Shown here one piece after another: positions 1 to 64,000 of a stretch of 64,000 bases of DNA. The translations under genes were made by a program, and so were the position numbers. How positions within the stretch are numbered: the stretch's first letter is position 1; each line of letters opens with the position of its first letter. Under the pieces are notes generated by a model. That model did not search any database, had not been told where the DNA came from, and worked only from the letters and a program-made list of their open reading frames with translations. Source of the stretch: Aerophototrophica crusticola (GTDB lineage: Bacteria > Pseudomonadota > Alphaproteobacteria > Azospirillales > Azospirillaceae); contig MOEB01000002.1 in assembly GCA_001939945.1 (NCBI GenBank), forward strand, positions 62,001 through 126,000. The letters run 5' to 3'.

Positions 1-134
1 TGGTTCTGGATCTGCGTGGTCAGCAGCTTCAGGAACAGCTCGTAGTTCTGGCTCAGCTCGGCGGAGCTGTCCTTCTTGCCGTTGGCGGCGGTGGTGGCGC
101 CGGCGGTCTGGGCGTTGGCGGCAGAGATGGTCAT
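1..134 (-). CDS. flgD: Flagellar hook-capping protein FlgD, N-terminal part (cut by window start)
   Basis: Reading the minus strand from the ATG at 132-134 gives an N-terminus rich in Ala, Thr and Asn, followed by YELFLKLLTTQIQNQ. This is the family signature of FlgD, the scaffold that caps the growing hook and admits hook subunits. Only about 44 codons lie in the window, so the core and the C-terminal domain cannot be seen. It starts 21 bases after the stop of fliK on the same strand, so fliK-flgD very likely form one operon under the sigma-54 promoter in front of fliK. The family call rests on the short motif and on context. Confidence 0.8.
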   Translation of the reverse strand, partial: MTISAANAQTAGATTAANGKKDSSAELSQNYELFLKLLTTQIQN

Positions 135-155
135 GGCCCGGGTCCTCCTCGAACG

Positions 156-2213
156 TCAGATCCGCACATCGACCCGGCCGGGGGCGATGATTGGCGTGTA
201 GGCCGGCGGTGCCTGGACCTCGTCCGCCCTCGCGTCCGCGCCCATCCGCATGCCGAAGCCCCTGTCGCGTTGGCCCTGGTCCTCCCGCTGGGCCTGCTGG
301 CCCTGGTCACGCAAGGAGAAGCTCAGGCCGCCCGCCTCGGGGCGCAGACCGACGTCTTGCAAGGCCCGTTCCAACGCTCGGGAGTCCTTCTGCAAAAGGT
401 CGAGGGTGTAGGGATTCTCGGCCATGATCTTGGCCTTCATCCGCCCGTCGCCGCCGAACTCGATCTGCACGTCGATGCGACCCAGGTCGGTGGGGCGGAG
501 CTGGATGGACAGGCGGTCATTGCCTTCCTGCACCGCCCGCTGCACGTGCACCGCCACCTGGTTCAGTGCGGGTGGGTTCGGCCCGCCGCGGCCTTGGCGC
601 GCGGCGGCAAGTTGCTGGGCAAACTCCGTCGTGCCGGCCCGTGGGGCCTCCCCGGACACTGCCGGGCGCAGGGTGGGGTCCGTGGTCGGCTCTGCCAGGG
701 ACCGGCTGTCCGGTTGGTCACCGGCATTGTCCAGGGACGCCTCCGCGCCAGCACCCGCGGCGGCAACGGCAGTGGCTGTCAGGCTGCCCTGGGCAGCCTG
801 GGGGGCCGCGGGCTTGGCGGCAGTTTGTGCCGGCGCGGCAGGATTTGCCGAGGCCCCGGCAAGGTTGGCCGCCGCGTCCTCCGCCACGCCGTTCTTCTCG
901 CCGGCTTGCCGCTTCTCCTCGATCCGCGCGGCGCGCTGGGCAGCACCGGATTCCTCGCCGGCTTCCGTCGCCGTGGCTTGGAGGGCCATGCCGTCACCGG
1001 CGGGAACTGCCGCGGCGTCAGTGGCTGCCCCCGGCTTCGCCCCGTGCGGTTTGGCGGCCTGGACCTGCGCTGTCGCCGGCCGGGTCGGTGCGGCGTTGGG
1101 CGTGGTGGGGATGGCTGGTGCTGCCTCCACCACGACCGGGTCGGAAGTGGGCGCATCAGGGGACGCGGCGACCGCCAGCTCGTCGCCGGCAGCGACATCG
1201 TGGGCTTCCGGATCGGCCTGGACCATGTCAGTCGCCACGACCGTCCGGGCGTCGGAGACACCGGTCGGGGGGAGGGGCTTTGTACCGGACGCCGGCTCCC
1301 ATGCATCAGCCTGTGTCCCGGCTGGCGGCTTGGCGGGCTGCGGGGCCGCGACCGTCGGCTTCCCCGAATGGCTTTCCGCTTTCGCTGCCGCTGGTGGCTG
1401 TGCGGTGCCGGCCACCGGCGTGGGCTGCGCGACGGGCTCGGCCTTGGGGACCGTGGGCGTTTGCTTGACCTCGGCCGCCGCCGTTTCCCCGTCACCGGAC
1501 GGGCGCGCGACAGCCTTGTCCTCTGGCATCCGGGCCTTGGGAGCGGGAGACGGCACCAGGGGCGGTGCGACCACGGGGGCGGCCTGCGCCTGGTTGGGCT
1601 GGGGAGGCGTGACGACGGCCTCAGCCACTACCACGTCCTGATCCGCCCCCGCAGACACCGTCTCTGCCTCGGCAAGCTCCGGAATGTCCTGATGTGGCCG
1701 GTCTGTCGTCTCGAACGGAACCGCAGACATGCCGACCCCCTCGACCGGGACCATGGCAGCCGTGTCGGTGGGGACGGCAGGAGCGGGCAGGGGCTTGTCC
1801 GCCGTCAGCTTGGCTGCCACCGCGCCGCGGGCGAGGGGGACGGGGGTGGGGACCGTCGCCGGGGCCGGTGCCATGACGGGCGCCGTTCCCCCGGTGGCCA
1901 TCGCTTCAGCCTCCCCCGGGACCAGCTCGGGCATCGCAGCCCTGGCGACCAAGCCGCCCGGCAGGGCACCACCCGCTGCCCCGTCGCCCGCCGCCGGAAC
2001 CGGCTCGACCACGGGGAGGGCAGGGGATGGCGCAAGGCCAGCCGTCTGGACCTGCCCCGGCTGGGCCGGCGGCACCGTGCCGTCGGTCATCAGCCCGGCG
2101 AGCAGGCCGTTGAACAACCCCGCCGCCTCACCCGCCGTCGGGGTGGGTACCAGGGGGACGACGCCGGGAAGGGCGGTCTTCGACGCGGACGGGAGAAGGG
2201 CTGTCGTGGTCAT
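156..2213 (-). CDS. fliK: Flagellar hook-length control protein FliK
   Basis: This 685-residue protein has a very long Ala/Pro/Val/Thr-rich, low-complexity N-terminal region (about residues 1-560). A conserved C-terminal domain of about 100 residues follows, containing LSIQLRPTDLGRIDVQIEF, the FliK C-terminal signature that contacts FlhB and switches export specificity when the hook reaches full length. The long disordered part fits the molecular-ruler role. I chose the ATG at 2211-2213 (MTTTALLPS) because an upstream in-frame ATG would run through the sigma-54 promoter at 2249-2264. The gene lies directly upstream of flgD. The N-terminus has no recognisable fold, and family assignment rests on the C-terminal domain. 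Confidence 0.88.
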   Translation of the reverse strand: MTTTALLPSASKTALPGVVPLVPTPTAGEAAGLFNGLLAGLMTDGTVPPAQPGQVQTAGLAPSPALPVVEPVPAAGDGAAGGALPGGLVARAAMPELVPGEAEAMATGGTAPVMAPAPATVPTPVPLARGAVAAKLTADKPLPAPAVPTDTAAMVPVEGVGMSAVPFETTDRPHQDIPELAEAETVSAGADQDVVVAEAVVTPPQPNQAQAAPVVAPPLVPSPAPKARMPEDKAVARPSGDGETAAAEVKQTPTVPKAEPVAQPTPVAGTAQPPAAAKAESHSGKPTVAAPQPAKPPAGTQADAWEPASGTKPLPPTGVSDARTVVATDMVQADPEAHDVAAGDELAVAASPDAPTSDPVVVEAAPAIPTTPNAAPTRPATAQVQAAKPHGAKPGAATDAAAVPAGDGMALQATATEAGEESGAAQRAARIEEKRQAGEKNGVAEDAAANLAGASANPAAPAQTAAKPAAPQAAQGSLTATAVAAAGAGAEASLDNAGDQPDSRSLAEPTTDPTLRPAVSGEAPRAGTTEFAQQLAAARQGRGGPNPPALNQVAVHVQRAVQEGNDRLSIQLRPTDLGRIDVQIEFGGDGRMKAKIMAENPYTLDLLQKDSRALERALQDVGLRPEAGGLSFSLRDQGQQAQREDQGQRDRGFGMRMGADARADEVQAPPAYTPIIAPGRVDVRI

Positions 2214-2248
2214 GGGCGGGGGTCCTGCACTGGGTCCGTCCTGCGATA

Positions 2249-2264
2249 TGCAACCGGCGGGCCA
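2249..2264 (-). promoter_or_regulatory. Sigma-54 promoter of fliK-flgD
   Basis: On the minus strand the sequence reads TGGCCCGCCGGTTGCA. It has the invariant GG and GC separated by 10 bases and a full TTGCA -12 element, one change from TGGCACG-N4-TTGCA. It ends 35 bases before the fliK ATG, leaving room for a short leader. In alphaproteobacteria, late hook and basal-body operons are commonly RpoN-dependent and controlled by FlbD/FliX. Confidence 0.75.
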
Positions 2265-2399
2265 AACGTCTTGCCGTGGTTTGCCGCCTGGGCCGGCCGC
2301 GTCCAGGCACAAGGCGGAACTCTTTTCCCGGTCAGGGCCGGCCGCCGGGCAGACTTTGCCGGTTGGGCCGGCGCGCGGCGGCCGAACGCACGACGACAG

Positions 2400-2425
2400 G
2401 CCCGGCCCCGTTGGCAGGGCCGGGC
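2400..2425 (-). terminator. Hairpin downstream of flgN
   Basis: A perfect 9-bp GC stem (GCCCGGCCC/GGGCCGGGC) with an 8-base loop lies just after the flgN stop codon and before the fliK promoter. No U-tract follows on the minus strand, so it may be a weak terminator or a 3'-end stabilising hairpin that separates flgI-flgJ-flgN from fliK-flgD. Confidence 0.45.
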
Positions 2426-2444
2426 AGGATTGCTTGCGGACGCT

Positions 2445-2891
2445 TCAAAGCGTCTTGTTCAGGGAAGAGGGGCGGGTGGTCTTCCGGCCATAGGGGTCCT
2501 GGACGCCCAAGGTCGCGCGGCTGCTGTAGGGCCCGTCGTCGGCCCGGACCTGCTTGATGCTGGCGACGAGCGTGTCCACCACCGCCTGGGCGGCCTGGGT
2601 GGCGGCCTGCACGATGCCGGCATTCTCGGCCGCCAACTCGGCGAAGCGCCGGCCGGTGCCGTGCAGCCGCTCCTTCATCTCCGGGTCCAGGGCCTTGAAG
2701 CCCTCCACGTCCAGCCGGACGGTGCGGACCGCATCCTCGTAGGCCCGCAGCAGGATACCCTTCTTCTCCGCCACCTCGCCGAGCTGCTTCAGGTTGCGGC
2801 TGCGGACGATGCGGTTTTCCTCCTCGAACAACCCGGCCAACCGATCCATGGCGTCGATCAGCCCCTCGGCGCGGGCCAGGGCGGCGGTCAT
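2445..2891 (-). CDS. flgN: FlgN-family flagellar export chaperone (FlbY-like)
   Basis: This is a small (148 residues), mostly helical, charged protein. It starts MTAALARAEGLIDAMDRLAG and has a long central heptad-like stretch, as in FlgN chaperones that escort the hook-associated proteins FlgK and FlgL. The start codon overlaps the stop of flgJ in ATGA (2888-2891), so the two are translationally coupled. Caulobacter has a comparable small gene, flbY, after flgI. The longer in-frame reading that starts inside flgJ is rejected. Sequence conservation of FlgN proteins is low, so the family call rests on size, helicity and position. Confidence 0.7.
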   Translation of the reverse strand: MTAALARAEGLIDAMDRLAGLFEEENRIVRSRNLKQLGEVAEKKGILLRAYEDAVRTVRLDVEGFKALDPEMKERLHGTGRRFAELAAENAGIVQAATQAAQAVVDTLVASIKQVRADDGPYSSRATLGVQDPYGRKTTRPSSLNKTL

Positions 2892-3226
2892 GCCGGCCCC
2901 CCGGCCACTTCCTGCATGCGCAGGAGCTGGGCCTTCATCTGCTGGGCGATGCCCACGCCGCCGGAGGAGGCGACCATCTTGCCGTACTCCTCCACCATCA
3001 TGCCGCGCCACATCTCCTCGGCATGGCCGCCGCCGAAGGTGGGGTCCACCTCCAGCCCGGACCACATCTGGGAGAACATGCTGGACAGGAACACGGCCTC
3101 GAAGTCCCTGGCGGTCTTGTCCAGTTCCGGACCGGCGCCCTTGCCCAGCCGGGGCATGTTGAGCCCGCGGGCCTGGGCCAGGGACTGGGCGTCGTAGCCC
3201 GGGGGGGAGAGGGTCATGTCGGCCAT
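2888..3226 (-). CDS. flgJ: Short FlgJ/CheL-type rod-binding protein
   Basis: The 112-residue product contains LDKTARDFEAVFLSSMFSQM followed by GGGHAEEMWRGMMVEEYGKM. These are the two conserved helices of the rod-binding domain of FlgJ, which helps assemble the flagellar rod in the periplasm. The C-terminal muramidase domain found in enteric FlgJ is absent. This short form, called CheL in Caulobacter, is normal in alphaproteobacteria, where a separate hydrolase opens the cell wall. The ATG (3224-3226) shares one base with the flgI stop codon (TGATG) and the stop overlaps the flgN start, so the gene sits in a coupled flgI-flgJ-flgN operon. Confidence 0.88.
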   Translation of the reverse strand: MADMTLSPPGYDAQSLAQARGLNMPRLGKGAGPELDKTARDFEAVFLSSMFSQMWSGLEVDPTFGGGHAEEMWRGMMVEEYGKMVASSGGVGIAQQMKAQLLRMQEVAGGPA

Positions 3227-4377
3227 CACATCACCTCGATCTCGGCTTGCAGCGCGCCCGCCGCCTTGATCGCCTGGAGGATGCTGATCATGTCGCGCGG
3301 GCCGATCCCCAGCGCATTCAAGTTCTGTACCAACTCCTGAAGGGTGACACCGGCGGGAAGCACGGCCAGCTTCTTGTCGGCACCCTCGTCCGCCTGGATC
3401 TGGGTACGCGGCACCACCGCAGTCTGGCCGCCCTGGCTCAGGGCATTGGGCTGGCTGACCTGGGGCGTCTCCGTGATGGTGACCTTCAGGTTGCCCTGGG
3501 CCACGGCCACCGGGCTGATCCGGACATTGTCGCCGATGACGATGACGCCGGAGGCCTCGTCGATCACCACCCGGGCCGCCTGGTCCGGGGTGACGCGGAG
3601 CTGCTCCACGTCCCGAATGAAGCTGACCAGGTCGGCGCGGCGCGCCTGGGGCACGTCCACCACCACGTTGGCCGGGTCCGCGGCGCGGGAGGCGTTGGGC
3701 CCGAACACCCGGTTGATGGCTTCCGACACCCGCATGGCCGTGGTGAAGTCGGGGTTGCGCAGGGACAGGCGCATGCTGCCCAGGTCGCGCAGGTCGAAGT
3801 CGATGGACCGCTCCACGATGGCGCCGCCGGCGATGCGGCCGGCGGTGGGCACCCCCTTGGTGATGCTGGCCGCGGCGCCTTGCGCGCTGAAACCCGCCAC
3901 CGCCACGGCCCCTTGGGCCACGGCATAGACTTCCCCGTCGGCGCCCATCAGCGGCGTCACCAGCAGGGTGCCGCCCATCAGGTTCTTGGCGTCGCCCAGG
4001 GTGGCGACGGACACGTCGATGCGGGTGCCCTGGCTGCTGAAGGGCGGCAGGGTGGCCGTGACCATCACGGCGGCGATGTTCTTGGTCCGCAGGGTCTGGC
4101 CGCGGACGTTCACGCCCAGCCGCTCCAGCATGCCGATCAGGCTCTGCTCGGTGAAGGGGCTGTTGTTGATCGTGTCGCCGGTCCCGTTCAGGCCGACCAC
4201 CAGGCCATAGCCCACCAGCATGTTGTCCCGCACGCCCTCCACGTCCGCGATGTCCTTGATCCGGGACTGGGCCATCACTGGCGCCGGCAGGAACAGGCAG
4301 GCGCCCAGGGCCAGGGTGCCCAGCAGGCGCAGGGCGGTCCGGATGGGGCGGCGGGCGGCGGTGCGGTCGGTTCTCAT
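3226..4377 (-). CDS. flgI: Flagellar P-ring protein FlgI
   Basis: This 383-residue precursor begins with a basic N-terminus and a hydrophobic signal peptide ending near PVMAQ. The mature part opens with RIKDIADVEGVRDNMLVGYG and then GLNGTGDTINN, the typical FlgI start. FlgI forms the P ring around the rod in the peptidoglycan layer, with FlgA as its assembly chaperone (encoded at 6.6 kb). The ATG at 4375-4377 was chosen because it gives a proper signal peptide and lies 87 bases below the sigma-54 promoter. It is the first gene of flgI-flgJ-flgN and is divergent from fliX, the same arrangement as in Caulobacter. Confidence 0.95.
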   Translation of the reverse strand: MRTDRTAARRPIRTALRLLGTLALGACLFLPAPVMAQSRIKDIADVEGVRDNMLVGYGLVVGLNGTGDTINNSPFTEQSLIGMLERLGVNVRGQTLRTKNIAAVMVTATLPPFSSQGTRIDVSVATLGDAKNLMGGTLLVTPLMGADGEVYAVAQGAVAVAGFSAQGAAASITKGVPTAGRIAGGAIVERSIDFDLRDLGSMRLSLRNPDFTTAMRVSEAINRVFGPNASRAADPANVVVDVPQARRADLVSFIRDVEQLRVTPDQAARVVIDEASGVIVIGDNVRISPVAVAQGNLKVTITETPQVSQPNALSQGGQTAVVPRTQIQADEGADKKLAVLPAGVTLQELVQNLNALGIGPRDMISILQAIKAAGALQAEIEVM

Positions 4378-4464
4378 GGTCCTGGCCCTTCGGCTCTGGC
4401 CCCCGTCGCACCCGGCAGAATTGGCCGGGCAGGGCAGGGGCATGCAACGTCTCGCGACCCATGA

Positions 4465-4480
4465 TGCCAGAAGCGTGCCA
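4465..4480 (-). promoter_or_regulatory. Sigma-54 promoter of flgI-flgJ-flgN
   Basis: The minus strand reads TGGCACGCTTCTGGCA. It has a perfect TGGCACG -24 element, GG-N10-GC spacing and a -12 element TGGCA that differs from TTGCA at one base. It lies in the 244-base divergent region between flgI and fliX. FlbD, whose activity FliX controls, is the likely activator; I did not identify a convincing ftr enhancer site. Confidence 0.8.
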
Positions 4481-4621
4481 ACCCGCCCCCGGCCGCCGGG
4501 CTGCAAAATTGCCCTAGTCGCGCCATTCGGCCGGGTGGTACCTATATGAGGCGGGGTGGGCCTCCGCCCCCCATGTCGGCTTCCCAGCCCCGCAGCCCGG
4601 AAAGACAGTGTCGCCACGGCC

Positions 4622-5035
4622 ATGAAGATCGAGGGTCCCGGTCAACTCCGCCCCGGACAGGTCCGCAAGGCCCCGCGCAGCGGCAGCGGTTCCGACTTCC
4701 TGCGCCATTTGGGCGGCGGGGACGAGTCGGGTGCCAAGGTGGCCGGCGCGCAATCGGCTGCCGCCATCAACCCCCTGTTCGCGCTGCAAGAGGTGGACGA
4801 CGCCCTGAACGGCAAGCGCAAGGCCGTGGAGCGGGCGGAGGATATCCTGGACCGGCTGGACGAGCTGCGGCTGGGCCTGCTGACCGGCAGTTTCCCCCGG
4901 GAAAAGCTGGTTGAACTCGTGCGCATGGTGCAGGCCCGCCGGGCTGGCGTGGACGACCCGGGGCTCCAGGCCGTGCTGGATGAGATCGACCTCCGGGCGC
5001 AGGTGGAGATCGCGAAGCTTACCCCTGGGCCGTGA
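4622..5035 (+). CDS. fliX: Flagellar assembly trans-acting factor FliX
   Basis: The 137-residue protein begins MKIEGPGQLR and has a helical C-terminal half (FALQEVDDALNGKRKAVERA, then REKLVELVRMVQARRAGVDD). This matches FliX, which is confined to alphaproteobacteria. FliX couples assembly of the early flagellar base to late-gene expression by regulating the sigma-54 activator FlbD. An upstream ATG at 4556 would add 22 residues that do not look conserved, so I used 4622. There is no clear Shine-Dalgarno before it. Divergence from flgI is a conserved arrangement and supports the call. flbD itself is not in this window. Confidence 0.88.
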   Translation: MKIEGPGQLRPGQVRKAPRSGSGSDFLRHLGGGDESGAKVAGAQSAAAINPLFALQEVDDALNGKRKAVERAEDILDRLDELRLGLLTGSFPREKLVELVRMVQARRAGVDDPGLQAVLDEIDLRAQVEIAKLTPGP

Positions 5036-5077
5036 TCGATTCACTATAACGCTGTTTTATCAAGCATTTAGTGATCC

Positions 5078-5106
5078 TTGCGAGTAGCAGGGCTCCTCCC
5101 TATACT
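5078..5106 (+). promoter_or_regulatory. Sigma-70-type promoter of dksA
   Basis: TTGCGA (5078-5083) and TATACT (5101-5106) are 17 bases apart, and the -10 hexamer matches 5 of 6 consensus positions. Transcription would start near 5113, giving a leader of about 30 bases that carries AAGGAT ahead of the dksA ATG. Confidence 0.6.
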
Positions 5107-5142
5107 CCGGCGCGTCTCGGCCCTAAGGATCGGACCGTCATA

Positions 5143-5574
5143 ATGCCGTCGTCATCCTACGCGCAGCTTCCCCCGGACTACCGCCCGTCCGAAGACGAAG
5201 AATTCATGAATCCCGTCATGAAGGAGTATTTCCGCCAGAAGCTTCTGCGCTGGCGGGCCGAACTCCTGCGGGACTCCACGGAAACGCTCCAGAGCCTGCA
5301 CGATGATGGCGGCCTGCAGGAGCCGGACATCTCCGACCGTGCCACGCTGGAGACCGACCGCGCCCTGGAACTGCGGACCCGCGACCGGGAGCGCAAGCTG
5401 ATCGCCAAGATCGATTCGGCGCTGGAGCGGCTGGAAGCCGACGAGTACGGCTTTTGCGAGGAGACGGGGGAGCCCATCGGCGTCCGCCGGCTGGAAGCCC
5501 GCCCCATCGCGACGCTGAGCCTGGAAGCCCAGGAGCGCCATGAGCGCCTGGAGCGTACCCACCGCGACGATTGA
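5143..5574 (+). CDS. dksA: RNA polymerase-binding transcription factor DksA
   Basis: This 143-residue protein has an N-terminal coiled coil whose tip carries EPDISDRATLETDRALELRT; the acidic residues there act in the RNA polymerase secondary channel. The globular end reads EYGFCEETGEPIGVRRLEAR. Gammaproteobacterial DksA has four zinc cysteines here, but only one Cys is present, as in other alphaproteobacterial DksA proteins. It works with ppGpp in stringent control of rRNA and amino-acid promoters. I chose the ATG at 5143 for the AAGGAT upstream. It has its own promoter and a strong terminator and sits between two flagellar operons, an arrangement shared with relatives. Confidence 0.92.
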   Translation: MPSSSYAQLPPDYRPSEDEEFMNPVMKEYFRQKLLRWRAELLRDSTETLQSLHDDGGLQEPDISDRATLETDRALELRTRDRERKLIAKIDSALERLEADEYGFCEETGEPIGVRRLEARPIATLSLEAQERHERLERTHRDD

Positions 5575-5601
5575 GGCGCCGTCATCCACGGCGCCTTTTT
5601 T
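5574..5601 (+). terminator. Rho-independent terminator of dksA
   Basis: A perfect stem AGGCGCCGT/ACGGCGCCT with a 5-base loop begins at the last base of the dksA stop codon. It is followed by a run of six T. Confidence 0.88.
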
Positions 5602-5606
5602 GTGGG

Positions 5607-5638
5607 ACGGGCCCCGCCATGACGGCGGGGCCCGTTTT
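5607..5638 (+). terminator. Second, tandem terminator hairpin
   Basis: A perfect 12-bp stem (ACGGGCCCCGCC/GGCGGGGCCCGT) with loop ATGAC is followed by TTT. It lies directly behind the dksA terminator, so the pair forms a tandem barrier before the convergent flgH. Confidence 0.75.
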
Positions 5639-5644
5639 GATTCC

Positions 5645-5726
5645 GTAGGTCGGGGTGACCATCGGGAACCCCGACAACCCGGCGAACGTGACGTGTTGGG
5701 GTTCGCATGCGCTCACCCCAGCCTAC
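5645..5726. repeat. REPIN-type paired palindrome, copy 1
   Basis: Two stem-loops face each other. The left one is GTAG followed by GTCGGGGT, an 11-base loop and ACCCCGAC. The right one, read on the other strand, is GTAG followed by GCTGGGGT, a loop and ACCCCAAC. GTAG at the foot of a hairpin is the hallmark of REP sequences mobilised by RAYT (TnpA-REP) proteins, and inverted pairs are REPINs. It fills the space between dksA and flgH. Related copies lie at 30709 and 53842. Confidence 0.72.
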
Positions 5727-5804
5727 AAGGAACAAAGGCCTATCGCGGCGCAGGACAGTTTTCCTGCGCCGCGATTGCCTACCCCACCGGCAAGTCCTGC
5801 CGGG

Positions 5805-6566
5805 TCAGAAGGGGTTCAGCACTTCCAGCACCTGCTGGCCCCAGCGCGGCTGCTGCACGTCGCTGACCGTGCCCTTGCCGCCGTAGCTGATGCGGGCCTC
5901 GGCAATCTTTTCATAGCTGATGGAATTGGCGTTGGTGATGTCCTCGGGCCGGATGATGCCGGACAGCAGCAGCTCCCGCAGCTCGTGGTTCACACGGACC
6001 TGCTGCTTGCCCTGGACGACCAGGTTGCCGTTGGGCAGCACCTGGGTGATCAGCGCCGCGACGCGGAGGTTGATCTGTTCCTGCCGCTGGATCTGGCCGT
6101 CGCCGGTGCTGCTGCTGGCGCCGCTGGTGCTGACCAGGGAACCCGTGTCCGACAGCCCGGTGGCCCGGGCCACGTTGCGCTCGAAGCCGAAAAGGGTGGG
6201 GATGCCCAGGCTGTCGCTGCCGTCGCGGCTGCGGGTGGTGGAATTCTGCATCTGGGCGCGGTCGTTGATCTGGATGGTCACGGTGAGGATGTCGCCCACC
6301 CGGGTGGCGCGCTGGTCCTTGAAGAAACCGCGGGCGCCGGTACGCCACAGGCTGTTGGGCTGCTGCTCCATGACCGGGGCCTGAGGCATGGGCATGTGGA
6401 CCGGGCGGTAGTTGGGGTCCGTCTGCGGGTTCTCGATCCCCGCCAGGGTCGGCGCCTTCCCGATCTCTGCCAGGCGCTCCGCGGTGCTGCAGGCGGAGAG
6501 GCCGAGGGCCGAGACGGCCAGGACTGCGAGGGTGGGGATGCGCTTGGACGGCTTGCGGGCGGACAT
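5805..6566 (-). CDS. flgH: Flagellar L-ring lipoprotein FlgH
   Basis: This 253-residue protein has a lipoprotein signal ending in the lipobox LSAC (Cys26). After a variable linker come NSLWRTGARGFFKDQRATRV and GDILTVTIQI, the conserved FlgH core, and it ends with a typical C-terminus in VLNPF. FlgH forms the outer-membrane L ring around the distal rod. It is the last gene of flgF-flgG-flgA-flgH on the minus strand, 11 bases after flgA. No clear terminator follows; the REPIN copy and the dksA terminators lie beyond it. Confidence 0.95.
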   Translation of the reverse strand: MSARKPSKRIPTLAVLAVSALGLSACSTAERLAEIGKAPTLAGIENPQTDPNYRPVHMPMPQAPVMEQQPNSLWRTGARGFFKDQRATRVGDILTVTIQINDRAQMQNSTTRSRDGSDSLGIPTLFGFERNVARATGLSDTGSLVSTSGASSSTGDGQIQRQEQINLRVAALITQVLPNGNLVVQGKQQVRVNHELRELLLSGIIRPEDITNANSISYEKIAEARISYGGKGTVSDVQQPRWGQQVLEVLNPF

Positions 6567-6577
6567 GGGGCGGCTCC

Positions 6578-7603
6578 TCAGCGGGCGAGGGTGGTATTGG
6601 CGTCGGCGGCGCGGATGCGTGACGCCGGGGTCGCCTTGGGCTGAGCAAGAGGCATGCCAGTCGGGTCCACCACCACCAGGTCCGGCCCGGCCACCACCGC
6701 TTCCAGCACCCGGTTGCTGCTGGTGTTGCTGACCCGGATGGGCTGGCCGGCGGCGCCGTCGGTCAGGGCGCGGCCCTGGGCCGTCAGGGTCATGCTGGGG
6801 GACTTCACCATAATGGTGACCAGCGTGCCCTTCTGGATCACCGTGGCGGCGCGCACGTCGCGGGCCCGCACGGGCTGGTTGGGGTTGATGCCGCTGCGGG
6901 CCACCATGCCCACCAGGGCCTTGGCATCCGTCACCACGTCCGCGCCGGCCTTGTCACGGGCCACCTTGCCCCAGACCACGTCGGCATCGGTCACCAGCTC
7001 GCCAGGGTTCAGGCGACGGGACAGGACGGGGACCTCCAGCACCTCCACGGCGCGGCCGCCCACGGCCTGCCGCAGCACGGTTTCCCCGCCCGCGGTGCCG
7101 ACGATCTCCGCCGTCACCCGGCCGCGGGCGGCGTCATAGGCAAGATTTTCCACCCGCACCGCGCCATCGCTGCCGGTGGGCAGGAACAGCATCAGGGAGC
7201 GGTTGTCCAGGGTCACCTCGAGATTGGCCGGGGCGCCGGACCGCTCCAGCGCCTCGACCAGCGCCTCGCGCACGGCCGCCGCGTCCACCTGCACCGCGTC
7301 CCGCTGCACGCTCACCCGGTCGGCGCCGCCCAGGGGGCGCCAGGCCAAGCCGTTGGCGGCGGCGATGCGGGCCAGGGCATTGGCATCCAGGGTCACCGAC
7401 CGGCCCAGGTTGGGGGCGGCACCCACCACCCGTGCCGCCTGCTCCGGCTCCAGCCCATCGAACAGGTCGCCCAGGGTCACCTGGTTCCCGGCAATCCGCG
7501 CCTCGGCCTTCAGCGTCGCGGCGGCGGCCGGGCCGGCCAACAAGCTGCCGGCGAGCAGCAGGGCGGCGAGGGGGCGCAACAGCTTGGAGGGGGCGGCGAT
7601 CAT
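6578..7603 (-). CDS. flgA: Flagellar P-ring assembly chaperone FlgA
   Basis: The 341-residue precursor has a clear signal peptide (MIAAPSKLLRPLAALLLAGS, cleaved near GPAAA). Its C-terminal half carries the SAF/FlgA features RRLNPGELVTDADVVWGKVA and GMVARSGINPNQPVRARDV. FlgA is the periplasmic chaperone for P-ring (FlgI) assembly. The protein is longer than enteric FlgA because of an extra N-terminal region, common in alphaproteobacteria. An in-frame ATG 33 bases upstream exists, but the ATG at 7603 has GGAAAGGA eight bases before it and gives a clean signal peptide. It lies between flgG and flgH. Confidence 0.88.
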   Translation of the reverse strand: MIAAPSKLLRPLAALLLAGSLLAGPAAAATLKAEARIAGNQVTLGDLFDGLEPEQAARVVGAAPNLGRSVTLDANALARIAAANGLAWRPLGGADRVSVQRDAVQVDAAAVREALVEALERSGAPANLEVTLDNRSLMLFLPTGSDGAVRVENLAYDAARGRVTAEIVGTAGGETVLRQAVGGRAVEVLEVPVLSRRLNPGELVTDADVVWGKVARDKAGADVVTDAKALVGMVARSGINPNQPVRARDVRAATVIQKGTLVTIMVKSPSMTLTAQGRALTDGAAGQPIRVSNTSSNRVLEAVVAGPDLVVVDPTGMPLAQPKATPASRIRAADANTTLAR

Positions 7604-7652
7604 GGCGGCAATCCTTTCCCGGTCGGGCGACATCAACGGTCAGGCGACGCGA

Positions 7653-8438
7653 TCAGCGGAGCTGGCTGACCGACTGGAGCATCTGGTCGGTGGTGCTGAT
7701 GACCTTGGAGTTCATCTCGTACGCCCGCTGGGCTGTGATCAGGCTGGTGATCTCGGAGACGATGTTGACGTTGGAGGTCTCCAGCGCCTCCTGCATCAGC
7801 CGGCCATAGCCGGGGGCGCCGGGATTGCCGGCCACCGCCTGCCCTGACGCGGGGGTCTCCAGGTACAGGTTGTCGCCGATGGCCTCCAGGCCGCCATTGT
7901 TCGGGAAGACCGCCAGCTGGATCTGGCCCACGTTCTGCGGCTCGGTCTGGCCGTCCAGCTTCACCAGCACCTCACCGTTGGCGTTCACGGTGATGTCCAC
8001 GGCGTTCTGCGGCACCACCAGGCCCGGCTGGACCTGGTAGCCGTCGGCGGTGACCACCGTGCCCTCGGCATTCAGCTGGAAGGACCCGGCGCGGGTGTAG
8101 GCGGTGTCGCCGTTCGGCAGCAGGATCTGGAAATAGCCCTGGCCGTTGATGGCGAGGTCCAGCTTGTTCCCGGTGACGGAGATGTTGCCCTGCTCGTTGA
8201 TCCGGTAGACGGCGGTGGTCTTCACGCCGGCGCCGATCTGGATGCCGGACGGCACGACCGTGCCCGCGTCGGAGGAGGTGGAGCCGACCCGGCGCTGGTT
8301 CTGGTACAGCAGGTCCGTGAACTCGGCCCGCTGCCGCTTGAACCCGGTCGTGGTCATGTTGGCGATGTTGTTGGAGATGGTCTCCACGTTCAGCTGCTGG
8401 GCCAGCATGCCCGTGGCGCCGATGCTGAGGCTGCGCAT
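7653..8438 (-). CDS. flgG: Flagellar distal rod protein FlgG
   Basis: This is a 261-residue axial protein. The N-terminus reads MRSLSIGATGMLAQQLNVET then ISNNIANMTTTGFKR, the rod/hook motif that forms half of the coiled coil. The C-terminus ends with SLITAQRAYEMNSKVISTTD, the partner helix. The length equals the FlgG family norm (about 260). FlgG builds the distal rod that passes through the P and L rings. It lies 14 bases after flgF in the same operon. Confidence 0.96.
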   Translation of the reverse strand: MRSLSIGATGMLAQQLNVETISNNIANMTTTGFKRQRAEFTDLLYQNQRRVGSTSSDAGTVVPSGIQIGAGVKTTAVYRINEQGNISVTGNKLDLAINGQGYFQILLPNGDTAYTRAGSFQLNAEGTVVTADGYQVQPGLVVPQNAVDITVNANGEVLVKLDGQTEPQNVGQIQLAVFPNNGGLEAIGDNLYLETPASGQAVAGNPGAPGYGRLMQEALETSNVNIVSEITSLITAQRAYEMNSKVISTTDQMLQSVSQLR

Positions 8439-8452
8439 TGTCCGGCCCTCCT

Positions 8453-9175
8453 TTACTGGGTCTTCGCAAGGGTGCGGACCGCGCCGCGGATCCGCTCATG
8501 TTCGTTGTCCAGCATCCGCTGCACCGACTGGTAGCTGCGGACCACGTCGATCATCTGGGTCATCTCGACCACGGACTGCACGTTGCTGCCTTCCAGGGCG
8601 CCCTGGGCCACCTGGGGGGTGGCCACCGGCTGCTCTTCCTGGTCGGTGGTGTAGAGGCCGCCGCCCAGCTCTTGCAGGCGCTGCTCGTCGGCGAAGGTCA
8701 CGACCTTCAGCTTGCCCAGCGGGCCCTGCTCGGTCTCGACGCCGCCGTCGCCCTTGATGCTGATGTTGGTGGCGTCGGCGGGGATGACGATGCGCTGGCC
8801 GCCCTCGGTCAGCAGCGGCAGGCCGTTGCGGTCCACCAGCTCCCGGTCGTTGTTCAGCTGGAAGCTGCCGCCGCGGGTGTAGCGGGTGCCGGACAGGGTC
8901 TCGACGCCGAAGTAGCCCTCGCCGCGGATGGCCACGTCCAGCGGGTTGCTGGTGACGTTGATGGGGCCGGCCTGGGTGTTGCGCATCAGGCCGAAGTCCT
9001 GGACGAAGCTCATCCGGTCGCCCTGGCGGTCCGGGCGCTCCAGGTACTCCAGGAAAAGCATGCGCTGGGCCTTGAACCCTGTGGTGTTCATGTTGGCGAT
9101 GTTGTTGGAGACCACCTCCATCTGCCGCCGCAGCGCTTCCTGCCGGGAGAGGGTGATGTAGATTGAGGTTTCCAT
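8453..9175 (-). CDS. flgF: Flagellar proximal rod protein FlgF
   Basis: This 240-residue rod protein starts METSIYITLSRQEALRRQME followed by VVSNNIANMNTTGFKAQR. It closes with VVEMTQMIDVVRSYQSVQRM, the paired N- and C-terminal helices of flagellar axial proteins. Its length and motifs separate it from FlgG. It is the first gene of flgF-flgG-flgA-flgH, with a sigma-54 promoter 57 bases upstream of the ATG. Gene order matches that of many alphaproteobacteria. Confidence 0.93.
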   Translation of the reverse strand: METSIYITLSRQEALRRQMEVVSNNIANMNTTGFKAQRMLFLEYLERPDRQGDRMSFVQDFGLMRNTQAGPINVTSNPLDVAIRGEGYFGVETLSGTRYTRGGSFQLNNDRELVDRNGLPLLTEGGQRIVIPADATNISIKGDGGVETEQGPLGKLKVVTFADEQRLQELGGGLYTTDQEEQPVATPQVAQGALEGSNVQSVVEMTQMIDVVRSYQSVQRMLDNEHERIRGAVRTLAKTQ

Positions 9176-9232
9176 CGCCTGCCTCGAACCTTCGCTTGCC
9201 GGCCAGCCGCCGGACGTTCCGGGCAGACCATA

Positions 9233-9248
9233 TGCAGACAGCGTGCCA
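9233..9248 (-). promoter_or_regulatory. Sigma-54 promoter of flgF-flgG-flgA-flgH
   Basis: The minus strand reads TGGCACGCTGTCTGCA, with a perfect TGGCACG -24 element, GG-N10-GC spacing and -12 element CTGCA (one mismatch to TTGCA). The predicted start lies near 9222, giving a leader of about 47 bases to flgF. Confidence 0.8.
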
Positions 9249-9396
9249 AGTCAGGATTTGTGCGGGTTCCCACGGGGTGGCGGCAGATTTTTCCGCCCTT
9301 GTCCAACAGGGGTCGGCATGGGATCCGGCGACAGGGGCGGGGTGATGGCCCTTCAGGTCATCCCAAGGCTTTCCCTTGCGGCCGACACCAGGGGGA

Positions 9397-9426
9397 AAGG
9401 AACGCCTGCCTAGGTCAGCGTTCCTT
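9397..9426 (-). terminator. Hairpin spanning the stop codon of the peptide-binding protein gene
   Basis: A perfect 9-bp stem (AAGGAACGC/GCGTTCCTT) encloses a 12-base loop that contains the stop codon of the gene ending at 9415. It is followed on the minus strand by a pyrimidine run without a true U-tract, so termination is only suggested. Confidence 0.4.
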
Positions 9427-11049
9427 GCGGTCGGCCACCGTCTCCGGCGCCAGCGACAGGTAACGGGACGGGTGGATGTCGCGCAGATTGTCCTGCCAGC
9501 CGCGCACCGTGGGCGCTACCAGCCGGCGGCTGGCGGGATAGAGCACGGGAACCACCGCCATGTCGGCCAGCAGCCTTGCCTCCGCCGCCCTCAGGCCGGC
9601 CAGGTGGCCGGGCATGTCCGGCGCGTCGTTGGCCCGTTTCAGCAACTCGGCGAAGGGCTTCCCGCCATAGCCGGCGCTGTCCAGCGCGCCCGGGCGGAAC
9701 GGCTCCAGGAAACGCGCAAGCTGGGGCGTGGACTGGATGCGGAGCAGGATGTCCTGGAAGTCCCGTCGGCGGAGGCGCTCCACGACGTCGCGCGCCTCGT
9801 CATTCTCAAGCCGGGTCCGCACGCCCAGCAGTTCCCGCCACCGGCGGCTGATGGCCACCACGACGGCCTTGTTGCTCTCCCCGCTGGGATAGAGCAGGTG
9901 CACGGTGAGGGGCTTGTCCGGCCCATAGCCGGCGGCGGCATACAGTTCCCTGGCCTTTGCCTCCCGCGCCGCGCGGTCCAGCCCCGCCCAGGGACCCGGC
10001 GGGGGCTGGTAGCCATCCAGTCCCGGCGGGATCAGCGTCTCGGCCGGCCGGGCGCCCTCGCCGGCGTCAGCGGCCAGGGCCTCCCGGTCGATGGCCAGCG
10101 ACAGCGCCTCACGCAGCCGCGTGTCGTCCTTCCAGGGGGCCAGGGTCTGGTTGAAGACCAGCGACATGGTCTGCGCCCGGGGCACGATGCGCAGGGAATC
10201 CGCCAGTTGCCGCTGCACCCAGGTCGTGTGCCCCGTGGGCAGGGTGCTGGTTACATGCAGGGTCCCCGCCCGGAACTCCCGCAACTCGGCCTGCGGGTCC
10301 TCGACCAAATGCATCACGACCCCATCCAGGGCGACATCGCGGGCCGCGTGGAAATGCGGGTTGCGGACCAGCCGGTGGCTGGTGCCGGGCACCGTCTCCA
10401 CCAGCATGAAGGGCCCGTTACCGACCAGCTTCCCTGCCTGGAATGCCCGGACCCCTTCGGCCTGTAGCGACGCCTTGTGGATGGGATAGGCGGTGCGGCC
10501 CGCCAGCACGACGGACAGGGTGGGGGCCGGTTGGTCCAGCGTGATCTCCAGGACCAACCGGTCCACGGCCCGCACGCCCAAGGCCGACGGGGGCAGGTCG
10601 CCGCGGAAGACCTGCCGGGCATTCCGGATCGGGAACAGCAGGTCGGGGGAGAAGGGCCGGATCGGCTGGGCCAAGGCCCGGCGCAGGCCATAGACGAAAT
10701 CTTCCGCCGTCACCGGGCTGCCGTCGGACCATTTGCCCGCGGCGCGGAGTTGGAAGGTCCAGGTCAGCCCGTCCTCGCTGGTGCTCCAGGTCTCCGCGGC
10801 TCCGGCCACCAGGTTTCCGCCAGCGTCCCATGCCAGCAACCCTTCATACAGGTCGCCCAGGACCCGGTCGGCGGTGGGGGACGTGGCCCGATGCGGGTCC
10901 AGCAGGTCCGGTTCGCGGCCCACGCTGATGTGGAGGACGCTTCCCCTGTCGACGGTACGCGCCGTCTGCCCCGTGCCGGGCGGGACCAGGCAGAGGACCA
11001 GGAATGCCAGGAAGGCAAGCAGTCGCGGGACGGAAGGGGCGGTGCGCAT
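9415..11049 (-). CDS. Extracellular peptide/oligopeptide-binding lipoprotein-like protein (SBP family 5), orphan
   Basis: This 544-residue protein has an N-terminal hydrophobic signal segment (PRLLAFLAFLVLCLVPPGTG). The family-5 solute-binding fold follows: GREPDLLDPHRATSPTADRV near the N-terminus, then TWSTSEDGLTWTFQLR and WSDGSPVTAEDFVYGLRRAL, typical of OppA/MppA. It should bind peptides in the periplasm. No permease or ATPase genes adjoin it, so it must use a transporter encoded elsewhere or act as a sensor. The start was set at the ATG 11047-11049, which gives a proper signal peptide; an upstream in-frame ATG would add 28 residues of poor signal character. The ligand cannot be told from sequence. 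Confidence 0.8.
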   Translation of the reverse strand: MRTAPSVPRLLAFLAFLVLCLVPPGTGQTARTVDRGSVLHISVGREPDLLDPHRATSPTADRVLGDLYEGLLAWDAGGNLVAGAAETWSTSEDGLTWTFQLRAAGKWSDGSPVTAEDFVYGLRRALAQPIRPFSPDLLFPIRNARQVFRGDLPPSALGVRAVDRLVLEITLDQPAPTLSVVLAGRTAYPIHKASLQAEGVRAFQAGKLVGNGPFMLVETVPGTSHRLVRNPHFHAARDVALDGVVMHLVEDPQAELREFRAGTLHVTSTLPTGHTTWVQRQLADSLRIVPRAQTMSLVFNQTLAPWKDDTRLREALSLAIDREALAADAGEGARPAETLIPPGLDGYQPPPGPWAGLDRAAREAKARELYAAAGYGPDKPLTVHLLYPSGESNKAVVVAISRRWRELLGVRTRLENDEARDVVERLRRRDFQDILLRIQSTPQLARFLEPFRPGALDSAGYGGKPFAELLKRANDAPDMPGHLAGLRAAEARLLADMAVVPVLYPASRRLVAPTVRGWQDNLRDIHPSRYLSLAPETVADRKER

Positions 11050-11166
11050 CGTCGGGACCAGGGCAGGGGCCCATGACGATGGGGCGGGGGCGGGGCCGCC
11101 GTCCACGGTGCGGAAGCGTGCCCCCATCAGCACCGGCCCACCCCTCCCGGTTGCCCATTCGGCACG

Positions 11167-11196
11167 AAAAAGGGCGGCGGGTATCCCCCGCCGCCC
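11167..11196 (-). terminator. Terminator of the cyclophilin gene
   Basis: A 10-bp GC stem (GGGCGGCGGG/CCCGCCGCCC) with a 5-base loop is followed on the minus strand by five T. It lies 30 bases beyond the stop of the peptidyl-prolyl isomerase gene. Confidence 0.85.
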
Positions 11197-11225
11197 TGGT
11201 TGGCCGGATCGTTCCGGGAGGTCGG

Positions 11226-11705
11226 TCAGGCCGCCGCCGCGTCCGCAGCAACCTGCAGCTTGACGATCTTGTCGGGGTCGCGGACCTCCCCGTTGCGGCC
11301 TTGGCCGCGCTTGATCTTGTCCACGGCTTCCATGCCCTCGGTCACCTGGCCCCAGACGGTGTACTGGCCGTCCAGGAAGCGGCTGTCCTTGAAGCAGATG
11401 AAGAACTGGCTGTCGGCGCTGTTCGGGCTGGCCGCGCGGGCCATGGAGCAGGTGCCGCGCACATGCGGCTCCCGGCTGAACTCCGCCGGGATGTTCTGGC
11501 CGCTGCCGCCGGTGCCGTTGCCGTCCGGGTCGCCGCCCTGGGCCATGAAGCCCTCGATCACCCGGTGGAAAGCCAGCCCGTCATAGAAGCCCTGGCGGGT
11601 CAGTTCCTTGATCCGCGCCACGTGCTTGGGCGCCAGGTCCGGACGCAGCTTGATCACGACCCGGCCGTGCTCCAGGTCCATGTACAGGGTGTTCTCCAGG
11701 TCCAT
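11226..11705 (-). CDS. Cyclophilin-type peptidyl-prolyl cis-trans isomerase
   Basis: This is a 159-residue cytoplasmic cyclophilin with no signal peptide. The core motifs are all present: GLAFHRVIEGFMAQGGDPDG carries the catalytic Arg, Phe and Gln, and ADSQFFICFKDSRFLDGQYT carries the second half of the active site. It catalyses proline isomerisation in protein folding (PpiB-like). The start at 11703-11705 has AAGGAT upstream. A longer open frame extends into antisense of the next gene and is a shadow. It has its own terminator and is divergent from ydbH. Confidence 0.93.
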   Translation of the reverse strand: MDLENTLYMDLEHGRVVIKLRPDLAPKHVARIKELTRQGFYDGLAFHRVIEGFMAQGGDPDGNGTGGSGQNIPAEFSREPHVRGTCSMARAASPNSADSQFFICFKDSRFLDGQYTVWGQVTEGMEAVDKIKRGQGRNGEVRDPDKIVKLQVAADAAAA

Positions 11706-11885
11706 CGCCCGTATCCTTGTTGTCTGGTCGCGCCGCGGCGCCTTCCGGCCGGGACCATACAACCCTGCCGCTGCGTTGGGAACCATCCGGACGGCAAATC
11801 GTGCCAGGACAGGAACGGTTGCCATGCCTGCGCCATGCCGGGCCGGCCATGGTAAACTTTCGAATTCGAAACCGGACTTTCCTGG

Positions 11886-14342
11886 ATGACCCGAGCCGCC
11901 CGCCACCGCCTGAGCCGCCTTGCCGCCAGCCTGACCGGCCTGCTGGCGTTGGCGCTGTTGGCCGGGGTCTGGTGGCTGCCCCGGCTGGTGGAGGACCGGG
12001 CCGCGGCAGCCCTGCGGGAAGCCGGCTTCCCGGACGGGGCGGTGGTGCTGGACAGCATCAGCACCACCCGCGCGTCCGGCGGGCTGAAACTGGCCGGGGA
12101 CCAGGGCATCGACCGGGTGGAGGCGACATACGGCCTGTCGGGGCTTCTGGCCGGGCGCCTCGACACGGTGCTGGTTCAGGGAGCCCGCGTTCGCTTGCTT
12201 CTGGACGGTGGGGGCGTCCGGGTCGAGGGACAGCAACCCGTGGCTGGGCCCGAACCCTCTGGTGAGATCAGCCTTCCCGTGGACCGGCTGGAAATTCGCG
12301 ACTCCCGTCTCACCCTGCTGACGGAGGCAGGGGCGATCGAAGTTCCCCTGGCCGCCACCCTGATCCGGGGTGAGGCTGGCGTGGTCGGCGGCGAGGCTAC
12401 CCTGGGCCTGCAAGGGGCCGGGCTGCGCAGTGACATCGCGATCCGGGCAACCCGAAACGCGGACGGCAGCCTTGCTGCCGACTTCACCGTGACGCCCACC
12501 GGGGAGGGGCCCGCCCGGCTGGAAGGGCGCGGTCAGTTCGCCTGGTCCGGCCAGGGCCTGCCGCTGGGCACGGCCGACCTGTCCCTCACCGGATTCGCCT
12601 TGCCGAGCGGCGGGACGGCCGTCGGCGCCCTCGCCTGGGTCGGCGAGGAAAAGGGCCAGTCCCTGGCGTTGGACGCCAAGGCGGCGGGCTGGGGTGCCCT
12701 GGACGCCAAGGCGGCACTCGCCCCCGGCAGCACGGCGGCCGACCCCTCGGTCACCTTCCAGGCGGCGGGCAAGGGCGTGACGCTGCCGGGCTGGCTGACT
12801 GACGCCTCCTTCACCGTTGCCGGCCAGGCCAATGCGGCCGGGGAAGGCTGGCGCATCGACCTGCCTCAAGGCGCCACCTTTGCCGGCAAACCCGCCCCCG
12901 CCCTGCGGGGCCGCCTGCCGGAAGCCGTTGGCCCAGGCCCCCTCCGCCTCACCCTGCGGCCGTTGGGGAAGGGGCCTGTGGTCCTGACGGTGCGGCAGGC
13001 GGAGGAGGGGATGTCGGCAGACATCGGCAAGTCTGGCTTCGGCCTCGAACTCGGTGATGTCGCCGCTGGCGGCGCGCTGGAGTCGGCGGTGGTGCGCTGG
13101 GCCGACGATGGGCTGGCCGACGTCGGGCTTGTTATTTCCGGCACGACCTTGTCGGCGGAGCCCTTCGCCCTGTCCGCCCGCGGCCTGTCCCTGGACGCAC
13201 GTTACCGTCCGGGCCAGTCGACCCCGGTGCAGGCCAAGGCCCGCGCGGACAGCCTGCGGGTCGGCGGCGACACGCCGCTGGTCGCGCCCCTGGCCGTAAC
13301 CGCCAGCCTGTCCGGCGACCCGGCGGGCACCCTATCCTTCGTGGGCGAGGGATCCGCCCTGGACGGCCGGATGGTCATTGACGTGGCCGGGAAGCAGCAT
13401 GTGGGAAAGGGCTGGGGCAGCGCCAAGGCTACCCTGCACCCGATCCGTTTCCTGCCCAACGGCCCGCCGCCCACCGCCTATTTCCCCCTGCTGGAAGGCT
13501 GGGCGGAAGAGGGGCGGGGCAGCCTCGGCGCAGTGGCAGAACTGGGCTGGGGCAAGGGCGCGCCCGCCGGCTCTGCCCGGCTGACGCTGGACGGCCTTGC
13601 GCTGACAGGCCCCTCCCTGGCGGTGCAGGGGCTCAACGGCGTGCTCACCGCCGCCAGCCTGCAACCCCTCGCCACGGATGGGGAGCAGACGGTGGAAGTC
13701 AGCCTGCTGGACATCGGCCTGCCCCTGAGGGACGGGAAAATCCGCTTCGCCCTGGGGAAGGACCAGCGTCTTGCCCTGCGCCAGGCGACCTTTGCCTGGG
13801 CCGGTGGCACGGTGCGGGCGGCACCTTTCGAATCAGGACTGTCGGACCCGAGGCACACCGTGGTGCTGGAGGCTGAGGGGCTGGGGTTGGGCCCGGTGCT
13901 GGAACTGGCCGGGGTGGACGGGCTCCAGGCGGATGGCAGGCTGGCCGGGCGCATCCCCGTCGTCATCGCCGGCCGCGACATCCGCTTCGACGATGGCAAG
14001 CTGGAGGCGGTGGGTCCTGGCAGCATCCGCTACGACCCCGCCAAGCCGCCCGCTTTCCTGAGCGCGGCCAAGAATGACAGCACCGGGCTGGTCCTGGAGG
14101 TGCTCCAGAACTTCCGCTACAAGACCCTGGCCCTGCTGATCGACGGGGCGGCGGGGCGGGAGATGACGGTAGCCCTGCGGGTGGAGGGGGCGAACCCCGA
14201 CTTCTATGGCGGCTACCCGGTGAAGCTGAACGTCAACCTTTCCGGCGCGCTGTACACCATCCTGCGCCGGGGCCTCGGCGCCTACCGTATTCCTGACACG
14301 ATCCGCGGGCAGATTGAGCAGCAAGGAAAAGGGAACCCATGA
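11886..14342 (+). CDS. ydbH: YdbH-family AsmA-like intermembrane lipid-transport protein
   Basis: This 818-residue protein has one N-terminal membrane segment (about residues 10-32). A long beta-rich periplasmic body follows, with repeated short strands, as in AsmA-like bridge proteins. The C-terminal part includes IRFDDGKLEAVGPGSIRYDP and TVALRVEGANPDFYGGYPVK, the YdbH (formerly 'dicarboxylate transport') C-terminal domain. In E. coli, YdbH acts redundantly with TamB and YhdP to move phospholipids to the outer membrane and pairs with the lipoprotein YnbE. The stop overlaps the next gene in ATGA, and a YnbE-like and a YdbL-like gene follow in the E. coli order. Confidence 0.85.
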   Translation: MTRAARHRLSRLAASLTGLLALALLAGVWWLPRLVEDRAAAALREAGFPDGAVVLDSISTTRASGGLKLAGDQGIDRVEATYGLSGLLAGRLDTVLVQGARVRLLLDGGGVRVEGQQPVAGPEPSGEISLPVDRLEIRDSRLTLLTEAGAIEVPLAATLIRGEAGVVGGEATLGLQGAGLRSDIAIRATRNADGSLAADFTVTPTGEGPARLEGRGQFAWSGQGLPLGTADLSLTGFALPSGGTAVGALAWVGEEKGQSLALDAKAAGWGALDAKAALAPGSTAADPSVTFQAAGKGVTLPGWLTDASFTVAGQANAAGEGWRIDLPQGATFAGKPAPALRGRLPEAVGPGPLRLTLRPLGKGPVVLTVRQAEEGMSADIGKSGFGLELGDVAAGGALESAVVRWADDGLADVGLVISGTTLSAEPFALSARGLSLDARYRPGQSTPVQAKARADSLRVGGDTPLVAPLAVTASLSGDPAGTLSFVGEGSALDGRMVIDVAGKQHVGKGWGSAKATLHPIRFLPNGPPPTAYFPLLEGWAEEGRGSLGAVAELGWGKGAPAGSARLTLDGLALTGPSLAVQGLNGVLTAASLQPLATDGEQTVEVSLLDIGLPLRDGKIRFALGKDQRLALRQATFAWAGGTVRAAPFESGLSDPRHTVVLEAEGLGLGPVLELAGVDGLQADGRLAGRIPVVIAGRDIRFDDGKLEAVGPGSIRYDPAKPPAFLSAAKNDSTGLVLEVLQNFRYKTLALLIDGAAGREMTVALRVEGANPDFYGGYPVKLNVNLSGALYTILRRGLGAYRIPDTIRGQIEQQGKGNP

Positions 14343-14554
14343 CCGTGAGACCAACCCTCCTGCTGCTGCCCGCCCTGGGCCTGCTCGCCGCCTGCTCCCC
14401 CACCGTGAAGGTGCAGGCCCCGGACAAGCCCATCGAGATCAACCTGAACATCCGGGTGGAGCAGGAGGTCCGGGTCAAGATCGACCGGGAGCTGGACCAG
14501 GTGTTCCAGAACAACCCGGAACTGTTCGGCCTCCCGTCGGAGAAGAAGAAATGA
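14339..14554 (+). CDS. ynbE: YnbE-like small outer-membrane lipoprotein
   Basis: This 71-residue lipoprotein has the lipobox LAAC (Cys19). The mature part contains IEINLNIRVEQEVRVKIDRE, a strand-rich segment characteristic of YnbE. In E. coli, YnbE continues the beta-groove of YdbH at the outer membrane, so the pair spans the periplasm. The start overlaps the ydbH stop (ATGA) and its stop overlaps the ydbL start (ATGA), so all three are translationally coupled. Assignment rests on size, lipobox, motif and operon order, which agree. Confidence 0.82.
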   Translation: MTVRPTLLLLPALGLLAACSPTVKVQAPDKPIEINLNIRVEQEVRVKIDRELDQVFQNNPELFGLPSEKKK

Positions 14555-14898
14555 GCCCGCGTCGCCTTCTTGCCGTCCTCGCCCTGGTGCTCGCCACCCT
14601 GCTGGGCGGCGGCATGCCCGCCTTAGCCCAGGACGACCTCGCCTCCGCCAAGGCGCAGGGGTTAGTGGGGGAAAGGCCGGACGGGCTGGTCGGCACCGTT
14701 GCCGATGCCGTGCCCGCCCCCGTGGCCGCCCTGGTGGAACGGGTGAACGCCGAGCGCCGCAAGCAGTACGGCCAAGTGGCCCAGAGCACCGGTCGCCCGG
14801 TGCAGGAGGTCCAGGCCATCGCTGGCGACAAGCTGGTCGCCAACACCCCCTCCGGCCAGTACGTGATGAACGCGGCCGGACGCTGGGTGAAGAAGTGA
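14551..14898 (+). CDS. ydbL: YdbL-like periplasmic protein (DUF1318)
   Basis: This 115-residue exported protein has a signal peptide (RRLLAVLALVLATLLGGG, cleaved near PALAQ). It then has AKAQGLVGERPDGLVGTVAD and a C-terminal half with VNAERRKQYGQVAQSTGRPV, the DUF1318/YdbL pattern. In E. coli YdbL is the third partner of YdbH and YnbE and is thought to help their assembly. The ATG overlaps the ynbE stop. It is convergent with the dehydrogenase gene that ends at 14903, with only four bases between them. Confidence 0.85.
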   Translation: MSPRRLLAVLALVLATLLGGGMPALAQDDLASAKAQGLVGERPDGLVGTVADAVPAPVAALVERVNAERRKQYGQVAQSTGRPVQEVQAIAGDKLVANTPSGQYVMNAAGRWVKK

Positions 14899-14902
14899 GG
14901 TA

Positions 14903-16081
14903 TTACGGCAGCTTTCCCTCAAGCGCGTTCATGTAGATGCCGCTGACCCCTTCCTCCGTCAGCGGCACGGGGTTGGTGGCGGCGAAGGGGTCGGCCAGGG
15001 CGGCGGCCACCAGGGGGCGGACCCGGGCCTCGTCCAGGCCGAGGCCGCGGAGCGTGTGGGGGATGCCCAACTCCTGCCGCAGGGACAGCAGGCAGTGCAG
15101 GAATCCCTCGAACCCGCCCTTTTCCAATCCGACATAGGCAGCCAGCCGGTCGATGCGACCCTCCACGGCCGGGCGGTTATGGACCAGCACATAGGGTGTC
15201 AGCACCGCCGTGGCCAGGCCGTGGTGGGCGTTGGTCAAGGCGGCGATGGGGTCCGTCAGGGCCTGCACCGCGCCCAGGCCGCGGCGGAAGGCGATGCCGC
15301 CCAGGGCCGCCGCGGCCAGCATCATGGACCGGGCCATCAGGTCATGGCCGTTGCGGTAGGCATTGCCCAGGTTGGCGCGGACCAGCCGCACCCCCTCCGC
15401 CGCGATGCCCTCCGCCGCCGGGTCGAAGCCGGGGGCGCAGAAGGCCTCCAGGTTGTGTGTCAGCGCGTTCATCCCCGTGGCCGCCGTCAGGTTGGGCGGC
15501 AGGTCGATGGTCAGCACCGGGTCCAGGATGGCTACCGCCGGCATCAGCGCGGGATGGCGCAACACGCGCCGCTGCCGTGTCTCCGGGTCCGTGATGACGG
15601 CGGTGGAACGTACCTCCGCCCCGCTGCCGGCGGTGGTCGGTACGGCGATCAGCGGTGGTGGCGGCGTCGGCGTGGGCACCGCGGCCATGGCGTCGTCCAC
15701 CTCCGCCCGCCAGGGGTCGTTCAGGCCCGTGGCCATCAGCCCAACGACCTTGGCGACGTCGATCGCGCTGCCGCCCCCGAAGGCCACCAGCCCGTCATGG
15801 CGCCCGGCCTTGTAGGCCGACAGTCCAGCCTCCGCATGGCGCAGGGTCGGGTTGGACCGGATGTCGGAGAAGACGGCCACCTCGATCCCCTGTCCGGCAC
15901 AGGATGACAGTACCTGGCGCAGGATGCCCAGCCCTGCCACGCCCGGGTCGGTCACCAACAGGGGCCGCTCCATGCCGTGGTGTCGGCATAGGCTTGGCAG
16001 TTCCTGCACCCGTCCCACCCCGAACCGAACCGGAATCGGTTCCGACCAGTCAGCCCGCAGGGTATTGACGTCGCCTTCCAT
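14903..16081 (-). CDS. Iron-containing alcohol dehydrogenase family protein with altered metal site
   Basis: This 392-residue protein has the group III alcohol dehydrogenase fold: nucleotide-binding DGLVAFGGGSAIDVAK near residue 105, VPTTAGSGAEVRSTAVITD near 150, and a helical metal-binding half. The usual metal ligands are only partly kept. The position of the canonical Asp is Asn205 (ATGMNALTH), the next His is kept (His209), the third ligand is Gln273 and the neighbouring catalytic His is Asp277 (AVQALTDP), while the last His (His287) is kept. The substitutions are clear in the DNA. It may be inactive as a metal-dependent dehydrogenase or use another chemistry. No operon partner is evident, and the substrate is unknown. 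Confidence 0.82.
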   Translation of the reverse strand: MEGDVNTLRADWSEPIPVRFGVGRVQELPSLCRHHGMERPLLVTDPGVAGLGILRQVLSSCAGQGIEVAVFSDIRSNPTLRHAEAGLSAYKAGRHDGLVAFGGGSAIDVAKVVGLMATGLNDPWRAEVDDAMAAVPTPTPPPPLIAVPTTAGSGAEVRSTAVITDPETRQRRVLRHPALMPAVAILDPVLTIDLPPNLTAATGMNALTHNLEAFCAPGFDPAAEGIAAEGVRLVRANLGNAYRNGHDLMARSMMLAAAALGGIAFRRGLGAVQALTDPIAALTNAHHGLATAVLTPYVLVHNRPAVEGRIDRLAAYVGLEKGGFEGFLHCLLSLRQELGIPHTLRGLGLDEARVRPLVAAALADPFAATNPVPLTEEGVSGIYMNALEGKLP

Positions 16082-16176
16082 GTCCCGCTCCTCCGCTACC
16101 CCCTGACCGTGACAACATCAGGATAGCGGCCAGGATCACGGAATGGGGCGGGGGATAAGGGGAAGGGTGCCCGGGT

Positions 16177-16902
16177 TCAGGGAAACGGGCAGCGTGTGCC
16201 GTTGATTTCGACGAAGGACCGCGCGCCCTGGTTCACGGTGAAGCGGAACTCCTTGTCGCCCACCACCACGGAATGTTCCAGGGGCAGGGGCCCCGTGGCG
16301 CTGGTGGCTTGGCCGTCGGCCTGGACGAACTTCAGGGTCACCGGCTTGGTGGGATCGAACCAGGCTTCCACGTTCCCGGCGGCATTGCGGGCCGGCTGGC
16401 CCCCGCCGGTCACGGTGATGGCCCCGTCGGCAAAGGCCACCTGGGTGTTGGCCCCCTTGTAGACGGGGGTGGGCAGCACGAACCGCTTCACCTCCGCCGG
16501 GGCGCAGGCGCGGCGCATGCCGGTCTGCTCGATCACGAAGGCCAGGCGGGTCGGGTCCACGCCCTCCGCCAGCCGCTTGGCCAGCAGGTCCCGCAGCTTG
16601 GCAAGGTCGCCGCTCGGCACCTCCCGCTGCAGGCGGATCTCCAGCTCGTTGGCGCGGATCTCCTGGGTCTGGGCAATCTGCTGGAGCTGGGCGGCACGCT
16701 TCTCCGCCTTGTCCTTGGCGGCGGCCATGGCGGCCACCTCCTGCTCAAGGGAGTCGGCCCTGGATTTCACCTGCTCCACGCCCACGGTGTAGGAAAACCC
16801 CGCGATGCCAGCGAGCACCACCAACCCGGACAGCCAGGTCAGCAGGCGGGACCAGAAGCGCCGCCGCCGGCGGCGGTTGTAGTCATAGAGGCCGTAGCTC
16901 AT
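16177..16902 (-). CDS. Membrane-anchored coiled-coil protein of unknown function
   Basis: I do not recognise this 241-residue protein. It starts MSYGLYDYNRRRRRRFWSRL, a strongly basic stretch before a single membrane segment (about residues 22-42). A coiled coil follows (about 45-100, rich in Glu, Ala, Gln and Lys), then a C-terminal domain of about 130 residues with strand-like sequence, ending near NGTRCPFP. Two cysteines (MRRACAPAEV and the one near the end) could form a disulfide if the domain is periplasmic, as the positive-inside rule predicts. An alternative ATG 21 bases upstream is possible. It stands alone between the dehydrogenase and glutathione peroxidase genes. Confidence 0.7.
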   Translation of the reverse strand: MSYGLYDYNRRRRRRFWSRLLTWLSGLVVLAGIAGFSYTVGVEQVKSRADSLEQEVAAMAAAKDKAEKRAAQLQQIAQTQEIRANELEIRLQREVPSGDLAKLRDLLAKRLAEGVDPTRLAFVIEQTGMRRACAPAEVKRFVLPTPVYKGANTQVAFADGAITVTGGGQPARNAAGNVEAWFDPTKPVTLKFVQADGQATSATGPLPLEHSVVVGDKEFRFTVNQGARSFVEINGTRCPFP

Positions 16903-17024
16903 TCCGGGATCAGCGCCGCGCATGGGGTGGGGTGCCGCCGGCTAACCCGGACGGATGAGTGCGGACCCTAACGGCAGGGCCAGGCAAACTCAAGGCGCAG
17001 CGCTGTGGCCTTTGCCGCTACTGC

Positions 17025-17561
17025 TCAGCGCGGCAGCACTTTCTCGATGGCATCCTTCAGCACCGCGCTCTGCGGCGCGACGGTGGAGGGGAAAGCGGCT
17101 ACCAGCGTGCCGTCCGGGGCCACCAGATACTTGTGGAAGTTCCATTTCGGCGGCCCCTTCTCCGCCCCGGCCCATTTGTAGAAGGGGTGGGCCTGGGGGC
17201 CAGTGACGGCCACCTTGGCGGTCATGGGGAAATCGATGGCAAAGTTCACGGCGCAGAATTCCTTGATCTGCGACTCGGACCCCGGCTCCTGGCCGCCGAA
17301 GTCGTTGGACGGCACGCCAAGTACCACCAACCCTTTGTCCCGGTAGGCCTGCCACAAGGCCTGCAACCCCTCATACTGCGGGGTATAACCGCAGAGCGAC
17401 GCCGTGTTCACGACCAGCACGGCCTTGCCCTTATAACCGGACAGGGGCAGGGGCCCGCCCTCGATGGCGGTGAAGCCGTAATCCAGCGCACCCGCCGCCC
17501 AGGCGCCGGGCGAAGACAGGGCCGTGAAAGCGACCAGGGCGGGAAGAATCAGGCGGCGCAT
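17025..17561 (-). CDS. Glutathione peroxidase family protein, exported
   Basis: This 178-residue protein has an N-terminal signal peptide (cleavage near AWAAG), then the peroxidase core. The catalytic tetrad is present: Cys57 in NTASLCGYTPQYEGL, Gln91 in FGGQEPG, and Trp140-Asn141 in KWNFHKYL. Cys is encoded by TGC, not by a selenocysteine TGA. Such enzymes reduce hydrogen peroxide and lipid peroxides with thioredoxin or glutathione. The signal peptide places it in the periplasm, where the reductant is uncertain. It is a single gene following the hairpin-rich spacer. Confidence 0.92.
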   Translation of the reverse strand: MRRLILPALVAFTALSSPGAWAAGALDYGFTAIEGGPLPLSGYKGKAVLVVNTASLCGYTPQYEGLQALWQAYRDKGLVVLGVPSNDFGGQEPGSESQIKEFCAVNFAIDFPMTAKVAVTGPQAHPFYKWAGAEKGPPKWNFHKYLVAPDGTLVAAFPSTVAPQSAVLKDAIEKVLPR

Positions 17562-17625
17562 GGCAGGTCCGTGGCGGTGTCTGTCCCTACAACATAGGCC
17601 CGCCGAACCCCGTCGCCAGGGCGTA

Positions 17626-17674
17626 GAGCGTGTTTACGCAAGCCATAAACACGCTCCGGCGGCGACTGCCGCCG
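17626..17674. repeat. Two adjacent perfect hairpins in the gpx-lptD spacer
   Basis: An 11-bp perfect stem (GAGCGTGTTTA/TAAACACGCTC, 9-base loop, 17626-17656) is followed without a gap by a 7-bp stem (CGGCGGC/GCCGCCG, loop GACT, 17657-17674). They lie directly beside the double-hairpin repeat at 17675. The ~210-base space between the two minus-strand genes holds no open frame and is almost entirely foldable. Confidence 0.6.
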
Positions 17675-17738
17675 CGCGGGCCCATGCCCGCGTAAGCCAA
17701 GCCGCGAATGCGGCGCCGGCGTGTGAGGAACAGGGAAC
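17675..17738 (+). repeat. Double-hairpin repeat element, copy A
   Basis: A 7-bp stem (CGCGGGC/GCCCGCG, loop CCAT) is followed by the constant linker TAAGCCAA, a second stem GCCGC/GCGGC, GCCGG and a TGAGGAAC...GGGAAC tail. A second copy at 60825 has the same linker and layout but a different first stem that still pairs. It may be a dispersed repeat or a structured RNA. It lies downstream of lptD and upstream of gpx. Confidence 0.6.
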
Positions 17739-17741
17739 GCT

Positions 17742-17773
17742 AGGCCCGTTTCCAGTCTGCGGGAAACAGGCCT
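17742..17773 (-). terminator. Hairpin at the end of lptD
   Basis: A 12-bp stem (one G-U pair on the minus strand; AGGCCTGTTTCC/GGAAACGGGCCT) with an 8-base loop starts within the lptD stop codon. No U-tract follows, so it may stabilise the 3' end rather than terminate on its own. Confidence 0.5.
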
Positions 17774-19994
17774 AGCGCGCGTCCTGCTGGCCGAAGACGT
17801 TGCCGGAGATGGAAGGGCTCAGGAACTCGCCCAGGTTCTTGAACACCAGGCGGAAGAACACCCTGTCCCCGCTGTCGATGCCAGAGCGCTGGGTGAAGTC
17901 GCGCTCGCCTACCAGCTGGAAGGTCAGGCACTCGTCCTGGTAGGTCAGCACCAGGCCCGTGGCGATAGGACCGCCGTTTTCCGCCAGGTCGCGCCGGTGG
18001 CTGACGCCCGCCGACCAGTAGCGGGAGAAGGAGGAGTTGACGCCGACCGTCAGCTCCTCCCGGTTCTGGGAGGCGGTGCCGCGCTCCAAAGTCAGCCGGT
18101 CCAGGTACAGGTAGCTGGCATTGACCCGGAACTCCGCCGGCCCGGCGGACACATAGGCCTCGTGCCGGCGCTGGGCCAGGGTGTCGCTGTCCAGGCGGAA
18201 GGAATAGGACAGGTCCAGCCAGGGGCTGGGGGTGAGTTGCAGCCGGCCGACCACGTCCGACCATTTCTTCTCCAGGCCGGAGCCCTGGGGGAAGTCCGTC
18301 TCCTCCTGCAAGCGGTAGCTCTGGCCCAGGAACAGGGAGCTGCTGCCGCCGCCGAAGCCGAACAGGCCCGCCTTGACGCCGTAGGTCACCCGTTGGCCGC
18401 CCTCCAGCCGGTCCACGCCGGGGAAGCGCGACGGCAGGAACAAGTTCGAATGGTCGAACTCGATGTCCTGGCTGTCCTCATTCGGGATGTCGTCGTCGTT
18501 CACATTGTTCGGCGCGGCCGAGAACATGACAATGGGCTCGATAAGCTGCTGCACCGTCCCGCTCTGCCGGGCCAGCGGGAAGCTCATCATCCACTGGGCC
18601 TGGGGGAAGACCCGCAGGCTTGTCTCGTTGTCCCGCTCCGCCGCGGCCAGGGTGGGCCTGTAGTCATTGGCCCAATAGGCGTCGGCCCGGATGCTGGCGG
18701 CGAAGGTGTTCACCAGCCCGATGGGCGCCACCAAATCCCGGCGCCAGCCGGTCTGGGCGGAGATGCGCCGCGTGTCGGTGCCGTCGGCCCGGGTCAGGGC
18801 CAGCAGGTTTCCGTCAACGGACCAGCGCCCGCCCAACAGGCTGCCCGGCTCCCCCAGCGCGCTGTAGGTCGCCAGAGGGAAGACCAGCGGCTCCTCTTCC
18901 GGGTTGCCGGGCCGCAGGTCCTGGAAGCTGTAGGCGTTGAGCGACAGGTAGTCCCGTGCGTTGAACCGCTCCACGAAGGCGCGGGAGGTCAGCAAGTCCT
19001 TCTCGCTGTAATCATAGCGCCGCAAGTGGCTGTCGTCCGACGTGCGCTCCAGGTCGAAGCCCCAGCGCCATTGCTGGTTAATGTCGAAGCGACCATTGCC
19101 GAAGGCGTGCCAGCGGAACTCGTTGTCGGCGGTCTGGGCCGCGCCGAATCCTTCCGTCCGCTCCGCATAGGTGGCGCTGCCCGACAGGGTCATGCTGCCG
19201 GAGCTGAAACGCTGGCGGTACTGGCCGCCCAGCAGCAGCCCGTCCTCCGTGCTGGGCGTGACCTCCAGGGTGAAGTCCTTGGAAGGGTCGATGTCGAAGA
19301 AATAATAGATGCGGGCGTAGGTGCCGATGTCGCTGTTGAAGCCGCCACCCGGCGCCAGGAAGCCGCTGCGCCGCTTCACCGACGGGTCGGGGTGGGAGAA
19401 GAAGGGTGTGTAAGCCACGGGGATGCCCCCGATCTCCAGCAGCGCATCCCGGTAATAGATTTCCTTCGCTTCTGTGTCATGGGTGACGCGGGCGGCCCGG
19501 ATCTGCCAGAGGGGTGACCGGGTCGGGTCCTCCTGGCACAGGTCGCAGGGGCTGTAGACCGCCTTCTCCATGCGCACATAGCGCCCGTCCACCCGCTCAC
19601 CCTCCGCGGCGGCGATGCGGGAATTGTCCGCCATCAGCACGCGCACCCGGTCGATGAAGCCCTGGCGCATGTCGTCGGCCAACTCGACATAGTCGGCGAA
19701 CACCACTTCGCCGCTGGGCTCCAGCATGGAGACGTTGCCGCTGGCGGTGACGACGTTGGTCTTCTCGCTGAACTGGACCTTGTCGGCCAGCAGGATCCGG
19801 GTGCCCTGGGCCAGCTCCACCCGGCCGGAGGCCGTGACGATGCCCGTCTTGTCGTCATAGTCCACCGAATCCGCGCTCAACAGCACGGGCTGGCCGCTGC
19901 CCGTGGGCTGGGCCAGGGCCGGGCCGGCCAGCAGGAAGCAGGCGGCAACGGCGGTGCCGAGGAGACGGCGGCGGAATGTCATGGGGGAGGGCAT
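17772..19994 (-). CDS. lptD: LPS-assembly outer-membrane protein LptD
   Basis: This 740-residue precursor has a signal peptide (RRRLLGTAVAACFLLAGPAL). An OstA-type N-terminal domain follows (about 30-190; DSVDYDDKTGIVTASGRVEL, ASGNVSMLEPSGEVVFADYV) and then a large C-terminal beta-barrel rich in alternating aromatic strands. CDLCQ in the N-domain supplies a cysteine pair for disulfide formation. LptD with LptE inserts lipopolysaccharide into the outer leaflet. Two ATGs are possible, at 19994 (used) and 19982; neither has a strong ribosome site. Longer frames run into antisense of the spacer. It lies downstream of the RAM-domain gene on the same strand. Confidence 0.92.
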   Translation of the reverse strand: MPSPMTFRRRLLGTAVAACFLLAGPALAQPTGSGQPVLLSADSVDYDDKTGIVTASGRVELAQGTRILLADKVQFSEKTNVVTASGNVSMLEPSGEVVFADYVELADDMRQGFIDRVRVLMADNSRIAAAEGERVDGRYVRMEKAVYSPCDLCQEDPTRSPLWQIRAARVTHDTEAKEIYYRDALLEIGGIPVAYTPFFSHPDPSVKRRSGFLAPGGGFNSDIGTYARIYYFFDIDPSKDFTLEVTPSTEDGLLLGGQYRQRFSSGSMTLSGSATYAERTEGFGAAQTADNEFRWHAFGNGRFDINQQWRWGFDLERTSDDSHLRRYDYSEKDLLTSRAFVERFNARDYLSLNAYSFQDLRPGNPEEEPLVFPLATYSALGEPGSLLGGRWSVDGNLLALTRADGTDTRRISAQTGWRRDLVAPIGLVNTFAASIRADAYWANDYRPTLAAAERDNETSLRVFPQAQWMMSFPLARQSGTVQQLIEPIVMFSAAPNNVNDDDIPNEDSQDIEFDHSNLFLPSRFPGVDRLEGGQRVTYGVKAGLFGFGGGSSSLFLGQSYRLQEETDFPQGSGLEKKWSDVVGRLQLTPSPWLDLSYSFRLDSDTLAQRRHEAYVSAGPAEFRVNASYLYLDRLTLERGTASQNREELTVGVNSSFSRYWSAGVSHRRDLAENGGPIATGLVLTYQDECLTFQLVGERDFTQRSGIDSGDRVFFRLVFKNLGEFLSPSISGNVFGQQDAR

Positions 19995-20128
19995 CAGCAG
20001 ACGGGGGCGTCGGGCAGGGATCGCGCCCACCTTTCCCTTACCCCGCCTGGAAGTCAACCGCGCGGCCGTGCGGGCGGGGCTTAACGCGTCCAATACTTGG
20101 GATGGCCTGTGGACGGCCATGCCCCGCG

Positions 20129-20371
20129 TCAGACGAAAGCCTTGAAGGTGATGATGGTGAAAGTGTCCTTCACCCCGGCCAGGGTCTGGATACGGCCGGT
20201 GACGAAGTGGCCGATATCGTCGCCATCGGCCAGGAAACACTTCATCATCAGGTCGTACTGGCCGGAGATGGAGTGCACCTCGGAGACCTCCTCCACCGTC
20301 TGTACGGCGAGGTCGGCCACCTCATAGGCCTTGCCAAGCTCGCACTTCACCTGGACGAAGATGGTCTGCAT
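20129..20371 (-). CDS. Stand-alone Lrp/AsnC ligand-binding (RAM) domain protein
   Basis: The 80-residue protein is a single RAM domain: MQTIFVQVKCELGKAYEVAD, a central SGQYDLMMKCFLADGDDIG, and a C-terminal GVKDTFTIITFKAF strand. It has no helix-turn-helix. Such stand-alone RAM proteins form oligomers and bind amino acids, possibly modulating Lrp-type regulators. The start is five bases after the helicase stop codon, so it is probably co-transcribed with that gene. Confidence 0.88.
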   Translation of the reverse strand: MQTIFVQVKCELGKAYEVADLAVQTVEEVSEVHSISGQYDLMMKCFLADGDDIGHFVTGRIQTLAGVKDTFTIITFKAFV

Positions 20372-20376
20372 GGCCT

Positions 20377-21957
20377 TCAGCCCTCGGAGTCGGCCCCGGT
20401 CTCGGTCGCCGACGCGGCCTTGGGCGGGCGGGCGGCGCGCAGGATGAAGGCCGGCACGTCGTCACCGAAGCCGATGACCGGCACCCGATCCTCGTCCTGC
20501 TCCTCCCGGCGGCGGCGGCGATCCTCGCGGTGGTCGCGATAGTCACTGCGGTCGCGGCCCCCCTCCACGCGGGGATACGCCTCGACCCGGTCGCGACGCT
20601 CACCCCGGGCGGGACGCTCGGCGCGCTCCTCCTGGGCAGGGCGCTCATCGCGGCGGCGACGGTGGCGCGGCTCCTGGTCCGGCTCGGCGGCGGCGACGGC
20701 TTCCACGGGCGCAGCCTCCGCGGCCTCGCCCCGGGGGCGGCGGGAACGGTCGCGGTCACGCCTCGGCTCATCCTTCTTGCCACCGCGGCCACCGCGGCGG
20801 CGGCCGGCGCCCTCGGAGAAGTCCAGCTCGGGCGACTCTAGCCCGTCCACCAGGACGCGCGGAATCTCCTTGCCGATGAGCTTCTCAATGGCCAGGACCA
20901 GCTTGCCGTCCTCCGGCGTCGCGATGGTGAAGGCGCGGCCGGACTTGCCCGCCCGGCCGGTGCGGCCGATGCGGTGGACATAGTCCTCGGAGTGGTGGGG
21001 CGTATCGAAGTTGAAGACGTGGCTGACGCCGGAAATGTCGATACCGCGGGCCGCCACGTCGGAGCAGACCAGCAGGTCCAGCTTGCCTGCCTTGAAGGCC
21101 TCCAGTGTCTCCGTCCGCTTGGACTGGACCATGTCGCCGTGCAGGGCGCCGGCGTTGAAGCCGTGCTTGACCAGCGACTGGTGCAGGATCGCCACGTCCT
21201 TCTTGCGGTTGCAGAAGATGAAGGCGTTCTTGACGTCGTCCGTCTTCAGGAAGTGGCGCAGCGCCTTGCGCTTGTCCATGTCGTCCACGACGACCAGCGC
21301 CTGGGTCACCGTCGCTGCGGGGGAGGCGGGCGGGGCCACCGTCACCTCACGCGGGTTCATCAGGAACTGGTCGGCCAGCCGCTTGATCTCCGGCGGCATG
21401 GTGGCGCTGAAGAACAGGGTCTGGCGGATCTTGGGAAGCAGGCCGACGATGCGCTCGATATCGGGGATGAACCCCATGTCGAGCATGCGGTCCGCCTCGT
21501 CGATCACCAGGATCTTGATGTCGGTCAGCAGGATGTTGCCGCGGTCGAACAGGTCCATCATGCGGCCGGGCGTGGCGATCAGCACGTCCACGCCACGTTC
21601 CAGCTTCTTGATCTGGTCGCCGAAGGACTCGCCGCCGATCAGCAGCGCCATGTTCAGCTTGTTGTACTTGCCGTAGGTCTCGAAGTTTTCGGCGACCTGG
21701 GCGGCCAGCTCGCGGGTCGGCTCCAGGATGAGCGAGCGCGGCATCCGCGCCTTGGCCCGGCCCTGGGCCAGGATCTCGATCATCGGCAGGGTGAAGCCGG
21801 CCGTCTTGCCTGTCCCGGTCTGGGCGCAGCCGAGCACGTCCCGCCCCTGGAGAACCCACGGGATCGCCTTTTCCTGGATGGGAGTCGGCGTGGTGTAGCC
21901 GGCATCCTCAACGGCGCGCAGGACTTCGGGCCCGAGCCCAAGTTCCGAAAAGTGCAT
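20377..21957 (-). CDS. DEAD-box ATP-dependent RNA helicase (RhlE/CsdA-like) with charged tail
   Basis: This 526-residue helicase carries all motifs in order: Q motif (TPTPIQEKAIPWVLQG), I (AQTGTGKT), Ia (PTRELA), II (VIDEADRMLDMGF), III (SAT) and VI (HRIGRTGRAGKSG). The core ends near residue 380. A tail of about 140 residues follows, rich in Arg, Asp, Glu and Gly with RRRGGRGGKKDEPRRDRDRS, likely for RNA binding. It probably works in ribosome assembly, cold adaptation or mRNA decay. The tail cannot assign it firmly to RhlE, CsdA or SrmB. It heads a two-gene operon with the RAM protein and is divergent from the hydrolase at 22163. Confidence 0.92.
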   Translation of the reverse strand: MHFSELGLGPEVLRAVEDAGYTTPTPIQEKAIPWVLQGRDVLGCAQTGTGKTAGFTLPMIEILAQGRAKARMPRSLILEPTRELAAQVAENFETYGKYNKLNMALLIGGESFGDQIKKLERGVDVLIATPGRMMDLFDRGNILLTDIKILVIDEADRMLDMGFIPDIERIVGLLPKIRQTLFFSATMPPEIKRLADQFLMNPREVTVAPPASPAATVTQALVVVDDMDKRKALRHFLKTDDVKNAFIFCNRKKDVAILHQSLVKHGFNAGALHGDMVQSKRTETLEAFKAGKLDLLVCSDVAARGIDISGVSHVFNFDTPHHSEDYVHRIGRTGRAGKSGRAFTIATPEDGKLVLAIEKLIGKEIPRVLVDGLESPELDFSEGAGRRRGGRGGKKDEPRRDRDRSRRPRGEAAEAAPVEAVAAAEPDQEPRHRRRRDERPAQEERAERPARGERRDRVEAYPRVEGGRDRSDYRDHREDRRRRREEQDEDRVPVIGFGDDVPAFILRAARPPKAASATETGADSEG

Positions 21958-22162
21958 TCGGCCTTCGTCTTATGCTGGGACGTCGATCAGTGCCGTGACG
22001 TCAGCGGCATAGATGGGTTGCTTCACCCGCTGGTCAATGCCGGTGGGGCGAGCCCGGCGGGCAGACAGCAGACAAGCCGCGCGGCTTGGCACCGGCGTCG
22101 GCCTGGGCTACGGTCCGGGTTTCCCTATCAAGGTTCGGGCCACAGGGCAAGGATTTCGGGCG

Positions 22163-22882
22163 ATGTCGGCGCAATACAGGAACGCAAGGCTGCCCCTCGT
22201 GCTGTTGCCGGGCTTGTTGTGCGACGCACGGCTCTGGAATCATCAAGCTTCGCACCTGTCGGACATGGCCGACATCTCCGTGCCGGACATGACCGGTGCG
22301 GACAGCATGGTGGCCCTGGCGGGGCAGGTCCTGGCCCACATGCCGGACCGATTCGCCCTGGCCGGCCTGTCCATGGGCGGCTACCTGGCCTTTGAGATCC
22401 TGCGCCAAGCACCGGGGCGTGTGTCCAGGCTCTGCCTGCTGGACACCACCGCCCGCCCCGACACGGCGGAGCAGCGGGCGCGCAGGGAAGGGCTGATCCG
22501 CTTGGCCGAGGGCGGCAAGTTTGCCTCGATTCCCGGTTTGCTGCTGCCGAACCTCATCCACCCGGACCGGCTCCGCGACGAGTCCCTGGCCGGCACCATC
22601 ACCGCCATGGCCCTCGACATCGGGGTGGAGGCGTTCTGCCGGCAGCAGCGGGCCATCATGGACCGTCCCGACAGCCGTCCCGGCCTGCCAAGCATCCAGG
22701 TACCCACCCTCTGCATCGTCGGGCGGGAAGACGCCATCACCCCGCCGGACCGGGCGGAGGAAATGGCGGCCGGCATCCCTGGCGCCAGGGTCGCCGTCGT
22801 GGAGCGCTGTGGCCACCTGTCGACGTTGGAGCAACCGGAAGCCGTCACCGCCTTGATGCGGGAGTGGCTGGCCCAGCCCTGA
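22163..22882 (+). CDS. Alpha/beta hydrolase
   Basis: This 239-residue hydrolase starts with LPLVLLPGLLCDARLW, which holds the oxyanion-hole HG-like region. The nucleophile Ser sits in FALAGLSMGGYLAFEIL. The acid is Asp in CIVGREDAITPP and the base is His in ERCGHLSTLEQPEAV. The closest general class is the esterase/MhpC-BioH-like group, and the substrate is unknown. The ATG at 22163 has AAGGAT upstream; a longer frame from 22013 runs through the divergent promoter region and is not favoured. It is read in the same direction as the small membrane protein gene that follows. Confidence 0.85.
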   Translation: MSAQYRNARLPLVLLPGLLCDARLWNHQASHLSDMADISVPDMTGADSMVALAGQVLAHMPDRFALAGLSMGGYLAFEILRQAPGRVSRLCLLDTTARPDTAEQRARREGLIRLAEGGKFASIPGLLLPNLIHPDRLRDESLAGTITAMALDIGVEAFCRQQRAIMDRPDSRPGLPSIQVPTLCIVGREDAITPPDRAEEMAAGIPGARVAVVERCGHLSTLEQPEAVTALMREWLAQP

Positions 22883-22961
22883 CCTTCACCCCCGCGGCAT
22901 CGGCGCGGTTGCAGGGGCAGGGGCCAGCGGCTAGGGTCTCGCCATCCTGAGGGAGGGTTCC

Positions 22962-23090
22962 ATGAGCTTCGCCGCCATCGGCGTCCTGTTCGTCGTCACC
23001 GCCATTTCCGCCGTCTGCATCTTCGCCCTGAAGGCGCCGGAGGGGGACGGCCACGGCCACCACCATGGCCACGGGCACGGTCACCACTGA
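22962..23090 (+). CDS. 42-residue membrane protein with His/Gly-rich tail
   Basis: A good ribosome site (GAGGGAGGG) precedes an ATG that opens a 42-codon frame. The product begins with a hydrophobic segment (MSFAAIGVLFVVTAISAVCI, running to about residue 23), then KAPEGDG and a tail in which 9 of the last 12 residues are His. A single membrane span with a His-rich end suggests a metal-binding or metal-sensing microprotein, but no family is recognised. It lies 79 bases after the hydrolase and is convergent with the isochorismatase-family gene. Codon use matches its neighbours. Confidence 0.72.
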   Translation: MSFAAIGVLFVVTAISAVCIFALKAPEGDGHGHHHGHGHGHH

Positions 23091-23105
23091 GGTCGGGCAA
23101 GGCCG

Positions 23106-23645
23106 CTACCGGATCAGCGCCAGGATGTCCCTGAACTCCGGCCGGTCATAGCGGCCCATCCACTCGAACAAGGCCATTTCCACGGTGACCACGTCCACCC
23201 CGTGGGCGCGCATCCGTTCCAGCGCGGCGGCCTTGTTCTCGGCATGGCGGGAGCCGACGGCGTCTGCCGCCACCGCGACGGGCAGGCCGATGGCCCGCAA
23301 GCCCAGTGCCGTCTGCAACACGCAGACATGCGCCTCTGCCCCGCACAGCACCACGGTGCCGCCGGCCTCAGCCCAGGTGCGGAAGGCCGGGACATGGGTG
23401 GCGTCGAACGTGGCCTTGTCGAAGGCCTGTTCGGCCAGCCCTGCCAGGGGTTCCACGGTCCCACCGATGCCCGCGGGGTTCTGTTCCGTCGCCACGACAG
23501 GCACCCCCAACCGCCGCGCCCCTGTCGCCAGGATGCGGCAGCGGTTGGTCACGTGGTCACCATGTTGCACGGCCCGCAATAGCCGGCCCTGCATGTCGAT
23601 GATGGCGAGGCGAGAGGAAGAGCCGTCCAGGGTCAAACGTGCCAT
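23106..23645 (-). CDS. Isochorismatase-family cysteine hydrolase
   Basis: This 179-residue protein has the cysteine-hydrolase triad: Asp17 (LAIIDMQG), Lys77 (FDKATF) and Cys108 (GAEAHVCVLQTA). The size and the 'AHVCVLQTA' context match the YcaC/isochorismatase-domain hydrolases, which hydrolyse amides or ureido groups. The exact substrate cannot be read from sequence. The start codon has no competing upstream ATG. It lies 18 bases after parE on the same strand, so it may be co-transcribed with parE. Confidence 0.87.
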   Translation of the reverse strand: MARLTLDGSSSRLAIIDMQGRLLRAVQHGDHVTNRCRILATGARRLGVPVVATEQNPAGIGGTVEPLAGLAEQAFDKATFDATHVPAFRTWAEAGGTVVLCGAEAHVCVLQTALGLRAIGLPVAVAADAVGSRHAENKAAALERMRAHGVDVVTVEMALFEWMGRYDRPEFRDILALIR

Positions 23646-23663
23646 CCCACCCGGCCTCCTGTC

Positions 23664-25655
23664 CTAGACGTCCAGATCCTGCGCGAACTTGGCATTCTCG
23701 GTGATGTACTTGAAGCGCAGTTCCGCCTTGCGGCCCATCAGGCTTTCCACCAGGCTCTGCGTCGCCTTCACGTCGTCTTCCTGGTCCGGGTCCTTCAGGT
23801 CGGGCACGACCACGCGCAGCAGGGTGCGCTTGGACGGGTCCATGGTGGTTTCCTTCAGCTGCCCCGGCGGCATCTCGCCCAGACCCTTGAACCGGCTGAT
23901 CTCCACCTTGCCGCGCACGTTCTTGAAGACGGTCTTCATCAGCTCGTCCTTGTGCGCGTCGTCACGGGCATAGCGCACCGTGTTGCCGCCGGACAGGCGA
24001 TAGAGTGGCGGCAGGGCCAGGTACAGGTGCCCCGACTGGATCAGGCCCGGCATCTCCCGGTAGAAGAACGTCATGAGCAAGCTGGCGATGTGGGCACCGT
24101 CCACGTCCGCGTCGGTCATGATGATGACCCGCTCATACCGCAGCTTGTCGACGCTGAACTCCTTGCCCGTCCCGCAGCCCAGCGCCTGGGCGAGGTCGGC
24201 CAGTTCCTGGTTGCCGCGCAACTTGTCCACGGACGCGCTGGCCACGTTCAGGATCTTGCCGCGAAGGGGCAGGATGGCCTGGGTTTCCCGGTTGCGGGCC
24301 TGCTTGGCGGAGCCGCCGGCCGAGTCACCCTCGACGATGAAGATCTCCGTGTTCTCGGCACTCTGCCGGGAGCAGTCGGCCAGCTTGCCGGGCAACCGCA
24401 GGCGCCGTGTGGGCGACTTGCGGGCCATCTCCTTGGCAGCGCGCTTGCGTGCCCGCTCCTCCGCCTTCTCGATCAGCCGCTCGATCAGGGCCTTGGAGGC
24501 GTCGGGCGTGGCGGAGAGCCAGTGGTCGAAATGGTCCTTGATGGCCACGTCCACTAGGCGCTGCGCCTCCGGGCTGACCAAGCGTTCCTTGGTCTGGCCC
24601 TGGAACTGCGGGTCGCGGATGAAGACGGACAGCAGCACGGTGGCCCCGTCCATCACGTCGTCCGCCGTGACTTGTGCCGCCCGCTTGTTGCCCACCAACT
24701 CCCCATATCCCTTCAGCGCCCGGGTGAGGGCGGAGCGCAGGCCCTGCTCATGGGTGCCGCCCAGGGGGGTGGGGATAGTGTTGCAGTAGGTGTGGCTGAA
24801 GCCCTCATCATCGTCCGGCCAGGCGATGGCCCATTCCACCCGACCCGCCTCATTGGGGAAGGCGGTTTCCCCCGCGAAGGGTTGCGGGGTGACGGAACGG
24901 CGGTCCTTCAGCGCGCCTGAGAGATAGTCCAGCAGGCCGTTCGGGAAATGCAGCGTCTCCGCCGCCGGCACGGGGCTGTCGGCGGCCAGCAGGCCGGGGT
25001 CGCAGCTCCAGCGGATTTCCACGCCCCGGTACAGGTACGCCTTGGAGCGGCAGAGGCGGTACAGCCGCTCCGGCTTCAGCTTGGCGTCTTCCCCGAAGAT
25101 CAGGGCGTCGGGGTGGAAGGTGACGACGGTGCCGCGCCGGTTGTGCACGGGGCCCACATTGACGATGGGGCCCAGCGGCACGCCGCGGCTGTAGGTCTGG
25201 GTGAAAAGCTGGCGGTCGCGCGCCACCTCCACATGCAGCCGGTCGGACAGGGCGTTCACCACGGCGGAGCCCACGCCGTGCAGGCCGCCGGACGTGGCGT
25301 AGACCTTGCCGGAGAACTTGCCGCCGGAGTGCAGGGTGGTGAAGATCACCTCCAGCGCCGACTTGCCGGGGTACTTGGGGTGCTCGTCCACCGGGATGCC
25401 GCGGCCATTGTCGCGCACGGTCACGCTGCCGTCGGCCGCCAGCTCCAGGTCGATGCGGCTGGCATGGCCTGCCACCGCCTCATCCATGGCGTTGTCGAGG
25501 ATTTCCGAGGCGAGGTGGTGCAGCGCTCGCTCATCCGTGCCGCCGATATACATGCCGGGGCGGCGGCGTACGGGTTCAAGCCCTTCCAACACCTCGATAT
25601 CCGAGGCGGAATAGCTGTCCTGCTTGCGGGCGGTGTTCTGGAACAAGTCGCTCAT
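23664..25655 (-). CDS. parE: DNA topoisomerase IV subunit B
   Basis: This 663-residue subunit has a GHKL ATPase domain (EILDNAMDEAVAGHA, DNGRGIPVDEHP, GGLHGVGSAVVNALS) and a transducer. A TOPRIM domain follows with EGDSAGGSAKQARNRETQAI and DADVDGAHIASLL, and then a C-terminal segment SRFKGLGEMPPGQLKETTMD. The length and the motif variants fit ParE rather than GyrB (about 800). With ParC it decatenates daughter chromosomes. The gene starts divergently from the thioesterase at 25755. Confidence 0.93.
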   Translation of the reverse strand: MSDLFQNTARKQDSYSASDIEVLEGLEPVRRRPGMYIGGTDERALHHLASEILDNAMDEAVAGHASRIDLELAADGSVTVRDNGRGIPVDEHPKYPGKSALEVIFTTLHSGGKFSGKVYATSGGLHGVGSAVVNALSDRLHVEVARDRQLFTQTYSRGVPLGPIVNVGPVHNRRGTVVTFHPDALIFGEDAKLKPERLYRLCRSKAYLYRGVEIRWSCDPGLLAADSPVPAAETLHFPNGLLDYLSGALKDRRSVTPQPFAGETAFPNEAGRVEWAIAWPDDDEGFSHTYCNTIPTPLGGTHEQGLRSALTRALKGYGELVGNKRAAQVTADDVMDGATVLLSVFIRDPQFQGQTKERLVSPEAQRLVDVAIKDHFDHWLSATPDASKALIERLIEKAEERARKRAAKEMARKSPTRRLRLPGKLADCSRQSAENTEIFIVEGDSAGGSAKQARNRETQAILPLRGKILNVASASVDKLRGNQELADLAQALGCGTGKEFSVDKLRYERVIIMTDADVDGAHIASLLMTFFYREMPGLIQSGHLYLALPPLYRLSGGNTVRYARDDAHKDELMKTVFKNVRGKVEISRFKGLGEMPPGQLKETTMDPSKRTLLRVVVPDLKDPDQEDDVKATQSLVESLMGRKAELRFKYITENAKFAQDLDV

Positions 25656-25754
25656 GGTGCAGGATTATAAGGCTGATGCCCGCGCTTGTTCAAGGAATGC
25701 GGCATCCTGGCACTGCCTGCCACCAGATTTTGTAACCTGAGGGAAACACAGACC

Positions 25755-26153
25755 ATGGCCCCACCGGACGACGGCGTTCCCGACTTCGACCGCGACGCGC
25801 CGGCCCTGCGCACCTTCGCCATGCCCCGGGACCTCAACGGCAACGGGGATGTGTTCGGCGGCTGGGTGATGTCGCAGATGGACCTGGCCGGGGCGGCGGT
25901 GGCTGCCCGCCGGGCCAAGGGCCGGCTCGCCACCGTGGGCGTGGAGGCGATGAAGTTCCTGCGCCCCGTCAGCTTAGGCGACGAGGTGAACTTCTATGGC
26001 CGGATCGAGAAGGTGGGCACCACCTCCATCCGCGTGAAGATCGACGTCTGGAGCCGCCGCTACAGCGGGGAGGCATTCAAGGTGACGGAGGGCGTCTTCA
26101 CCTATGTGGCCCTGGGTGAGGACCGCCGGCCACGCCCCGTGCCGCCGGAATGA
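25755..26153 (+). CDS. Hotdog-fold acyl-CoA thioesterase (YciA-like)
   Basis: This 132-residue hotdog protein contains NGNGDVFGGWVMSQMDLAGA. In YciA the same motif places the catalytic Asp and the CoA-binding Gly-Gly-Trp. It also has VGVEAMKFLRPVSLGDEVNF and VKIDVWSRR, the rest of the family core. It hydrolyses acyl-CoA thioesters in the cytoplasm, and the chain-length preference is unknown. I chose the ATG at 25755, with GAGG upstream, over a longer frame starting at 25686. Confidence 0.88.
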   Translation: MAPPDDGVPDFDRDAPALRTFAMPRDLNGNGDVFGGWVMSQMDLAGAAVAARRAKGRLATVGVEAMKFLRPVSLGDEVNFYGRIEKVGTTSIRVKIDVWSRRYSGEAFKVTEGVFTYVALGEDRRPRPVPPE

Positions 26154-26169
26154 CCTGCTGAAAAGCGAA

Positions 26170-26193
26170 GGGCCGCCCCGGAGGGGGCGGCCC
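26170..26193 (-). terminator. Bidirectional hairpin between thioesterase and lipoprotein genes
   Basis: A perfect 10-bp stem (GGGCCGCCCC/GGGGCGGCCC) with a 4-base loop lies between the convergent genes. On the minus strand it is followed by a T-rich stretch (TTCGCTTTT), so it best serves the lipoprotein gene. Confidence 0.7.
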
Positions 26194-26218
26194 TGGCCTT
26201 GTGCGCTGCCGGGACGGC

Positions 26219-26488
26219 TTAGCGGGGCGTGCCGCCGGTGCCGCTGCCGCTGCCCGTGGTGCCGCCGGACGTGTCCGGGGTGGTCGGCGGGGTGGTGGCG
26301 CCCGGGGTCGTGGTGTCACCCGTGCCGGTGCCCGGCGTGGTCGGGGTGGTGGTACCCTCGGTGGCCGGAGGGTTGGAGGTGGCCGGCGGCGGGGAGCTGG
26401 TGTTGCCCGCGTTGTTGCCAGCGTTGTCGCCACAGGCGGCAAGACCGAAAACCATGGCGGTGGACAGCAGCCAAATCTTGGCGCGCAT
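26219..26488 (-). CDS. Small Thr/Pro/Gly-rich lipoprotein
   Basis: This 89-residue precursor has a lipoprotein signal ending in the lipobox LAAC (Cys19). The mature part is low complexity: GDNAGNNAGN, then Pro/Thr/Gly repeats to the end. This looks like a surface or periplasmic linker with no fold. AAGGAG lies seven bases before the ATG at 26486-26488; an ATG two codons upstream would have only one base of spacing and is not used. No family is recognised and the function is unknown. Confidence 0.75.
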   Translation of the reverse strand: MRAKIWLLSTAMVFGLAACGDNAGNNAGNTSSPPPATSNPPATEGTTTPTTPGTGTGDTTTPGATTPPTTPDTSGGTTGSGSGTGGTPR

Positions 26489-26627
26489 CTGCATGCTCCT
26501 TGTCACGTGGTCACGAGCGGTCACGTCTGGCCCAGGACCGACTCCCAGGCCTGCCATCCCCTGAACACGCCGGTTGCCGGTATTATTCCCGCGAAAAATG
26601 CCGGTCTCGACAATTCGCGGCCGCTGC

Positions 26628-27068
26628 TCAGGCTGTGCCGCTTTCCCCGGGCTGGCTCAGCCGCCGGAAGGCCAGTTCCAGCGCCGCCCGGAGCTGGGGC
26701 GCGGAGTAGGGTTTCTGCACGAAACCCAGGGGGAAGGTCTGCGCCACCCGGGCCAGGGTGTGCTCATCCGCGTAGGCTGACAGGTAGACGGACCGGGTGC
26801 CCAGTTCCGAGCGCAGGCGCCGGGCCGTGTCGATCCCGTCCACCGGCCCGCGCAACCGGATGTCCATCAGGGCAAGCTCCGGCCGCTCCGCCGTGGCCAG
26901 GGTCACCGCCTCCGGCTCGGACGCGGCGATGCCCACCACCTCATAACCCATTTCCTGGAGGGTGAGCCGGATGCCCAGGGCAACCAACGCGTCATCCTCC
27001 ACGATCAGGATGCGCCGCCGGGCGGTGTGGGTGCTGGTCTGTTCCGCCGTCGCCGTGCTTTCCGTCAT
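26628..27068 (-). CDS. Single-domain response regulator
   Basis: This 146-residue protein is one receiver domain after a short Thr-rich N-terminus. The acidic pair Asp25-Asp26 (ILIVEDDALVALG), phospho-acceptor Asp69 (LALMDIRLRGPVDG) and conserved Lys119 (GFVQKPYS) are present. There is no output domain, so it should relay phosphate or bind a partner, as CheY-like and Spo0F-like proteins do. No kinase gene adjoins it. The chosen ATG avoids an unlikely 18-residue extension. It is divergent from the ABC transporter operon. Confidence 0.9.
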   Translation of the reverse strand: MTESTATAEQTSTHTARRRILIVEDDALVALGIRLTLQEMGYEVVGIAASEPEAVTLATAERPELALMDIRLRGPVDGIDTARRLRSELGTRSVYLSAYADEHTLARVAQTFPLGFVQKPYSAPQLRAALELAFRRLSQPGESGTA

Positions 27069-27457
27069 CTCTATCCGTCTTGGCCGCGTCGCGGGTCCCG
27101 TGGCGCACCCGTAAACCATCACCTTATCGGTTGCAGAGATGACGGCATCTCATTCCGATCAGGCAACTGGATGGTTATGAGAACCCGAGGGAACGGGCAA
27201 CCCGAATTCTAGGCCGACGGCATCGGCCGAAAGTTAGACCGGATTTCGAAGCATCTGAAACACACTCAAAATGCTGTTCAACTATCCGTTTGACAAAGCT
27301 TTGATGAGGAAATAGCGTCCCACCCATGGTCGGCGCCGATTTGAGCCTCAGCTTGCGGGCGCCTAAGAAATGCGGCTAAAGCGGGGGGCGAGGTCAGAGA
27401 TGATGTCCGCCCCAGCCCACGCTGCGGCGGACTTTTTGTTTCTGACCAAGGAGATGG
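27069..27457. other. Intergenic region, response regulator / ABC transporter operon
   Basis: This 389-base spacer is clearly lower in GC than its surroundings. It has no convincing open frame. It holds a small perfect hairpin (GGCCGA/TCGGCC around 27212-27228), a sigma-70-like promoter at 27290 and the ribosome site AAGGAG of the transporter operon. Sites for a LysR-type (CysB/Cbl-like) regulator would be expected here but are not recognisable by eye. Confidence 0.5.
27290..27318 (+). promoter_or_regulatory. Sigma-70-like promoter of the sulfonate-type ABC operon
   Basis: A perfect TTGACA -35 hexamer (27290-27295) is followed after 17 bases by TAGCGT (27313-27318), a weak -10 match. It lies about 140 bases upstream of the first gene. 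The weak -10 suggests activator dependence. Confidence 0.45.
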
Positions 27458-28456
27458 ATGATGATCTTCCGCCGTACCCTGATCCTCGCCGCCGGTGCCC
27501 TGGCGCTGGTCGGCGCGGCCTCCGGACTGCTGCCGGGCAAGACCCTGGCCGCGGACAAGCCTGATACGGTCACCCTGGACTTCGCCACCTACAACCCCCT
27601 CAGCCTGCTGCTGAAGGAGCGGGGCTGGGCGGAGCAGGAGTTCGCCAAGGACGGCATCAAGGTCCGTTGGGTGCAGAGCCTGGGCTCCAACAAGGCCATC
27701 GAGTTCCTGAACGCCAAGGGCGTGGATTTCGGGTCCACCGCCGGCGCCGCGGCCCTGCTGGCCCGGATCAATGGCGGGTCCCTGAAGTCCGTCTATGTCT
27801 TCTCCCAGCCTGAATGGACGGCGCTGGTCACGGGCAAGGACAGCGCCATCGCCAAGGTCACCGACCTGAAGGGCAAGCGCGTCGCTGTGACGCGGGGCAC
27901 CGATCCCTACATCTTCCTGCTGCGCGCCTTGGCCGACCACGGCCTGACCGAGAAGGACATCAAGGTCGTGCTGCTGCAACACCAGGACGGACGGACGGCG
28001 CTGGAGGCAGGGCAGGTGGACGCCTGGGCCGGGCTGGACCCGATGATGGCCCAGACGGAGCTGCAGGCCGGCAGCAAGCTGTTCTACCGCGCGCCGGAGC
28101 TGAACACCTGGGGCGTGCTGAATGTGCGGGAAGATTTCGCCGCCCAGCAGCCGGAGATCGTCGCCAAGGTCCTCCAGCTCTATGAGAAGGCCCGGGCGGA
28201 GGCGAAGGCCAACCCCGCCGTGCTGCAAGGGATTCTGGCCAAGGTGGCGAACCTTGACCCGGCCGTGGCAGCCAAGCAGCTTGAGCGCACCAAGCTGAAC
28301 AACGGGCCCATCGGCGCCGCCCAGCGGGATACCATCCTGAAGGCGGGCCAAGCACTGCAGCAGGCCGGCGTGGTCGCGGCGGACGTGGACGTGGCGGCCC
28401 AGGTGGATGCGCTGATCGAGCCGTCCTTCGGCAAGCGCCTGTCGGCCGCGAACTGA
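27458..28456 (+). CDS. Aliphatic sulfonate/taurine-type ABC transporter substrate-binding protein
   Basis: This 332-residue periplasmic protein has a signal peptide (FRRTLILAAGALALVGAASG). The SsuA/TauA/NrtA fold follows: ATYNPLSLLLKERGWAEQEF, LGSNKAIEFLNAKGVDFGST and DLKGKRVAVTRGTDPYIFLL. It delivers the ligand to the permease encoded next. The family covers sulfonates, taurine, nitrate and thiamine-precursor analogues, and the best general match is SsuA. Two ATGs lie in tandem (27458 and 27461), and AAGGAG is better spaced for the second. It is the first gene of a four-gene cluster with permease, ATPase and OsmC protein. Confidence 0.87.
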   Translation: MMIFRRTLILAAGALALVGAASGLLPGKTLAADKPDTVTLDFATYNPLSLLLKERGWAEQEFAKDGIKVRWVQSLGSNKAIEFLNAKGVDFGSTAGAAALLARINGGSLKSVYVFSQPEWTALVTGKDSAIAKVTDLKGKRVAVTRGTDPYIFLLRALADHGLTEKDIKVVLLQHQDGRTALEAGQVDAWAGLDPMMAQTELQAGSKLFYRAPELNTWGVLNVREDFAAQQPEIVAKVLQLYEKARAEAKANPAVLQGILAKVANLDPAVAAKQLERTKLNNGPIGAAQRDTILKAGQALQQAGVVAADVDVAAQVDALIEPSFGKRLSAAN

Positions 28457-28472
28457 GGGGGAGGGGCAGGCC

Positions 28473-29318
28473 ATGGCGTCCGTCGAGCGCACCGACCCTG
28501 CCCCCTCCGCCCCCGCCGTGACAGGCAATGTCCTGTCACGGCTGCGGCAGGGCGGGTTGGCGGACCTGGCCGTCGGGCTGGTGGTCCCGGTCACGCTGCT
28601 GCTGGCGTGGGAGGTGGCTGGCCGAGCTGGCTGGATTTCCACCAAGCTGCTGCCGGCCCCTTCCACCGTGCTCGCCGCTATCGCCACCCTGGTGGAGAGC
28701 GGGGAACTGTGGACCCATGTCTGGGCCACGCTCTGGCGGGTCCTGGTGGGCTTCGGGCTGGGCGTCGCCGCGGGCACCGCCATCGGTGCCCTGACCGGCT
28801 ATTCCACCCTGGCGCGGCGGCTGCTGGACCCCACCATCCAGGCCCTGCGCAACATCCCCAGCATCGCCTGGGTGCCGCTGTTCATCCTGTGGTTCGGCAT
28901 CTTCGAGACGTCGAAGGTCCTACTGATCGCGGTGGGCGTCTTCTTCCCCGTCTACCTGAACCTGGCCAGCGCCATCCATGACGTGGACCGCAAGCTGGTG
29001 GAGGTGGCGCGGGTCTATCGCTACAACGGCTGGCAGATGGTCACCCGGGTGCTGTTGCCCGCGGCCCTGCCGACCTATGTCATCGGCCTGCGCTCCGGCC
29101 TGGGGTTGGGCTGGATGTTCGTGGTGGCGGCGGAGATCATGGGCGCCAGCGAGGGGTTGGGATACCTGCTGGTGGACGGGCAGATGAGCGGGCGGACGCC
29201 CGTGATCCTGGGCAGCATCACGCTGTTCGCCATCCTGGGCAAGATGACCGACCTGGCCCTGGCCAGGGCCACGGCCCCGCTGGCCGCCTGGCAGGACGGG
29301 TTCAAGGGGAAGGGGTAA
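28473..29318 (+). CDS. Sulfonate/nitrate/taurine-type ABC transporter permease
   Basis: This 281-residue integral membrane protein has about six hydrophobic segments. It carries the permease signature for ATPase contact near IHDVDRKLVEVARVYRYNGW (the EAA loop). The core GYSTLARRLLDPTIQALRNI and IPSIAWVPLFILWFGI match SsuC/TauC. It forms the membrane channel of the transporter. A ribosome site (GAGGGG) precedes the ATG, 16 bases after the binding-protein gene. The ATPase gene follows after three bases, so the operon is tight. Confidence 0.92.
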   Translation: MASVERTDPAPSAPAVTGNVLSRLRQGGLADLAVGLVVPVTLLLAWEVAGRAGWISTKLLPAPSTVLAAIATLVESGELWTHVWATLWRVLVGFGLGVAAGTAIGALTGYSTLARRLLDPTIQALRNIPSIAWVPLFILWFGIFETSKVLLIAVGVFFPVYLNLASAIHDVDRKLVEVARVYRYNGWQMVTRVLLPAALPTYVIGLRSGLGLGWMFVVAAEIMGASEGLGYLLVDGQMSGRTPVILGSITLFAILGKMTDLALARATAPLAAWQDGFKGKG

Positions 29319-29321
29319 GGG

Positions 29322-30134
29322 ATGCTGCGCCTGACCGACGTGGCGAAGCGCTACGCCAACGGCTACCTGGCCCTGTCCGGCATCAGCCTGGGCGTGGGGC
29401 GGGGGGATATACTGGCCCTGGTGGGCGGTTCCGGCTGTGGCAAGAGCACGCTGCTGCGCCTCGTCTCCGGCCTGGACCAGCCCACGGGCGGGCTGGTGGA
29501 GCTGGACGGCTCCCCCGTCACCGGGCCACGGCCGGACATCGCGGTGGTGTTCCAGGAGCCGCGGCTGATGCCCTGGCTGAAGATCGCCGACAATGTGGCG
29601 TTCGGCCTGACGGGCGTGCGGCGGGCGGAGAAGTACCAGTTGGTGGCGGACGCGTTGGAGCGGGTGGGCCTGACCCGATTCGCCACGGCCCTGCCGCGGC
29701 AACTCTCCGGCGGCATGGCCCAGCGCGTGGCCCTGGCCCGGGCGCTGGTGACGCGGCCCAAGGTGCTGCTGCTGGACGAACCCTTCAGCGCCCTGGACGC
29801 CCTGACCCGCGCCGATCTGCAGGACCATCTGGTGGATGTCTGGTCCGGCTACCCGCCGGAGGAGCGGCCGACCCTGGTGCTGGTCACCCACGACATCGAC
29901 GAGGCGCTGGTCCTGGCCGACCGGGTGGTGGTGCTGGCCGGTAATCCCGGGCGGGTGCATGTGGAGGAGGCGGTCATCCTGTCCCGCCAGGGCCGCCGGG
30001 ACGACGAACGGCTGCCGGCCCTGCGGACGAGACTATTGGAGGCGTTGCGCGCCGCCCAGCGCGCGGGCCAGGATGCCCGTCGGGAGGAACCCGGGCCGGC
30101 GCCCTCGCCAAGCTTCCGCGAGCAGCCGGCCTGA
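29322..30134 (+). CDS. Sulfonate/nitrate/taurine-type ABC transporter ATPase
   Basis: This 270-residue ATPase has Walker A GGSGCGKST, Q-loop FQEPRLMPW, signature LSGGMAQRVALARAL, Walker B VLLLDEPFSALDA and switch His in LVLVTHDIDEAL. It belongs to the SsuB/TauB/NrtD group. It powers uptake through the preceding permease. The C-terminal tail is rich in Arg and Ala and has no known role. The OsmC gene follows after 43 bases and is probably part of the operon. Confidence 0.93.
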   Translation: MLRLTDVAKRYANGYLALSGISLGVGRGDILALVGGSGCGKSTLLRLVSGLDQPTGGLVELDGSPVTGPRPDIAVVFQEPRLMPWLKIADNVAFGLTGVRRAEKYQLVADALERVGLTRFATALPRQLSGGMAQRVALARALVTRPKVLLLDEPFSALDALTRADLQDHLVDVWSGYPPEERPTLVLVTHDIDEALVLADRVVVLAGNPGRVHVEEAVILSRQGRRDDERLPALRTRLLEALRAAQRAGQDARREEPGPAPSPSFREQPA

Positions 30135-30177
30135 GGCGGCCTGTCAGAAACAGCCCCTAACGCACGGAAGAAGAACG

Positions 30178-30705
30178 ATGAAGGCGGATGAACTGCGCGG
30201 GCTCCAGGCCCCGCTGAAGCAGCGCTACAAGGACCAGCCGGACGCTGCGGTGGTCACCCTCAAGGCCCAGGGCACCCTGGACAGCGACAAGCTGGTCTGC
30301 AAGGTGGAGACGGGCCGCGCCCTGGTGGAGGCGGGCCTGCACCCGGCCACGGGCGGTCCGGGCAGCTTCGCCTGCTCCGGCGACATGCTGCTGGAGGCGC
30401 TGGTGGCCTGCGCCGGCGTGACCCTGAAGGCCGTCGCCACGGCGCTGGAACTGCGGGTGACCGGTGGCAGCGTGCGGGCGGAGGGTGACCTGGACTTCCG
30501 CGGCACCCTGGGCGTGGCCAAGGACGCCCCCGTGGGCTTCCGCGACATCCGCCTGACCTTCGACCTGGAAGGCGACCTGAGCGAGGAGCAGAAGGCCACC
30601 CTGGCCAAGCTGACGGAGCGCTACTGCGTGGTCTACCAGACCCTGCGCCAACCGCCGCCGGTGGACGTGGCCTTCAACGTGGCGCCACCCACTGCCCTGG
30701 CGTGA
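30178..30705 (+). CDS. OsmC-family protein
   Basis: The 175-residue product contains GPGSFACSGDMLLEALVACA, where the second Cys corresponds to a conserved OsmC redox Cys, and C-terminal AKLTERYCVVYQTL with the partner Cys. OsmC/Ohr proteins reduce organic hydroperoxides with lipoyl or thiol reductants, but many members have other or unknown roles. Position behind a sulfonate-type transporter suggests a sulfur-linked role. The start is at the ATG 30178-30180 with a purine-rich GGAAGAAG upstream. A longer frame overlaps the ATPase gene and is a shadow. Confidence 0.85.
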   Translation: MKADELRGLQAPLKQRYKDQPDAAVVTLKAQGTLDSDKLVCKVETGRALVEAGLHPATGGPGSFACSGDMLLEALVACAGVTLKAVATALELRVTGGSVRAEGDLDFRGTLGVAKDAPVGFRDIRLTFDLEGDLSEEQKATLAKLTERYCVVYQTLRQPPPVDVAFNVAPPTALA

Positions 30706-30708
30706 CCC

Positions 30709-30809
30709 GTAGGTCGGATTAGGAGCCGCAAGGTTCCGTAATCCGACAATCCCGGGCCGCCACGCGTGCCGTCGGATTACGCGGGCTTACGCCCGCTAAT
30801 CCGACCTAC
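30709..30809. repeat. REPIN-type paired palindrome, copy 2
   Basis: The left half is GTAG followed by GTCGGATTA, a 17-base loop and TAATCCGAC. The right half is the same unit inverted, ending in CTAC. The outer ends pair perfectly over 15 bases (CCGTAGGTCGGATTA and its complement). The core differs from copies 1 and 3 (GGATTA in place of GGGGT), so this is a second subtype. It fills the space between the osmC gene and the convergent cytochrome c gene. Confidence 0.78.
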
Positions 30810-30815
30810 GGCGCC

Positions 30816-31205
30816 TTACTTCAGGCTGTTGAGATAGGCGATCAGGTAGTCCTGCTGCGCCTTGTCGGCGATGGCCACGTGGCGCATGCGGGTCTGCGGC
30901 ACCAGGGCGGTGTTGTCCGCGATCCAGAGGCGAAGATTGTCCTCCGTCCAGGTCAGGCCGGAGTCCTCCAGCGCCTTGGAATATTTGAACCGCGGCTGGG
31001 ACCCGGCCTTGCGGCCAACCACGCCCACCAGGCTGGGGCCGAACGTGTTCTTCGACGGGTCGGCGGAGTGGCAGGCATGGCAGTTGGCGTTGAACACGCC
31101 TTCCCCGGCCGCGGCCATCGCCGCCTTGCCATCCTCCGCCCGCGCCGCCGCCGCGCCCAGCACGCCCGCCAGCACGACGCCGGCCAGCAATCCTGCCTTC
31201 CTCAT
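30816..31205 (-). CDS. Class I c-type cytochrome
   Basis: This 129-residue precursor has a signal peptide (MRKAGLLAGVVLAGVLGAAA). A haem motif CHACH follows in FNANCHACHSADPSKNTFGP. The distal Met ligand is in VPQTRMRHVAI. It ends with QDYLIAYLNSLK, the usual C-terminal helix of class I cytochromes. It is a periplasmic electron carrier. The start at 31203-31205 was chosen because it gives the signal peptide; a longer frame to 31370 would not. It stands alone, and the electron partners are unknown. Confidence 0.9.
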   Translation of the reverse strand: MRKAGLLAGVVLAGVLGAAAARAEDGKAAMAAAGEGVFNANCHACHSADPSKNTFGPSLVGVVGRKAGSQPRFKYSKALEDSGLTWTEDNLRLWIADNTALVPQTRMRHVAIADKAQQDYLIAYLNSLK

Positions 31206-31413
31206 TCCCGCTCTCCCGAAGGACGGCCGGCCCCGTGGCCGACCATTTCTGATGACGGGAAGCAGCGTAGGCAGGCCTGGGGCAGGACGTCCCTGCGGTA
31301 GATCAAATCGACAGGGGCAAAGAACTTGCCCTATAGTTGGTCTGGATGGGGTTTCACTGCTGTCGCGCAATAAAACTATTGTACTTTAGTATTGTGCGGA
31401 CCAGGAAACAGGC

Positions 31414-31501
31414 TGGCGGATGGGGTGGGATTCGAACCCACGGTGAGTTGCCCCACGGCGGTTTTCAAGACCGCTGCCTTAAACCACTCGGCCACCCATC
31501 C
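31414..31501 (-). tRNA. tRNA-Ser (anticodon TGA)
   Basis: On the minus strand the 88-base sequence folds as a class II tRNA. The acceptor stem is GGATGGG/CCCATCC, the D-arm contains GCCGAGTGGTTTAAGGC, and the anticodon stem-loop is GCGGTCTTGAAAACCGC with anticodon TGA (genomic 31465-31467). A long variable arm follows, then T-arm GGGTTCGAATCCC. The discriminator is G, and CCA is encoded (31414-31416). It reads UCA codons and, by wobble, other UCN codons. The downstream side is AT-rich with a weak short hairpin. Confidence 0.95.
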
Positions 31502-31713
31502 GTACCGGCCCTTTCCTAGCGGCCCGCGCCCTTTCCGGCAAGGGGGTCGCTGCCATGTCGCATCCGGGAGGGGAAGACCCCATACCCCTTCTGGGTGAAG
31601 CGGGCCCTCTTCTATGTTAGCGTCCGGGTTGATCGGCCCCGGCCCGCACACGGCATCCGCCTTGGGCGGCAAGGGTGGTGGGCGGAGCCAGCTTGGGCCG
31701 GCAGAGGTGCTGC

Positions 31714-34089
31714 GTGACGGACAGCGACGATCTGGACGACCTGTTCGCGCCGGAGGATGGGGACGAAGGCGGGGAAGGGCACTTGGCGGCCCATGGGGTT
31801 CCCTGGCCCGTGCTGGTCGTGGACGATGATGAGGAAGTCCACATCATGACGCGGCTCGTCCTGGGCAAGCTGCGCTACAACGACCGGCCCCTGGAACTGC
31901 TGATGGCCCATTCGGCCGCGGAGGCCGAGGACATCCTGCGTCGCCGCGACGACATCGCCGTGGCGCTGCTGGACATCGTGATGGAGACGGACGACGCGGG
32001 CCTGCGCCTGGCCCGAAAGATCCGGGAGGAGTTCGGCAACAGCGACGTCCGCATTGTCTTGCGCACCGGCCAGCCCGGCCAAGCCCCGGTGCGGGACGTG
32101 ATCGTCAGCTATGACATCAACGACTACAAGTCGAAGACCGAGCTGACCTCGGAGAAGCTGTTCATCACCATCGTCACCGGCCTGCGCTCCTACGACAACA
32201 TCCGCAGTGCCCGGGCGGCGGAGAGCGCCAGCCGGCTGAAGTCCAGCTTCCTTGCGGCCATGAGCCATGAGATCCGCACGCCGATGAACGGGGTGCTGGG
32301 CATGCTGGAGTTGATGGCCCACACCAGCCTGACCTCCGACCAACGGGAAATGCTGGGCACGGCACGCGAGTCGGCGGGCACGCTGCTGCACATCATCGAC
32401 GACATCCTGGACTTCTCGAAGATCGAGGCGGGCCGGATGGACATTGACCGGCACCCGCTGGACCTGCCGGCCCTGGTGGAAGGGGTGGCGGAGACGCTGG
32501 TCCCCAATGCCCGCAAGAAGGGCTTGGCCTTCCATGTCCATGTGGACCCGGCCATCCCCGACCGCCTGCTGGGCGACCCGGTGCGGCTGCGCCAAGTGCT
32601 GTTCAACCTGGCCGGCAACGCCATCAAGTTCACCGAGCACGGCGGCGTGGTTATCCGGGCGGAGCGCTTGTCCGGGGGCGGCGAGGGCTGGGTGACAGTG
32701 CGCGTCTCCGTCACCGACTCCGGCATCGGCATTGAGGAGTCGGTGCAGGCCAAGCTTTTCCAGCCCTTTACCCAGGCGGAGAAATCCACCAGCCGCCGCT
32801 TCGGCGGCACCGGCCTGGGCCTGTCCATCTGTCGTCGCCTGATGGAGTTGATGAAGGGGCAGATCGGGCTGGACAGCTGTCCGGGCCAAGGCTCCACCTT
32901 CTGGTTCACGGTGGCTTTGGAGGAAGAGCCCGGCCGGGATGACAGGGCCAAGCCGCCCTTGACCGGCATCCGCGTCCGGCTGGAAACAGTCGATTTAACC
33001 CTGGCCGGAACGGTGGGCGCCTATCTCGGGGCCGCCGGGGCGACGTTGGCGGAAGCCGGGGAAGATGCGGACGTGCTCGTCATGGGGAACGGCACGGGGG
33101 AGGATTGGGCCGTCCCTTCGGCAGGCCTGCCGGCCGTGATCATCGCCGACGCGGATTCGCGCCGTCCGCTGGATCTTGCCCCCGACGCGCGGTTGGTGGC
33201 CCGCCCGGTGCGACGGCTGGCCCTGGTCCGCGCCGTTGCCGCCGCGGCGGGTAGGGGGCAGGAGGCCGACAGCGGCCCGTCGGCCGCCCTGCTGCGCCCC
33301 ACACGGGAACCGCCCCCGCGGGAGGAAGCCCAGGCACGCGGCACCCTGGTGCTGGTAGCCGAGGATCAGGCCGTGAACCAGATGGTCGTGCGGCGTCAGC
33401 TTGGCTTGTTGGGGGTGGCCTGCGATGTCTTCCCCAGCGGGCGGCAGGCGCTGGAGGCATGGCGGCGGGGTGGATATGGGCTTGTCCTGACCGACTGCAA
33501 CATGCCCGACATGGACGGGTTCGAGCTGACCGAGGCCATCCGCGCCGCGGAGGCGGGTACCGGCCGCCATGTCCCCGTCATCGCCCTGACCGCGAACGCC
33601 ATGGCGGGGGAGGACCAACGCTGCATCCGGGCCGGGATGGACGATTTCCTGGCCAAGCCTGTCGATCTCACCCGTCTGGACCAGTGCCTGCGCCGCTGGC
33701 TGCCCGCCGCGCTGGAACCGCTCGCGCCCGGTGCGGTGGCGGGGGGCGGGGGTCCGGGGCTTGTTCCATTCGACCCCGCCATGACCCTGGAACTGTTCGG
33801 CAGCATCGATACCGACGCCCGCGACTTCCTGCGGCAGTTCACCGACTCCGCCCGCCCATTGCTGGGGGCCGTGGAGGCTGCCCTGGCCGAGGGGGAGCTG
33901 GAGGAGGCCCGCCATCAGGCTCACGCTCTCGCCGGCGTCTGCAAGGCCGGCGGCGCGACCGAGCTGGCCGCGCTGGCGGATCGGGTCGAGCAGGCGCTGT
34001 TGGCCGGTCAACCCGAGTTGGCCCGTTCAGCCGCGGCGGACTTGCCCGGCGCCTTCCAGAGGATGGAAAGGTCTATCCAAACGCTATAG
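31714..34089 (+). CDS. Hybrid histidine kinase: REC-HisKA-HATPase-REC-Hpt
   Basis: This 791-residue cytoplasmic kinase has no membrane segment. The N-terminal receiver has phospho-Asp87 and the tail IVLRTGQPGQAPVRDVIVSY that is usual in receivers of DUF3369/HD-GYP regulators. Then come HisKA with His185 (AAMSHEIRTPMNGVLG), HATPase (NLAGNAIKFTEHGG, DSGIGIEESV, GGTGLGLSICRRLMELM), a second receiver with Asp594 (LTDCNMPDMDGFE) and an Hpt with His737 (HQAHALAGVCKAGG). All phosphorelay sites are present. The start is a GTG at 31714 with AGAGG upstream; a GTG at 31675 is also possible. A CheY-like gene lies 38 bases downstream and may be its partner. Confidence 0.9.
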   Translation: MTDSDDLDDLFAPEDGDEGGEGHLAAHGVPWPVLVVDDDEEVHIMTRLVLGKLRYNDRPLELLMAHSAAEAEDILRRRDDIAVALLDIVMETDDAGLRLARKIREEFGNSDVRIVLRTGQPGQAPVRDVIVSYDINDYKSKTELTSEKLFITIVTGLRSYDNIRSARAAESASRLKSSFLAAMSHEIRTPMNGVLGMLELMAHTSLTSDQREMLGTARESAGTLLHIIDDILDFSKIEAGRMDIDRHPLDLPALVEGVAETLVPNARKKGLAFHVHVDPAIPDRLLGDPVRLRQVLFNLAGNAIKFTEHGGVVIRAERLSGGGEGWVTVRVSVTDSGIGIEESVQAKLFQPFTQAEKSTSRRFGGTGLGLSICRRLMELMKGQIGLDSCPGQGSTFWFTVALEEEPGRDDRAKPPLTGIRVRLETVDLTLAGTVGAYLGAAGATLAEAGEDADVLVMGNGTGEDWAVPSAGLPAVIIADADSRRPLDLAPDARLVARPVRRLALVRAVAAAAGRGQEADSGPSAALLRPTREPPPREEAQARGTLVLVAEDQAVNQMVVRRQLGLLGVACDVFPSGRQALEAWRRGGYGLVLTDCNMPDMDGFELTEAIRAAEAGTGRHVPVIALTANAMAGEDQRCIRAGMDDFLAKPVDLTRLDQCLRRWLPAALEPLAPGAVAGGGGPGLVPFDPAMTLELFGSIDTDARDFLRQFTDSARPLLGAVEAALAEGELEEARHQAHALAGVCKAGGATELAALADRVEQALLAGQPELARSAAADLPGAFQRMERSIQTL

Positions 34090-34127
34090 GCTAACCCAAC
34101 GGGGTAAATTCCCGCCAACGTGCAGGG

Positions 34128-34544
34128 ATGGTGATGGTGTTCTACGGCGCAAGCCCGTTCGGCCAGATGAAGGCGCTGGTGATCGAGGACCAGGACTTCA
34201 TCCGCACGGTGGTGATCCGCATCCTGAAGCAGTTGGATTTCCATACGGTCTGGGAAGCGGATGACGGTTCGTCGGGCCTCTCCATCGCCCTGGAACGCAA
34301 GCCTGACGTGGTGATCTGTGACATCGAGATGCGACCGGTGGACGGGCTGACCTTCCTCAGCCACCTGCGCCAGAAGGAAGAGCTGGGCCGCCGCACGCCC
34401 GTAATCTTCCTGACCAACCACGCCCAGAAGGAAATGGTGCTTAAGGCCCGCGACCTGGGCGTGAACGCCTTCATCGCCAAACCGGTGACCGTCGTCGGCC
34501 TGCGGGAGAAGCTGATGGTCCTGCTGGGGCCTGTTCGCCGCTGA
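34128..34544 (+). CDS. CheY-like response regulator
   Basis: The 138-residue protein is a single receiver domain: ALVIEDQDFIRTVVIRILKQ with one acidic pair (Glu-Asp), phospho-Asp in VVICDIEMRPVDG, Thr in FLTNHAQKE and Lys in AFIAKPVTV. There is no output domain. The tight position after the hybrid kinase suggests that the kinase Hpt domain passes phosphate to this protein. Starts at 34128 or 34134 are possible. The output target is unknown. Confidence 0.9.
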   Translation: MVMVFYGASPFGQMKALVIEDQDFIRTVVIRILKQLDFHTVWEADDGSSGLSIALERKPDVVICDIEMRPVDGLTFLSHLRQKEELGRRTPVIFLTNHAQKEMVLKARDLGVNAFIAKPVTVVGLREKLMVLLGPVRR

Positions 34545-34646
34545 AACCCGCACGGATGCTGGGGCCAACGACAGAGGCACCCTTGCGCGCGCCCCGTCGG
34601 CTTCTTACCTCCGGGACAATGGGAGTTGCTTCGGGGGTGATGCCAC

Positions 34647-35009
34647 ATGCAGGCCATGCTGTTCCGGAACGAGGCGGTCCAGCGCCGCTATGACCGGGTC
34701 AACCGGCTGGCCGCCTTGATGGATGAGCGGGTGCGCGTCGGCCGTGTCCGCCTGCCCGTGGGTTGGGACGGAGTGCTGAACCTGGTGCCTGTGGTGGGCA
34801 CCCTGGCTGCCAAGAGCACCGCCGGTTACATCGTCGTGGAAGGCGCCCGCATGGGCCTGCCAAAGCGCAAGGTGGCCCGCATGGCCCTGAACGTGGCCGT
34901 GGATTTCGTCGTCGGCGCCATCCCGGTGGTGGGCTGGGTGGCGGATTTCTTCCTGAAGGCCAACAGCCGCAACGTGCGCATCATCCGCCAGCATTTCGCC
35001 ATGGGGTGA
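34647..35009 (+). CDS. DUF4112 membrane protein
   Basis: This 120-residue protein contains LPVGWDGVLNLVPVVGTLAA and later VDFVVGAIPVVGWVADFFLK, two 'PVVG' segments typical of DUF4112. These are short hydrophobic segments that may lie in or on the membrane. It ends with KANSRNVRIIRQHF, a positively charged tail. Function is unknown. It lies 102 bases after the CheY-like gene and is convergent with the PLP decarboxylase-like gene. Confidence 0.82.
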   Translation: MQAMLFRNEAVQRRYDRVNRLAALMDERVRVGRVRLPVGWDGVLNLVPVVGTLAAKSTAGYIVVEGARMGLPKRKVARMALNVAVDFVVGAIPVVGWVADFFLKANSRNVRIIRQHFAMG

Positions 35010-35013
35010 CGGT

Positions 35014-36279
35014 TCACACCAACAGGTGCTCCGTCGCCTGGGCGCGCATGCAGTGGTCGCTGCCCATGGCGCTGGCATAGCCGCCGGCGTTCAGCAGGGC
35101 CAGGTAGTCGCCCTCCTGCATCACGGGCAGGGCAACGTTCTCCGCCCAGAGGTCCAGCGCCTCGTTGATGTTGCCGGCGATGGTCACCGTCTGTAGCGCC
35201 TCGGGCGCCCAGGCCGCTGCCGGATCGGCATGAAGGCTGGCCGGCACGGGCTCGCAGGGCAGCTTGTAGAACACCGGCTCGATGGCCAGGTTGAATCCGC
35301 CATCCACGCCGACGAAGGTGGTGTTGCGCTTCCGCTCCACCGTGTTGGCCTGGAGCACCAGCACGCCCGCGTCCTTCACGACAAAATCGCCGGGCTCCAC
35401 CCAGACCTCCACGCCACGGCCGGCGAAGCTCTCACCGATGATGCCGGCCCAGCGCGCCAGGTCCAGCGGCCGGTCGCTGGCCACGTGGGGCACGCCCAGG
35501 CCGCCGCCCAGATTCACCACCTTGGGCGACTCCAGCCGGTCCAGGAACCACAGGCATTCCCGCACGACCTGCGCCCAGGCGTCCAACTGGTTGTTCAGGT
35601 AGCCGCAGCCCACATGGAAATGGATGCCTTCCACCTTCAGGCCCAGGTCCCGGGCCAGGGCCAGGGTCTCCTCGAACTGCTCCCGGTAGATGCCGAACTT
35701 GCTGGTCCGCTCCCCGCTGTAGCGCAGCAGCTGGTTCTCCCCATAGCCCACGCCCATGGCCGGGTTCACCCGGATGCCGATGGACCGGCCTGGCGCCACC
35801 TTGGCGAGGCGCCGCAGGGATGACTGGCTGTCCACGTTGATCCAGGCGCCGGGATGCCGCGCCAGCACGCCCAAGTCCGCTTCTGAGACCGAGGTGGCGG
35901 TGTAGGAGATGTCCTCTGCCCGGAAGCCGCAGCGGATGGCGTGGCGCAGCTCCCCGGGGGAGCAGGCGTCGATCCCGCACAGGCCCGACGTCTTCATCCA
36001 GGTCAGCAGCGGCCCGTACCGGTTGGCCTTCATGGCATAGCGGATGCGGGTGGTCAGGCCCGTCGTGTCCAGGGCCGCGCGCAGCCGCCGCAGGTTCGCC
36101 AGCACCCGTTCGCCGGAATAGAAGAAGGCGGGCCCGCCCGCCGCCCGCGCCGCCTCTGCCAGGTTCACCCCCGCCAGGCACAGGTCGCGGCCCACATAGC
36201 GCAGGTCCGGTCGCTCCCACCAGAAGCGGGGCAGGGCAACGGCGTCGGCCTGGGGGGCCGCCAGGGCGTCGGGGGGCAT
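35014..36279 (-). CDS. Type III (alanine racemase fold) PLP-dependent decarboxylase-like protein
   Basis: This 421-residue enzyme resembles diaminopimelate decarboxylase. PLP Lys84 sits in RIRYAMKANRYGPLL. Gly-rich and phosphate-binding segments appear as EGIHFHVGCGY and VVNLGGGLGVP. Two signature regions differ: the usual EPGR is EPGDFVVKDAGVLV, and the Cys-Glu-Ser active-site loop is replaced by IAGNINEALDLWAENV. The N-terminus carries WWERPDLRYVGRDLCLAG, as in some homologues of unknown substrate. So it is probably not a standard LysA; it may decarboxylate another diamino acid or a modified amino acid. The SET-domain gene ends 22 bases upstream on the same strand, forming a likely operon. 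Confidence 0.82.
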   Translation of the reverse strand: MPPDALAAPQADAVALPRFWWERPDLRYVGRDLCLAGVNLAEAARAAGGPAFFYSGERVLANLRRLRAALDTTGLTTRIRYAMKANRYGPLLTWMKTSGLCGIDACSPGELRHAIRCGFRAEDISYTATSVSEADLGVLARHPGAWINVDSQSSLRRLAKVAPGRSIGIRVNPAMGVGYGENQLLRYSGERTSKFGIYREQFEETLALARDLGLKVEGIHFHVGCGYLNNQLDAWAQVVRECLWFLDRLESPKVVNLGGGLGVPHVASDRPLDLARWAGIIGESFAGRGVEVWVEPGDFVVKDAGVLVLQANTVERKRNTTFVGVDGGFNLAIEPVFYKLPCEPVPASLHADPAAAWAPEALQTVTIAGNINEALDLWAENVALPVMQEGDYLALLNAGGYASAMGSDHCMRAQATEHLLV

Positions 36280-36301
36280 CGTCAGTCCTGAATCCTGAGT
36301 G

Positions 36302-36841
36302 TCATTCCGCCAGGCTGGGCATGCGGGCGGGCTCCCGCCGGCCGCTGATCCATTTCCGGCAGTTCGGGGCGCCGCACAGGCAGGGGAACTGCTTGAACAG
36401 CACGTCCTCCGTGCTGGCGTAATCCATGGTCAGTGCCTCACCGGCCCTGATGTCCTTCACGGCCCACAGTTCGAACCGCTGCATGTCCAGGAAGGTGTTG
36501 GGGTCGCAGGAATGCAGCAGGTAGCCGGTGAAGTAGGGGTCGTACAGGTGGCTGTCCGGACCGATCTGCAGCGTGTGCTGCATCACTTCATGCACCACGG
36601 TGCCGCTGATCTTGCAGATACGGTAGCCGCGGGCGAAGTCCCGGCGGGCATAGACGCCATAGCCCTTGGCATCGTTGTGGGTCGAGACCTCGAACTCCGC
36701 CGCGGTGGGATATCCGTCGCCGACACGGAAAATCTCTGGATACAGGCTCTCCGCCGGGCGAGGCAGGGAGTTGGGCAGGGTCAGGCTGGCAGCGAAGGGG
36801 GATGACAGTTGCGGCACCCGCCGCGTTCGGGGAACGGTCAT
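36302..36841 (-). CDS. SET-domain protein (predicted lysine methyltransferase)
   Basis: This 179-residue protein has the SET fold: GYGVYARRDFARGYRICKIS near the start of the domain, YLLHSCDPNTFLDM (the NHS-type motif) and EALTMDYASTEDVLF. A post-SET CLCGAPNCRKWISG with three Cys can bind zinc. SET enzymes transfer methyl groups from S-adenosylmethionine to lysine. Bacterial examples are uncommon and their targets are mostly unknown. It is placed just before the PLP decarboxylase-like gene. The ATG at 36839-36841 was chosen over one 45 bases upstream; neither has a clear ribosome site. The SET-PLP pairing suggests methylation of a ligand or protein linked to that enzyme, but this is inference. 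Confidence 0.85.
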   Translation of the reverse strand: MTVPRTRRVPQLSSPFAASLTLPNSLPRPAESLYPEIFRVGDGYPTAAEFEVSTHNDAKGYGVYARRDFARGYRICKISGTVVHEVMQHTLQIGPDSHLYDPYFTGYLLHSCDPNTFLDMQRFELWAVKDIRAGEALTMDYASTEDVLFKQFPCLCGAPNCRKWISGRREPARMPSLAE

Positions 36842-36974
36842 GGGGGTGGATCTGTCCAGGGTTACCCCGCACCGGGGACCGACCATAGGGTTGCGTTAAC
36901 CCTGACCGTTTCGCAAGCCCACAATTGCGGGGCAAGACTGCCCGGCCCTGCAATCTCACACCTGGTGTTCATTC

Positions 36975-36994
36975 TTTCAAACGCTTGTTTGAAA
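36975..36994. promoter_or_regulatory. Palindromic operator (PsrA/TetR-type) upstream of acyl-CoA dehydrogenase
   Basis: TTTCAAACGCTTGTTTGAAA is a 20-base near-perfect palindrome (8-bp arms around GCTT). It contains CAAAC-N4-GTTTG, which matches the binding pattern reported for the fatty-acid-responsive TetR repressor PsrA. It lies 85 bases before the acyl-CoA dehydrogenase ATG in the divergent region, so it could control both genes. No TetR gene is in the window. Confidence 0.62.
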
Positions 36995-37079
36995 ATTTAC
37001 TGGCGACCGGGGCGGTGCGGGTCTATGCTCCCATCCAAACCGGCCCCGGGGCAGGGGGCGGAAGACAAAGGGGATCGCC

Positions 37080-38339
37080 ATGGACTTCGCCTACACCGAC
37101 AAGGTCGTCGCCCTGCAGGACCGGCTCAACCGCTTCATGGAGCGGCACATCTACCCGAACGAGGCGGCGCTGAACGCGGAGGTCGCGGCCGGCGACACCC
37201 GTTGGAAGCCCGTGGCCCTGCTGGAGGAGCTGAAGGCCAAGGCCAGGGCGGAGGGCCTGTGGAACCTGTTCCTGCCGGAAAGCGAGCTGGGTGCCGGCCT
37301 GACCAACGCCGAGTACGCGCCCCTTTGCGAGATCATGGGGCGCAGCCATTGGGCGCCGGAGGTGTTCAACTGCTCCGCCCCCGATACCGGCAACATGGAG
37401 GTGCTGGTCCGCTATGGCACGGCGGAGCACAAGAAGCGGTGGCTGGAGCCACTGCTGGCCGGGGAAATCCGCAGCGCCTTCGCCATGACGGAGCCTGAGG
37501 TCGCCAGCTCCGACGCCACCAACATCGCCACGGAGATCCGGCGCGACGGCGATTCCTACATCATCAATGGCCGGAAATGGTGGACCAGCGGGGCCAACGA
37601 CACCCGCTGCAAGATCATGATCGTCATGGGCAAGACGGACCCGCACGGGACCGACCGGCACACCCAGCAGTCCATGATCCTGGTCCCCACCGACACGCCC
37701 GGCGTCACCATCCAGCGCTTCCTACCGGTCTTCGGCTTCGATGACGCGCCGCATGGCCATGCGGAGGTCACCTTCGACAATGTCCGGGTCCCGGTGGAGA
37801 ACATCCTGCTGGGCGAGGGGCGCGGGTTCGAGATCGCGCAAGGCCGCCTGGGGCCCGGCCGCATCCACCACTGCATGCGCCTGATCGGCGCGGCGGAGCG
37901 GGCGTTGGAGCTGATGTGCCGCCGCCTGATGACCCGCACCGCCTTCGGCAAGCCGGTGGCCGCCCAGACCATCTGGCATGAGCGGATCGCCGAGTCCCGC
38001 ATCCTGATCGACCAGGCGCGGCTGCTGACCCTGAAGGCCGCCTCCATGATGGACACGGTGGGCAACAAGGTGGCCCGCACCGAGATCGCGATGATCAAGG
38101 TCGTCGCCCCCAACATGGCCTGCCAGGTGATCGACTGGGCCATCCAGGCCTTCGGCGGCGCCGGTGTCAGCAGCGATTACCCGCTGGCCTGGATGTACGC
38201 CAACGCCCGCACCCTGCGCCTGGCCGACGGCCCGGACGAGGTGCACCGCAACCAGATCGCCAAGTGGGAACTGGGCAAGTACGACCCGCGCCAGCCTAGC
38301 CTCACCGGTGGCGACGCCTCGGTGAAGCCGCGGGCGTGA
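37080..38339 (+). CDS. Acyl-CoA dehydrogenase (ACAD10/11-like)
   Basis: This 419-residue enzyme has [20 protein letters not shown] (flavin-binding region), [20 protein letters not shown] and [20 protein letters not shown]. The catalytic base lies in the final third, near [19 protein letters not shown]. It fits the group of acyl-CoA dehydrogenases similar to ACAD10/11. These take longer or hydroxylated acyl-CoA substrates, so the exact substrate is not certain. It catalyses alpha,beta-dehydrogenation with FAD. It has its own promoter region with a PsrA-like operator, consistent with fatty-acid control, and a GC hairpin follows. Confidence 0.92.
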
Positions 38340-38344
38340 TGAGC

Positions 38345-38382
38345 GGGGGGCAGGGCCGCCATGCGGTACGGTCCTGCCCCCC
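38345..38382 (+). terminator. Hairpin downstream of acyl-CoA dehydrogenase
   Basis: A perfect 10-bp stem GGGGGGCAGG/CCTGCCCCCC encloses an 18-base loop that can fold further. It lies five bases after the stop codon. AAAT, not a T-run, follows, so it is not a classical terminator. Confidence 0.5.
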
Positions 38383-38392
38383 AAATCGCCTT

Positions 38393-38408
38393 TGTGACTT
38401 TGGTCACT
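38393..38408. promoter_or_regulatory. CRP-like operator candidate
   Basis: TGTGACTTTGGTCACT matches TGTGA-N6-TCACA at 9 of 10 fixed positions. It lies 59 bases before the ATG of the small lipoprotein gene. No CRP/FNR gene is in the window, so function is inferred only from the pattern. Confidence 0.35.
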
Positions 38409-38466
38409 TCGCAGGTGCGGTACCGGGGGTAGCGTCCGGGTCATGCCACATGACTTGGTGTCTTCC

Positions 38467-38742
38467 ATGCGCCCGCTGCTCCCCGCCCTGTCGCTCCTGC
38501 TCCTCTCGGCCTGCGCCACCGCCGAGGCGCCCCGCCATGTGGCCCTGGCGGATGAGCACCAGGGCTTCGCCGGCTGCGCCCGGGTGACCCAGGCTTCCTG
38601 GCCCGGCGATGCCTACAAGGATCTGCGGGCGGAAAAGCTGGCGGCGTGCCTGGCGAAGGGTGGGCCCGAAGCCCGCCTGCCGGTTCAAGTGGCCGACCGC
38701 CGCGGCAATACCATCCTGCCGATCCAGGCCACGGACAAGTAA
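38467..38742 (+). CDS. Small lipoprotein of unknown function
   Basis: The 91-residue precursor has a lipoprotein signal ending in the lipobox LSAC (Cys16). The mature part has two further cysteines (FAGCARVTQ and LAACLAKGG) that may form a disulfide. It ends with a strand-like DRRGNTILPIQATDK. I do not recognise a family. The ATG at 38467 gives a good signal peptide; an ATG at 38443 would add eight polar residues before it. It is convergent with the GFA-family gene, with seven bases between stops. Confidence 0.72.
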   Translation: MRPLLPALSLLLLSACATAEAPRHVALADEHQGFAGCARVTQASWPGDAYKDLRAEKLAACLAKGGPEARLPVQVADRRGNTILPIQATDK

Positions 38743-38749
38743 TCCCGCC

Positions 38750-39196
38750 TCACCCTGACCGTTCCGGCGCCCAGTCGGGCCCGTCTTCCGCGTGGCGGGG
38801 CAATTTGTCTGTCGTGTCGAACCAGGGTAGCCGGCTTGATGTCCAGATATGGTATTGGGGCGGCAGCTTGCCCGGCTCATCCAGGCTGGCCACGCTGACA
38901 TCCAACTCCGGCGGCCCCTCCGTATAGGCGAAGAACAGGGGCGTGCCGCAGTCCCGGCAGAACTGCCGAAGACCCTGGGCGCTGCTGTGATAGGTGGCCG
39001 GGGTGCCCTGGGTCACCCACACCCCGGCAGCAGGGAAGGTAGCCCAGGCCATGGCCGGGGCGCCGCTGGACCGCTGGCAGATGCGGCAATGGCAATAGGC
39101 CACGGTGTCGGGCGGCACCGCACCGGCGATGCGATAGCGCACCGCGCCGCAAAGGCAACCGCCCTCAAGGTACTCCACGCCCTCGGTCCCGGTCAT
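38750..39196 (-). CDS. GFA-family protein (glutathione-dependent formaldehyde-activating enzyme-like)
   Basis: This 148-residue protein has the zinc-binding GFA pattern: GGCLCGAVRY, then AYCHCRICQRSSGAP and RQFCRDCGTPLFFAY, seven cysteines in the expected order. The founding member (Gfa) speeds formation of S-hydroxymethylglutathione from formaldehyde, but most homologues have unknown substrates. AGGGAGG precedes the ATG at 39194-39196; an upstream frame to 39418 lacks conservation. It is divergent from the ornithine decarboxylase leader. Confidence 0.88.
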   Translation of the reverse strand: MTGTEGVEYLEGGCLCGAVRYRIAGAVPPDTVAYCHCRICQRSSGAPAMAWATFPAAGVWVTQGTPATYHSSAQGLRQFCRDCGTPLFFAYTEGPPELDVSVASLDEPGKLPPQYHIWTSSRLPWFDTTDKLPRHAEDGPDWAPERSG

Positions 39197-39541
39197 GTGC
39201 GCCCTCCCTTCGGCCGGCCACGCGGCCCTGACATCCCAACAATCGGTGACCCGGCCCGGGAACATCGCCGGGCGAGTCGTCACGCCCTCTGCCTTGGGTG
39301 ATAATTTTGTTTCGGCTGAAACGGTAGCGGCTTTGGACAGTGCGGGTCGGGAGGCTCCGCGGAAGGGCGTGATTGCTTTTTTCCCGGCCCCCTTTCCAAG
39401 CCCTTGGCCCACCGGCATAAACCGGGAAAAGACTGGGGGAGGGGACGCGGGACGGCCACCGGGGGGAGGCCGTCCCTAAGCCCGCCAGGGGTCATCCCAG
39501 GACCCCCTGTGACCACGCCAGAGACGTGCGGGAAGCCGGCC
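39197..39541 (+). promoter_or_regulatory. Long structured leader/promoter region before ornithine-type decarboxylase
   Basis: This 345-base region has no convincing gene. It has an AT-rich patch (about 39299-39312), a strong stem GGGACGGCC/GGCCGTCCC (39449-39476) and a longer-range pairing TTTTCCCGG (39379-39387) with CCGGGAAAA (39422-39430). A conserved speF leader RNA is known upstream of ornithine decarboxylase genes in alphaproteobacteria. This region is the right place and size for one, but I could not match the consensus by eye. Confidence 0.45.
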
Positions 39542-40735
39542 ATGATCCAGACCTTCGCCGATGCCGCCGCCATGGTAGCAGCCCTGAAACCGGAAGAGCC
39601 GGTCTATTGCTACCGCCCGCATGAGCTGACCCGCCGTGCCCGCGCCTTCGTGGACAGCTTCCCGGGTGAGGTGCTGTACGCCGTCAAATGCAACCCGGAA
39701 CCCCTGGTCGTCCGCGCCCTGTGGGAGGGCGGCATCCGCCACTTCGACACCGCGAGCCTGCCGGAGATCGCGGAAGTCCGCGCCCTCTACCCCGAGGCCG
39801 GCTGCTATTACATGCACCCGGTGAAGAGCCGGGAATCGATCCGCGCCGCCTATGACCAGCACGGCATCCGCCACTACGTGGTGGACCACCCGGACGAGTT
39901 GGAGAAGCTGTCCGACTGCACCGGCCGCGCTGGGGACGTGGTGGTGATGGTGCGCCTCGCCACCGCCCGCGGCGCCGCCGTCTATGATTTGGGCGGGAAG
40001 TTCGGTTGCACGGTGGAGCAGGGGGCCGCCCTGCTGTCCGCCGCCAAGGACCGGGGCCTGCGGGCCGGCGTCTGCTTCCATGTGGGCAGCCAGTGCCTGA
40101 CCCCCACCAGCTACCTGGCCGCCCTGAAGCTGGTGCGCCAGTGCCTGGATATGGCGGGGGTGGAGCCGGCGGTGATCGACGTGGGCGGCGGCTTCCCCAC
40201 GGAGTATGTCGGTTCCGACGCCCCGCCATTGGGCGACTTCATGGAGGCGATCCGCCAGGGGCTGAACGGCATCCGGCGCCCCGCCGACTGCTGCATCTGG
40301 TGCGAGCCCGGCCGGGGCATGGTGGCGTCCGGCGCCAGCCTGGTGGTGCGGGTGGAGATGCGCCGGGATGGCTTCCTGTACCTGAACGACGGGGTCTACG
40401 GCTCCCTCTGCGACCTGAAGTTCCCGGGCATCCACCTGCCCATGCGTGTGGTCCGGCCCGGCGGCCAGCCCAGCGCGGAGCTGGCCCCCTTCGGCCTGTT
40501 CGGCCCCACATGCGACTGCTACGACCAACTCCCCGGCCCCTACATGCTGCCGGCGGACGTGCGGGAGGGGGACTGGATCGAGATTGGCCAGGCCGGCGCC
40601 TACACCACCGCCACCCGCACCCGCTTCAACGGCTTCTTCGCCGGCCATGCGGTCATCGTGCAGGACGAGCCCTTCCTCCCCACCGCCCCCATGCGCCCCA
40701 ACGAGGCCGCCCGCCTAGCCGCGGCGGCGGAGTAG
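39542..40735 (+). CDS. Type III PLP-dependent ornithine/diamino-acid decarboxylase
   Basis: This 397-residue decarboxylase has PLP Lys49 in VLYAVKCNPEPLVV. It also has RLATARGAAVYDLGGKFGC, FHVGSQCLTPTSY, GGGFPTEY and EPGRGMVASGASLVV. A catalytic Cys (324) lies in GPTCDCYDQLPG. These match the alphaproteobacterial SpeF/ornithine decarboxylase group of fold type III, which may also act on lysine. It makes putrescine from ornithine in the cytoplasm. The ATG at 39542 follows a long leader. Together with the PLP protein at 35014 this gives two alanine-racemase-fold decarboxylase-like proteins within 6 kb. Confidence 0.88.
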   Translation: MIQTFADAAAMVAALKPEEPVYCYRPHELTRRARAFVDSFPGEVLYAVKCNPEPLVVRALWEGGIRHFDTASLPEIAEVRALYPEAGCYYMHPVKSRESIRAAYDQHGIRHYVVDHPDELEKLSDCTGRAGDVVVMVRLATARGAAVYDLGGKFGCTVEQGAALLSAAKDRGLRAGVCFHVGSQCLTPTSYLAALKLVRQCLDMAGVEPAVIDVGGGFPTEYVGSDAPPLGDFMEAIRQGLNGIRRPADCCIWCEPGRGMVASGASLVVRVEMRRDGFLYLNDGVYGSLCDLKFPGIHLPMRVVRPGGQPSAELAPFGLFGPTCDCYDQLPGPYMLPADVREGDWIEIGQAGAYTTATRTRFNGFFAGHAVIVQDEPFLPTAPMRPNEAARLAAAAE

Positions 40736-40813
40736 GGCAGCCGGGGACCTTTCCGCTCCCGCCTCGCCATGCTATCGAACCCTCTGGGTGAACGGTTCGC
40801 TTAGGGGGACGTG

Positions 40814-41668
40814 ATGGTGGATTTTGCGGAGAAGTCGTTCCTGGGCCTGTCGGGGACGGGGTTCCACAAGGTCGCCTACACGGAATGGGGCAGCGGCCCC
40901 CGCACCATCGTCTGCGTGCATGGGCTGACCCGCAACGGCCGCGACTTCGACGTGCTGGCCCGCGACCTGGCGGAGAGCCTGGATGCCCGCGTGGTCTGCC
41001 CGGATGTGGTGGGCCGGGGCAAGTCCGGTTGGCTGCGCAACCCGGATCTCTATGGCTATCCCCAGTACCTCGCCGACATGGCCGCGCTGATCGCCCGGCT
41101 GGACGTGGAGACGGTGGAGTGGGTTGGCACCAGCATGGGCGGGCTGATCGGCATGCTGCTGGCAGCGCAGGCCGACAGCCCGGTCACCAAGCTGGTCATC
41201 AACGACGTGGGCCCCTTCATCCCCCAGGCCGCGCTCCAGCGCATCGGCGACTATGTGGGCAAGGACCCGATCTTCGAGGACGTGGCCTCCGTGGAAGGTT
41301 ACTTCCGGGAGGTCTATGCCGGCTTCGGCCGCCTGACGGATGAGCAGTGGCGGCACCTGGGGGAACATGGCTACCGCACCCGCGATGATGGACGGCTCGG
41401 CCTCGCCTACGACCCCGGCATTGCCAAGGCCTTCACCTCGGCTGCGATCACCGATGTGGATCTCTGGCCCGTCTGGAGCATGATCCGCTGCCCCACCATG
41501 GTCATCCGCGGCGCCGAGTCCGACCTGCTGGAGCCGGAGACGGTGAAGCGGATGCAGGAGACCGGACCAAGGGCCAAGGCGGTTGAGGTGCCGGATGCCG
41601 CCCACGCCCCGGCCCTGATGGACCCGTCCCAGGTGGCGCTGGTCCGCGGGTTCCTGGCGGATGCCTGA
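40814..41668 (+). CDS. Alpha/beta hydrolase
   Basis: This 284-residue enzyme has an oxyanion-hole region (TIVCVHGLTRNGRDF) and a nucleophile Ser in WVGTSMGGLIGMLLA. An Asp in VIRGAESDLLEPE and a His in VPDAAHAPALM complete the triad. It resembles the haloalkane dehalogenase/epoxide hydrolase-like esterase group, and the substrate is unknown. A GTG three bases upstream is possible, but the ATG with AGGGGG is favoured. Its end overlaps the next gene by eight bases, so the two hydrolases are likely co-translated. Confidence 0.88.
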   Translation: MVDFAEKSFLGLSGTGFHKVAYTEWGSGPRTIVCVHGLTRNGRDFDVLARDLAESLDARVVCPDVVGRGKSGWLRNPDLYGYPQYLADMAALIARLDVETVEWVGTSMGGLIGMLLAAQADSPVTKLVINDVGPFIPQAALQRIGDYVGKDPIFEDVASVEGYFREVYAGFGRLTDEQWRHLGEHGYRTRDDGRLGLAYDPGIAKAFTSAAITDVDLWPVWSMIRCPTMVIRGAESDLLEPETVKRMQETGPRAKAVEVPDAAHAPALMDPSQVALVRGFLADA

Positions 41669-42635
41669 GGGCAAGCTGCCGGGCCTGGAGCCGTTCCGGG
41701 AACGCTGGCCCTGGAAGGGGCCGCACCTGCAGACCGTCCGCAACACCATTGTCCGTCCGGCCTTCGATCTGGGCCCGGCGGAGTTGCTGCGCTTTCCCAT
41801 GGCGGACGGCAGTGGCGACGTGCTGCTGGGCGCCCTGAACCGGGGGACGGGGGACAAGCCCCTGGCCGTGCTGGTCCACGGCCTGACCGGCTGCCAGGAC
41901 AGCTATTACGTCCTCGCCACGGCGAAGGCCTTGCAGGGCCGCGGGCATCCCGTCCTGCGCCTGAACCTGCGCGGCGCTGGCCCCAGCGCGGGGAGTTGCC
42001 GCCAGCGCTACCATGCCGGCCGCACCCAGGACATCCGTGCCGTCCTCAGTCAGCTCCCGCCCGACCTGGCGGGGCAAGGGCTGGTCCTGGTCGGTTACTC
42101 CCTGGGCGGCAACGCGGTACTGAAGTTCTTGGGCGAGGGGGATTTCCCCGTGCCGGTACGGGCCGGGTGCGCCGTCTCCGCCCCTATCGACCTTGCTTCT
42201 TCCTCCCGCCGGTTCCTGGCGCCGGACAACCGCGCCTATCACAAGTGGCTGTTGGGCAAGATGAAGGCGGAGATGCAGGCCGGCGCCGGGCTGCTGGAAG
42301 ACCGCTGGGTGCGGGCCGCCGCCACCGCGCAGTCCGTCTGGCAATTCGACGACACCATCGTCGGCCCCTGGAATGGCTGGGGCGGGGCGGAGCAGTATTA
42401 CCGGGTCAACAGCGCCATCGGCTTCCTGCTCGGCATCGCTGTGCCCACCCTGCTGGTCCACGCGCTGGACGATCCCTGGATTCCTGGCGACCCGTACCTG
42501 TCCTTTCCCTGGCACGCCCACCCGAACCTGGTCCCGCTGCTGCCCACCCGCGGCGGGCATGTGGGCTTCCATGGCAGGGGCGGGGTCTGGCATGACCGGG
42601 CGCTCCTGGCTTTCCTGGATAATGTGGGCGCTTAA
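41661..42635 (+). CDS. YheT-like alpha/beta hydrolase
   Basis: This 324-residue hydrolase begins PWKGPHLQTVRNTI, the usual start of YheT/COG0429 proteins. VLVHGLTGCQDSYYVLATAK and LRLNLRGAGPSAGSC follow. The nucleophile Ser lies in LVLVGYSLGGNAVLKFLGE, and RGGHVGFHG holds the His. E. coli YheT has no firmly known substrate, and eukaryotic relatives (ABHD1/3) act on lipids. The start overlaps the preceding hydrolase by eight bases. Confidence 0.92.
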   Translation: MPEGKLPGLEPFRERWPWKGPHLQTVRNTIVRPAFDLGPAELLRFPMADGSGDVLLGALNRGTGDKPLAVLVHGLTGCQDSYYVLATAKALQGRGHPVLRLNLRGAGPSAGSCRQRYHAGRTQDIRAVLSQLPPDLAGQGLVLVGYSLGGNAVLKFLGEGDFPVPVRAGCAVSAPIDLASSSRRFLAPDNRAYHKWLLGKMKAEMQAGAGLLEDRWVRAAATAQSVWQFDDTIVGPWNGWGGAEQYYRVNSAIGFLLGIAVPTLLVHALDDPWIPGDPYLSFPWHAHPNLVPLLPTRGGHVGFHGRGGVWHDRALLAFLDNVGA

Positions 42636-42700
42636 TCTGAACGCGATTCGCGTGTAGAATCCGTTATCCAGGTTCAACCCATCGGCACGGGGTGGCTCTC

Positions 42701-43336
42701 ATGGCGCGCTGGATGGTGCCGCTCTTGCTGGCAGGGTTGCTGGGGTCGGGCGCGACCCTGGCCCAGGAAAGCCCTGCCACCCCGCCCGAACCACCGAAGG
42801 AACCGGCCAGCGCCGAGCTGGCGCAGTTCCTGGCCCGCACGCCTGTCACCCTCATGGACTGGGGCATGCTGCGGCTGGAACGGGACCTGTCCTACGCGGC
42901 GCGGAGCCTGTCCTTGGATAGGGGCCGTGACGGGCCCGCCAAGGTGGGCGCCCATTACCGGTTCGGTGACCGGCGGGTGGTGGCCTATCTCTCCCTCGCC
43001 ACCCCCGCCAAGTCACGGACGGAGGTACAGTGCCGGGAGTTGTTCGCGGCGGTGAAGGAGCAGCTCCTGACCGGCACGCCGGGGGCGGAGTGGTACCTGC
43101 GACGCCTGTTCAACAGCGACATCCGCCGCGACGCCAACACGCCGGAGCCTTTCGGCAGCCTGGTCCTGGACATGGTGCTGCTGGAGGTGACGCTGCGCCC
43201 ACCGGCGTCGGAGGCCTTCGACGCCGGTGCGGGCCGTATCGCCTGTGCCGGTCGGCTGGATGCGACGACGGCCTATATCGTGCCGCCGCCCGCACCCCCG
43301 GCCACCCAGACCCCGCCGGTGAAGTCGGCCGGCTGA
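42701..43336 (+). CDS. Exported protein of unknown function
   Basis: I do not recognise this 211-residue protein. It has a signal peptide (MARWMVPLLLAGLLGSGATL, cleaved near LAQE) and a proline-rich linker. A central domain follows with TPVTLMDWGMLRLERDLSYA and HYRFGDRRVVAYLSLA, then QCRELFAAVKEQLL. It ends in a Pro/Ala-rich tail. A GTG nine bases upstream is a possible alternative start. Its stop codon lies in a small hairpin (GGCTGA/TCAGCC, 43331-43346) that also holds the stop of the convergent hemB. Confidence 0.7.
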   Translation: MARWMVPLLLAGLLGSGATLAQESPATPPEPPKEPASAELAQFLARTPVTLMDWGMLRLERDLSYAARSLSLDRGRDGPAKVGAHYRFGDRRVVAYLSLATPAKSRTEVQCRELFAAVKEQLLTGTPGAEWYLRRLFNSDIRRDANTPEPFGSLVLDMVLLEVTLRPPASEAFDAGAGRIACAGRLDATTAYIVPPPAPPATQTPPVKSAG

Positions 43337-43340
43337 GCCG

Positions 43341-44489
<1,149 letters not shown>

Positions 44490-44526
44490 CTACGCTGACA
44501 CACCAATTCCCGGATGGCACCGCCCC

Positions 44527-45177
44527 ATGTCCACCGATCTCAGTCTCGCCGAGTTCCTGGCGCTCAACCAGTATTGGGAGTGGGATGATTGCTACATCCG
44601 CCTCGACCAGATCACCCTCGGCTCCGATTGGGAAGCGCGCCTGCAGATGCAATCCACCCCCTGGTGGAGGGAGGGCGCCAACCCGGATCAAGTTGGCGTA
44701 TTCGGGGTCGTATTGCGTGGCATCGTGGATTGCCAGCTACCACTCGGCTTCTGGTTCGGCGATTTGGCTGTCTGGCATCTTGGCTTGCAGGGGTCCGGTC
44801 ATGCCGTCATGGAGCATGGCCCGGCCGGGGTGATCTATGGCGCATCGCCATTGCCTGACCCGGACCAGTTTTTTGCCGAGTTCACCGACCTCCTTATCAG
44901 CCTGAATGCCCAGCAGGGACCACTGGACTACCTGCGGCGTGGCACTGTCGCCGAGTTCAGGAGCGTGGTCTCCTCACCGGGTTACATGCTCATGGAAGCT
45001 CCCTCGCCTGTCATCCAGGCCACGCGCCCGATGCTGGAGGCACGATCCGTCCGATACTCCTGCCTGCCGCAGGCGGGAAAGGATCGGGACGGGACCGTTG
45101 GCCGTCCGTTGATCGAAGTCGAAATCAATGACGGCTGGGTCCTTTGCCAGGAGGCCCGCGTGACACTCGCCGGATAG
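44527..45177 (+). CDS. Protein of unknown function
   Basis: This 216-residue protein is not recognised. It begins MSTDLSLAEFLALNQYWEWD and is rich in Trp, with repeated short strands (GVFGVVLRGIVDCQLPLGFW, DLAVWHLGLQGSGH). It has no signal peptide or membrane span. Its third-codon GC is lower than that of neighbours, with many A/T-ending codons in the first third, so it may have been acquired. The ATG at 44527 was chosen; an open frame from 44110 is antisense to hemB. It is convergent with the phosphoesterase gene. Confidence 0.65.
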   Translation: MSTDLSLAEFLALNQYWEWDDCYIRLDQITLGSDWEARLQMQSTPWWREGANPDQVGVFGVVLRGIVDCQLPLGFWFGDLAVWHLGLQGSGHAVMEHGPAGVIYGASPLPDPDQFFAEFTDLLISLNAQQGPLDYLRRGTVAEFRSVVSSPGYMLMEAPSPVIQATRPMLEARSVRYSCLPQAGKDRDGTVGRPLIEVEINDGWVLCQEARVTLAG

Positions 45178-45182
45178 GCGCG

Positions 45183-46043
45183 CTACCCGTGCCGCGCCAT
45201 GGCCGCGTCGGCGGCGTCCAATCCCGTGTCTTCCGCCAGCTTGACCCACCGCTCGCCCCGCTTCTCCCACCGGGTCTCCAGCCCCGCCACGAAACCGGCC
45301 CCCTCCCAGGCATGGACGCGCAGGGTGACGAAGGGTGGGTCAAGCTCGATGCGGTTGTAGGCGTTGGGCTCGTTGCGCAACCGCGTGCTGGTGGCGGTGG
45401 ATGCCTGTGCCACCAGGATGCTGCGGCGGACATGGGCATGGCGGGTCATCACGTCGCCGGCATAGGCCTTGTGCAGATGGCCGGCCAGAAGCAGGTCCAC
45501 CCCGGCGGATTCCAGGACCGACACTGCCTGCCGCGCCCGGCCCACCAGCCGCTCCCCGGGCTTGTCCGGCGGCGGCAGGAAGGGGTGGTGGGTGAAGACC
45601 ACCTTGAACACCTCCGGCCCCAGCCCGGCGAAGCAATCCCGCACCCGCTTCATCTGCCGCCGGTTCACGCGCCCCTCGGCGAAGTCCAGGATCAGCGACC
45701 GGGCCGTGTTCAGCCCCAGCACCGCGACGTCGCCCACCTGATGGAACGGGTTCAGGTCGCGGCTGATGTAATGCCGGTAGTGCCGCAGCGGGTCGCTGAA
45801 CCGGGCCAGCAGGTTGTAGACCGGCAGGTCATGGTTGCCCGGCACCACCATGTAGGGCACGGGCAGGGCGTCCAGGAACTCCCGTGCGGCCTTGAACTGG
45901 CTGGGCCGGGCCCGCTGGGTCAGGTCGCCGCTGACCACCACCATCGACGGCGGGTCCCGGCCGATGTCGCCCAGCAGGCCGTCCACCACACGCTGGTCGG
46001 TTCGGCCGAAATGCAGGTCGGAGATGTGGAGCAGGCTGGGCAT
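45183..46043 (-). CDS. Calcineurin-like metallophosphoesterase
   Basis: This 286-residue protein has all metal-binding motifs: HISDLHFG, VVSGDLTQRA, VPGNHDLPVY, THHPFLPPP and LLAGHLHKAY. It belongs to the cyclic-AMP phosphodiesterase/CpdA-like or lipid pyrophosphatase-like group, and the substrate is unknown. Its ATG shares one base with the stop of the diacylglycerol kinase gene (TGATG), so the two are translationally coupled. The pairing suggests a phospholipid-linked role. Confidence 0.9.
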   Translation of the reverse strand: MPSLLHISDLHFGRTDQRVVDGLLGDIGRDPPSMVVVSGDLTQRARPSQFKAAREFLDALPVPYMVVPGNHDLPVYNLLARFSDPLRHYRHYISRDLNPFHQVGDVAVLGLNTARSLILDFAEGRVNRRQMKRVRDCFAGLGPEVFKVVFTHHPFLPPPDKPGERLVGRARQAVSVLESAGVDLLLAGHLHKAYAGDVMTRHAHVRRSILVAQASTATSTRLRNEPNAYNRIELDPPFVTLRVHAWEGAGFVAGLETRWEKRGERWVKLAEDTGLDAADAAMARHG

Positions 46044-46984
46044 CAGGCACTGGTCCTCATGGCGGCGGGATCCTCGCTTTCGGATTCTTCCCGCCGCGGC
46101 CGCCAGACCATCAGCCCGCCCGGCACGATACGGTAGCGCAGCGGAGTCAGCATCCAGTGGACCTCCCCGTCGTTGGCGACGCGCAGGGTGCGGCGGCGGG
46201 AATGCACCGTCACCTCCCGCAGCCGGTACACGTCCAGCTGCGGGTCGGCGCCCCAGCGCCCGGCCAGGATGCGGCCGAACAGGCGCAGGAACTGCAGCCG
46301 GTTCTGGTGCTTGCCCACATAGATGCCCAGCACCCCCTGGTTCAGGCTGGACCGGGCGGGGATGGGGCCCATCCCCTCGTCATAGGCGTTGTTGGCCACG
46401 GCCAGCATGGGTGTCAGCAGGCGCTTGGTGCCTTCCTCCGTCTCCAGCACCACCTCCAGCTTCGGGTAGTCCACCAGCGTCTTCAGGAAGGCCAGGGTCA
46501 TGGCCGGCCATTTGCTGATGCCCTGCATGCCGCGATGGTGCTCCCGCACCTGCACCATCCGGGGATAAAGGCCGAGGACGGAGTTGTTCAGGAAAGGCCG
46601 CCCGTTCACCTCGGCCATGTCCATGGGTTCCACCACCCCGTCCGCCAGGGCCTCGATGGCGCCCTTCAGCTCCAGCGGCAGGCCCAGGTCGCGGGCCAGC
46701 AGGTTCATGGTGCCCAGCGGCAGCACGCCCAGCGCCTTTCCGGTGCCGGCCAGGATATGCGCGGCGGTGGCGATGGTGCCGTCGCCACCGCCCACGACAA
46801 CCACCTCCGCGTCGCTTTCCACCGCCCGCCGGATCGCTGCGGCGATGTCATGGCCCGGCGCCATGGCGCATTGCACGTGGTGGCCGGCCGCCTGGAAGGC
46901 GTGCTCGACCTCGGCCACCGCCTCGTCTGGCGACCGCCCCAGGAGGGAACCCGCCCCGCTGTTCAGCACGACGCTGAGCCTCAT
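46043..46984 (-). CDS. Diacylglycerol kinase-family lipid kinase
   Basis: This 313-residue protein has the kinase motif VVVGGGDGTIATAAHILAGT and then LPLGTMNLLARDLGLPLE, the DAGK catalytic signature. The C-terminal half includes MLAVANNAYDEGMGPIPA. It belongs to the soluble YegS/DgkB group, which phosphorylates diacylglycerol or related lipids. GGAGGG before the ATG at 46982-46984 decides the start; a longer frame is not used. It is coupled to the metallophosphoesterase gene downstream, so a kinase-phosphatase pair acting on lipid headgroups is plausible. Confidence 0.88.
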   Translation of the reverse strand: MRLSVVLNSGAGSLLGRSPDEAVAEVEHAFQAAGHHVQCAMAPGHDIAAAIRRAVESDAEVVVVGGGDGTIATAAHILAGTGKALGVLPLGTMNLLARDLGLPLELKGAIEALADGVVEPMDMAEVNGRPFLNNSVLGLYPRMVQVREHHRGMQGISKWPAMTLAFLKTLVDYPKLEVVLETEEGTKRLLTPMLAVANNAYDEGMGPIPARSSLNQGVLGIYVGKHQNRLQFLRLFGRILAGRWGADPQLDVYRLREVTVHSRRRTLRVANDGEVHWMLTPLRYRIVPGGLMVWRPRREESESEDPAAMRTSA

Positions 46985-47109
46985 CGGCCCGCCCTCCGGT
47001 CGCTTCATGGCAAGTGGCTGGACAACGGTCGCCGGGGGGTGGCGGTTCCGGCGGCATCCGGGCGCTTCCCTCACCCGAAGGGTTACGCCTTGCAAGGGTG
47101 GTGGGCGCA

Positions 47110-47137
47110 TTGACAGGGGGAGGGGCGCCACTATGAT
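47110..47137 (+). promoter_or_regulatory. Sigma-70-type promoter upstream of 3-hydroxyisobutyryl-CoA hydrolase
   Basis: TTGACA (47110-47115) and TATGAT (47132-47137), spaced by 16 bases, match the consensus at 11 of 12 positions. It lies about 190 bases before the hydrolase GTG and just ahead of the short open frame at 47185. Confidence 0.7.
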
Positions 47138-47184
47138 CCGGCCACTCCAGCAGGCCCCAATTTCGCCACAAGGCCAGACGTGCC

Positions 47185-47328
47185 ATGGACTTGCAGTTAT
47201 CCGATGACCAGCGCGCCCGCCGGTTCCCCGCAGGGTTCCTCAGGCATCATGCGCGTCATCATCGCTCGGCGCCTGTTGGGGGCAGCCTCCTGACAACCGA
47301 TCACAAGACCAAATGGGAGGGACCGTGA
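47185..47328 (+). pseudogene. 47-codon open frame, possible acyl-CoA dehydrogenase relic
   Basis: The frame starts MDLQLSDDQRARRF, resembling the N-terminus of many acyl-CoA dehydrogenases (MDFxLxxDQRA). It then changes to unrelated His/Arg-rich sequence and stops in GTGA, overlapping the GTG start of the hydrolase gene. In relatives an acyl-CoA dehydrogenase of valine breakdown often precedes this hydrolase. It may be the remnant of such a gene after a deletion, or a translated leader that couples to the hydrolase. The similarity covers only about a dozen residues. Confidence 0.4.
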
Positions 47329-48404
47329 CCCAGGACGTGACCTGTGAGGTGAAGGGCGCCATCGGCCTGATCACCCTGAACCGGCCGAAGGCGCTGAACG
47401 CCCTGACGTTGGGCATGATCGAGGTGATGGCCCCGGTTCTGAAGGATTGGGCCGCCGACGATTCCGTGCAGGCGGTGGTCATCCGCGGGGCCGGCGACCG
47501 CGCCTTCTGCGCTGGCGGTGACGTTCGCGCCGTGTGGGATGCCGGCAAGGCGATGCAGCGTGGGGAGGGGGATGGGGCCCTGACGGCCACCTTCTTCGCC
47601 GAGGAATATCGTCTGAACCGCCGGATCAAGCGCTTCCCCAAGCCTTACCTGGCCATCCTGGACGGCATCACCATGGGCGGCGGCGTGGGCCTGTCGGTGC
47701 ATGGCAGCCACCGTGTGACCACGGAAAAGACCCTGTTCGCCATGCCGGAGACGGGGATCGGTCTGTTCCCTGACGTGGGTGGGACCTATTTCCTGCCCCG
47801 CCTTCCGGGCCAGCTCGGGACCTACCTCGCCCTGACCGGCGCCCGGGTGCAGGCGGCGGACCTGCATTACATGGGCATCGGCACCGGCCACATCCCGTCC
47901 GATAAGGTAGACGCCCTGGTTGACTTGCTGGCCGGGTCCGACCTGTCCGGCGGGGACCCCCACAAGCGGGTGGACGATCTGGTCGCCACCTTCGAGGCTT
48001 CGGTTGGCGAGCCGACCCTTCCCGGCCACCGGGAAGCCATCGACCGCTGCTTCGCGGCCGGCACGGTGGAGGACATCCTCGCCGCCCTGGTCCAGGAAGG
48101 CTCGGAATGGGCGGACGCCACGGCCAAGACCATCCTGTCCATGTCCCCCACCAGCCTGAAGCTGGCCCTGGCCCAGATGCGTCGCGGGGTGGAACTGGAT
48201 TTCGATGATGCCATGCGCCTGGAGTTCCGCATGATGCAGGGTTGCATGCGCGGGCAGGACTTTTACGAGGGCATCCGCGCCGTGCTGGTGGACAAGGATC
48301 GGAACCCGAAATGGTCCCCCGCCAGCCTTGAGGAAGTCGATGCCGGAATGATCGAATCCCACTTCACCCTGCCGACGGCGGGTGAGTTGGCGTTCGAGGA
48401 TTGA
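47325..48404 (+). CDS. 3-hydroxyisobutyryl-CoA hydrolase
   Basis: This 359-residue crotonase-fold enzyme has RAFCAGGDVRAVWDAGKAMQ and GITMGGGVGLSVHGSHRVTT, which form the oxyanion hole. MPETGIGLFPDVGGTYFLPR carries the Glu/Asp residues characteristic of the hydrolase rather than enoyl-CoA hydratase. The length also fits this hydrolase and not the 260-residue hydratases. It releases 3-hydroxyisobutyrate in valine breakdown. The GTG at 47325 follows GGGAGG; an ATG at 47313 lacks a ribosome site. The start overlaps the stop of the short upstream frame. Confidence 0.9.
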   Translation: MTQDVTCEVKGAIGLITLNRPKALNALTLGMIEVMAPVLKDWAADDSVQAVVIRGAGDRAFCAGGDVRAVWDAGKAMQRGEGDGALTATFFAEEYRLNRRIKRFPKPYLAILDGITMGGGVGLSVHGSHRVTTEKTLFAMPETGIGLFPDVGGTYFLPRLPGQLGTYLALTGARVQAADLHYMGIGTGHIPSDKVDALVDLLAGSDLSGGDPHKRVDDLVATFEASVGEPTLPGHREAIDRCFAAGTVEDILAALVQEGSEWADATAKTILSMSPTSLKLALAQMRRGVELDFDDAMRLEFRMMQGCMRGQDFYEGIRAVLVDKDRNPKWSPASLEEVDAGMIESHFTLPTAGELAFED

Positions 48405-48527
48405 TGGTGACGGCCGGGGGCGGTTGGCCGCTTCCCCGGCCCGCCCGCGGCAACCTGGACATACCCGCCATCTTCAAGATGATCGGGGGCGAGTGATACG
48501 TTAATCTTATGAAGCCGGCCCCCGATC

Positions 48528-49064
48528 GTGGTAGAAACCAAGGCGGGCTTAACCGCCAAGGGCGGCCAGACAAAAAAGACGGAGACGGCGTTGCGGCAAC
48601 CCTATTACGACAGCATCCTCCTGATCGAACGGCTGCACCGGCACTTCCTGGAAGTCCTGAAGGTGGAGTTGGATCGCCTGGGCGTTCAGGACATCAACAA
48701 CGTCCAGAGCCTGATCCTCTACAATATCGGCGATGACGAGCTTACCGTGGGTGAGCTGACGGCCCGCGGCTATTACCTGGGCTCGAATGTGTCGTACAAC
48801 GTCAAGAAGATGCATGAGAACGGCTACCTGGCCCAGGAGCGGTCGGCCCACGACCGCCGGTCTGTCCGGGTGAAGCTGTCCGACAAGGGCCTGGCACTCC
48901 GGGACAAGATCAAGGACCTGTTCGCGCGCCAAGTGGAAGCGCTGGACCGCAATGGCCTGACCACCGAGGAACTGACCCGCGCCAACGAGACCATGCGCAA
49001 GCTGGAGCGTTTCTGGTCCTCGTCCCTGGATTACACGGGCTTCAGCGTCAACCCGGCCGCCTGA
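48528..49064 (+). CDS. MarR-family transcriptional regulator, LdtR-like
   Basis: This 178-residue winged-helix protein has GELTARGYYLGSNVSYNVKK as recognition helix and RSAHDRRSVRVKLSDKG as wing. The pattern matches the alphaproteobacterial LdtR group, whose characterised members control an L,D-transpeptidase gene and stress tolerance. The start is a GTG at 48528, with no ATG nearby. Ligand and targets here are unknown. The short DUF6898 gene starts three bases after its stop, so they form a small operon, an arrangement that seems conserved in relatives. Confidence 0.87.
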   Translation: MVETKAGLTAKGGQTKKTETALRQPYYDSILLIERLHRHFLEVLKVELDRLGVQDINNVQSLILYNIGDDELTVGELTARGYYLGSNVSYNVKKMHENGYLAQERSAHDRRSVRVKLSDKGLALRDKIKDLFARQVEALDRNGLTTEELTRANETMRKLERFWSSSLDYTGFSVNPAA

Positions 49065-49067
49065 GCC

Positions 49068-49259
49068 ATGGCGGAGCTGCGGGAAAGCGATGTCCTGCTG
49101 GAGTTCCGGCCTTTGGGCCAGTATGTCCGCGTCTCCGCCATCGACCCGCGCACCAATACCGAGATCGTCGTCTCCGGCCCTGCCGCGGCAGGGCAGGCCG
49201 CTCTGGCACAGCTTGCCGTCCGTCGGCTGAATTACGTGCTGAAGAAAAAGGGCGCCTGA
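49068..49259 (+). CDS. Small conserved protein (DUF6898-like)
   Basis: The 63-residue product reads LLEFRPLGQYVRVSAIDPRT followed by a small Ala-rich segment and VRRLNYVLKKKG. This matches a short alphaproteobacterial family (DUF6898) of unknown function. It is basic at the C-terminus, with no signal or membrane segment. It directly follows the LdtR-like regulator and ends before a strong bidirectional hairpin. Confidence 0.78.
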   Translation: MAELRESDVLLEFRPLGQYVRVSAIDPRTNTEIVVSGPAAAGQAALAQLAVRRLNYVLKKKGA

Positions 49260-49289
49260 GGCAAGGTGCCCGATAATCAAGGATGCGAA

Positions 49290-49317
49290 AAGGGCCGCGA
49301 CTCGCGTCGCGGCCCTT
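49290..49317. terminator. Bidirectional terminator between DUF6898 and mucR genes
   Basis: A perfect 12-bp stem (AAGGGCCGCGAC/GTCGCGGCCCTT, loop TCGC) lies between convergent genes. The minus strand continues with TTTTCGC, the plus strand with TTAAT. Confidence 0.8.
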
Positions 49318-49339
49318 AATCGTTACTTCGGCGGTCCGA

Positions 49340-49783
49340 TCAGCCCGCGCGGCGGCGGGTGGTGCGGGCGGAACCGCGGCCCAGGCCGATCTTCTTGGCG
49401 AATTCCGACCGCTGCGCAGCATAGTTCGGCGCGACCATGGGGTAGTCCGGCGGCAGCGCCCACTTGGCACGGTACTCGTCCGGGGTCATATTGTAGGTGG
49501 AACGGAGATGCCGCTTCAGCATCTTCAGCTTCTTCCCGTCCTCAAGGCAGACGATGTATTCGGGCGTCACCGACTTCTTGATCGGCACGGCGGGGCGCTG
49601 CGGCTCCGACTGCGTCTCCCGCGGGGTGCCCTGGAGGCCGGTGAGGGAGGTGTAGACGGTATTGATCACCTCCGGGATCTGCTGCGTCGGAAGCGAGTTC
49701 TTGCCCACATAGGCAGAGACAATCTCCGCCGTCATGCGCAGAAGCTCAGCCACCTGGAGGTCATTGGCCTGCTGGTCCGTCAT
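49340..49783 (-). CDS. mucR: MucR/Ros-family transcriptional regulator
   Basis: This 147-residue regulator has an N-terminal oligomerisation region (LLRMTAEIVSAYVGKNSLPT). The Ros/MucR zinc-finger domain follows: EYIVCLEDGKKLKMLKRHLR with one Cys and the downstream His, then NMTPDEYRAKWALPPDYPMV. MucR proteins act like H-NS, binding AT-rich DNA and controlling surface polysaccharides, motility and cell-cycle genes. The ATG at 49781-49783 fits the family length. Upstream is an AT-rich stretch where autoregulation would be expected. Confidence 0.92.
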   Translation of the reverse strand: MTDQQANDLQVAELLRMTAEIVSAYVGKNSLPTQQIPEVINTVYTSLTGLQGTPRETQSEPQRPAVPIKKSVTPEYIVCLEDGKKLKMLKRHLRSTYNMTPDEYRAKWALPPDYPMVAPNYAAQRSEFAKKIGLGRGSARTTRRRAG

Positions 49784-50364
49784 TGCAAGTACCCTGGGTG
49801 TTCGTGTGGACGTAGTCCCGCTTCGCACGGTGTCGCTTGGGCTGTCAATGAAAAATACAGCATGTCTTCCTTAGGTTTACTTATCCACACTTTCTTGCAC
49901 AAGTTGACCCGCTGAACCGGTCCTTTCCCCGCGCCGTGGCGCCTCTGTCTGACTGCACGGCTTAGACATCTGTAGTAGCCGTGTACGGGGCGACATACGC
50001 GTCGATATGGCTGAGATTACAAATTTGCAACACGGGACCCGCAGCATCCCACGCGATTGCTTGTGGCGGCCGATCCGAGTCGGGCCACGGCAATCCAGGC
50101 TCCCCTAATGCTCCCGGCCGGGAAGCGCTGGACTTGAGCTGGGTTGGGGGCTGTCAGGGACGGCTTTGGCGTGAACCTTTCCGTGCTGCCCATTCCTCAG
50201 GCGGCGGCGGGACGGAGTCTTGCCCATCTCCCCGCGGGCAGACGCGCGCCCGTGGCAGGGCGGGGCTGCGGTCCCCGGTCGCGGGGGAACTGGAATGGGG
50301 ACTGTCCATCTGATAGGGTCCCCCGCACGGACGACCCCCCAGGTTTGGGAAGAACGGAACCATC
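49784..50364. other. Long intergenic region between mucR and rpiB
   Basis: This 581-base region is the longest gene-poor stretch in the window. Its mucR-proximal part (about 49840-50040) is AT-rich for this genome and has TTATCCACA, a perfect DnaA-box match, at 49881-49889. This suits MucR autoregulation. The rpiB-proximal half is GC-rich, with no conserved frame or recognised riboswitch. No clear sigma-70 promoter for rpiB was found by eye. Confidence 0.5.
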
Positions 50365-50811
50365 ATGGCTACCGACTCGCCGCGAGAGACCATCGCCATC
50401 GCCTCCGACCATGCCGGGCTGGAGATGCGCGCCGCGCTGAAGGAAATGCTGGAGGGTGCCGGCCATACGGTGCTGGATCTGGGCACCGAAGGGCCGGCCT
50501 CGGTCGACTATCCCGATTTCGCGGACGCCGTCGCGGCGGCCGTCAAGGATGGCCGCGCCACGAAGGGCCTGTTGGTCTGCGGCACCGGCATCGGCATCAG
50601 CATCGCCGCCAACCGGCATCGGCACATCCGCGCCGCGCTCTGCCACAGCACGACGGACGCGCGCTTCTCCCGCCTGCACAACGACGCCAACGTCCTGGTC
50701 CTCGGCGCCCGCACCACGGGCATCGAGGTCGCCAAGGATTGCGCCACCATCTTCTTCGCCACCGCCTTCGAGGGTGGCCGCCATGCACGGCGGGTCGAGA
50801 AGCTCTGCTGA
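50365..50811 (+). CDS. rpiB: Ribose-5-phosphate isomerase B
   Basis: This 148-residue enzyme has [19 protein letters not shown] at the N-terminus, [16 protein letters not shown], and the active site [18 protein letters not shown] with the catalytic Cys. It ends with the [15 protein letters not shown] region. It interconverts ribose 5-phosphate and ribulose 5-phosphate in the pentose phosphate pathway. It is often found directly before glyA in alphaproteobacteria, and here the gap is 32 bases, so the two are probably co-transcribed. Confidence 0.94.
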
Positions 50812-50843
50812 CCGGCACGCCCCGTAGTCAAGGACCGATGATC

Positions 50844-52133
50844 ATGGACATGCACCAGGGCTCCCGCTTCTTCGCCGACCGGCTTTCCGACACCGACCCG
50901 GACCTGTACCAGGCCCTGCGGCATGAGCTGCAACGTCAGCAGGACCAGATCGAGCTGATCGCGTCGGAGAACATCGTCTCCGCCGCGGTGCTGGAGGCCC
51001 AGGGCTCCGTCCTGACCAACAAGTATGCGGAAGGCTATCCCGGCAAGCGTTACTATGGCGGTTGCGAGTTCGTGGACGTGGCGGAGGCGCTGGCCATTGA
51101 TCGCGCCAAGAAGCTGTTCGGCTGCGAGTATGCCAACGTCCAGCCCCACTCCGGAGCCCAGGCCAACCAGGCCGTCTTCATGGCGCTGCTGCAGCCGGGC
51201 GACACCTTCATGGGCATGGACCTGGCGGCCGGCGGCCACCTGACCCACGGGGCCCCTGCCAACCAGTCCGGCAAGTGGTTCAAGGTCGTCTCCTACGGGG
51301 TCCGCCGCGACGACCACCGGATCGACTATGACGACGTGGCCGCCAAGGCGCGGGAGCACAAGCCGAAGCTGATCATCGCCGGCGGCTCCGCCTATCCCCG
51401 CCAGATCGACTTCGCCCGCTTCCGCCAGATCGCGGACGAGGTGGGCGCCGTGTTCATGGTGGACATGGCCCACTATGCCGGGCTGGTGGCGGCCGGGGTC
51501 TATCCCAGCCCGTTCCCCCATGCCCATGTGGTGACCACCACCACCCACAAGACCTTGCGCGGCCCCCGCGGCGGCATGATCCTGGCCAACGACCCAGACC
51601 TGGGCAAGAAGTTCAACTCCGCCGTCTTCCCAGGCCTGCAGGGCGGTCCGCTGATGCATGTGATCGCCGCCAAGGCCGTCGCCTTCGGTGAGGCGCTGCG
51701 GCCGGAGTTCAAGGCCTACGCCCAGGCGGTGGTGGACAACGCCCGCGTCCTGGCGGAGCGGCTGGTCGCCGGCGGCCTGGACATCGTTTCCGGCGGCACC
51801 GACAGCCACATCGTGCTGGTGGACCTGCGCCCGAAGAAGCTGACCGGCAAGGCCGCGGAAGCGGCGCTGGAGCATGCCGGCATGACCTGCAACAAGAACG
51901 GCGTGCCCTTCGACCCGGAGAAGCCCTTCGTCACCTCGGGCGTCCGCCTGGGCACCCCGGCGGCGACCACCCGCGGCTTCGGCACGGCGGAGTTCGCGCA
52001 GGTCGGCGACATGATCGTCGAGGTGCTGGACGCGCTGGCCGTGAGCAACGGCGACAACAGCGCGGCCGAGGGCCGGGTGCGGGCGCGGGTGCAGGAGCTG
52101 TGCCGCCGCTTCCCGATCTATCCGGGCCTGTGA
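50844..52133 (+). CDS. glyA: Serine hydroxymethyltransferase
   Basis: This 429-residue PLP enzyme has [35 protein letters not shown], and the PLP Lys in [37 protein letters not shown] lies in the C-terminal part. It converts serine and tetrahydrofolate to glycine and methylene-tetrahydrofolate. An ATG at 50838 is in frame, but AAGGA at 50830 is better spaced for 50844. The gene precedes nrdR, a common neighbour, with a hairpin between them. Confidence 0.96.
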
Positions 52134-52152
52134 TGACCGAGTGACTGAGCAC

Positions 52153-52179
52153 CCGCCCGCTGGGCCCACCGGCGGGCGG
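52153..52179 (+). terminator. Hairpin downstream of glyA
   Basis: An 11-bp stem (CCGCCCGCTGG/CCGGCGGGCGG, one T-G pair) with a 5-base loop lies 19 bases after the glyA stop. No U-tract follows, so partial termination at best. Confidence 0.5.
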
Positions 52180-52233
52180 CCATAAGCCGAACAACGGCAC
52201 GCCCGAACAGGGCAAGACGGGGGAGAGGGAGCG

Positions 52234-52701
52234 ATGCGGTGTCCGTTCTGTGGGAATGACGATACCCAGGTGAAGGACAGCCGTCCGACCGAGGACAACT
52301 CGGCCATCCGGCGGCGGCGTTTCTGCCCGGGCTGCGGCGCCCGTTTCACGACGTTCGAGCGGGTCCAGCTCCGCGAGCTGACCGTGGTGAAGAGCGGCGG
52401 CGCGCGGGAGCCTTTCGACCGGGAGAAGCTGCTGCGCTCCATGCGGATCGCGCTACGCAAGCGCCCGGTGGACGCGGACCGCATCGACCGGGTGGTCAAC
52501 TCCATCGTCCGCCAGCTCGAATCGTCGGGGGAGACGGAAATCCCCTCCACCCAGATCGGTGAGATGGTGATGCAGAGCCTGGGCACCTTGGACAAGGTCG
52601 CCTACATCCGCTACGCCTCCGTCTACAAGGACTTCCGCGAGGTGGCGGACTTCAACCAGTTCGTGGAGACGCTGAAGACCGACGCGGCCGACGCGGGTTG
52701 A
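52234..52701 (+). CDS. nrdR: Transcriptional repressor NrdR
   Basis: This 155-residue regulator has an N-terminal zinc ribbon ([20 protein letters not shown] and [16 protein letters not shown]) and an ATP-cone domain from about residue 49 ([20 protein letters not shown]). It senses dATP/ATP and represses ribonucleotide reductase genes by binding NrdR boxes. No nrd gene lies in the window. A strong ribosome site (GGGAGAGGGAG) precedes the ATG. The order glyA-nrdR-ribD is common in proteobacteria. Confidence 0.96.
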
Positions 52702-52733
52702 CCGCCGGGCAGCGCAGGAGAGGCCGGTAAGCC

Positions 52734-53855
52734 ATGTCGGGGTCGCCCTTCACGGCGGCGGACCATGCCCACATGGCCGCCGCCCTGTCCTTGGCGGAGC
52801 GCGGGTTGGGCCGGGTCTGGCCGAACCCCAGCGTCGGCTGCGTCATCGTCCGGGATGGCCAAGTGGTGGGCCGCGGCGCCACTGCCCCCGGCGGCCGCCC
52901 CCATGGGGAGACGGAGGCGCTGCGCATGGCGGGGGACCTCGCCCGCGGCGCCACGGCCTATGTCAGCCTGGAACCCTGCAACCACCACGGCAAGACCCCT
53001 CCCTGCACGGAGGCGCTGCTGGCGGCCGGCATCGCCCGCGCCGTCATCGCCTGTGAGGACCCGGACCCCCGCGTCATGGGCGGCGGCATCCGCCGGCTGC
53101 GGGAGGGCGGGGTGCAGGTGGACGTCGGCCTGCTGAAGGCGGAGGCCGAGGCCTTGAACGAGGGCTTCTTCCTGCGCCTGCGGGAGAAACGACCGCTGGT
53201 CACCCTGAAGCTCGCCACCTCCCTCGACGGCCGCATCGCCACCCGCTCCGGCGAGAGCAAGTGGATCACGGGGGAGACGGCCCGAGCCTGGGGGCATGCC
53301 ATCCGCACCCGGCATGACGCCGTGATGGTCGGCAGCGGCACCGCCCTGGCGGACGACCCGGAACTGACCGTCCGCCTGCCGGGGCTGGAGGGCCGCAAAC
53401 CCGTGCGCGTGGTGGTGGACAGCCGGCTGCGCCTACCCCTGACCAGCCGCCTCGTCCGCACCGCAGACCGCGCCCCCACCTGGGTCGTGACCCAGAAGGG
53501 CGGCACAGACGCCACCCGCGCCCGCGCCTTCACGGAGTGCGGGGTGGAGCTGCTGGAGGTGCCGGCCGGACCCCAGGGTGAGATGCCCATCGCCGCCGTG
53601 CTGGAGGCCCTGGCCGCCAGGGGCCTGACCCGCGTCATGGTGGAGGGCGGCGCCCGCCTCGCCGCGTCCCTAGTGCGCGCCGGCCTCGTGGACCGGGTGG
53701 AATGGTTCCGTGCCGGCCTGCTCCTGGGCGGCGACGGCCTCCCCGCCACCATGCCCTTCGGCCTGACCGCCCTGGCTGACGCCCCGCGGTTCGAGCGGGT
53801 GAGCGTCCGGCAGGCGGGGGAGGATGTGTTGGAGTCATACCGTAGGTCGGGGTGA
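52734..53855 (+). CDS. ribD: Bifunctional riboflavin deaminase/reductase RibD
   Basis: This 373-residue enzyme has a deaminase domain with zinc motif RPHGETEALR (HGE in place of the usual HAE) and SLEPCNHHGKTPPC. A reductase domain follows from about residue 150 (TLKLATSLDGRIATRSGESK, VMVGSGTALADDP, VMVEGGARLAASLV). It performs the second and third steps of riboflavin synthesis. The last four codons and the stop are contributed by a REP sequence (GTAGGTCGGGGTGA), so the native end may have been replaced. Deaminase and reductase motifs are complete, so function should be kept. Confidence 0.94.
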   Translation: MSGSPFTAADHAHMAAALSLAERGLGRVWPNPSVGCVIVRDGQVVGRGATAPGGRPHGETEALRMAGDLARGATAYVSLEPCNHHGKTPPCTEALLAAGIARAVIACEDPDPRVMGGGIRRLREGGVQVDVGLLKAEAEALNEGFFLRLREKRPLVTLKLATSLDGRIATRSGESKWITGETARAWGHAIRTRHDAVMVGSGTALADDPELTVRLPGLEGRKPVRVVVDSRLRLPLTSRLVRTADRAPTWVVTQKGGTDATRARAFTECGVELLEVPAGPQGEMPIAAVLEALAARGLTRVMVEGGARLAASLVRAGLVDRVEWFRAGLLLGGDGLPATMPFGLTALADAPRFERVSVRQAGEDVLESYRRSG

Positions 53856-53927
53856 CCAACGGGAACCCCGACATGCTACGGGCGTGGTGAGTGCTGTCGG
53901 GGTTCGCATGCGCTCACCCCGACCTAC
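53842..53927. repeat. REPIN-type paired palindrome, copy 3, overlapping the end of ribD
   Basis: The left half is GTAG followed by GTCGGGGT, an 11-base loop and ACCCCGAC. The right half is GTCGGGGT, a 12-base loop, ACCCCGAC and CTAC. The right half loop (TCGCATGCGCTC) is the same as in copy 1. The ribD stop codon lies at 53853-53855, inside the left hairpin. Confidence 0.78.
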
Positions 53928-54004
53928 GGCATCCGGCCCGTCATGCGCCCCGCGCAAAGGAATAGCGCTCGCAGAATCGGGGCGTCGGCCCTAGGTTACG
54001 GGGC

Positions 54005-54595
54005 ATGTTCACAGGGATCATCACCGACGTCGGCCGCGTCCTCGGGATCGAGCGCCGTGGCGACACCCGCCTGACCATCGGGACCGCCTTTGACATGGAG
54101 GCGGTAGCCCTGGGTGCGTCCATCGCCAACAACGGGGTCTGCCTCACAGTCGTGGAGAAGGGCCCTGGCTGGTTCACGGTCGATGCGTCGGCGGAGACTC
54201 TCTCCAAGACCACGCTGGGCCGCTGGCAGGTGGGCACGCCGGTGAACTTGGAGCGCTCCTTGCGCCTGGGTGACGAGCTGGGTGGGCACTTGGTCTATGG
54301 CCATGTGGACGGTGTGATCGAGGTGCTGGACGTGCGGCCGGAGGGGGACAGCCACCGCTGGACCTTCCGCGTGCCGGAATCGCTGGCCCGCTACGTGGCG
54401 CCCAAGGGCTCCGTCGCCCTGGACGGCGTGTCGCTGACGGTGAACGAGGTGGACGGGGCGACCTTCGGGGTCAACATCATCCCCCACACCAGCCAGCACA
54501 CCACCTTCGGCAACCTGAAGCCGGGGGATCTGATGAATTTCGAGGTGGACATGCTCGCCCGCTACGTGGCCCGCCTCGTGGGGAAGGACCAGTGA
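54005..54595 (+). CDS. ribE: Riboflavin synthase alpha subunit
   Basis: This 196-residue enzyme consists of two lumazine-binding repeats. It opens with MFTGIITDVGRV and has IANNGVCLTVVEKG in the first repeat and KGSVALDGVSLTVNEVDGAT in the second. GGHLVYGHVDGV and NIIPHTSQHTTFGN complete the repeats. It dismutates two lumazines to riboflavin. Its stop overlaps a GTG of the next frame (GTGA), so ribBX is tightly linked. Confidence 0.95.
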   Translation: MFTGIITDVGRVLGIERRGDTRLTIGTAFDMEAVALGASIANNGVCLTVVEKGPGWFTVDASAETLSKTTLGRWQVGTPVNLERSLRLGDELGGHLVYGHVDGVIEVLDVRPEGDSHRWTFRVPESLARYVAPKGSVALDGVSLTVNEVDGATFGVNIIPHTSQHTTFGNLKPGDLMNFEVDMLARYVARLVGKDQ

Positions 54596-54597
54596 CC

Positions 54598-55758
54598 ATG
54601 GCCGCCGACGACACCCGCCTGCCCGCGGAGGACCGCCCCGTGCTCAGCTCTGCCGAGGAGTTGATCGAGGAGGCGCGCCAGGGCCGCATGTTTATCCTGG
54701 TGGATGACGAGGACCGGGAGAATGAGGGCGACCTGGTCATCCCCGCCCAGATGGCCACGCCGGAAGCCATCAACTTCATGGCCAAGTACGGCCGCGGCCT
54801 GATCTGCCTAGCCATGGACAGCCGCCAGATCGAGCGGCTGCGCCTGCCCCTGATGGCGCAGCAGAACGGCACCCGCCACCAGACCGCCTTCACCGTCTCC
54901 ATCGAGGCGCGCACCGGCGTGACCACCGGCATCAGCGCCGCTGACCGGGCCCGCACCATCCAGGTGGCCATCGACCCGCAGACGGACAGCCGGGACATCG
55001 TCACCCCCGGCCACGTCTTCCCCCTGCTTGCCCGCGACGGCGGCGTGCTGGAGCGCGCCGGCCACACCGAGGCCTCGGTGGACTTTTCCCGGCTCGCCGG
55101 GCTGAGCCCCGCCGGCGTGATCTGCGAGATCATGAACGACGACGGCACCATGGCCCGCCTGCCGGACCTGGTGAAATTCGCCCAGCTCCATGGGCTGAAG
55201 ATCGGCACCATCGCCGACCTGATCGCCTATCGCCGCCGCACCGAGACGCTTGTGGAGCGCAGCTACCGCCGGGTGCTGGACAGCCATTTCGGCGGCCGGT
55301 TCGAGATGGTTATCTACCGCAACCGCATCAGCGGGGCGGAGCATGTGGCCCTGGTGAAGGGCGACGTCTCGGCCCCCGGCCCGGTGGCCGTGCGCATGCA
55401 CGCGCTCGACATCGTCAAGGACCTGCTGGGCGACCGTGGCCGTGGCCCCGGCGGCGACCTGAAGGCGGCCATGGACATGATCGCGGCGGAGGGCAGGGGA
55501 GTCATCGTCCTGCTGCGCGATGCCCAGCCCTTCTCCCTGTCTGACCGGCTGCGCGCCCTGGACACGGGCGGCACGCCCCCGTCGGGGGAACTGCGCGACT
55601 ATGGCGTCGGCGCGCAGATCCTGAACGATCTGGGCGTGAAGGAAATGGTGCTGCTGACCAACACGCGGAAGACCGTCGTGGGCCTGGAAGGCTATGGCTT
55701 GACCATCGTCGGCCAGCGGTCCATACCCACCGCCCCGCACGGGTCGGGCGAAGACTGA
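54598..55758 (+). CDS. ribBX: 3,4-dihydroxy-2-butanone-4-phosphate synthase fused to a degenerate GTP cyclohydrolase II-like domain (RibBX)
   Basis: This 386-residue protein has an intact RibB domain (FILVDDEDRENEGDLVIPAQ, RTGVTTGISAADRA, TPGHVFPLLARDGG, RAGHTEASVDFSRLAGLSP). The C-terminal half follows RibA in fold (DYGVGAQILNDLGVKEMVLL) but lacks the zinc cysteines: the region reads RMHALDIVKDLLGDRG, with no Cys where GTP cyclohydrolase II has three. Such RibBX proteins are known in Proteobacteria, where the RibA-like domain is inactive. So a separate RibA must exist elsewhere. A GTG two codons upstream is an alternative start. Confidence 0.9.
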   Translation: MAADDTRLPAEDRPVLSSAEELIEEARQGRMFILVDDEDRENEGDLVIPAQMATPEAINFMAKYGRGLICLAMDSRQIERLRLPLMAQQNGTRHQTAFTVSIEARTGVTTGISAADRARTIQVAIDPQTDSRDIVTPGHVFPLLARDGGVLERAGHTEASVDFSRLAGLSPAGVICEIMNDDGTMARLPDLVKFAQLHGLKIGTIADLIAYRRRTETLVERSYRRVLDSHFGGRFEMVIYRNRISGAEHVALVKGDVSAPGPVAVRMHALDIVKDLLGDRGRGPGGDLKAAMDMIAAEGRGVIVLLRDAQPFSLSDRLRALDTGGTPPSGELRDYGVGAQILNDLGVKEMVLLTNTRKTVVGLEGYGLTIVGQRSIPTAPHGSGED

Positions 55759-55776
55759 GGTAGAGGGGGCAAGGCC

Positions 55777-56241
55777 ATGGCGGACTCTCCGCACATCATG
55801 ATCGTCGAGGCGCGGTTCTATGAGGACATCGCCGACGAACTCCTGAAGGGTGCAAAGGCTGAGCTGGACCAGGCCGGCGCCACCTATGAGGTGTTCAGCG
55901 TCCCCGGCGCGCTGGAAATCCCCGCCGCCATCCAGTTTGCCGTCCGCTCCATGGACTTCTACTCCGGCCGTCGCCGCTTCGATGGCTATGTGGCCTTGGG
56001 CACCGTGATCCGGGGTGAGACCACCCATTACGAGACCGTGTGCAACGAGAGCGCCCGTGGCCTGCAGGACCTTGCCCTGCGCTACACCCTGGCCATCGGC
56101 AACGGCATCCTGACGGTAGAGAATGACGAGCAGGCCTGGACCCGGGCCTATGTGCATAAGAAGAACAAGGGCGGGGGCGCTGCCCGCGCCTGCCTTGACA
56201 TGATCGAGCTGAAGCGCCAGTTCCGCCTTTACTCCCGCTGA
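55777..56241 (+). CDS. ribH: 6,7-dimethyl-8-ribityllumazine synthase
   Basis: This 154-residue enzyme has IMIVEARFYEDIADELLKGA, VPGALEIPAAIQFA and YVALGTVIRGETTHYETVCN, the ligand-binding loop of lumazine synthase. NGILTVENDEQAWTRA and the conserved C-terminus follow. It joins the RibB product to the ribityl pyrimidine. It lies 18 bases after ribBX and 36 bases before nusB, as in many alphaproteobacteria. Confidence 0.95.
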   Translation: MADSPHIMIVEARFYEDIADELLKGAKAELDQAGATYEVFSVPGALEIPAAIQFAVRSMDFYSGRRRFDGYVALGTVIRGETTHYETVCNESARGLQDLALRYTLAIGNGILTVENDEQAWTRAYVHKKNKGGGAARACLDMIELKRQFRLYSR

Positions 56242-56277
56242 GCCAGCCCCCCACGTCCGTCCCAAGGTCTCCTGCCC

Positions 56278-56832
56278 ATGCCGCCCCGCGCCAAGAAGAG
56301 TGTCGCCGCCCCCCAGAAGGAGGCGTCGCCGCCCAAGATCAAGCCGACCGGCTCGGCCAAGGCCCGGCGCAGCGCGGCTCGGCTCGCGGCGGTCCAGGCC
56401 CTGTACCAGATCGACCTGGCCGGCACCTCAAGCGAGCAGGTGATCGGGGAGTTCTTGCGCCACCGCATTGGGCAGGAGCAGGACGGGCAGGATTTGGTGA
56501 CCGCCGACCTGGAACTGTTCGCCGCCATTGTCCGCGGCGTCCAGCTTCGCGGCGCGGACGTGGACCAGATGCTCACCGGCAGCCTGTCCGGCCAATGGTC
56601 CCTGGACCGGCTTGAGCTGTTGCTCAAGGAAATCCTGCGCGCCGGGGTGTGGGAACTGATCGGCAACCCGACCGTGGCGCCGCACATCGTCATCAACGAC
56701 TATATCGACGTCACCCACGCCTTCTTCTCCGGCAAGGAGCCGGGGATGGTGAACGGTGTGCTGGACCGCCTGGCCCGGACCCTGCGTCCCGAGGAGATGC
56801 AGCCCCGGCAGGCCGGCGGCAGCCGGGCGTGA
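56278..56832 (+). CDS. nusB: Transcription antitermination factor NusB
   Basis: This 184-residue protein has a lysine-rich N-terminal extension (PRAKKSVAAPQKEASPPKIK). The NusB fold follows: RRSAARLAAVQALYQIDLAG, DRLELLLKEILRAGVWELIG and IVINDYIDVTHAFFSGKEPG. With NusE (S10) it binds boxA in rRNA leaders and holds RNA polymerase in an antiterminated form. The stop overlaps the thiL GTG (GTGA). Confidence 0.94.
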   Translation: MPPRAKKSVAAPQKEASPPKIKPTGSAKARRSAARLAAVQALYQIDLAGTSSEQVIGEFLRHRIGQEQDGQDLVTADLELFAAIVRGVQLRGADVDQMLTGSLSGQWSLDRLELLLKEILRAGVWELIGNPTVAPHIVINDYIDVTHAFFSGKEPGMVNGVLDRLARTLRPEEMQPRQAGGSRA

Positions 56833-57836
56833 GCGGCCCCGGCCCCTCGGCCCCCGCCGGCTTGGGGGAGTTCGGCCGGATCGAGCGTTACCTGCGCCCA
56901 TTGGCGGCCGGGTTCCCTGGCGCCCTGGGGCTGAATGACGACGCGGCTCTGGTGGACGTGCCGCTGGGGCACCAGCTGGTCGTCACCACCGATGCCATGG
57001 TGGCGGGCGTCCATTTCCTTCCCTCCGACCCGCCGGCCGACATCGCGCACAAGCTGCTGGCCGTGAACCTGTCCGACCTGGCGGCCAAGGGGGCGACCCC
57101 GCTGGCCTACAGCCTGGTCACCGGGCTGCCAAAGGACACGCCCGACAGTTGGCTGGCCGCCTTCGCCGCGGGGCTGGGGGAGGGGCAGGCCCGCTGGGGC
57201 ATCCACCTGGCCGGCGGCGACTCCGTTTCCACCGCCGGCCCCATGAACCTCACCATCAGCGCGTTGGGCCTGGTTCCCACGGGCCGGATGGTGCGGCGGG
57301 CCGGGGCCCGGCCCGGTGACCTGGTGTTCGTCAGCGGCTGCATCGGTGACGGTGTGCTGGGGCTGATGCTGGCGCTCGGCACCCTGGAGCGCCCCGACAG
57401 CGTCGGTGGCGGGGATTACCTGCTCTCCCGCCTGCGCCGGCCCGAGCCGCGCCTTCCCCTGGCGCCGGTGCTCCTCGCCCATGCAAGCGCCGCGGCTGAC
57501 GTGTCGGACGGCCTCGTGGCCGACGTGGGCCACATCGCAAGTGCCAGCGGCGTGCGGGTGGTGATCGACTCGGCCACCGTCCCCGTATCGGATCCCGCGC
57601 TGGGACTGTTGGCTGAGTGGCCGGGCCTGCTGGCAGAGATGCTGACCGGTGGGGACGATTATGAGGTGGTGTTCACCGCCCCCGCCGACCATCGGAACGC
57701 CATCCTGGCCGCGGCAGCCTCGGCCGGTGTCCCCGTCACCGCCATCGGCCGGGTTGAGGTGGGGGAGGGCGTGTCGGTGCTGGACCGGGCGGGGCAGCCG
57801 TTGTCCTTGGGCAAGAGCGGCTGGCAACATTTCTGA
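56829..57836 (+). CDS. thiL: Thiamine-monophosphate kinase
   Basis: This 335-residue kinase has GEFGRIERYLRPLAAGFPGA, LNDDAALVDV, VTTDAMVAGVHFLPSDPPAD and AAKGATPLAYSLVTGLP, the metal- and phosphate-binding motifs of ThiL. HLAGGDSVSTAGPMNLTISA and DVSDGLVADVGHIASAS complete it. It makes thiamine diphosphate from thiamine monophosphate and ATP. The GTG start at 56829 overlaps the nusB stop. No TPP riboswitch precedes it, as expected inside an operon. Confidence 0.93.
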   Translation: MSGPGPSAPAGLGEFGRIERYLRPLAAGFPGALGLNDDAALVDVPLGHQLVVTTDAMVAGVHFLPSDPPADIAHKLLAVNLSDLAAKGATPLAYSLVTGLPKDTPDSWLAAFAAGLGEGQARWGIHLAGGDSVSTAGPMNLTISALGLVPTGRMVRRAGARPGDLVFVSGCIGDGVLGLMLALGTLERPDSVGGGDYLLSRLRRPEPRLPLAPVLLAHASAAADVSDGLVADVGHIASASGVRVVIDSATVPVSDPALGLLAEWPGLLAEMLTGGDDYEVVFTAPADHRNAILAAAASAGVPVTAIGRVEVGEGVSVLDRAGQPLSLGKSGWQHF

Positions 57837-57952
57837 ACCGCCGTAAGGCCCAGCCCATGCCGCATGGTTGACACGAGCCCGTGGAGGAATCAGGTCGCCG
57901 CCTCTACCCCTTTGGCGTAAGGTGGCGTCCGTTGCCGTGGTGCCGTGGACCC

Positions 57953-58408
57953 ATGAAGAAGATCATCCTCCTCCTGCTCGCCCTGTTGGTGCTCGTCGGC
58001 GCCGGCGGCGGGGCCTATTTCTTCCTCTTCAACAAGCCAGAGGGGGAGCATGCGGAGGAGCAGGCGCCCAAGAAGCCCTCCGGCCCGCCTTCCTACGTCA
58101 CCGTCGGCCCCATGATCGTGCCCGTGGTGGGGCCGACCCGGGTGGAGCAGAACGTGATGATCGTTCTGTCGCTGGAGGTGGAGAACGACAGCAAGCGCGA
58201 ACAGGTCAGCGCCCAGCGCCCCAGGCTGATCGACGCCTATGTCCAGGCCCTTTATGGCGGGATCGAGCAGGGGCAGGTAGTGGACGGCCAGATCCTGAAC
58301 ATCCCCCATGTGAAGCAGAAGCTGGTGGAGGCGACGGAGAAGGTGCTGGGCCCTGGCATGGTCCAGGACGTCCTGATCCAGTCCGTAAGCCAGCGCCCCG
58401 CCTTCTGA
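57953..58408 (+). CDS. fliL: FliL-like flagellar basal-body-associated protein
   Basis: This 151-residue protein has an N-terminal membrane span (MKKIILLLLALLVLVGAGGG). A charged linker follows, then a C-terminal domain with YVTVGPMIVPVVG and VMIVLSLEVENDSKREQVSA, which matches FliL. FliL stabilises the stator around the motor. It is away from the other flagellar genes by at least 48 kb in this window. The start at 57953 places the Met before the membrane span. No sigma-54 promoter was found in front of it. Family similarity is moderate, so a paralogue is possible. Confidence 0.75.
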   Translation: MKKIILLLLALLVLVGAGGGAYFFLFNKPEGEHAEEQAPKKPSGPPSYVTVGPMIVPVVGPTRVEQNVMIVLSLEVENDSKREQVSAQRPRLIDAYVQALYGGIEQGQVVDGQILNIPHVKQKLVEATEKVLGPGMVQDVLIQSVSQRPAF

Positions 58409-58643
58409 TCGGTGCGCTGCGCGGGTGATGCGGCTGGTCCACCATGCTGCTTTTTAACCGTTAGTTGATAAAATCCCAGATGCAACACAACCGCGCACCC
58501 CGTGCCCAAATGGTGCGGGCGCAAGTGCGACGGATTGCCATGTCCTTGTCCCCGTGTCATTTTTGACGAACAAAACTGGCGCCGGGAGCCCAATCGCCGA
58601 CCAGAAGCGACGGTGGCGCCGCCAACGGGGTAAGGAAAAATCC

Positions 58644-60773
<2,130 letters not shown>

Positions 60774-60787
60774 GCCCCGTGACGCCA

Positions 60788-60817
60788 GGGTCCTCCCGGT
60801 TCCCACCGGGAGGACCC
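60788..60817 (+). terminator. First hairpin downstream of hppA
   Basis: A perfect 12-bp stem GGGTCCTCCCGG/CCGGGAGGACCC with a 6-base loop lies 15 bases after the hppA stop. No U-tract follows. The double-hairpin repeat and a stronger terminator come next. Confidence 0.55.
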
Positions 60818-60824
60818 ACGGCCG

Positions 60825-60886
60825 CGCGACCCGATGGTCGCGTAAGCCAAGCCGCCGGCGGCGCCGGGCGACTGAGGGACGGGAAC
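60825..60886 (+). repeat. Double-hairpin repeat element, copy B
   Basis: A 7-bp stem (CGCGACC/GGTCGCG, loop CGAT) is followed by TAAGCCAA, a second stem GCCGC/GCGGC, GCCGG and TGAGGGAC...GGGAAC. The linker and tail match copy A at 17675, while the first stem differs by paired changes that keep pairing. Confidence 0.6.
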
Positions 60887-60893
60887 ATGGACA

Positions 60894-60923
60894 AAGGCCC
60901 CGGGGAGCGATCCCCGGGGCCTT
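60894..60923. terminator. Terminator between hppA and bamE genes
   Basis: A perfect 13-bp stem (AAGGCCCCGGGGA/TCCCCGGGGCCTT) with a 4-base loop lies between the convergent genes. Both sides have short T-rich flanks (CTTCTTCC on plus; TTTGTCC on minus). Confidence 0.8.
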
Positions 60924-60968
60924 CTTCCATTCAATCGTCGTCTGCGATGCCTGAAAGGGGCAGGGCGA

Positions 60969-61445
60969 TCAGCCGCCGCCGCGACCCTTCTTCTTGTCAT
61001 CCTTCTTTTTCTTGGTCGGGCCGCCCAGCGTGCCCAGCACCTGCTCCAGGATGCCCACGTCACGGCCCATGGTGGGGGTGGTGCTCTCCTCCGGGTCAAT
61101 GGCGCGGGCCTGCTCCCGACCCATCTCGTCCACGGCCTTCACCATGCCCGCATCGTCGAAGCGCACGCGGTAGACGCGCTGCTCCGCCAGGTCCGGGGCG
61201 AAGAAGGCGGTCTGCTCCGTCCGCCGGCCGATATAATACCAGGTGTTCGGGTCCAGGGTGCCGGTGGCCGTGGGGGACCCCAAGGTGTACTGGACCTGCT
61301 CCCGGGTGGTGACGCCCGGCTGCACCTTGGCCAGCCGCTCAGGCTCCACCATGTTGCCCCGCGTCGCGACGATAGGCGTGCAGCCGACGAGGCCGAGCCC
61401 GAGGAGGCCTGCGGTCAGCAGGAGCGGAGCGTTGATCTTGCGCAT
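60969..61445 (-). CDS. bamE: Outer-membrane assembly lipoprotein BamE (SmpA/OmlA)
   Basis: This 158-residue lipoprotein has the lipobox LVGC (Cys22). The BamE fold follows: LAKVQPGVTTREQVQYTLGS and GTLDPNTWYYIGRRTEQTAF with the conserved Trp-Tyr. A C-terminal extension ends in a Lys-rich tail. BamE supports BamA in outer-membrane protein insertion. The ATG at 61443-61445 gives the signal peptide; an upstream ATG (61466) would add seven residues before it. It is divergent from the ubiquinol-cytochrome c chaperone gene. Confidence 0.92.
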   Translation of the reverse strand: MRKINAPLLLTAGLLGLGLVGCTPIVATRGNMVEPERLAKVQPGVTTREQVQYTLGSPTATGTLDPNTWYYIGRRTEQTAFFAPDLAEQRVYRVRFDDAGMVKAVDEMGREQARAIDPEESTTPTMGRDVGILEQVLGTLGGPTKKKKDDKKKGRGGG

Positions 61446-61680
61446 GGACTCGGACGTTGCTTCCATCGGTTGGGCAGTCTGGTTCGGCACGGGCCAGCCC
61501 GGCGCATCCCAGCACCAGGGCACATCAGGCAGGACCGCGCTTGACGGTCGGGACGCCGGCCCCTATCTGGCCGGGTGACATTGGCACCGGGATCGTCCCT
61601 GTGTCAACGCCGGCCCAGCAGTCACAGCCAAGGCCCGCCGCCGGCCCGGTCGGCGGCGGAGAGAGCCCCGGAGGCAACCC

Positions 61681-62232
61681 GTGTTCAGCCGCTTGTTCAA
61701 GCGTACCAGCCATGAGCGCACCGTCGCCGGACTCTATGGCCGCATCGTGGCGCAGGCGCGGGAAACCGGCTTCTTCGCCGTCGCCAACGTGCCGGACACG
61801 GTGGAGGGCCGGTTCGAGCTGGTGGCCCTGCATGCCTGGCTGGTGATGCGCCGCCTGCGCGACCAGGGACCAGAGGCGGCTGCCTTCAACCAGGCCCTGT
61901 TCGACTTCATGTTCGCCGACATGGACCTGAACCTGCGGGAACTGGGCGTCAGCGACATGAAGGTGGGGGAGAAGGTGAAAGACCTGGCCTCCCACTTCTA
62001 CGGCCGCATCAATGCCTATGAGGGGGCGATGAAGCCGGATGCCGCGCCCGACGCCCTGGCCCAGGCCTTGGACCGGAACCTGTACGGCTCCACCTTGCCC
62101 GACCCGGCGGATGTCGCGACCATGGAGGCCTATGTCCGCGCCCAGGCCGCCGCCCTCGATTCCTTCCCGCCTGCGCGTCTGTTGGCGGGAGAGGTGGCCT
62201 TCGCCCCGGCTCCAGGCCCGTCACACACGTAA
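61681..62232 (+). CDS. Ubiquinol-cytochrome c chaperone (CBP3/UQCC1-like)
   Basis: This 183-residue protein has LYGRIVAQARETGFFAVANV, then LVALHAWLVMRRLRDQGPEA and FMFADMDLNLRELGVSDMKV, the CBP3 core. In mitochondria CBP3 binds newly made cytochrome b and assists bc1 assembly; the bacterial family is thought to do likewise. The start is a GTG at 61681 with GGAGG nine bases upstream. It precedes yceD in many Rhodospirillales. Confidence 0.92.
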   Translation: MFSRLFKRTSHERTVAGLYGRIVAQARETGFFAVANVPDTVEGRFELVALHAWLVMRRLRDQGPEAAAFNQALFDFMFADMDLNLRELGVSDMKVGEKVKDLASHFYGRINAYEGAMKPDAAPDALAQALDRNLYGSTLPDPADVATMEAYVRAQAAALDSFPPARLLAGEVAFAPAPGPSHT

Positions 62233-62252
62233 TTCCCAGGAGTAGCCTAGAA

Positions 62253-62840
62253 ATGTCCCAGCCCCAGACCGTCGGCGGGTCCGCACCCGAGATGTCCCGC
62301 GTCGTCATCGCGGACACGGTGAGCACCGGCGGGAAGTCCCTGACCATCGATTCCAAGCCGGAGGAGCGGGCCGCCCTCGCCAAGCGCTTCGACCTGGTCG
62401 CCATCGACAGCCTGACCGCCACCCTGCGCCTGCGCCGCGTGCGGGGGGAGATGGTGAAGGTCACCGGCAGCCTGTCCGCGGATGTTGTGCAGACCTGCGT
62501 CGTCACCCTGGACCCCGTGCCCGCCCATGTGGAGGAGGAGTTCAGCGCCCTGTTCGCCCCGGACCACCTTCTCCCCAAGGAGGAGGAAGAGGAGGAGATG
62601 ACCTTCTCCGTGGAGATGCTGGAAGAGGACGTGCCCGAGGCCATGCCCGGCGGCCGCATCGACGTGGGCGAGCTGGTGGCCCAGCACCTGTCCCTGGCGC
62701 TGGACCCCTATCCGCGCAAGGCAGGCATCAGCTTCGAGGAGATCGACGAGGGTGCGGAGCCCGATTCCGCCCCCGTCCAGGCCGAGCCGGCGAAGCCGAA
62801 TCCCTTCGCCGCCCTTGCACGCTTAAAGAAGCCGTCATAA
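62253..62840 (+). CDS. yceD: YceD-family (DUF177) ribosome-linked protein
   Basis: This 195-residue protein has the DUF177 core: [40 protein letters not shown] and an acidic stretch KEEEEEEM. It then has [20 protein letters not shown] and a C-terminal Pro/Ala tail ending in RLKKPS. The family is linked to 23S rRNA/ribosome assembly and usually precedes rpmF and plsX, as here. AGGAG lies 11 bases before the ATG. Only one of the usual Cys motifs is present. Confidence 0.93.
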
Positions 62841-62896
62841 ATACGGGTTTCGCGCTTGCCCCGGCTGGTGGTTTCCAGTATTCAAGCGCTCCTGTC

Positions 62897-62920
62897 AGGC
62901 GGCCCTCCCGGGGGCCGCCT
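62897..62920 (+). other. Hairpin in the yceD-rpmF spacer
   Basis: A perfect 9-bp stem (AGGCGGCCC/GGGCCGCCT, loop TCCCGG) is followed by AAAACATTGTTT rather than a U-tract. It may be a processing or attenuation element for rpmF mRNA rather than a terminator. Confidence 0.4.
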
Positions 62921-62980
62921 AAAACATTGTTTGGCCGGGCGTCGGGCTTGGCCGCCTGTCCCCATCGCGAGTGTAAGACC

Positions 62981-63172
62981 ATGGCTGTTCCCAAGAAGAA
63001 GACCTCCAAGTCGCGGCGTGACATGCGCCGTTCGCACCACGCCCTCACGGCCGCCGCCTACAATGAGTGCAAGAATTGTGGTGAGCTGAAGCGCCCGCAC
63101 CACGTCTGCGGCTCGTGCGGCCACTATGACGGCCGTGAGGTCGCCGCTGCCGCCCCGGCCGCGACCGCCTGA
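62981..63172 (+). CDS. rpmF: 50S ribosomal protein L32
   Basis: This 63-residue protein begins [20 protein letters not shown], the canonical L32 start. A zinc ribbon follows with two Cys pairs ([20 protein letters not shown]). It has a short Ala-rich C-terminal tail. A strongly basic N-terminus binds 23S rRNA. It lies between yceD and plsX in the usual order. Confidence 0.97.
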
Positions 63173-63203
63173 CGACCAGCCAGCGTAAGGACGCCCGACG
63201 GCC

Positions 63204-64000
63204 GTGACCGCGCGCTTGCGCATCGCCCTGGACGCCATGGGCGGCGACCATGCACCAGACATGGTCGTCGCCGGTGCGGACCTTGCCCGTGAGCGCTGCC
63301 CCAACGTCTCCTACCTGTTTGTGGGCGACGAGGCCAAGATCCGGGCCCTGCTGGAAAAACATCCTGCGGTAAAAGCTATCGCCGAGGTCCGGCACACGCC
63401 GGACTTCGTCGCGATGGACGCGAAGCCGTCCCAGGCCCTCCGGGGCGGGCGGAACAGCTCCATGCGCCTTGCCATCGACGCGGTGGCGGCGGGCGATGCC
63501 GCATGCGTGGTCTCCGCCGGCAATACCGGCGCGCTGATGGCCATCGCCAAGTTCGTGCTGAAAACCCTGCCGGGCATCGACCGGCCGGCCATCGCCAGCT
63601 TCTTCCCTACCCTGAAGGGGGAGAGCGTGATGCTGGATCTGGGCGCGAACCTGGAATGCGACGCCCAGAACCTGGTGCAGTTCGCCGTCATGGGCACGGT
63701 GTTCAGCCGCACGGTCCTGGGCCTTCTGGAACCCACCATCGGCCTGCTGAACGTGGGCTCGGAGGAGCAGAAGGGCCACGAGTCGATCCGCCAAGCGGCC
63801 GCCGCCCTGCGCGCGACCCCCCTGGCCAAGAATTTCCACGGCTTCGTGGAAGGCAACGACATCGCCGCCGGCACGGTGGACGTGGTCGTGACCGACGGTT
63901 TCACAGGCAACGTCGCCCTGAAGACGGCCGAGGGCACGGCAAAGCTCTATGCGGAGTTCCTGCGCCGCACGTTCGGCTCCTCCCTCATGGCGAAGCTGGG
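63204..64000 (+). CDS. plsX: Phosphate acyltransferase PlsX (cut by window end)
   Basis: The frame starts at a GTG (63204) and runs open to the end of the window (265 codons). It opens LRIALDAMGGDHAPDMVVAG, typical of PlsX, and carries AACVVSAGNTGALMAIAKFV, VMLDLGANLECDAQNLVQFA, LLNVGSEEQKGHESI and VVVTDGFTGNVALKTAEG. PlsX makes acyl-phosphate from acyl-ACP for phospholipid synthesis. Normal length is about 340-350 residues, so roughly the last quarter is missing. No ATG start is nearer; the upstream linker to rpmF is 31 bases. Confidence 0.95.
   Translation, partial: MTARLRIALDAMGGDHAPDMVVAGADLARERCPNVSYLFVGDEAKIRALLEKHPAVKAIAEVRHTPDFVAMDAKPSQALRGGRNSSMRLAIDAVAAGDAACVVSAGNTGALMAIAKFVLKTLPGIDRPAIASFFPTLKGESVMLDLGANLECDAQNLVQFAVMGTVFSRTVLGLLEPTIGLLNVGSEEQKGHESIRQAAAALRATPLAKNFHGFVEGNDIAAGTVDVVVTDGFTGNVALKTAEGTAKLYAEFLRRTFGSSLMAKL

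Follow-up and report, generated by a model that had tools for sequence, protein, structure and literature searches.

The window, a 64,000-nucleotide stretch of the Aerophototrophica crusticola genome (6.06 Mb in 328 contigs), carries on its minus strand a gene for a SET-domain protein followed by one for a fold-III PLP decarboxylase. The features of the pair are as follows.

36302..36841, minus strand: SET-domain protein of 179 aa (ATG at 36841), a proposed BurB-type methionine S-methyltransferase on the basis of Pfam SET and a match to PDB 9l4t
36359..36382, minus strand: post-SET cysteine motif C-L-C-x4-C, residues 154–161, its three Cys invariant in a 15-sequence alignment
36280..36301, minus strand: intergenic gap of 22 nt from SET gene to decarboxylase gene, the two being co-directional and operon-like
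35014..36279, minus strand: fold-III PLP decarboxylase of 421 aa, a proposed S-methylmethionine decarboxylase on the basis of Pfam, a score below the NCBIfam lysA cut-off and a clade shared with an MmtN-linked decarboxylase
35386..35397, minus strand: EPGD, residues 295–298, at the position of LysA EPGR by alignment to LysA
35152..35172, minus strand: NINEALD, residues 370–376, with Asn372 at the position of the LysA loop Cys and Glu373 kept

Both reading frames are open, and their coordinates agree with the original prediction, which had placed a SET protein with a post-SET cysteine motif (CLCGAPNCRKW, residues 154–164) 22 nt upstream of a decarboxylase; an alternative, longer SET start is possible at 36886. 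Pfam scored SET at 37.0 bits and, in the decarboxylase, Orn_Arg_deC_N at 116.9 bits and Orn_DAP_Arg_deC at 49.1 bits. The predicted change of EPGR to EPGD was found at residues 295–298. The prediction had also described the Cys-Glu-Ser loop as replaced by NINEALD, which holds for Cys (now Asn372) and Ser (now Ala374) and fails for Glu373 and the following Asp376, both kept relative to E. coli LysA.

The SET protein and BurB

The closest PDB match of the window SET protein was BurB (9l4t, E 1.2e-49), followed by eukaryotic histone methyltransferases at E 3e-9 and weaker, and 76 of 139 residues aligned with BurB are identical (54–55%). In Burkholderia thailandensis, BurB is described as catalyzing the SAM-dependent S-methylation of free methionine to S-methylmethionine (SMM), step one of the methylation route to DMSP (PMC12542666, PMC7496086), and SMM formation by the purified enzyme is reported (PMC7496086). 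Among the residues named in the structure paper, BurB His72, Thr73, His93, Tyr124 and Val130 are kept in the window protein, and the equivalents of His72, His93 and Tyr124 are invariant across an alignment of 15 SET proteins. Changed positions are Arg42 to Lys59, Ala44 to Tyr61, Arg70 to Met87, Ser88 to Thr105, Met132 to Phe149, Arg133 to Lys150 and His138 to Leu155; the methionine contacts in BurB are described as coming from main chains (PMC12542666). Judged by its sequence, the window SET protein is closely related to BurB, a methionine S-methyltransferase of the SET fold.

The decarboxylase and its clade

The best-scoring NCBIfam family for the decarboxylase was lysA (TIGR01048), at 218.3 bits against a cut-off of 297.9. 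Carboxynorspermidine decarboxylase (nspC, TIGR01047; 42.2 bits, cut-off 409.05) and D-ornithine/lysine decarboxylase (DokD, NF052544; 73 bits, cut-off 700) scored far under their cut-offs, and both identities were rejected. The LysA motifs EPGR and Cys-Glu-Ser are absent, with EPGD and Asn-Glu-Ala in their places. As described for a homology model of a cyanobacterial LysA (PMC12599289), EPGR lies near the PLP phosphate, and binding of substrate and cofactor involves the loop Cys and Glu of the other subunit.

Named genomes were scanned with a seven-sequence alignment as the query, and the best 80 of 348 confirmed relatives were kept, which split into 44 loci of the window enzyme's clade and 36 LysA-like loci. 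For the motif alignment, window-family copies and three more decarboxylases of the window genome were added to the scan loci, giving 46 clade members and 39 others. In this sample, which includes the best 80 of 348, the loop-Cys position is Asn in all 46 clade members and Cys in all 39 others, and the Asn-for-Cys change offers an easy marker for the clade. In the same sample, EPG is followed by Asp in 40 clade members, Thr in four, Val in one and Glu in one, versus Arg or Lys in 38 of the others and Thr in the remaining one; 45 of 46 clade members have the full GNINE, the exception being GHINE in L086.

A quick maximum-likelihood tree of 79 rows, computed without bootstrap and with some LysA-like rows on long branches, divided 45 clade rows from 34 LysA-like rows at a branch with 99% SH-aLRT. 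Six near-duplicate rows (L059, L088, L093, L110, L116 and L121) had been dropped from it, and L139 was assigned by pairwise identity (47%) and not by the tree. Four loci with BurB- or MmtN-type DMSP gene sets (L054, L065, L068 and L080) fall among the 45 clade rows. The window genome also has a separate LysA-like gene (L012), 30% identical, which carries EPGR and Cys-Glu-Ser and sits on the opposite side of the 99% branch. By both scores, and by the branch that parts it from LysA-like rows, the decarboxylase is neither LysA nor carboxynorspermidine decarboxylase; a tight grouping with LysA, which the original prediction named as a refuting outcome, was not found.

Distribution, fusions and exchanged partners

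Across the window's family, Azospirillaceae, a search at E 1e-8 or better gave SET matches at 10 places, in 9 of 82 genomes. At all six strong places, one of which is the window, the decarboxylase lies directly downstream, with 71–78% identity at the other five; at the four weak places, including a second SET gene of the window genome, there is no downstream decarboxylase. In the class sample, a SET match at E 1e-15 was found in 6 of 385 genomes with the decarboxylase alongside only in the window genome, which was also the single genome of the 385 returned by a decarboxylase search. The phylum sample gave a SET match in 9 of 398 genomes and the pair in the window genome and one other (G694); in the remaining seven, the decarboxylase was absent within 1.5 kb and, for six of them, also across wider stretches. 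Leaving the window genome aside, the class and phylum scans together gave SET matches in 13 genomes, of which 12 had no decarboxylase in the stretch examined; the same was true of 3 of 18 SET-gene genomes in Caulobacteraceae. Pairs are thus rare in samples of this sort, and, as BurB-like SET genes commonly occur there with no decarboxylase, such SET proteins can have other partners.

Viewed from the decarboxylase, among the best 80 of 348 relatives (named genomes, within the flanking sequence covered), a SET gene is adjacent or fused at 34 of 44 clade loci versus none of 36 LysA-like loci (Fisher p 6e-14, a value that ignores the relatedness of loci). The 34 include L084, a weak SET neighbor (28%) without which the count is 33 of 44, and leave out L080, whose SET gene is 5.1 kb off and which is counted among the 36 SET-carrying loci considered below. 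Four loci (L045, L047, L048 and L049) share contigs with L028, L031, L032 and L030, respectively, and were examined through the latter. Both groups come from the same best 80 of 348, some LysA-like loci lie on contigs of 3–4 kb, and the neighborhoods rest on our own simple gene caller, which overcalled some starts and missed some genes. The pair occurs in four phyla, Pseudomonadota, Myxococcota, Thermodesulfobacteriota and Chloroflexota; outside the first of these, all cases are metagenome bins, so that single assignments may be wrong. The pairing of the two genes is beyond chance, because the decarboxylase is directly downstream at 6 of 6 strong family matches and the changed residues are clade-wide. 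The original prediction had proposed counting how often the two families are neighbors across genomes, with lack of conservation as a refuting outcome, and by the family and clade counts the pair is conserved.

Two fusion-like SET–decarboxylase ORFs were found, one in Novosphingobium mangrovi HK4-1 (553 aa) and one in a Chloroflexaceae bin (587 aa). Many relatives have a 4-nt overlap between the two genes, where one indel could mimic a fusion, and the existence of two unrelated cases makes such an artefact appear less likely. These ORFs and the SET adjacency, seen at 34 of 44 clade loci and at none of the 36 LysA-like loci, speak against a divergent but ordinary LysA that stands by chance next to an unrelated SET protein methyltransferase. 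That reading draws on lysA being the best-scoring family, at 218 bits, and on plasmid records that label relatives as diaminopimelate decarboxylase and protein-lysine N-methyltransferase; the score nevertheless lies under the curated cut-off, motif and clade differ from LysA and the window genome has its own LysA-like gene, all of which leaves it extremely improbable.

Nine clade loci from the best 80 of 348 have no SET gene, and in some of them a different methyltransferase takes its place. In a BD1-7 clade bacterium (L054), the gene order is MmtN, aldehyde dehydrogenase, decarboxylase and aminotransferase; in a Cloacimonetes locus (L075), an NNMT/PNMT/TEMT-family methyltransferase is directly upstream of the decarboxylase, and at L062 a class-III aminotransferase is downstream. 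At the other six (L052, L076, L077, L082, L083 and L086), no methyltransferase partner was seen among the part of the neighbors scanned. Acetyltransferase labels considered at these loci were dropped, as the L052 neighbor is a cupin by Pfam and the N-terminal parts of L082 and L083 have no Pfam match. A plasmid search returned four decarboxylase matches at E 1e-60. On a Rhizobium lusitanum plasmid, a decarboxylase 47% identical to that of the window is followed by an MmtN orthologue (PDB 7vvv, E 3.9e-105) and accompanied by a KARI-like gene and PKS genes; on a Rhodovulum plasmid, one ORF runs from the decarboxylase into the start of MmtN-like sequence; on an Eleftheria plasmid, the decarboxylase adjoins a KARI-like gene in a megasynthase region; and a Sphingomonas paeninsulae plasmid carries the SET pair. 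Two Thiorhodococcus genomes have decarboxylase, SET, class-III aminotransferase and aldehyde dehydrogenase genes consecutively, a set resembling BurI–BurB–BurD–BurE.

PDB 7vvv is given as MmtN in PMC9135737, and MmtN and BurB are described as forming the same product without significant BLASTP similarity (PMC12542666). That two unrelated methionine S-methyltransferases, SET and MmtN, adjoin one decarboxylase clade is the strongest argument that the decarboxylase would act on SMM. It also led us to set aside the methylated lysine that the original prediction had tentatively suggested, the substrate being very probably methionine. A broader form of that idea, in which the SET protein would act on a different thioether or amino acid, such as the side chain of lysine or ornithine, and its partner would decarboxylate that methylated product and not SMM, gains something from the several methionine- and SAM-binding residues of BurB that differ in the window protein and from BurB-like SET genes that occur without the decarboxylase, one of them adjoining NRPS-PKS (L036), so that the SET group may be diverse. 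The pairing of the same clade with the sequence-unrelated MmtN fits SMM instead, and the SET protein retains its 54–55% identity with BurB; we regard this alternative as improbable.

Proposed pathway, linked genes and known systems

We consider it highly probable that the pair encodes an S-methylmethionine pathway, from methionine through SMM to DMSP-amine, comprising two steps of the methylation route to DMSP. The SET protein would use SAM to methylate the sulfur of free L-methionine, yielding SMM as BurB does; the decarboxylase would then bind SMM on PLP (through Lys84, by homology) and remove the carboxyl group to give 3-dimethylsulfoniopropylamine (DMSP-amine), which may be oxidized to DMSP by general enzymes encoded elsewhere or may itself be the product. 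We infer both activities, the substrate, the end product and the role, which is probably stress or osmotic protection, from sequence. The idea of a specialized two-enzyme pathway on a methylated amino acid, already present in the original prediction, survives. Its statement that no function had been described for such a pair does not, as BurB and BurI of B. thailandensis, from a group of soil bacteria, are described as making SMM and consuming it toward DMSP (PMC7496086, PMC12542666), with SMM accumulating in a burI knockout (PMC7496086).

BurD and BurE are reported to complete the route in B. thailandensis, where knockout of either still yields the final product in reduced amount and general enzymes are proposed to cover in the burD and burE mutants (PMC7496086). 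No BurD- or BurE-cluster gene lies in the neighborhood of the window pair, and elsewhere in the window genome the relatives are generic (aminotransferases at 29–39%, aldehyde dehydrogenases at 34–39%). Because only such generic relatives are present, DMSP is no more than the likely end product, and DMSP-amine could be the product. Among the 36 SET-carrying loci, four (L065, L068, L069 and L080) have near the pair an aminotransferase that falls in one sequence cluster with that of L054, and all of these but L069 have an aldehyde dehydrogenase there as well.

In bur clusters, a ketol-acid-reductoisomerase-like enzyme forms the cyclopropanol. A KARI-like gene (Pfam KARI) lies by the decarboxylase in Aquabacterium, together with SET, aminotransferase and aldehyde dehydrogenase genes, and KARI-like and megasynthase genes accompany the decarboxylase on the Eleftheria and Rhizobium plasmids, which raises the reading that the pair is a part or remnant of a bur-type cluster for a cyclopropanol polyketide. 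The following speaks against such a reading: BurD-, BurE- and NRPS-PKS-type genes of the bur (malleicyprol) cluster are absent beside the pair, no ORF exceeds 1,064 aa in the whole window or 822 aa within 28 kb of the pair, so none is of megasynthase size, and the stretches of five family relatives contain no gene above 1,069 aa, the largest scanned not being megasynthases. The window and Aquabacterium decarboxylases also fall in different tree branches, and we judge a part or remnant of a bur-type cluster very improbable.

A divergent acyl-CoA dehydrogenase gene adjoining the pair (37080–38339) was weighed as a DmdC-like candidate for DMSP catabolism and set aside. Its best PDB relatives are ACAD11 and a putative acyl-CoA dehydrogenase, and it also adjoins the pair in two related genomes that have further neighbors in common with the window or with each other.

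Genes of a partner-switching module occur near the pair at 19 of the 36 SET-carrying loci. These 19 all belong to Alphaproteobacteria, namely sphingomonads, Caulobacteraceae and two members of the window's genus, and a plasmid example of the linkage is also present. The parts, some per locus, are a SpoIIE phosphatase, a HAMP protein, a STAS protein, an RsbW-like ATPase and an MFS- or ATP-translocase-like protein with HEAT and cNMP-binding regions; two module genes, c3 and c7, had no Pfam match. The module is absent from the six SET-less decarboxylase loci compared (of nine). Of 299 genomes of Caulobacteraceae, the family of G694, 18 have a BurB-like SET gene. The decarboxylase accompanies it in 15 of these, truncated at a contig end in one of them, and the module HAMP gene, the one marker searched, was present in 15 of 15 pair carriers versus 1 of 284 other genomes. 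This last genome (G943) has the marker without the pair, but its contig breaks off within the module at the place expected for the pair, and it counts neither for nor against. In Azospirillaceae, the large membrane protein of the module was found in 3 of 82 genomes, all among the six pair carriers (p 2e-4, uncorrected).

Much of this co-occurrence must be physical linkage and shared descent. In G1037, one contig carries the SET, decarboxylase, STAS and RsbW-like genes and a second one the SpoIIE, MFS and HAMP genes, and in the window genome the membrane protein is on contig C266 and the pair on C109; because pair and module are unlinked yet together in these two genomes, their co-occurrence points to a functional tie. 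The pair does not need the module, since the membrane protein is missing at E 1e-30 from three family carriers (G043, G055 and G076), and no module gene lies near 17 of the 36 SET-carrying loci. More speculatively, the alphaproteobacterial pair might be the output arm of a dedicated stress-signaling system, in which a membrane sensor set (MFS/ATP-translocase-like protein, HAMP protein and SpoIIE/PP2C phosphatase) would act via an RsbW-like kinase and a STAS antagonist to switch DMSP-amine synthesis, the amine being the end product (solute or signal) and not a step to DMSP; we hold this to be unlikely, if a real possibility. A literature search for such a module found none, which is weak evidence of novelty.

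BurB is placed only in some Burkholderia by PMC9135737 and is reported as exclusive to B. thailandensis, with minor environmental weight, in PMC13360808 (2026); a Streptomyces mobaraensis enzyme is called a BurB homologue in PMC12542666, its identity being given as 35% in PMC7496086. Our search for a wider BurB distribution found none in literature from which most subscription journals were outside coverage. The enzymes themselves belong to a known kind, and the novelty lies in the pair standing on its own, in how widely it is spread, in the motif, in the fusion-like ORFs and in the module. Surveys of DMSP producers rely on a few methyltransferase genes as markers, and database labels on the pair genes now read protein methylase and lysine enzyme. 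If the pair works as proposed, sphingomonads, Phenylobacterium, purple sulfur bacteria and relatives of Niveispirillum, and likewise some Myxococcota, Chloroflexota and Thermodesulfobacteriota, would be overlooked makers of sulfonium compounds; the proposed product is akin to a stress protectant that is well known. The linked partner-switching genes offer a testable form of regulation.

Compared with known systems, the decarboxylase resembles LysA (TIGR01048) in its Pfam domains, PLP lysine (YAMKAN), glycine-rich loop and the Glu of the Cys-Glu-Ser loop, and differs in carrying EPGD for EPGR and Asn for Cys, in scoring under the curated cut-off and in lying across the 99% branch. MmtN (PDB 7vvv), as described in PMC9135737, carries out the same reaction as that proposed for the SET protein and is tied to the same decarboxylase clade in other bacteria, although it is an unrelated class I methyltransferase and not the window enzyme. 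With BurI and the S. mobaraensis SMM decarboxylase, whose roles are as described in PMC7496086 and PMC12542666, the window decarboxylase would share the form of a PLP decarboxylase paired with a methionine S-methyltransferase, a likeness reached via the clade and its neighbors (MmtN-side and bur-like gene sets) and not by direct alignment; unlike them, it is outside any NRPS cluster. BurB (PDB 9l4t/9l4v) in turn resides in an NRPS-PKS cluster with BurD and BurE, which the window pair lacks, and has Arg42, Arg133 and His138 where the window protein has Lys, Lys and Leu, yet the two have in common the SET fold with a Cys motif at the C terminus, some of the active-site residues named for BurB and a genetic pairing with a PLP decarboxylase, and are about 55% identical across 139 residues.

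Genes near the pair

The following genes lie close to the SET–decarboxylase pair in the window:

37080–38339, + strand, acyl-CoA dehydrogenase of the ACAD11 type, oriented divergently to the pair
39512–40735, + strand, a further PLP decarboxylase of fold III, carrying the motifs EPGR and GPTCD

The acyl-CoA dehydrogenase gene also adjoins the pair in two further genomes of the window's family. Roughly 2.7 kb separates the second decarboxylase gene from the SET gene. In one Azospirillum bin (L030:3986-6991), the pair is adjoined by a 1001-aa LRR-Roc-COR-TIR protein.

SET genes without the decarboxylase

BurB-like SET genes were also found unpaired. At one such locus (L036:1495-13414), the SET gene is adjoined by genes for a 2591-aa NRPS-PKS, a GDSL lipase and a dioxygenase of the TauD kind, and the clade decarboxylase is absent from the 19-kb stretch around it; the locus may encode a different pathway that also uses a sulfonium building block. 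In four genomes belonging to a single family (L037, L038, L039 and L041), a BurB-like SET gene without the decarboxylase lies in a conserved neighborhood that includes a carbonic anhydrase and a 389–408-aa protein, the single scanned representative of which had no Pfam match.

The window's own genome encodes a second, distant SET protein (29% identical) on another contig (L042:8546-14272; G000:C307). Downstream are genes for a histidine kinase with a CHASE4 domain, a response regulator and an MFS-HEAT-cNMP protein. The last of these is a transporter-like protein of the kind found in the signalling module associated with the pair, here adjoining a different SET protein.

Record labels and an alternative methyltransferase

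Database records for one related locus (L137:6474-8212) read 'SET domain-containing protein-lysine N-methyltransferase' and 'diaminopimelate decarboxylase', labels that would be misleading if the proposed methionine/S-methylmethionine reading is true. In a Cloacimonetes bin (L075:5177-7206), the decarboxylase is instead adjoined by a TEMT-family methyltransferase, perhaps a third independent methionine S-methyltransferase alongside the BurB-type SET protein and MmtN.
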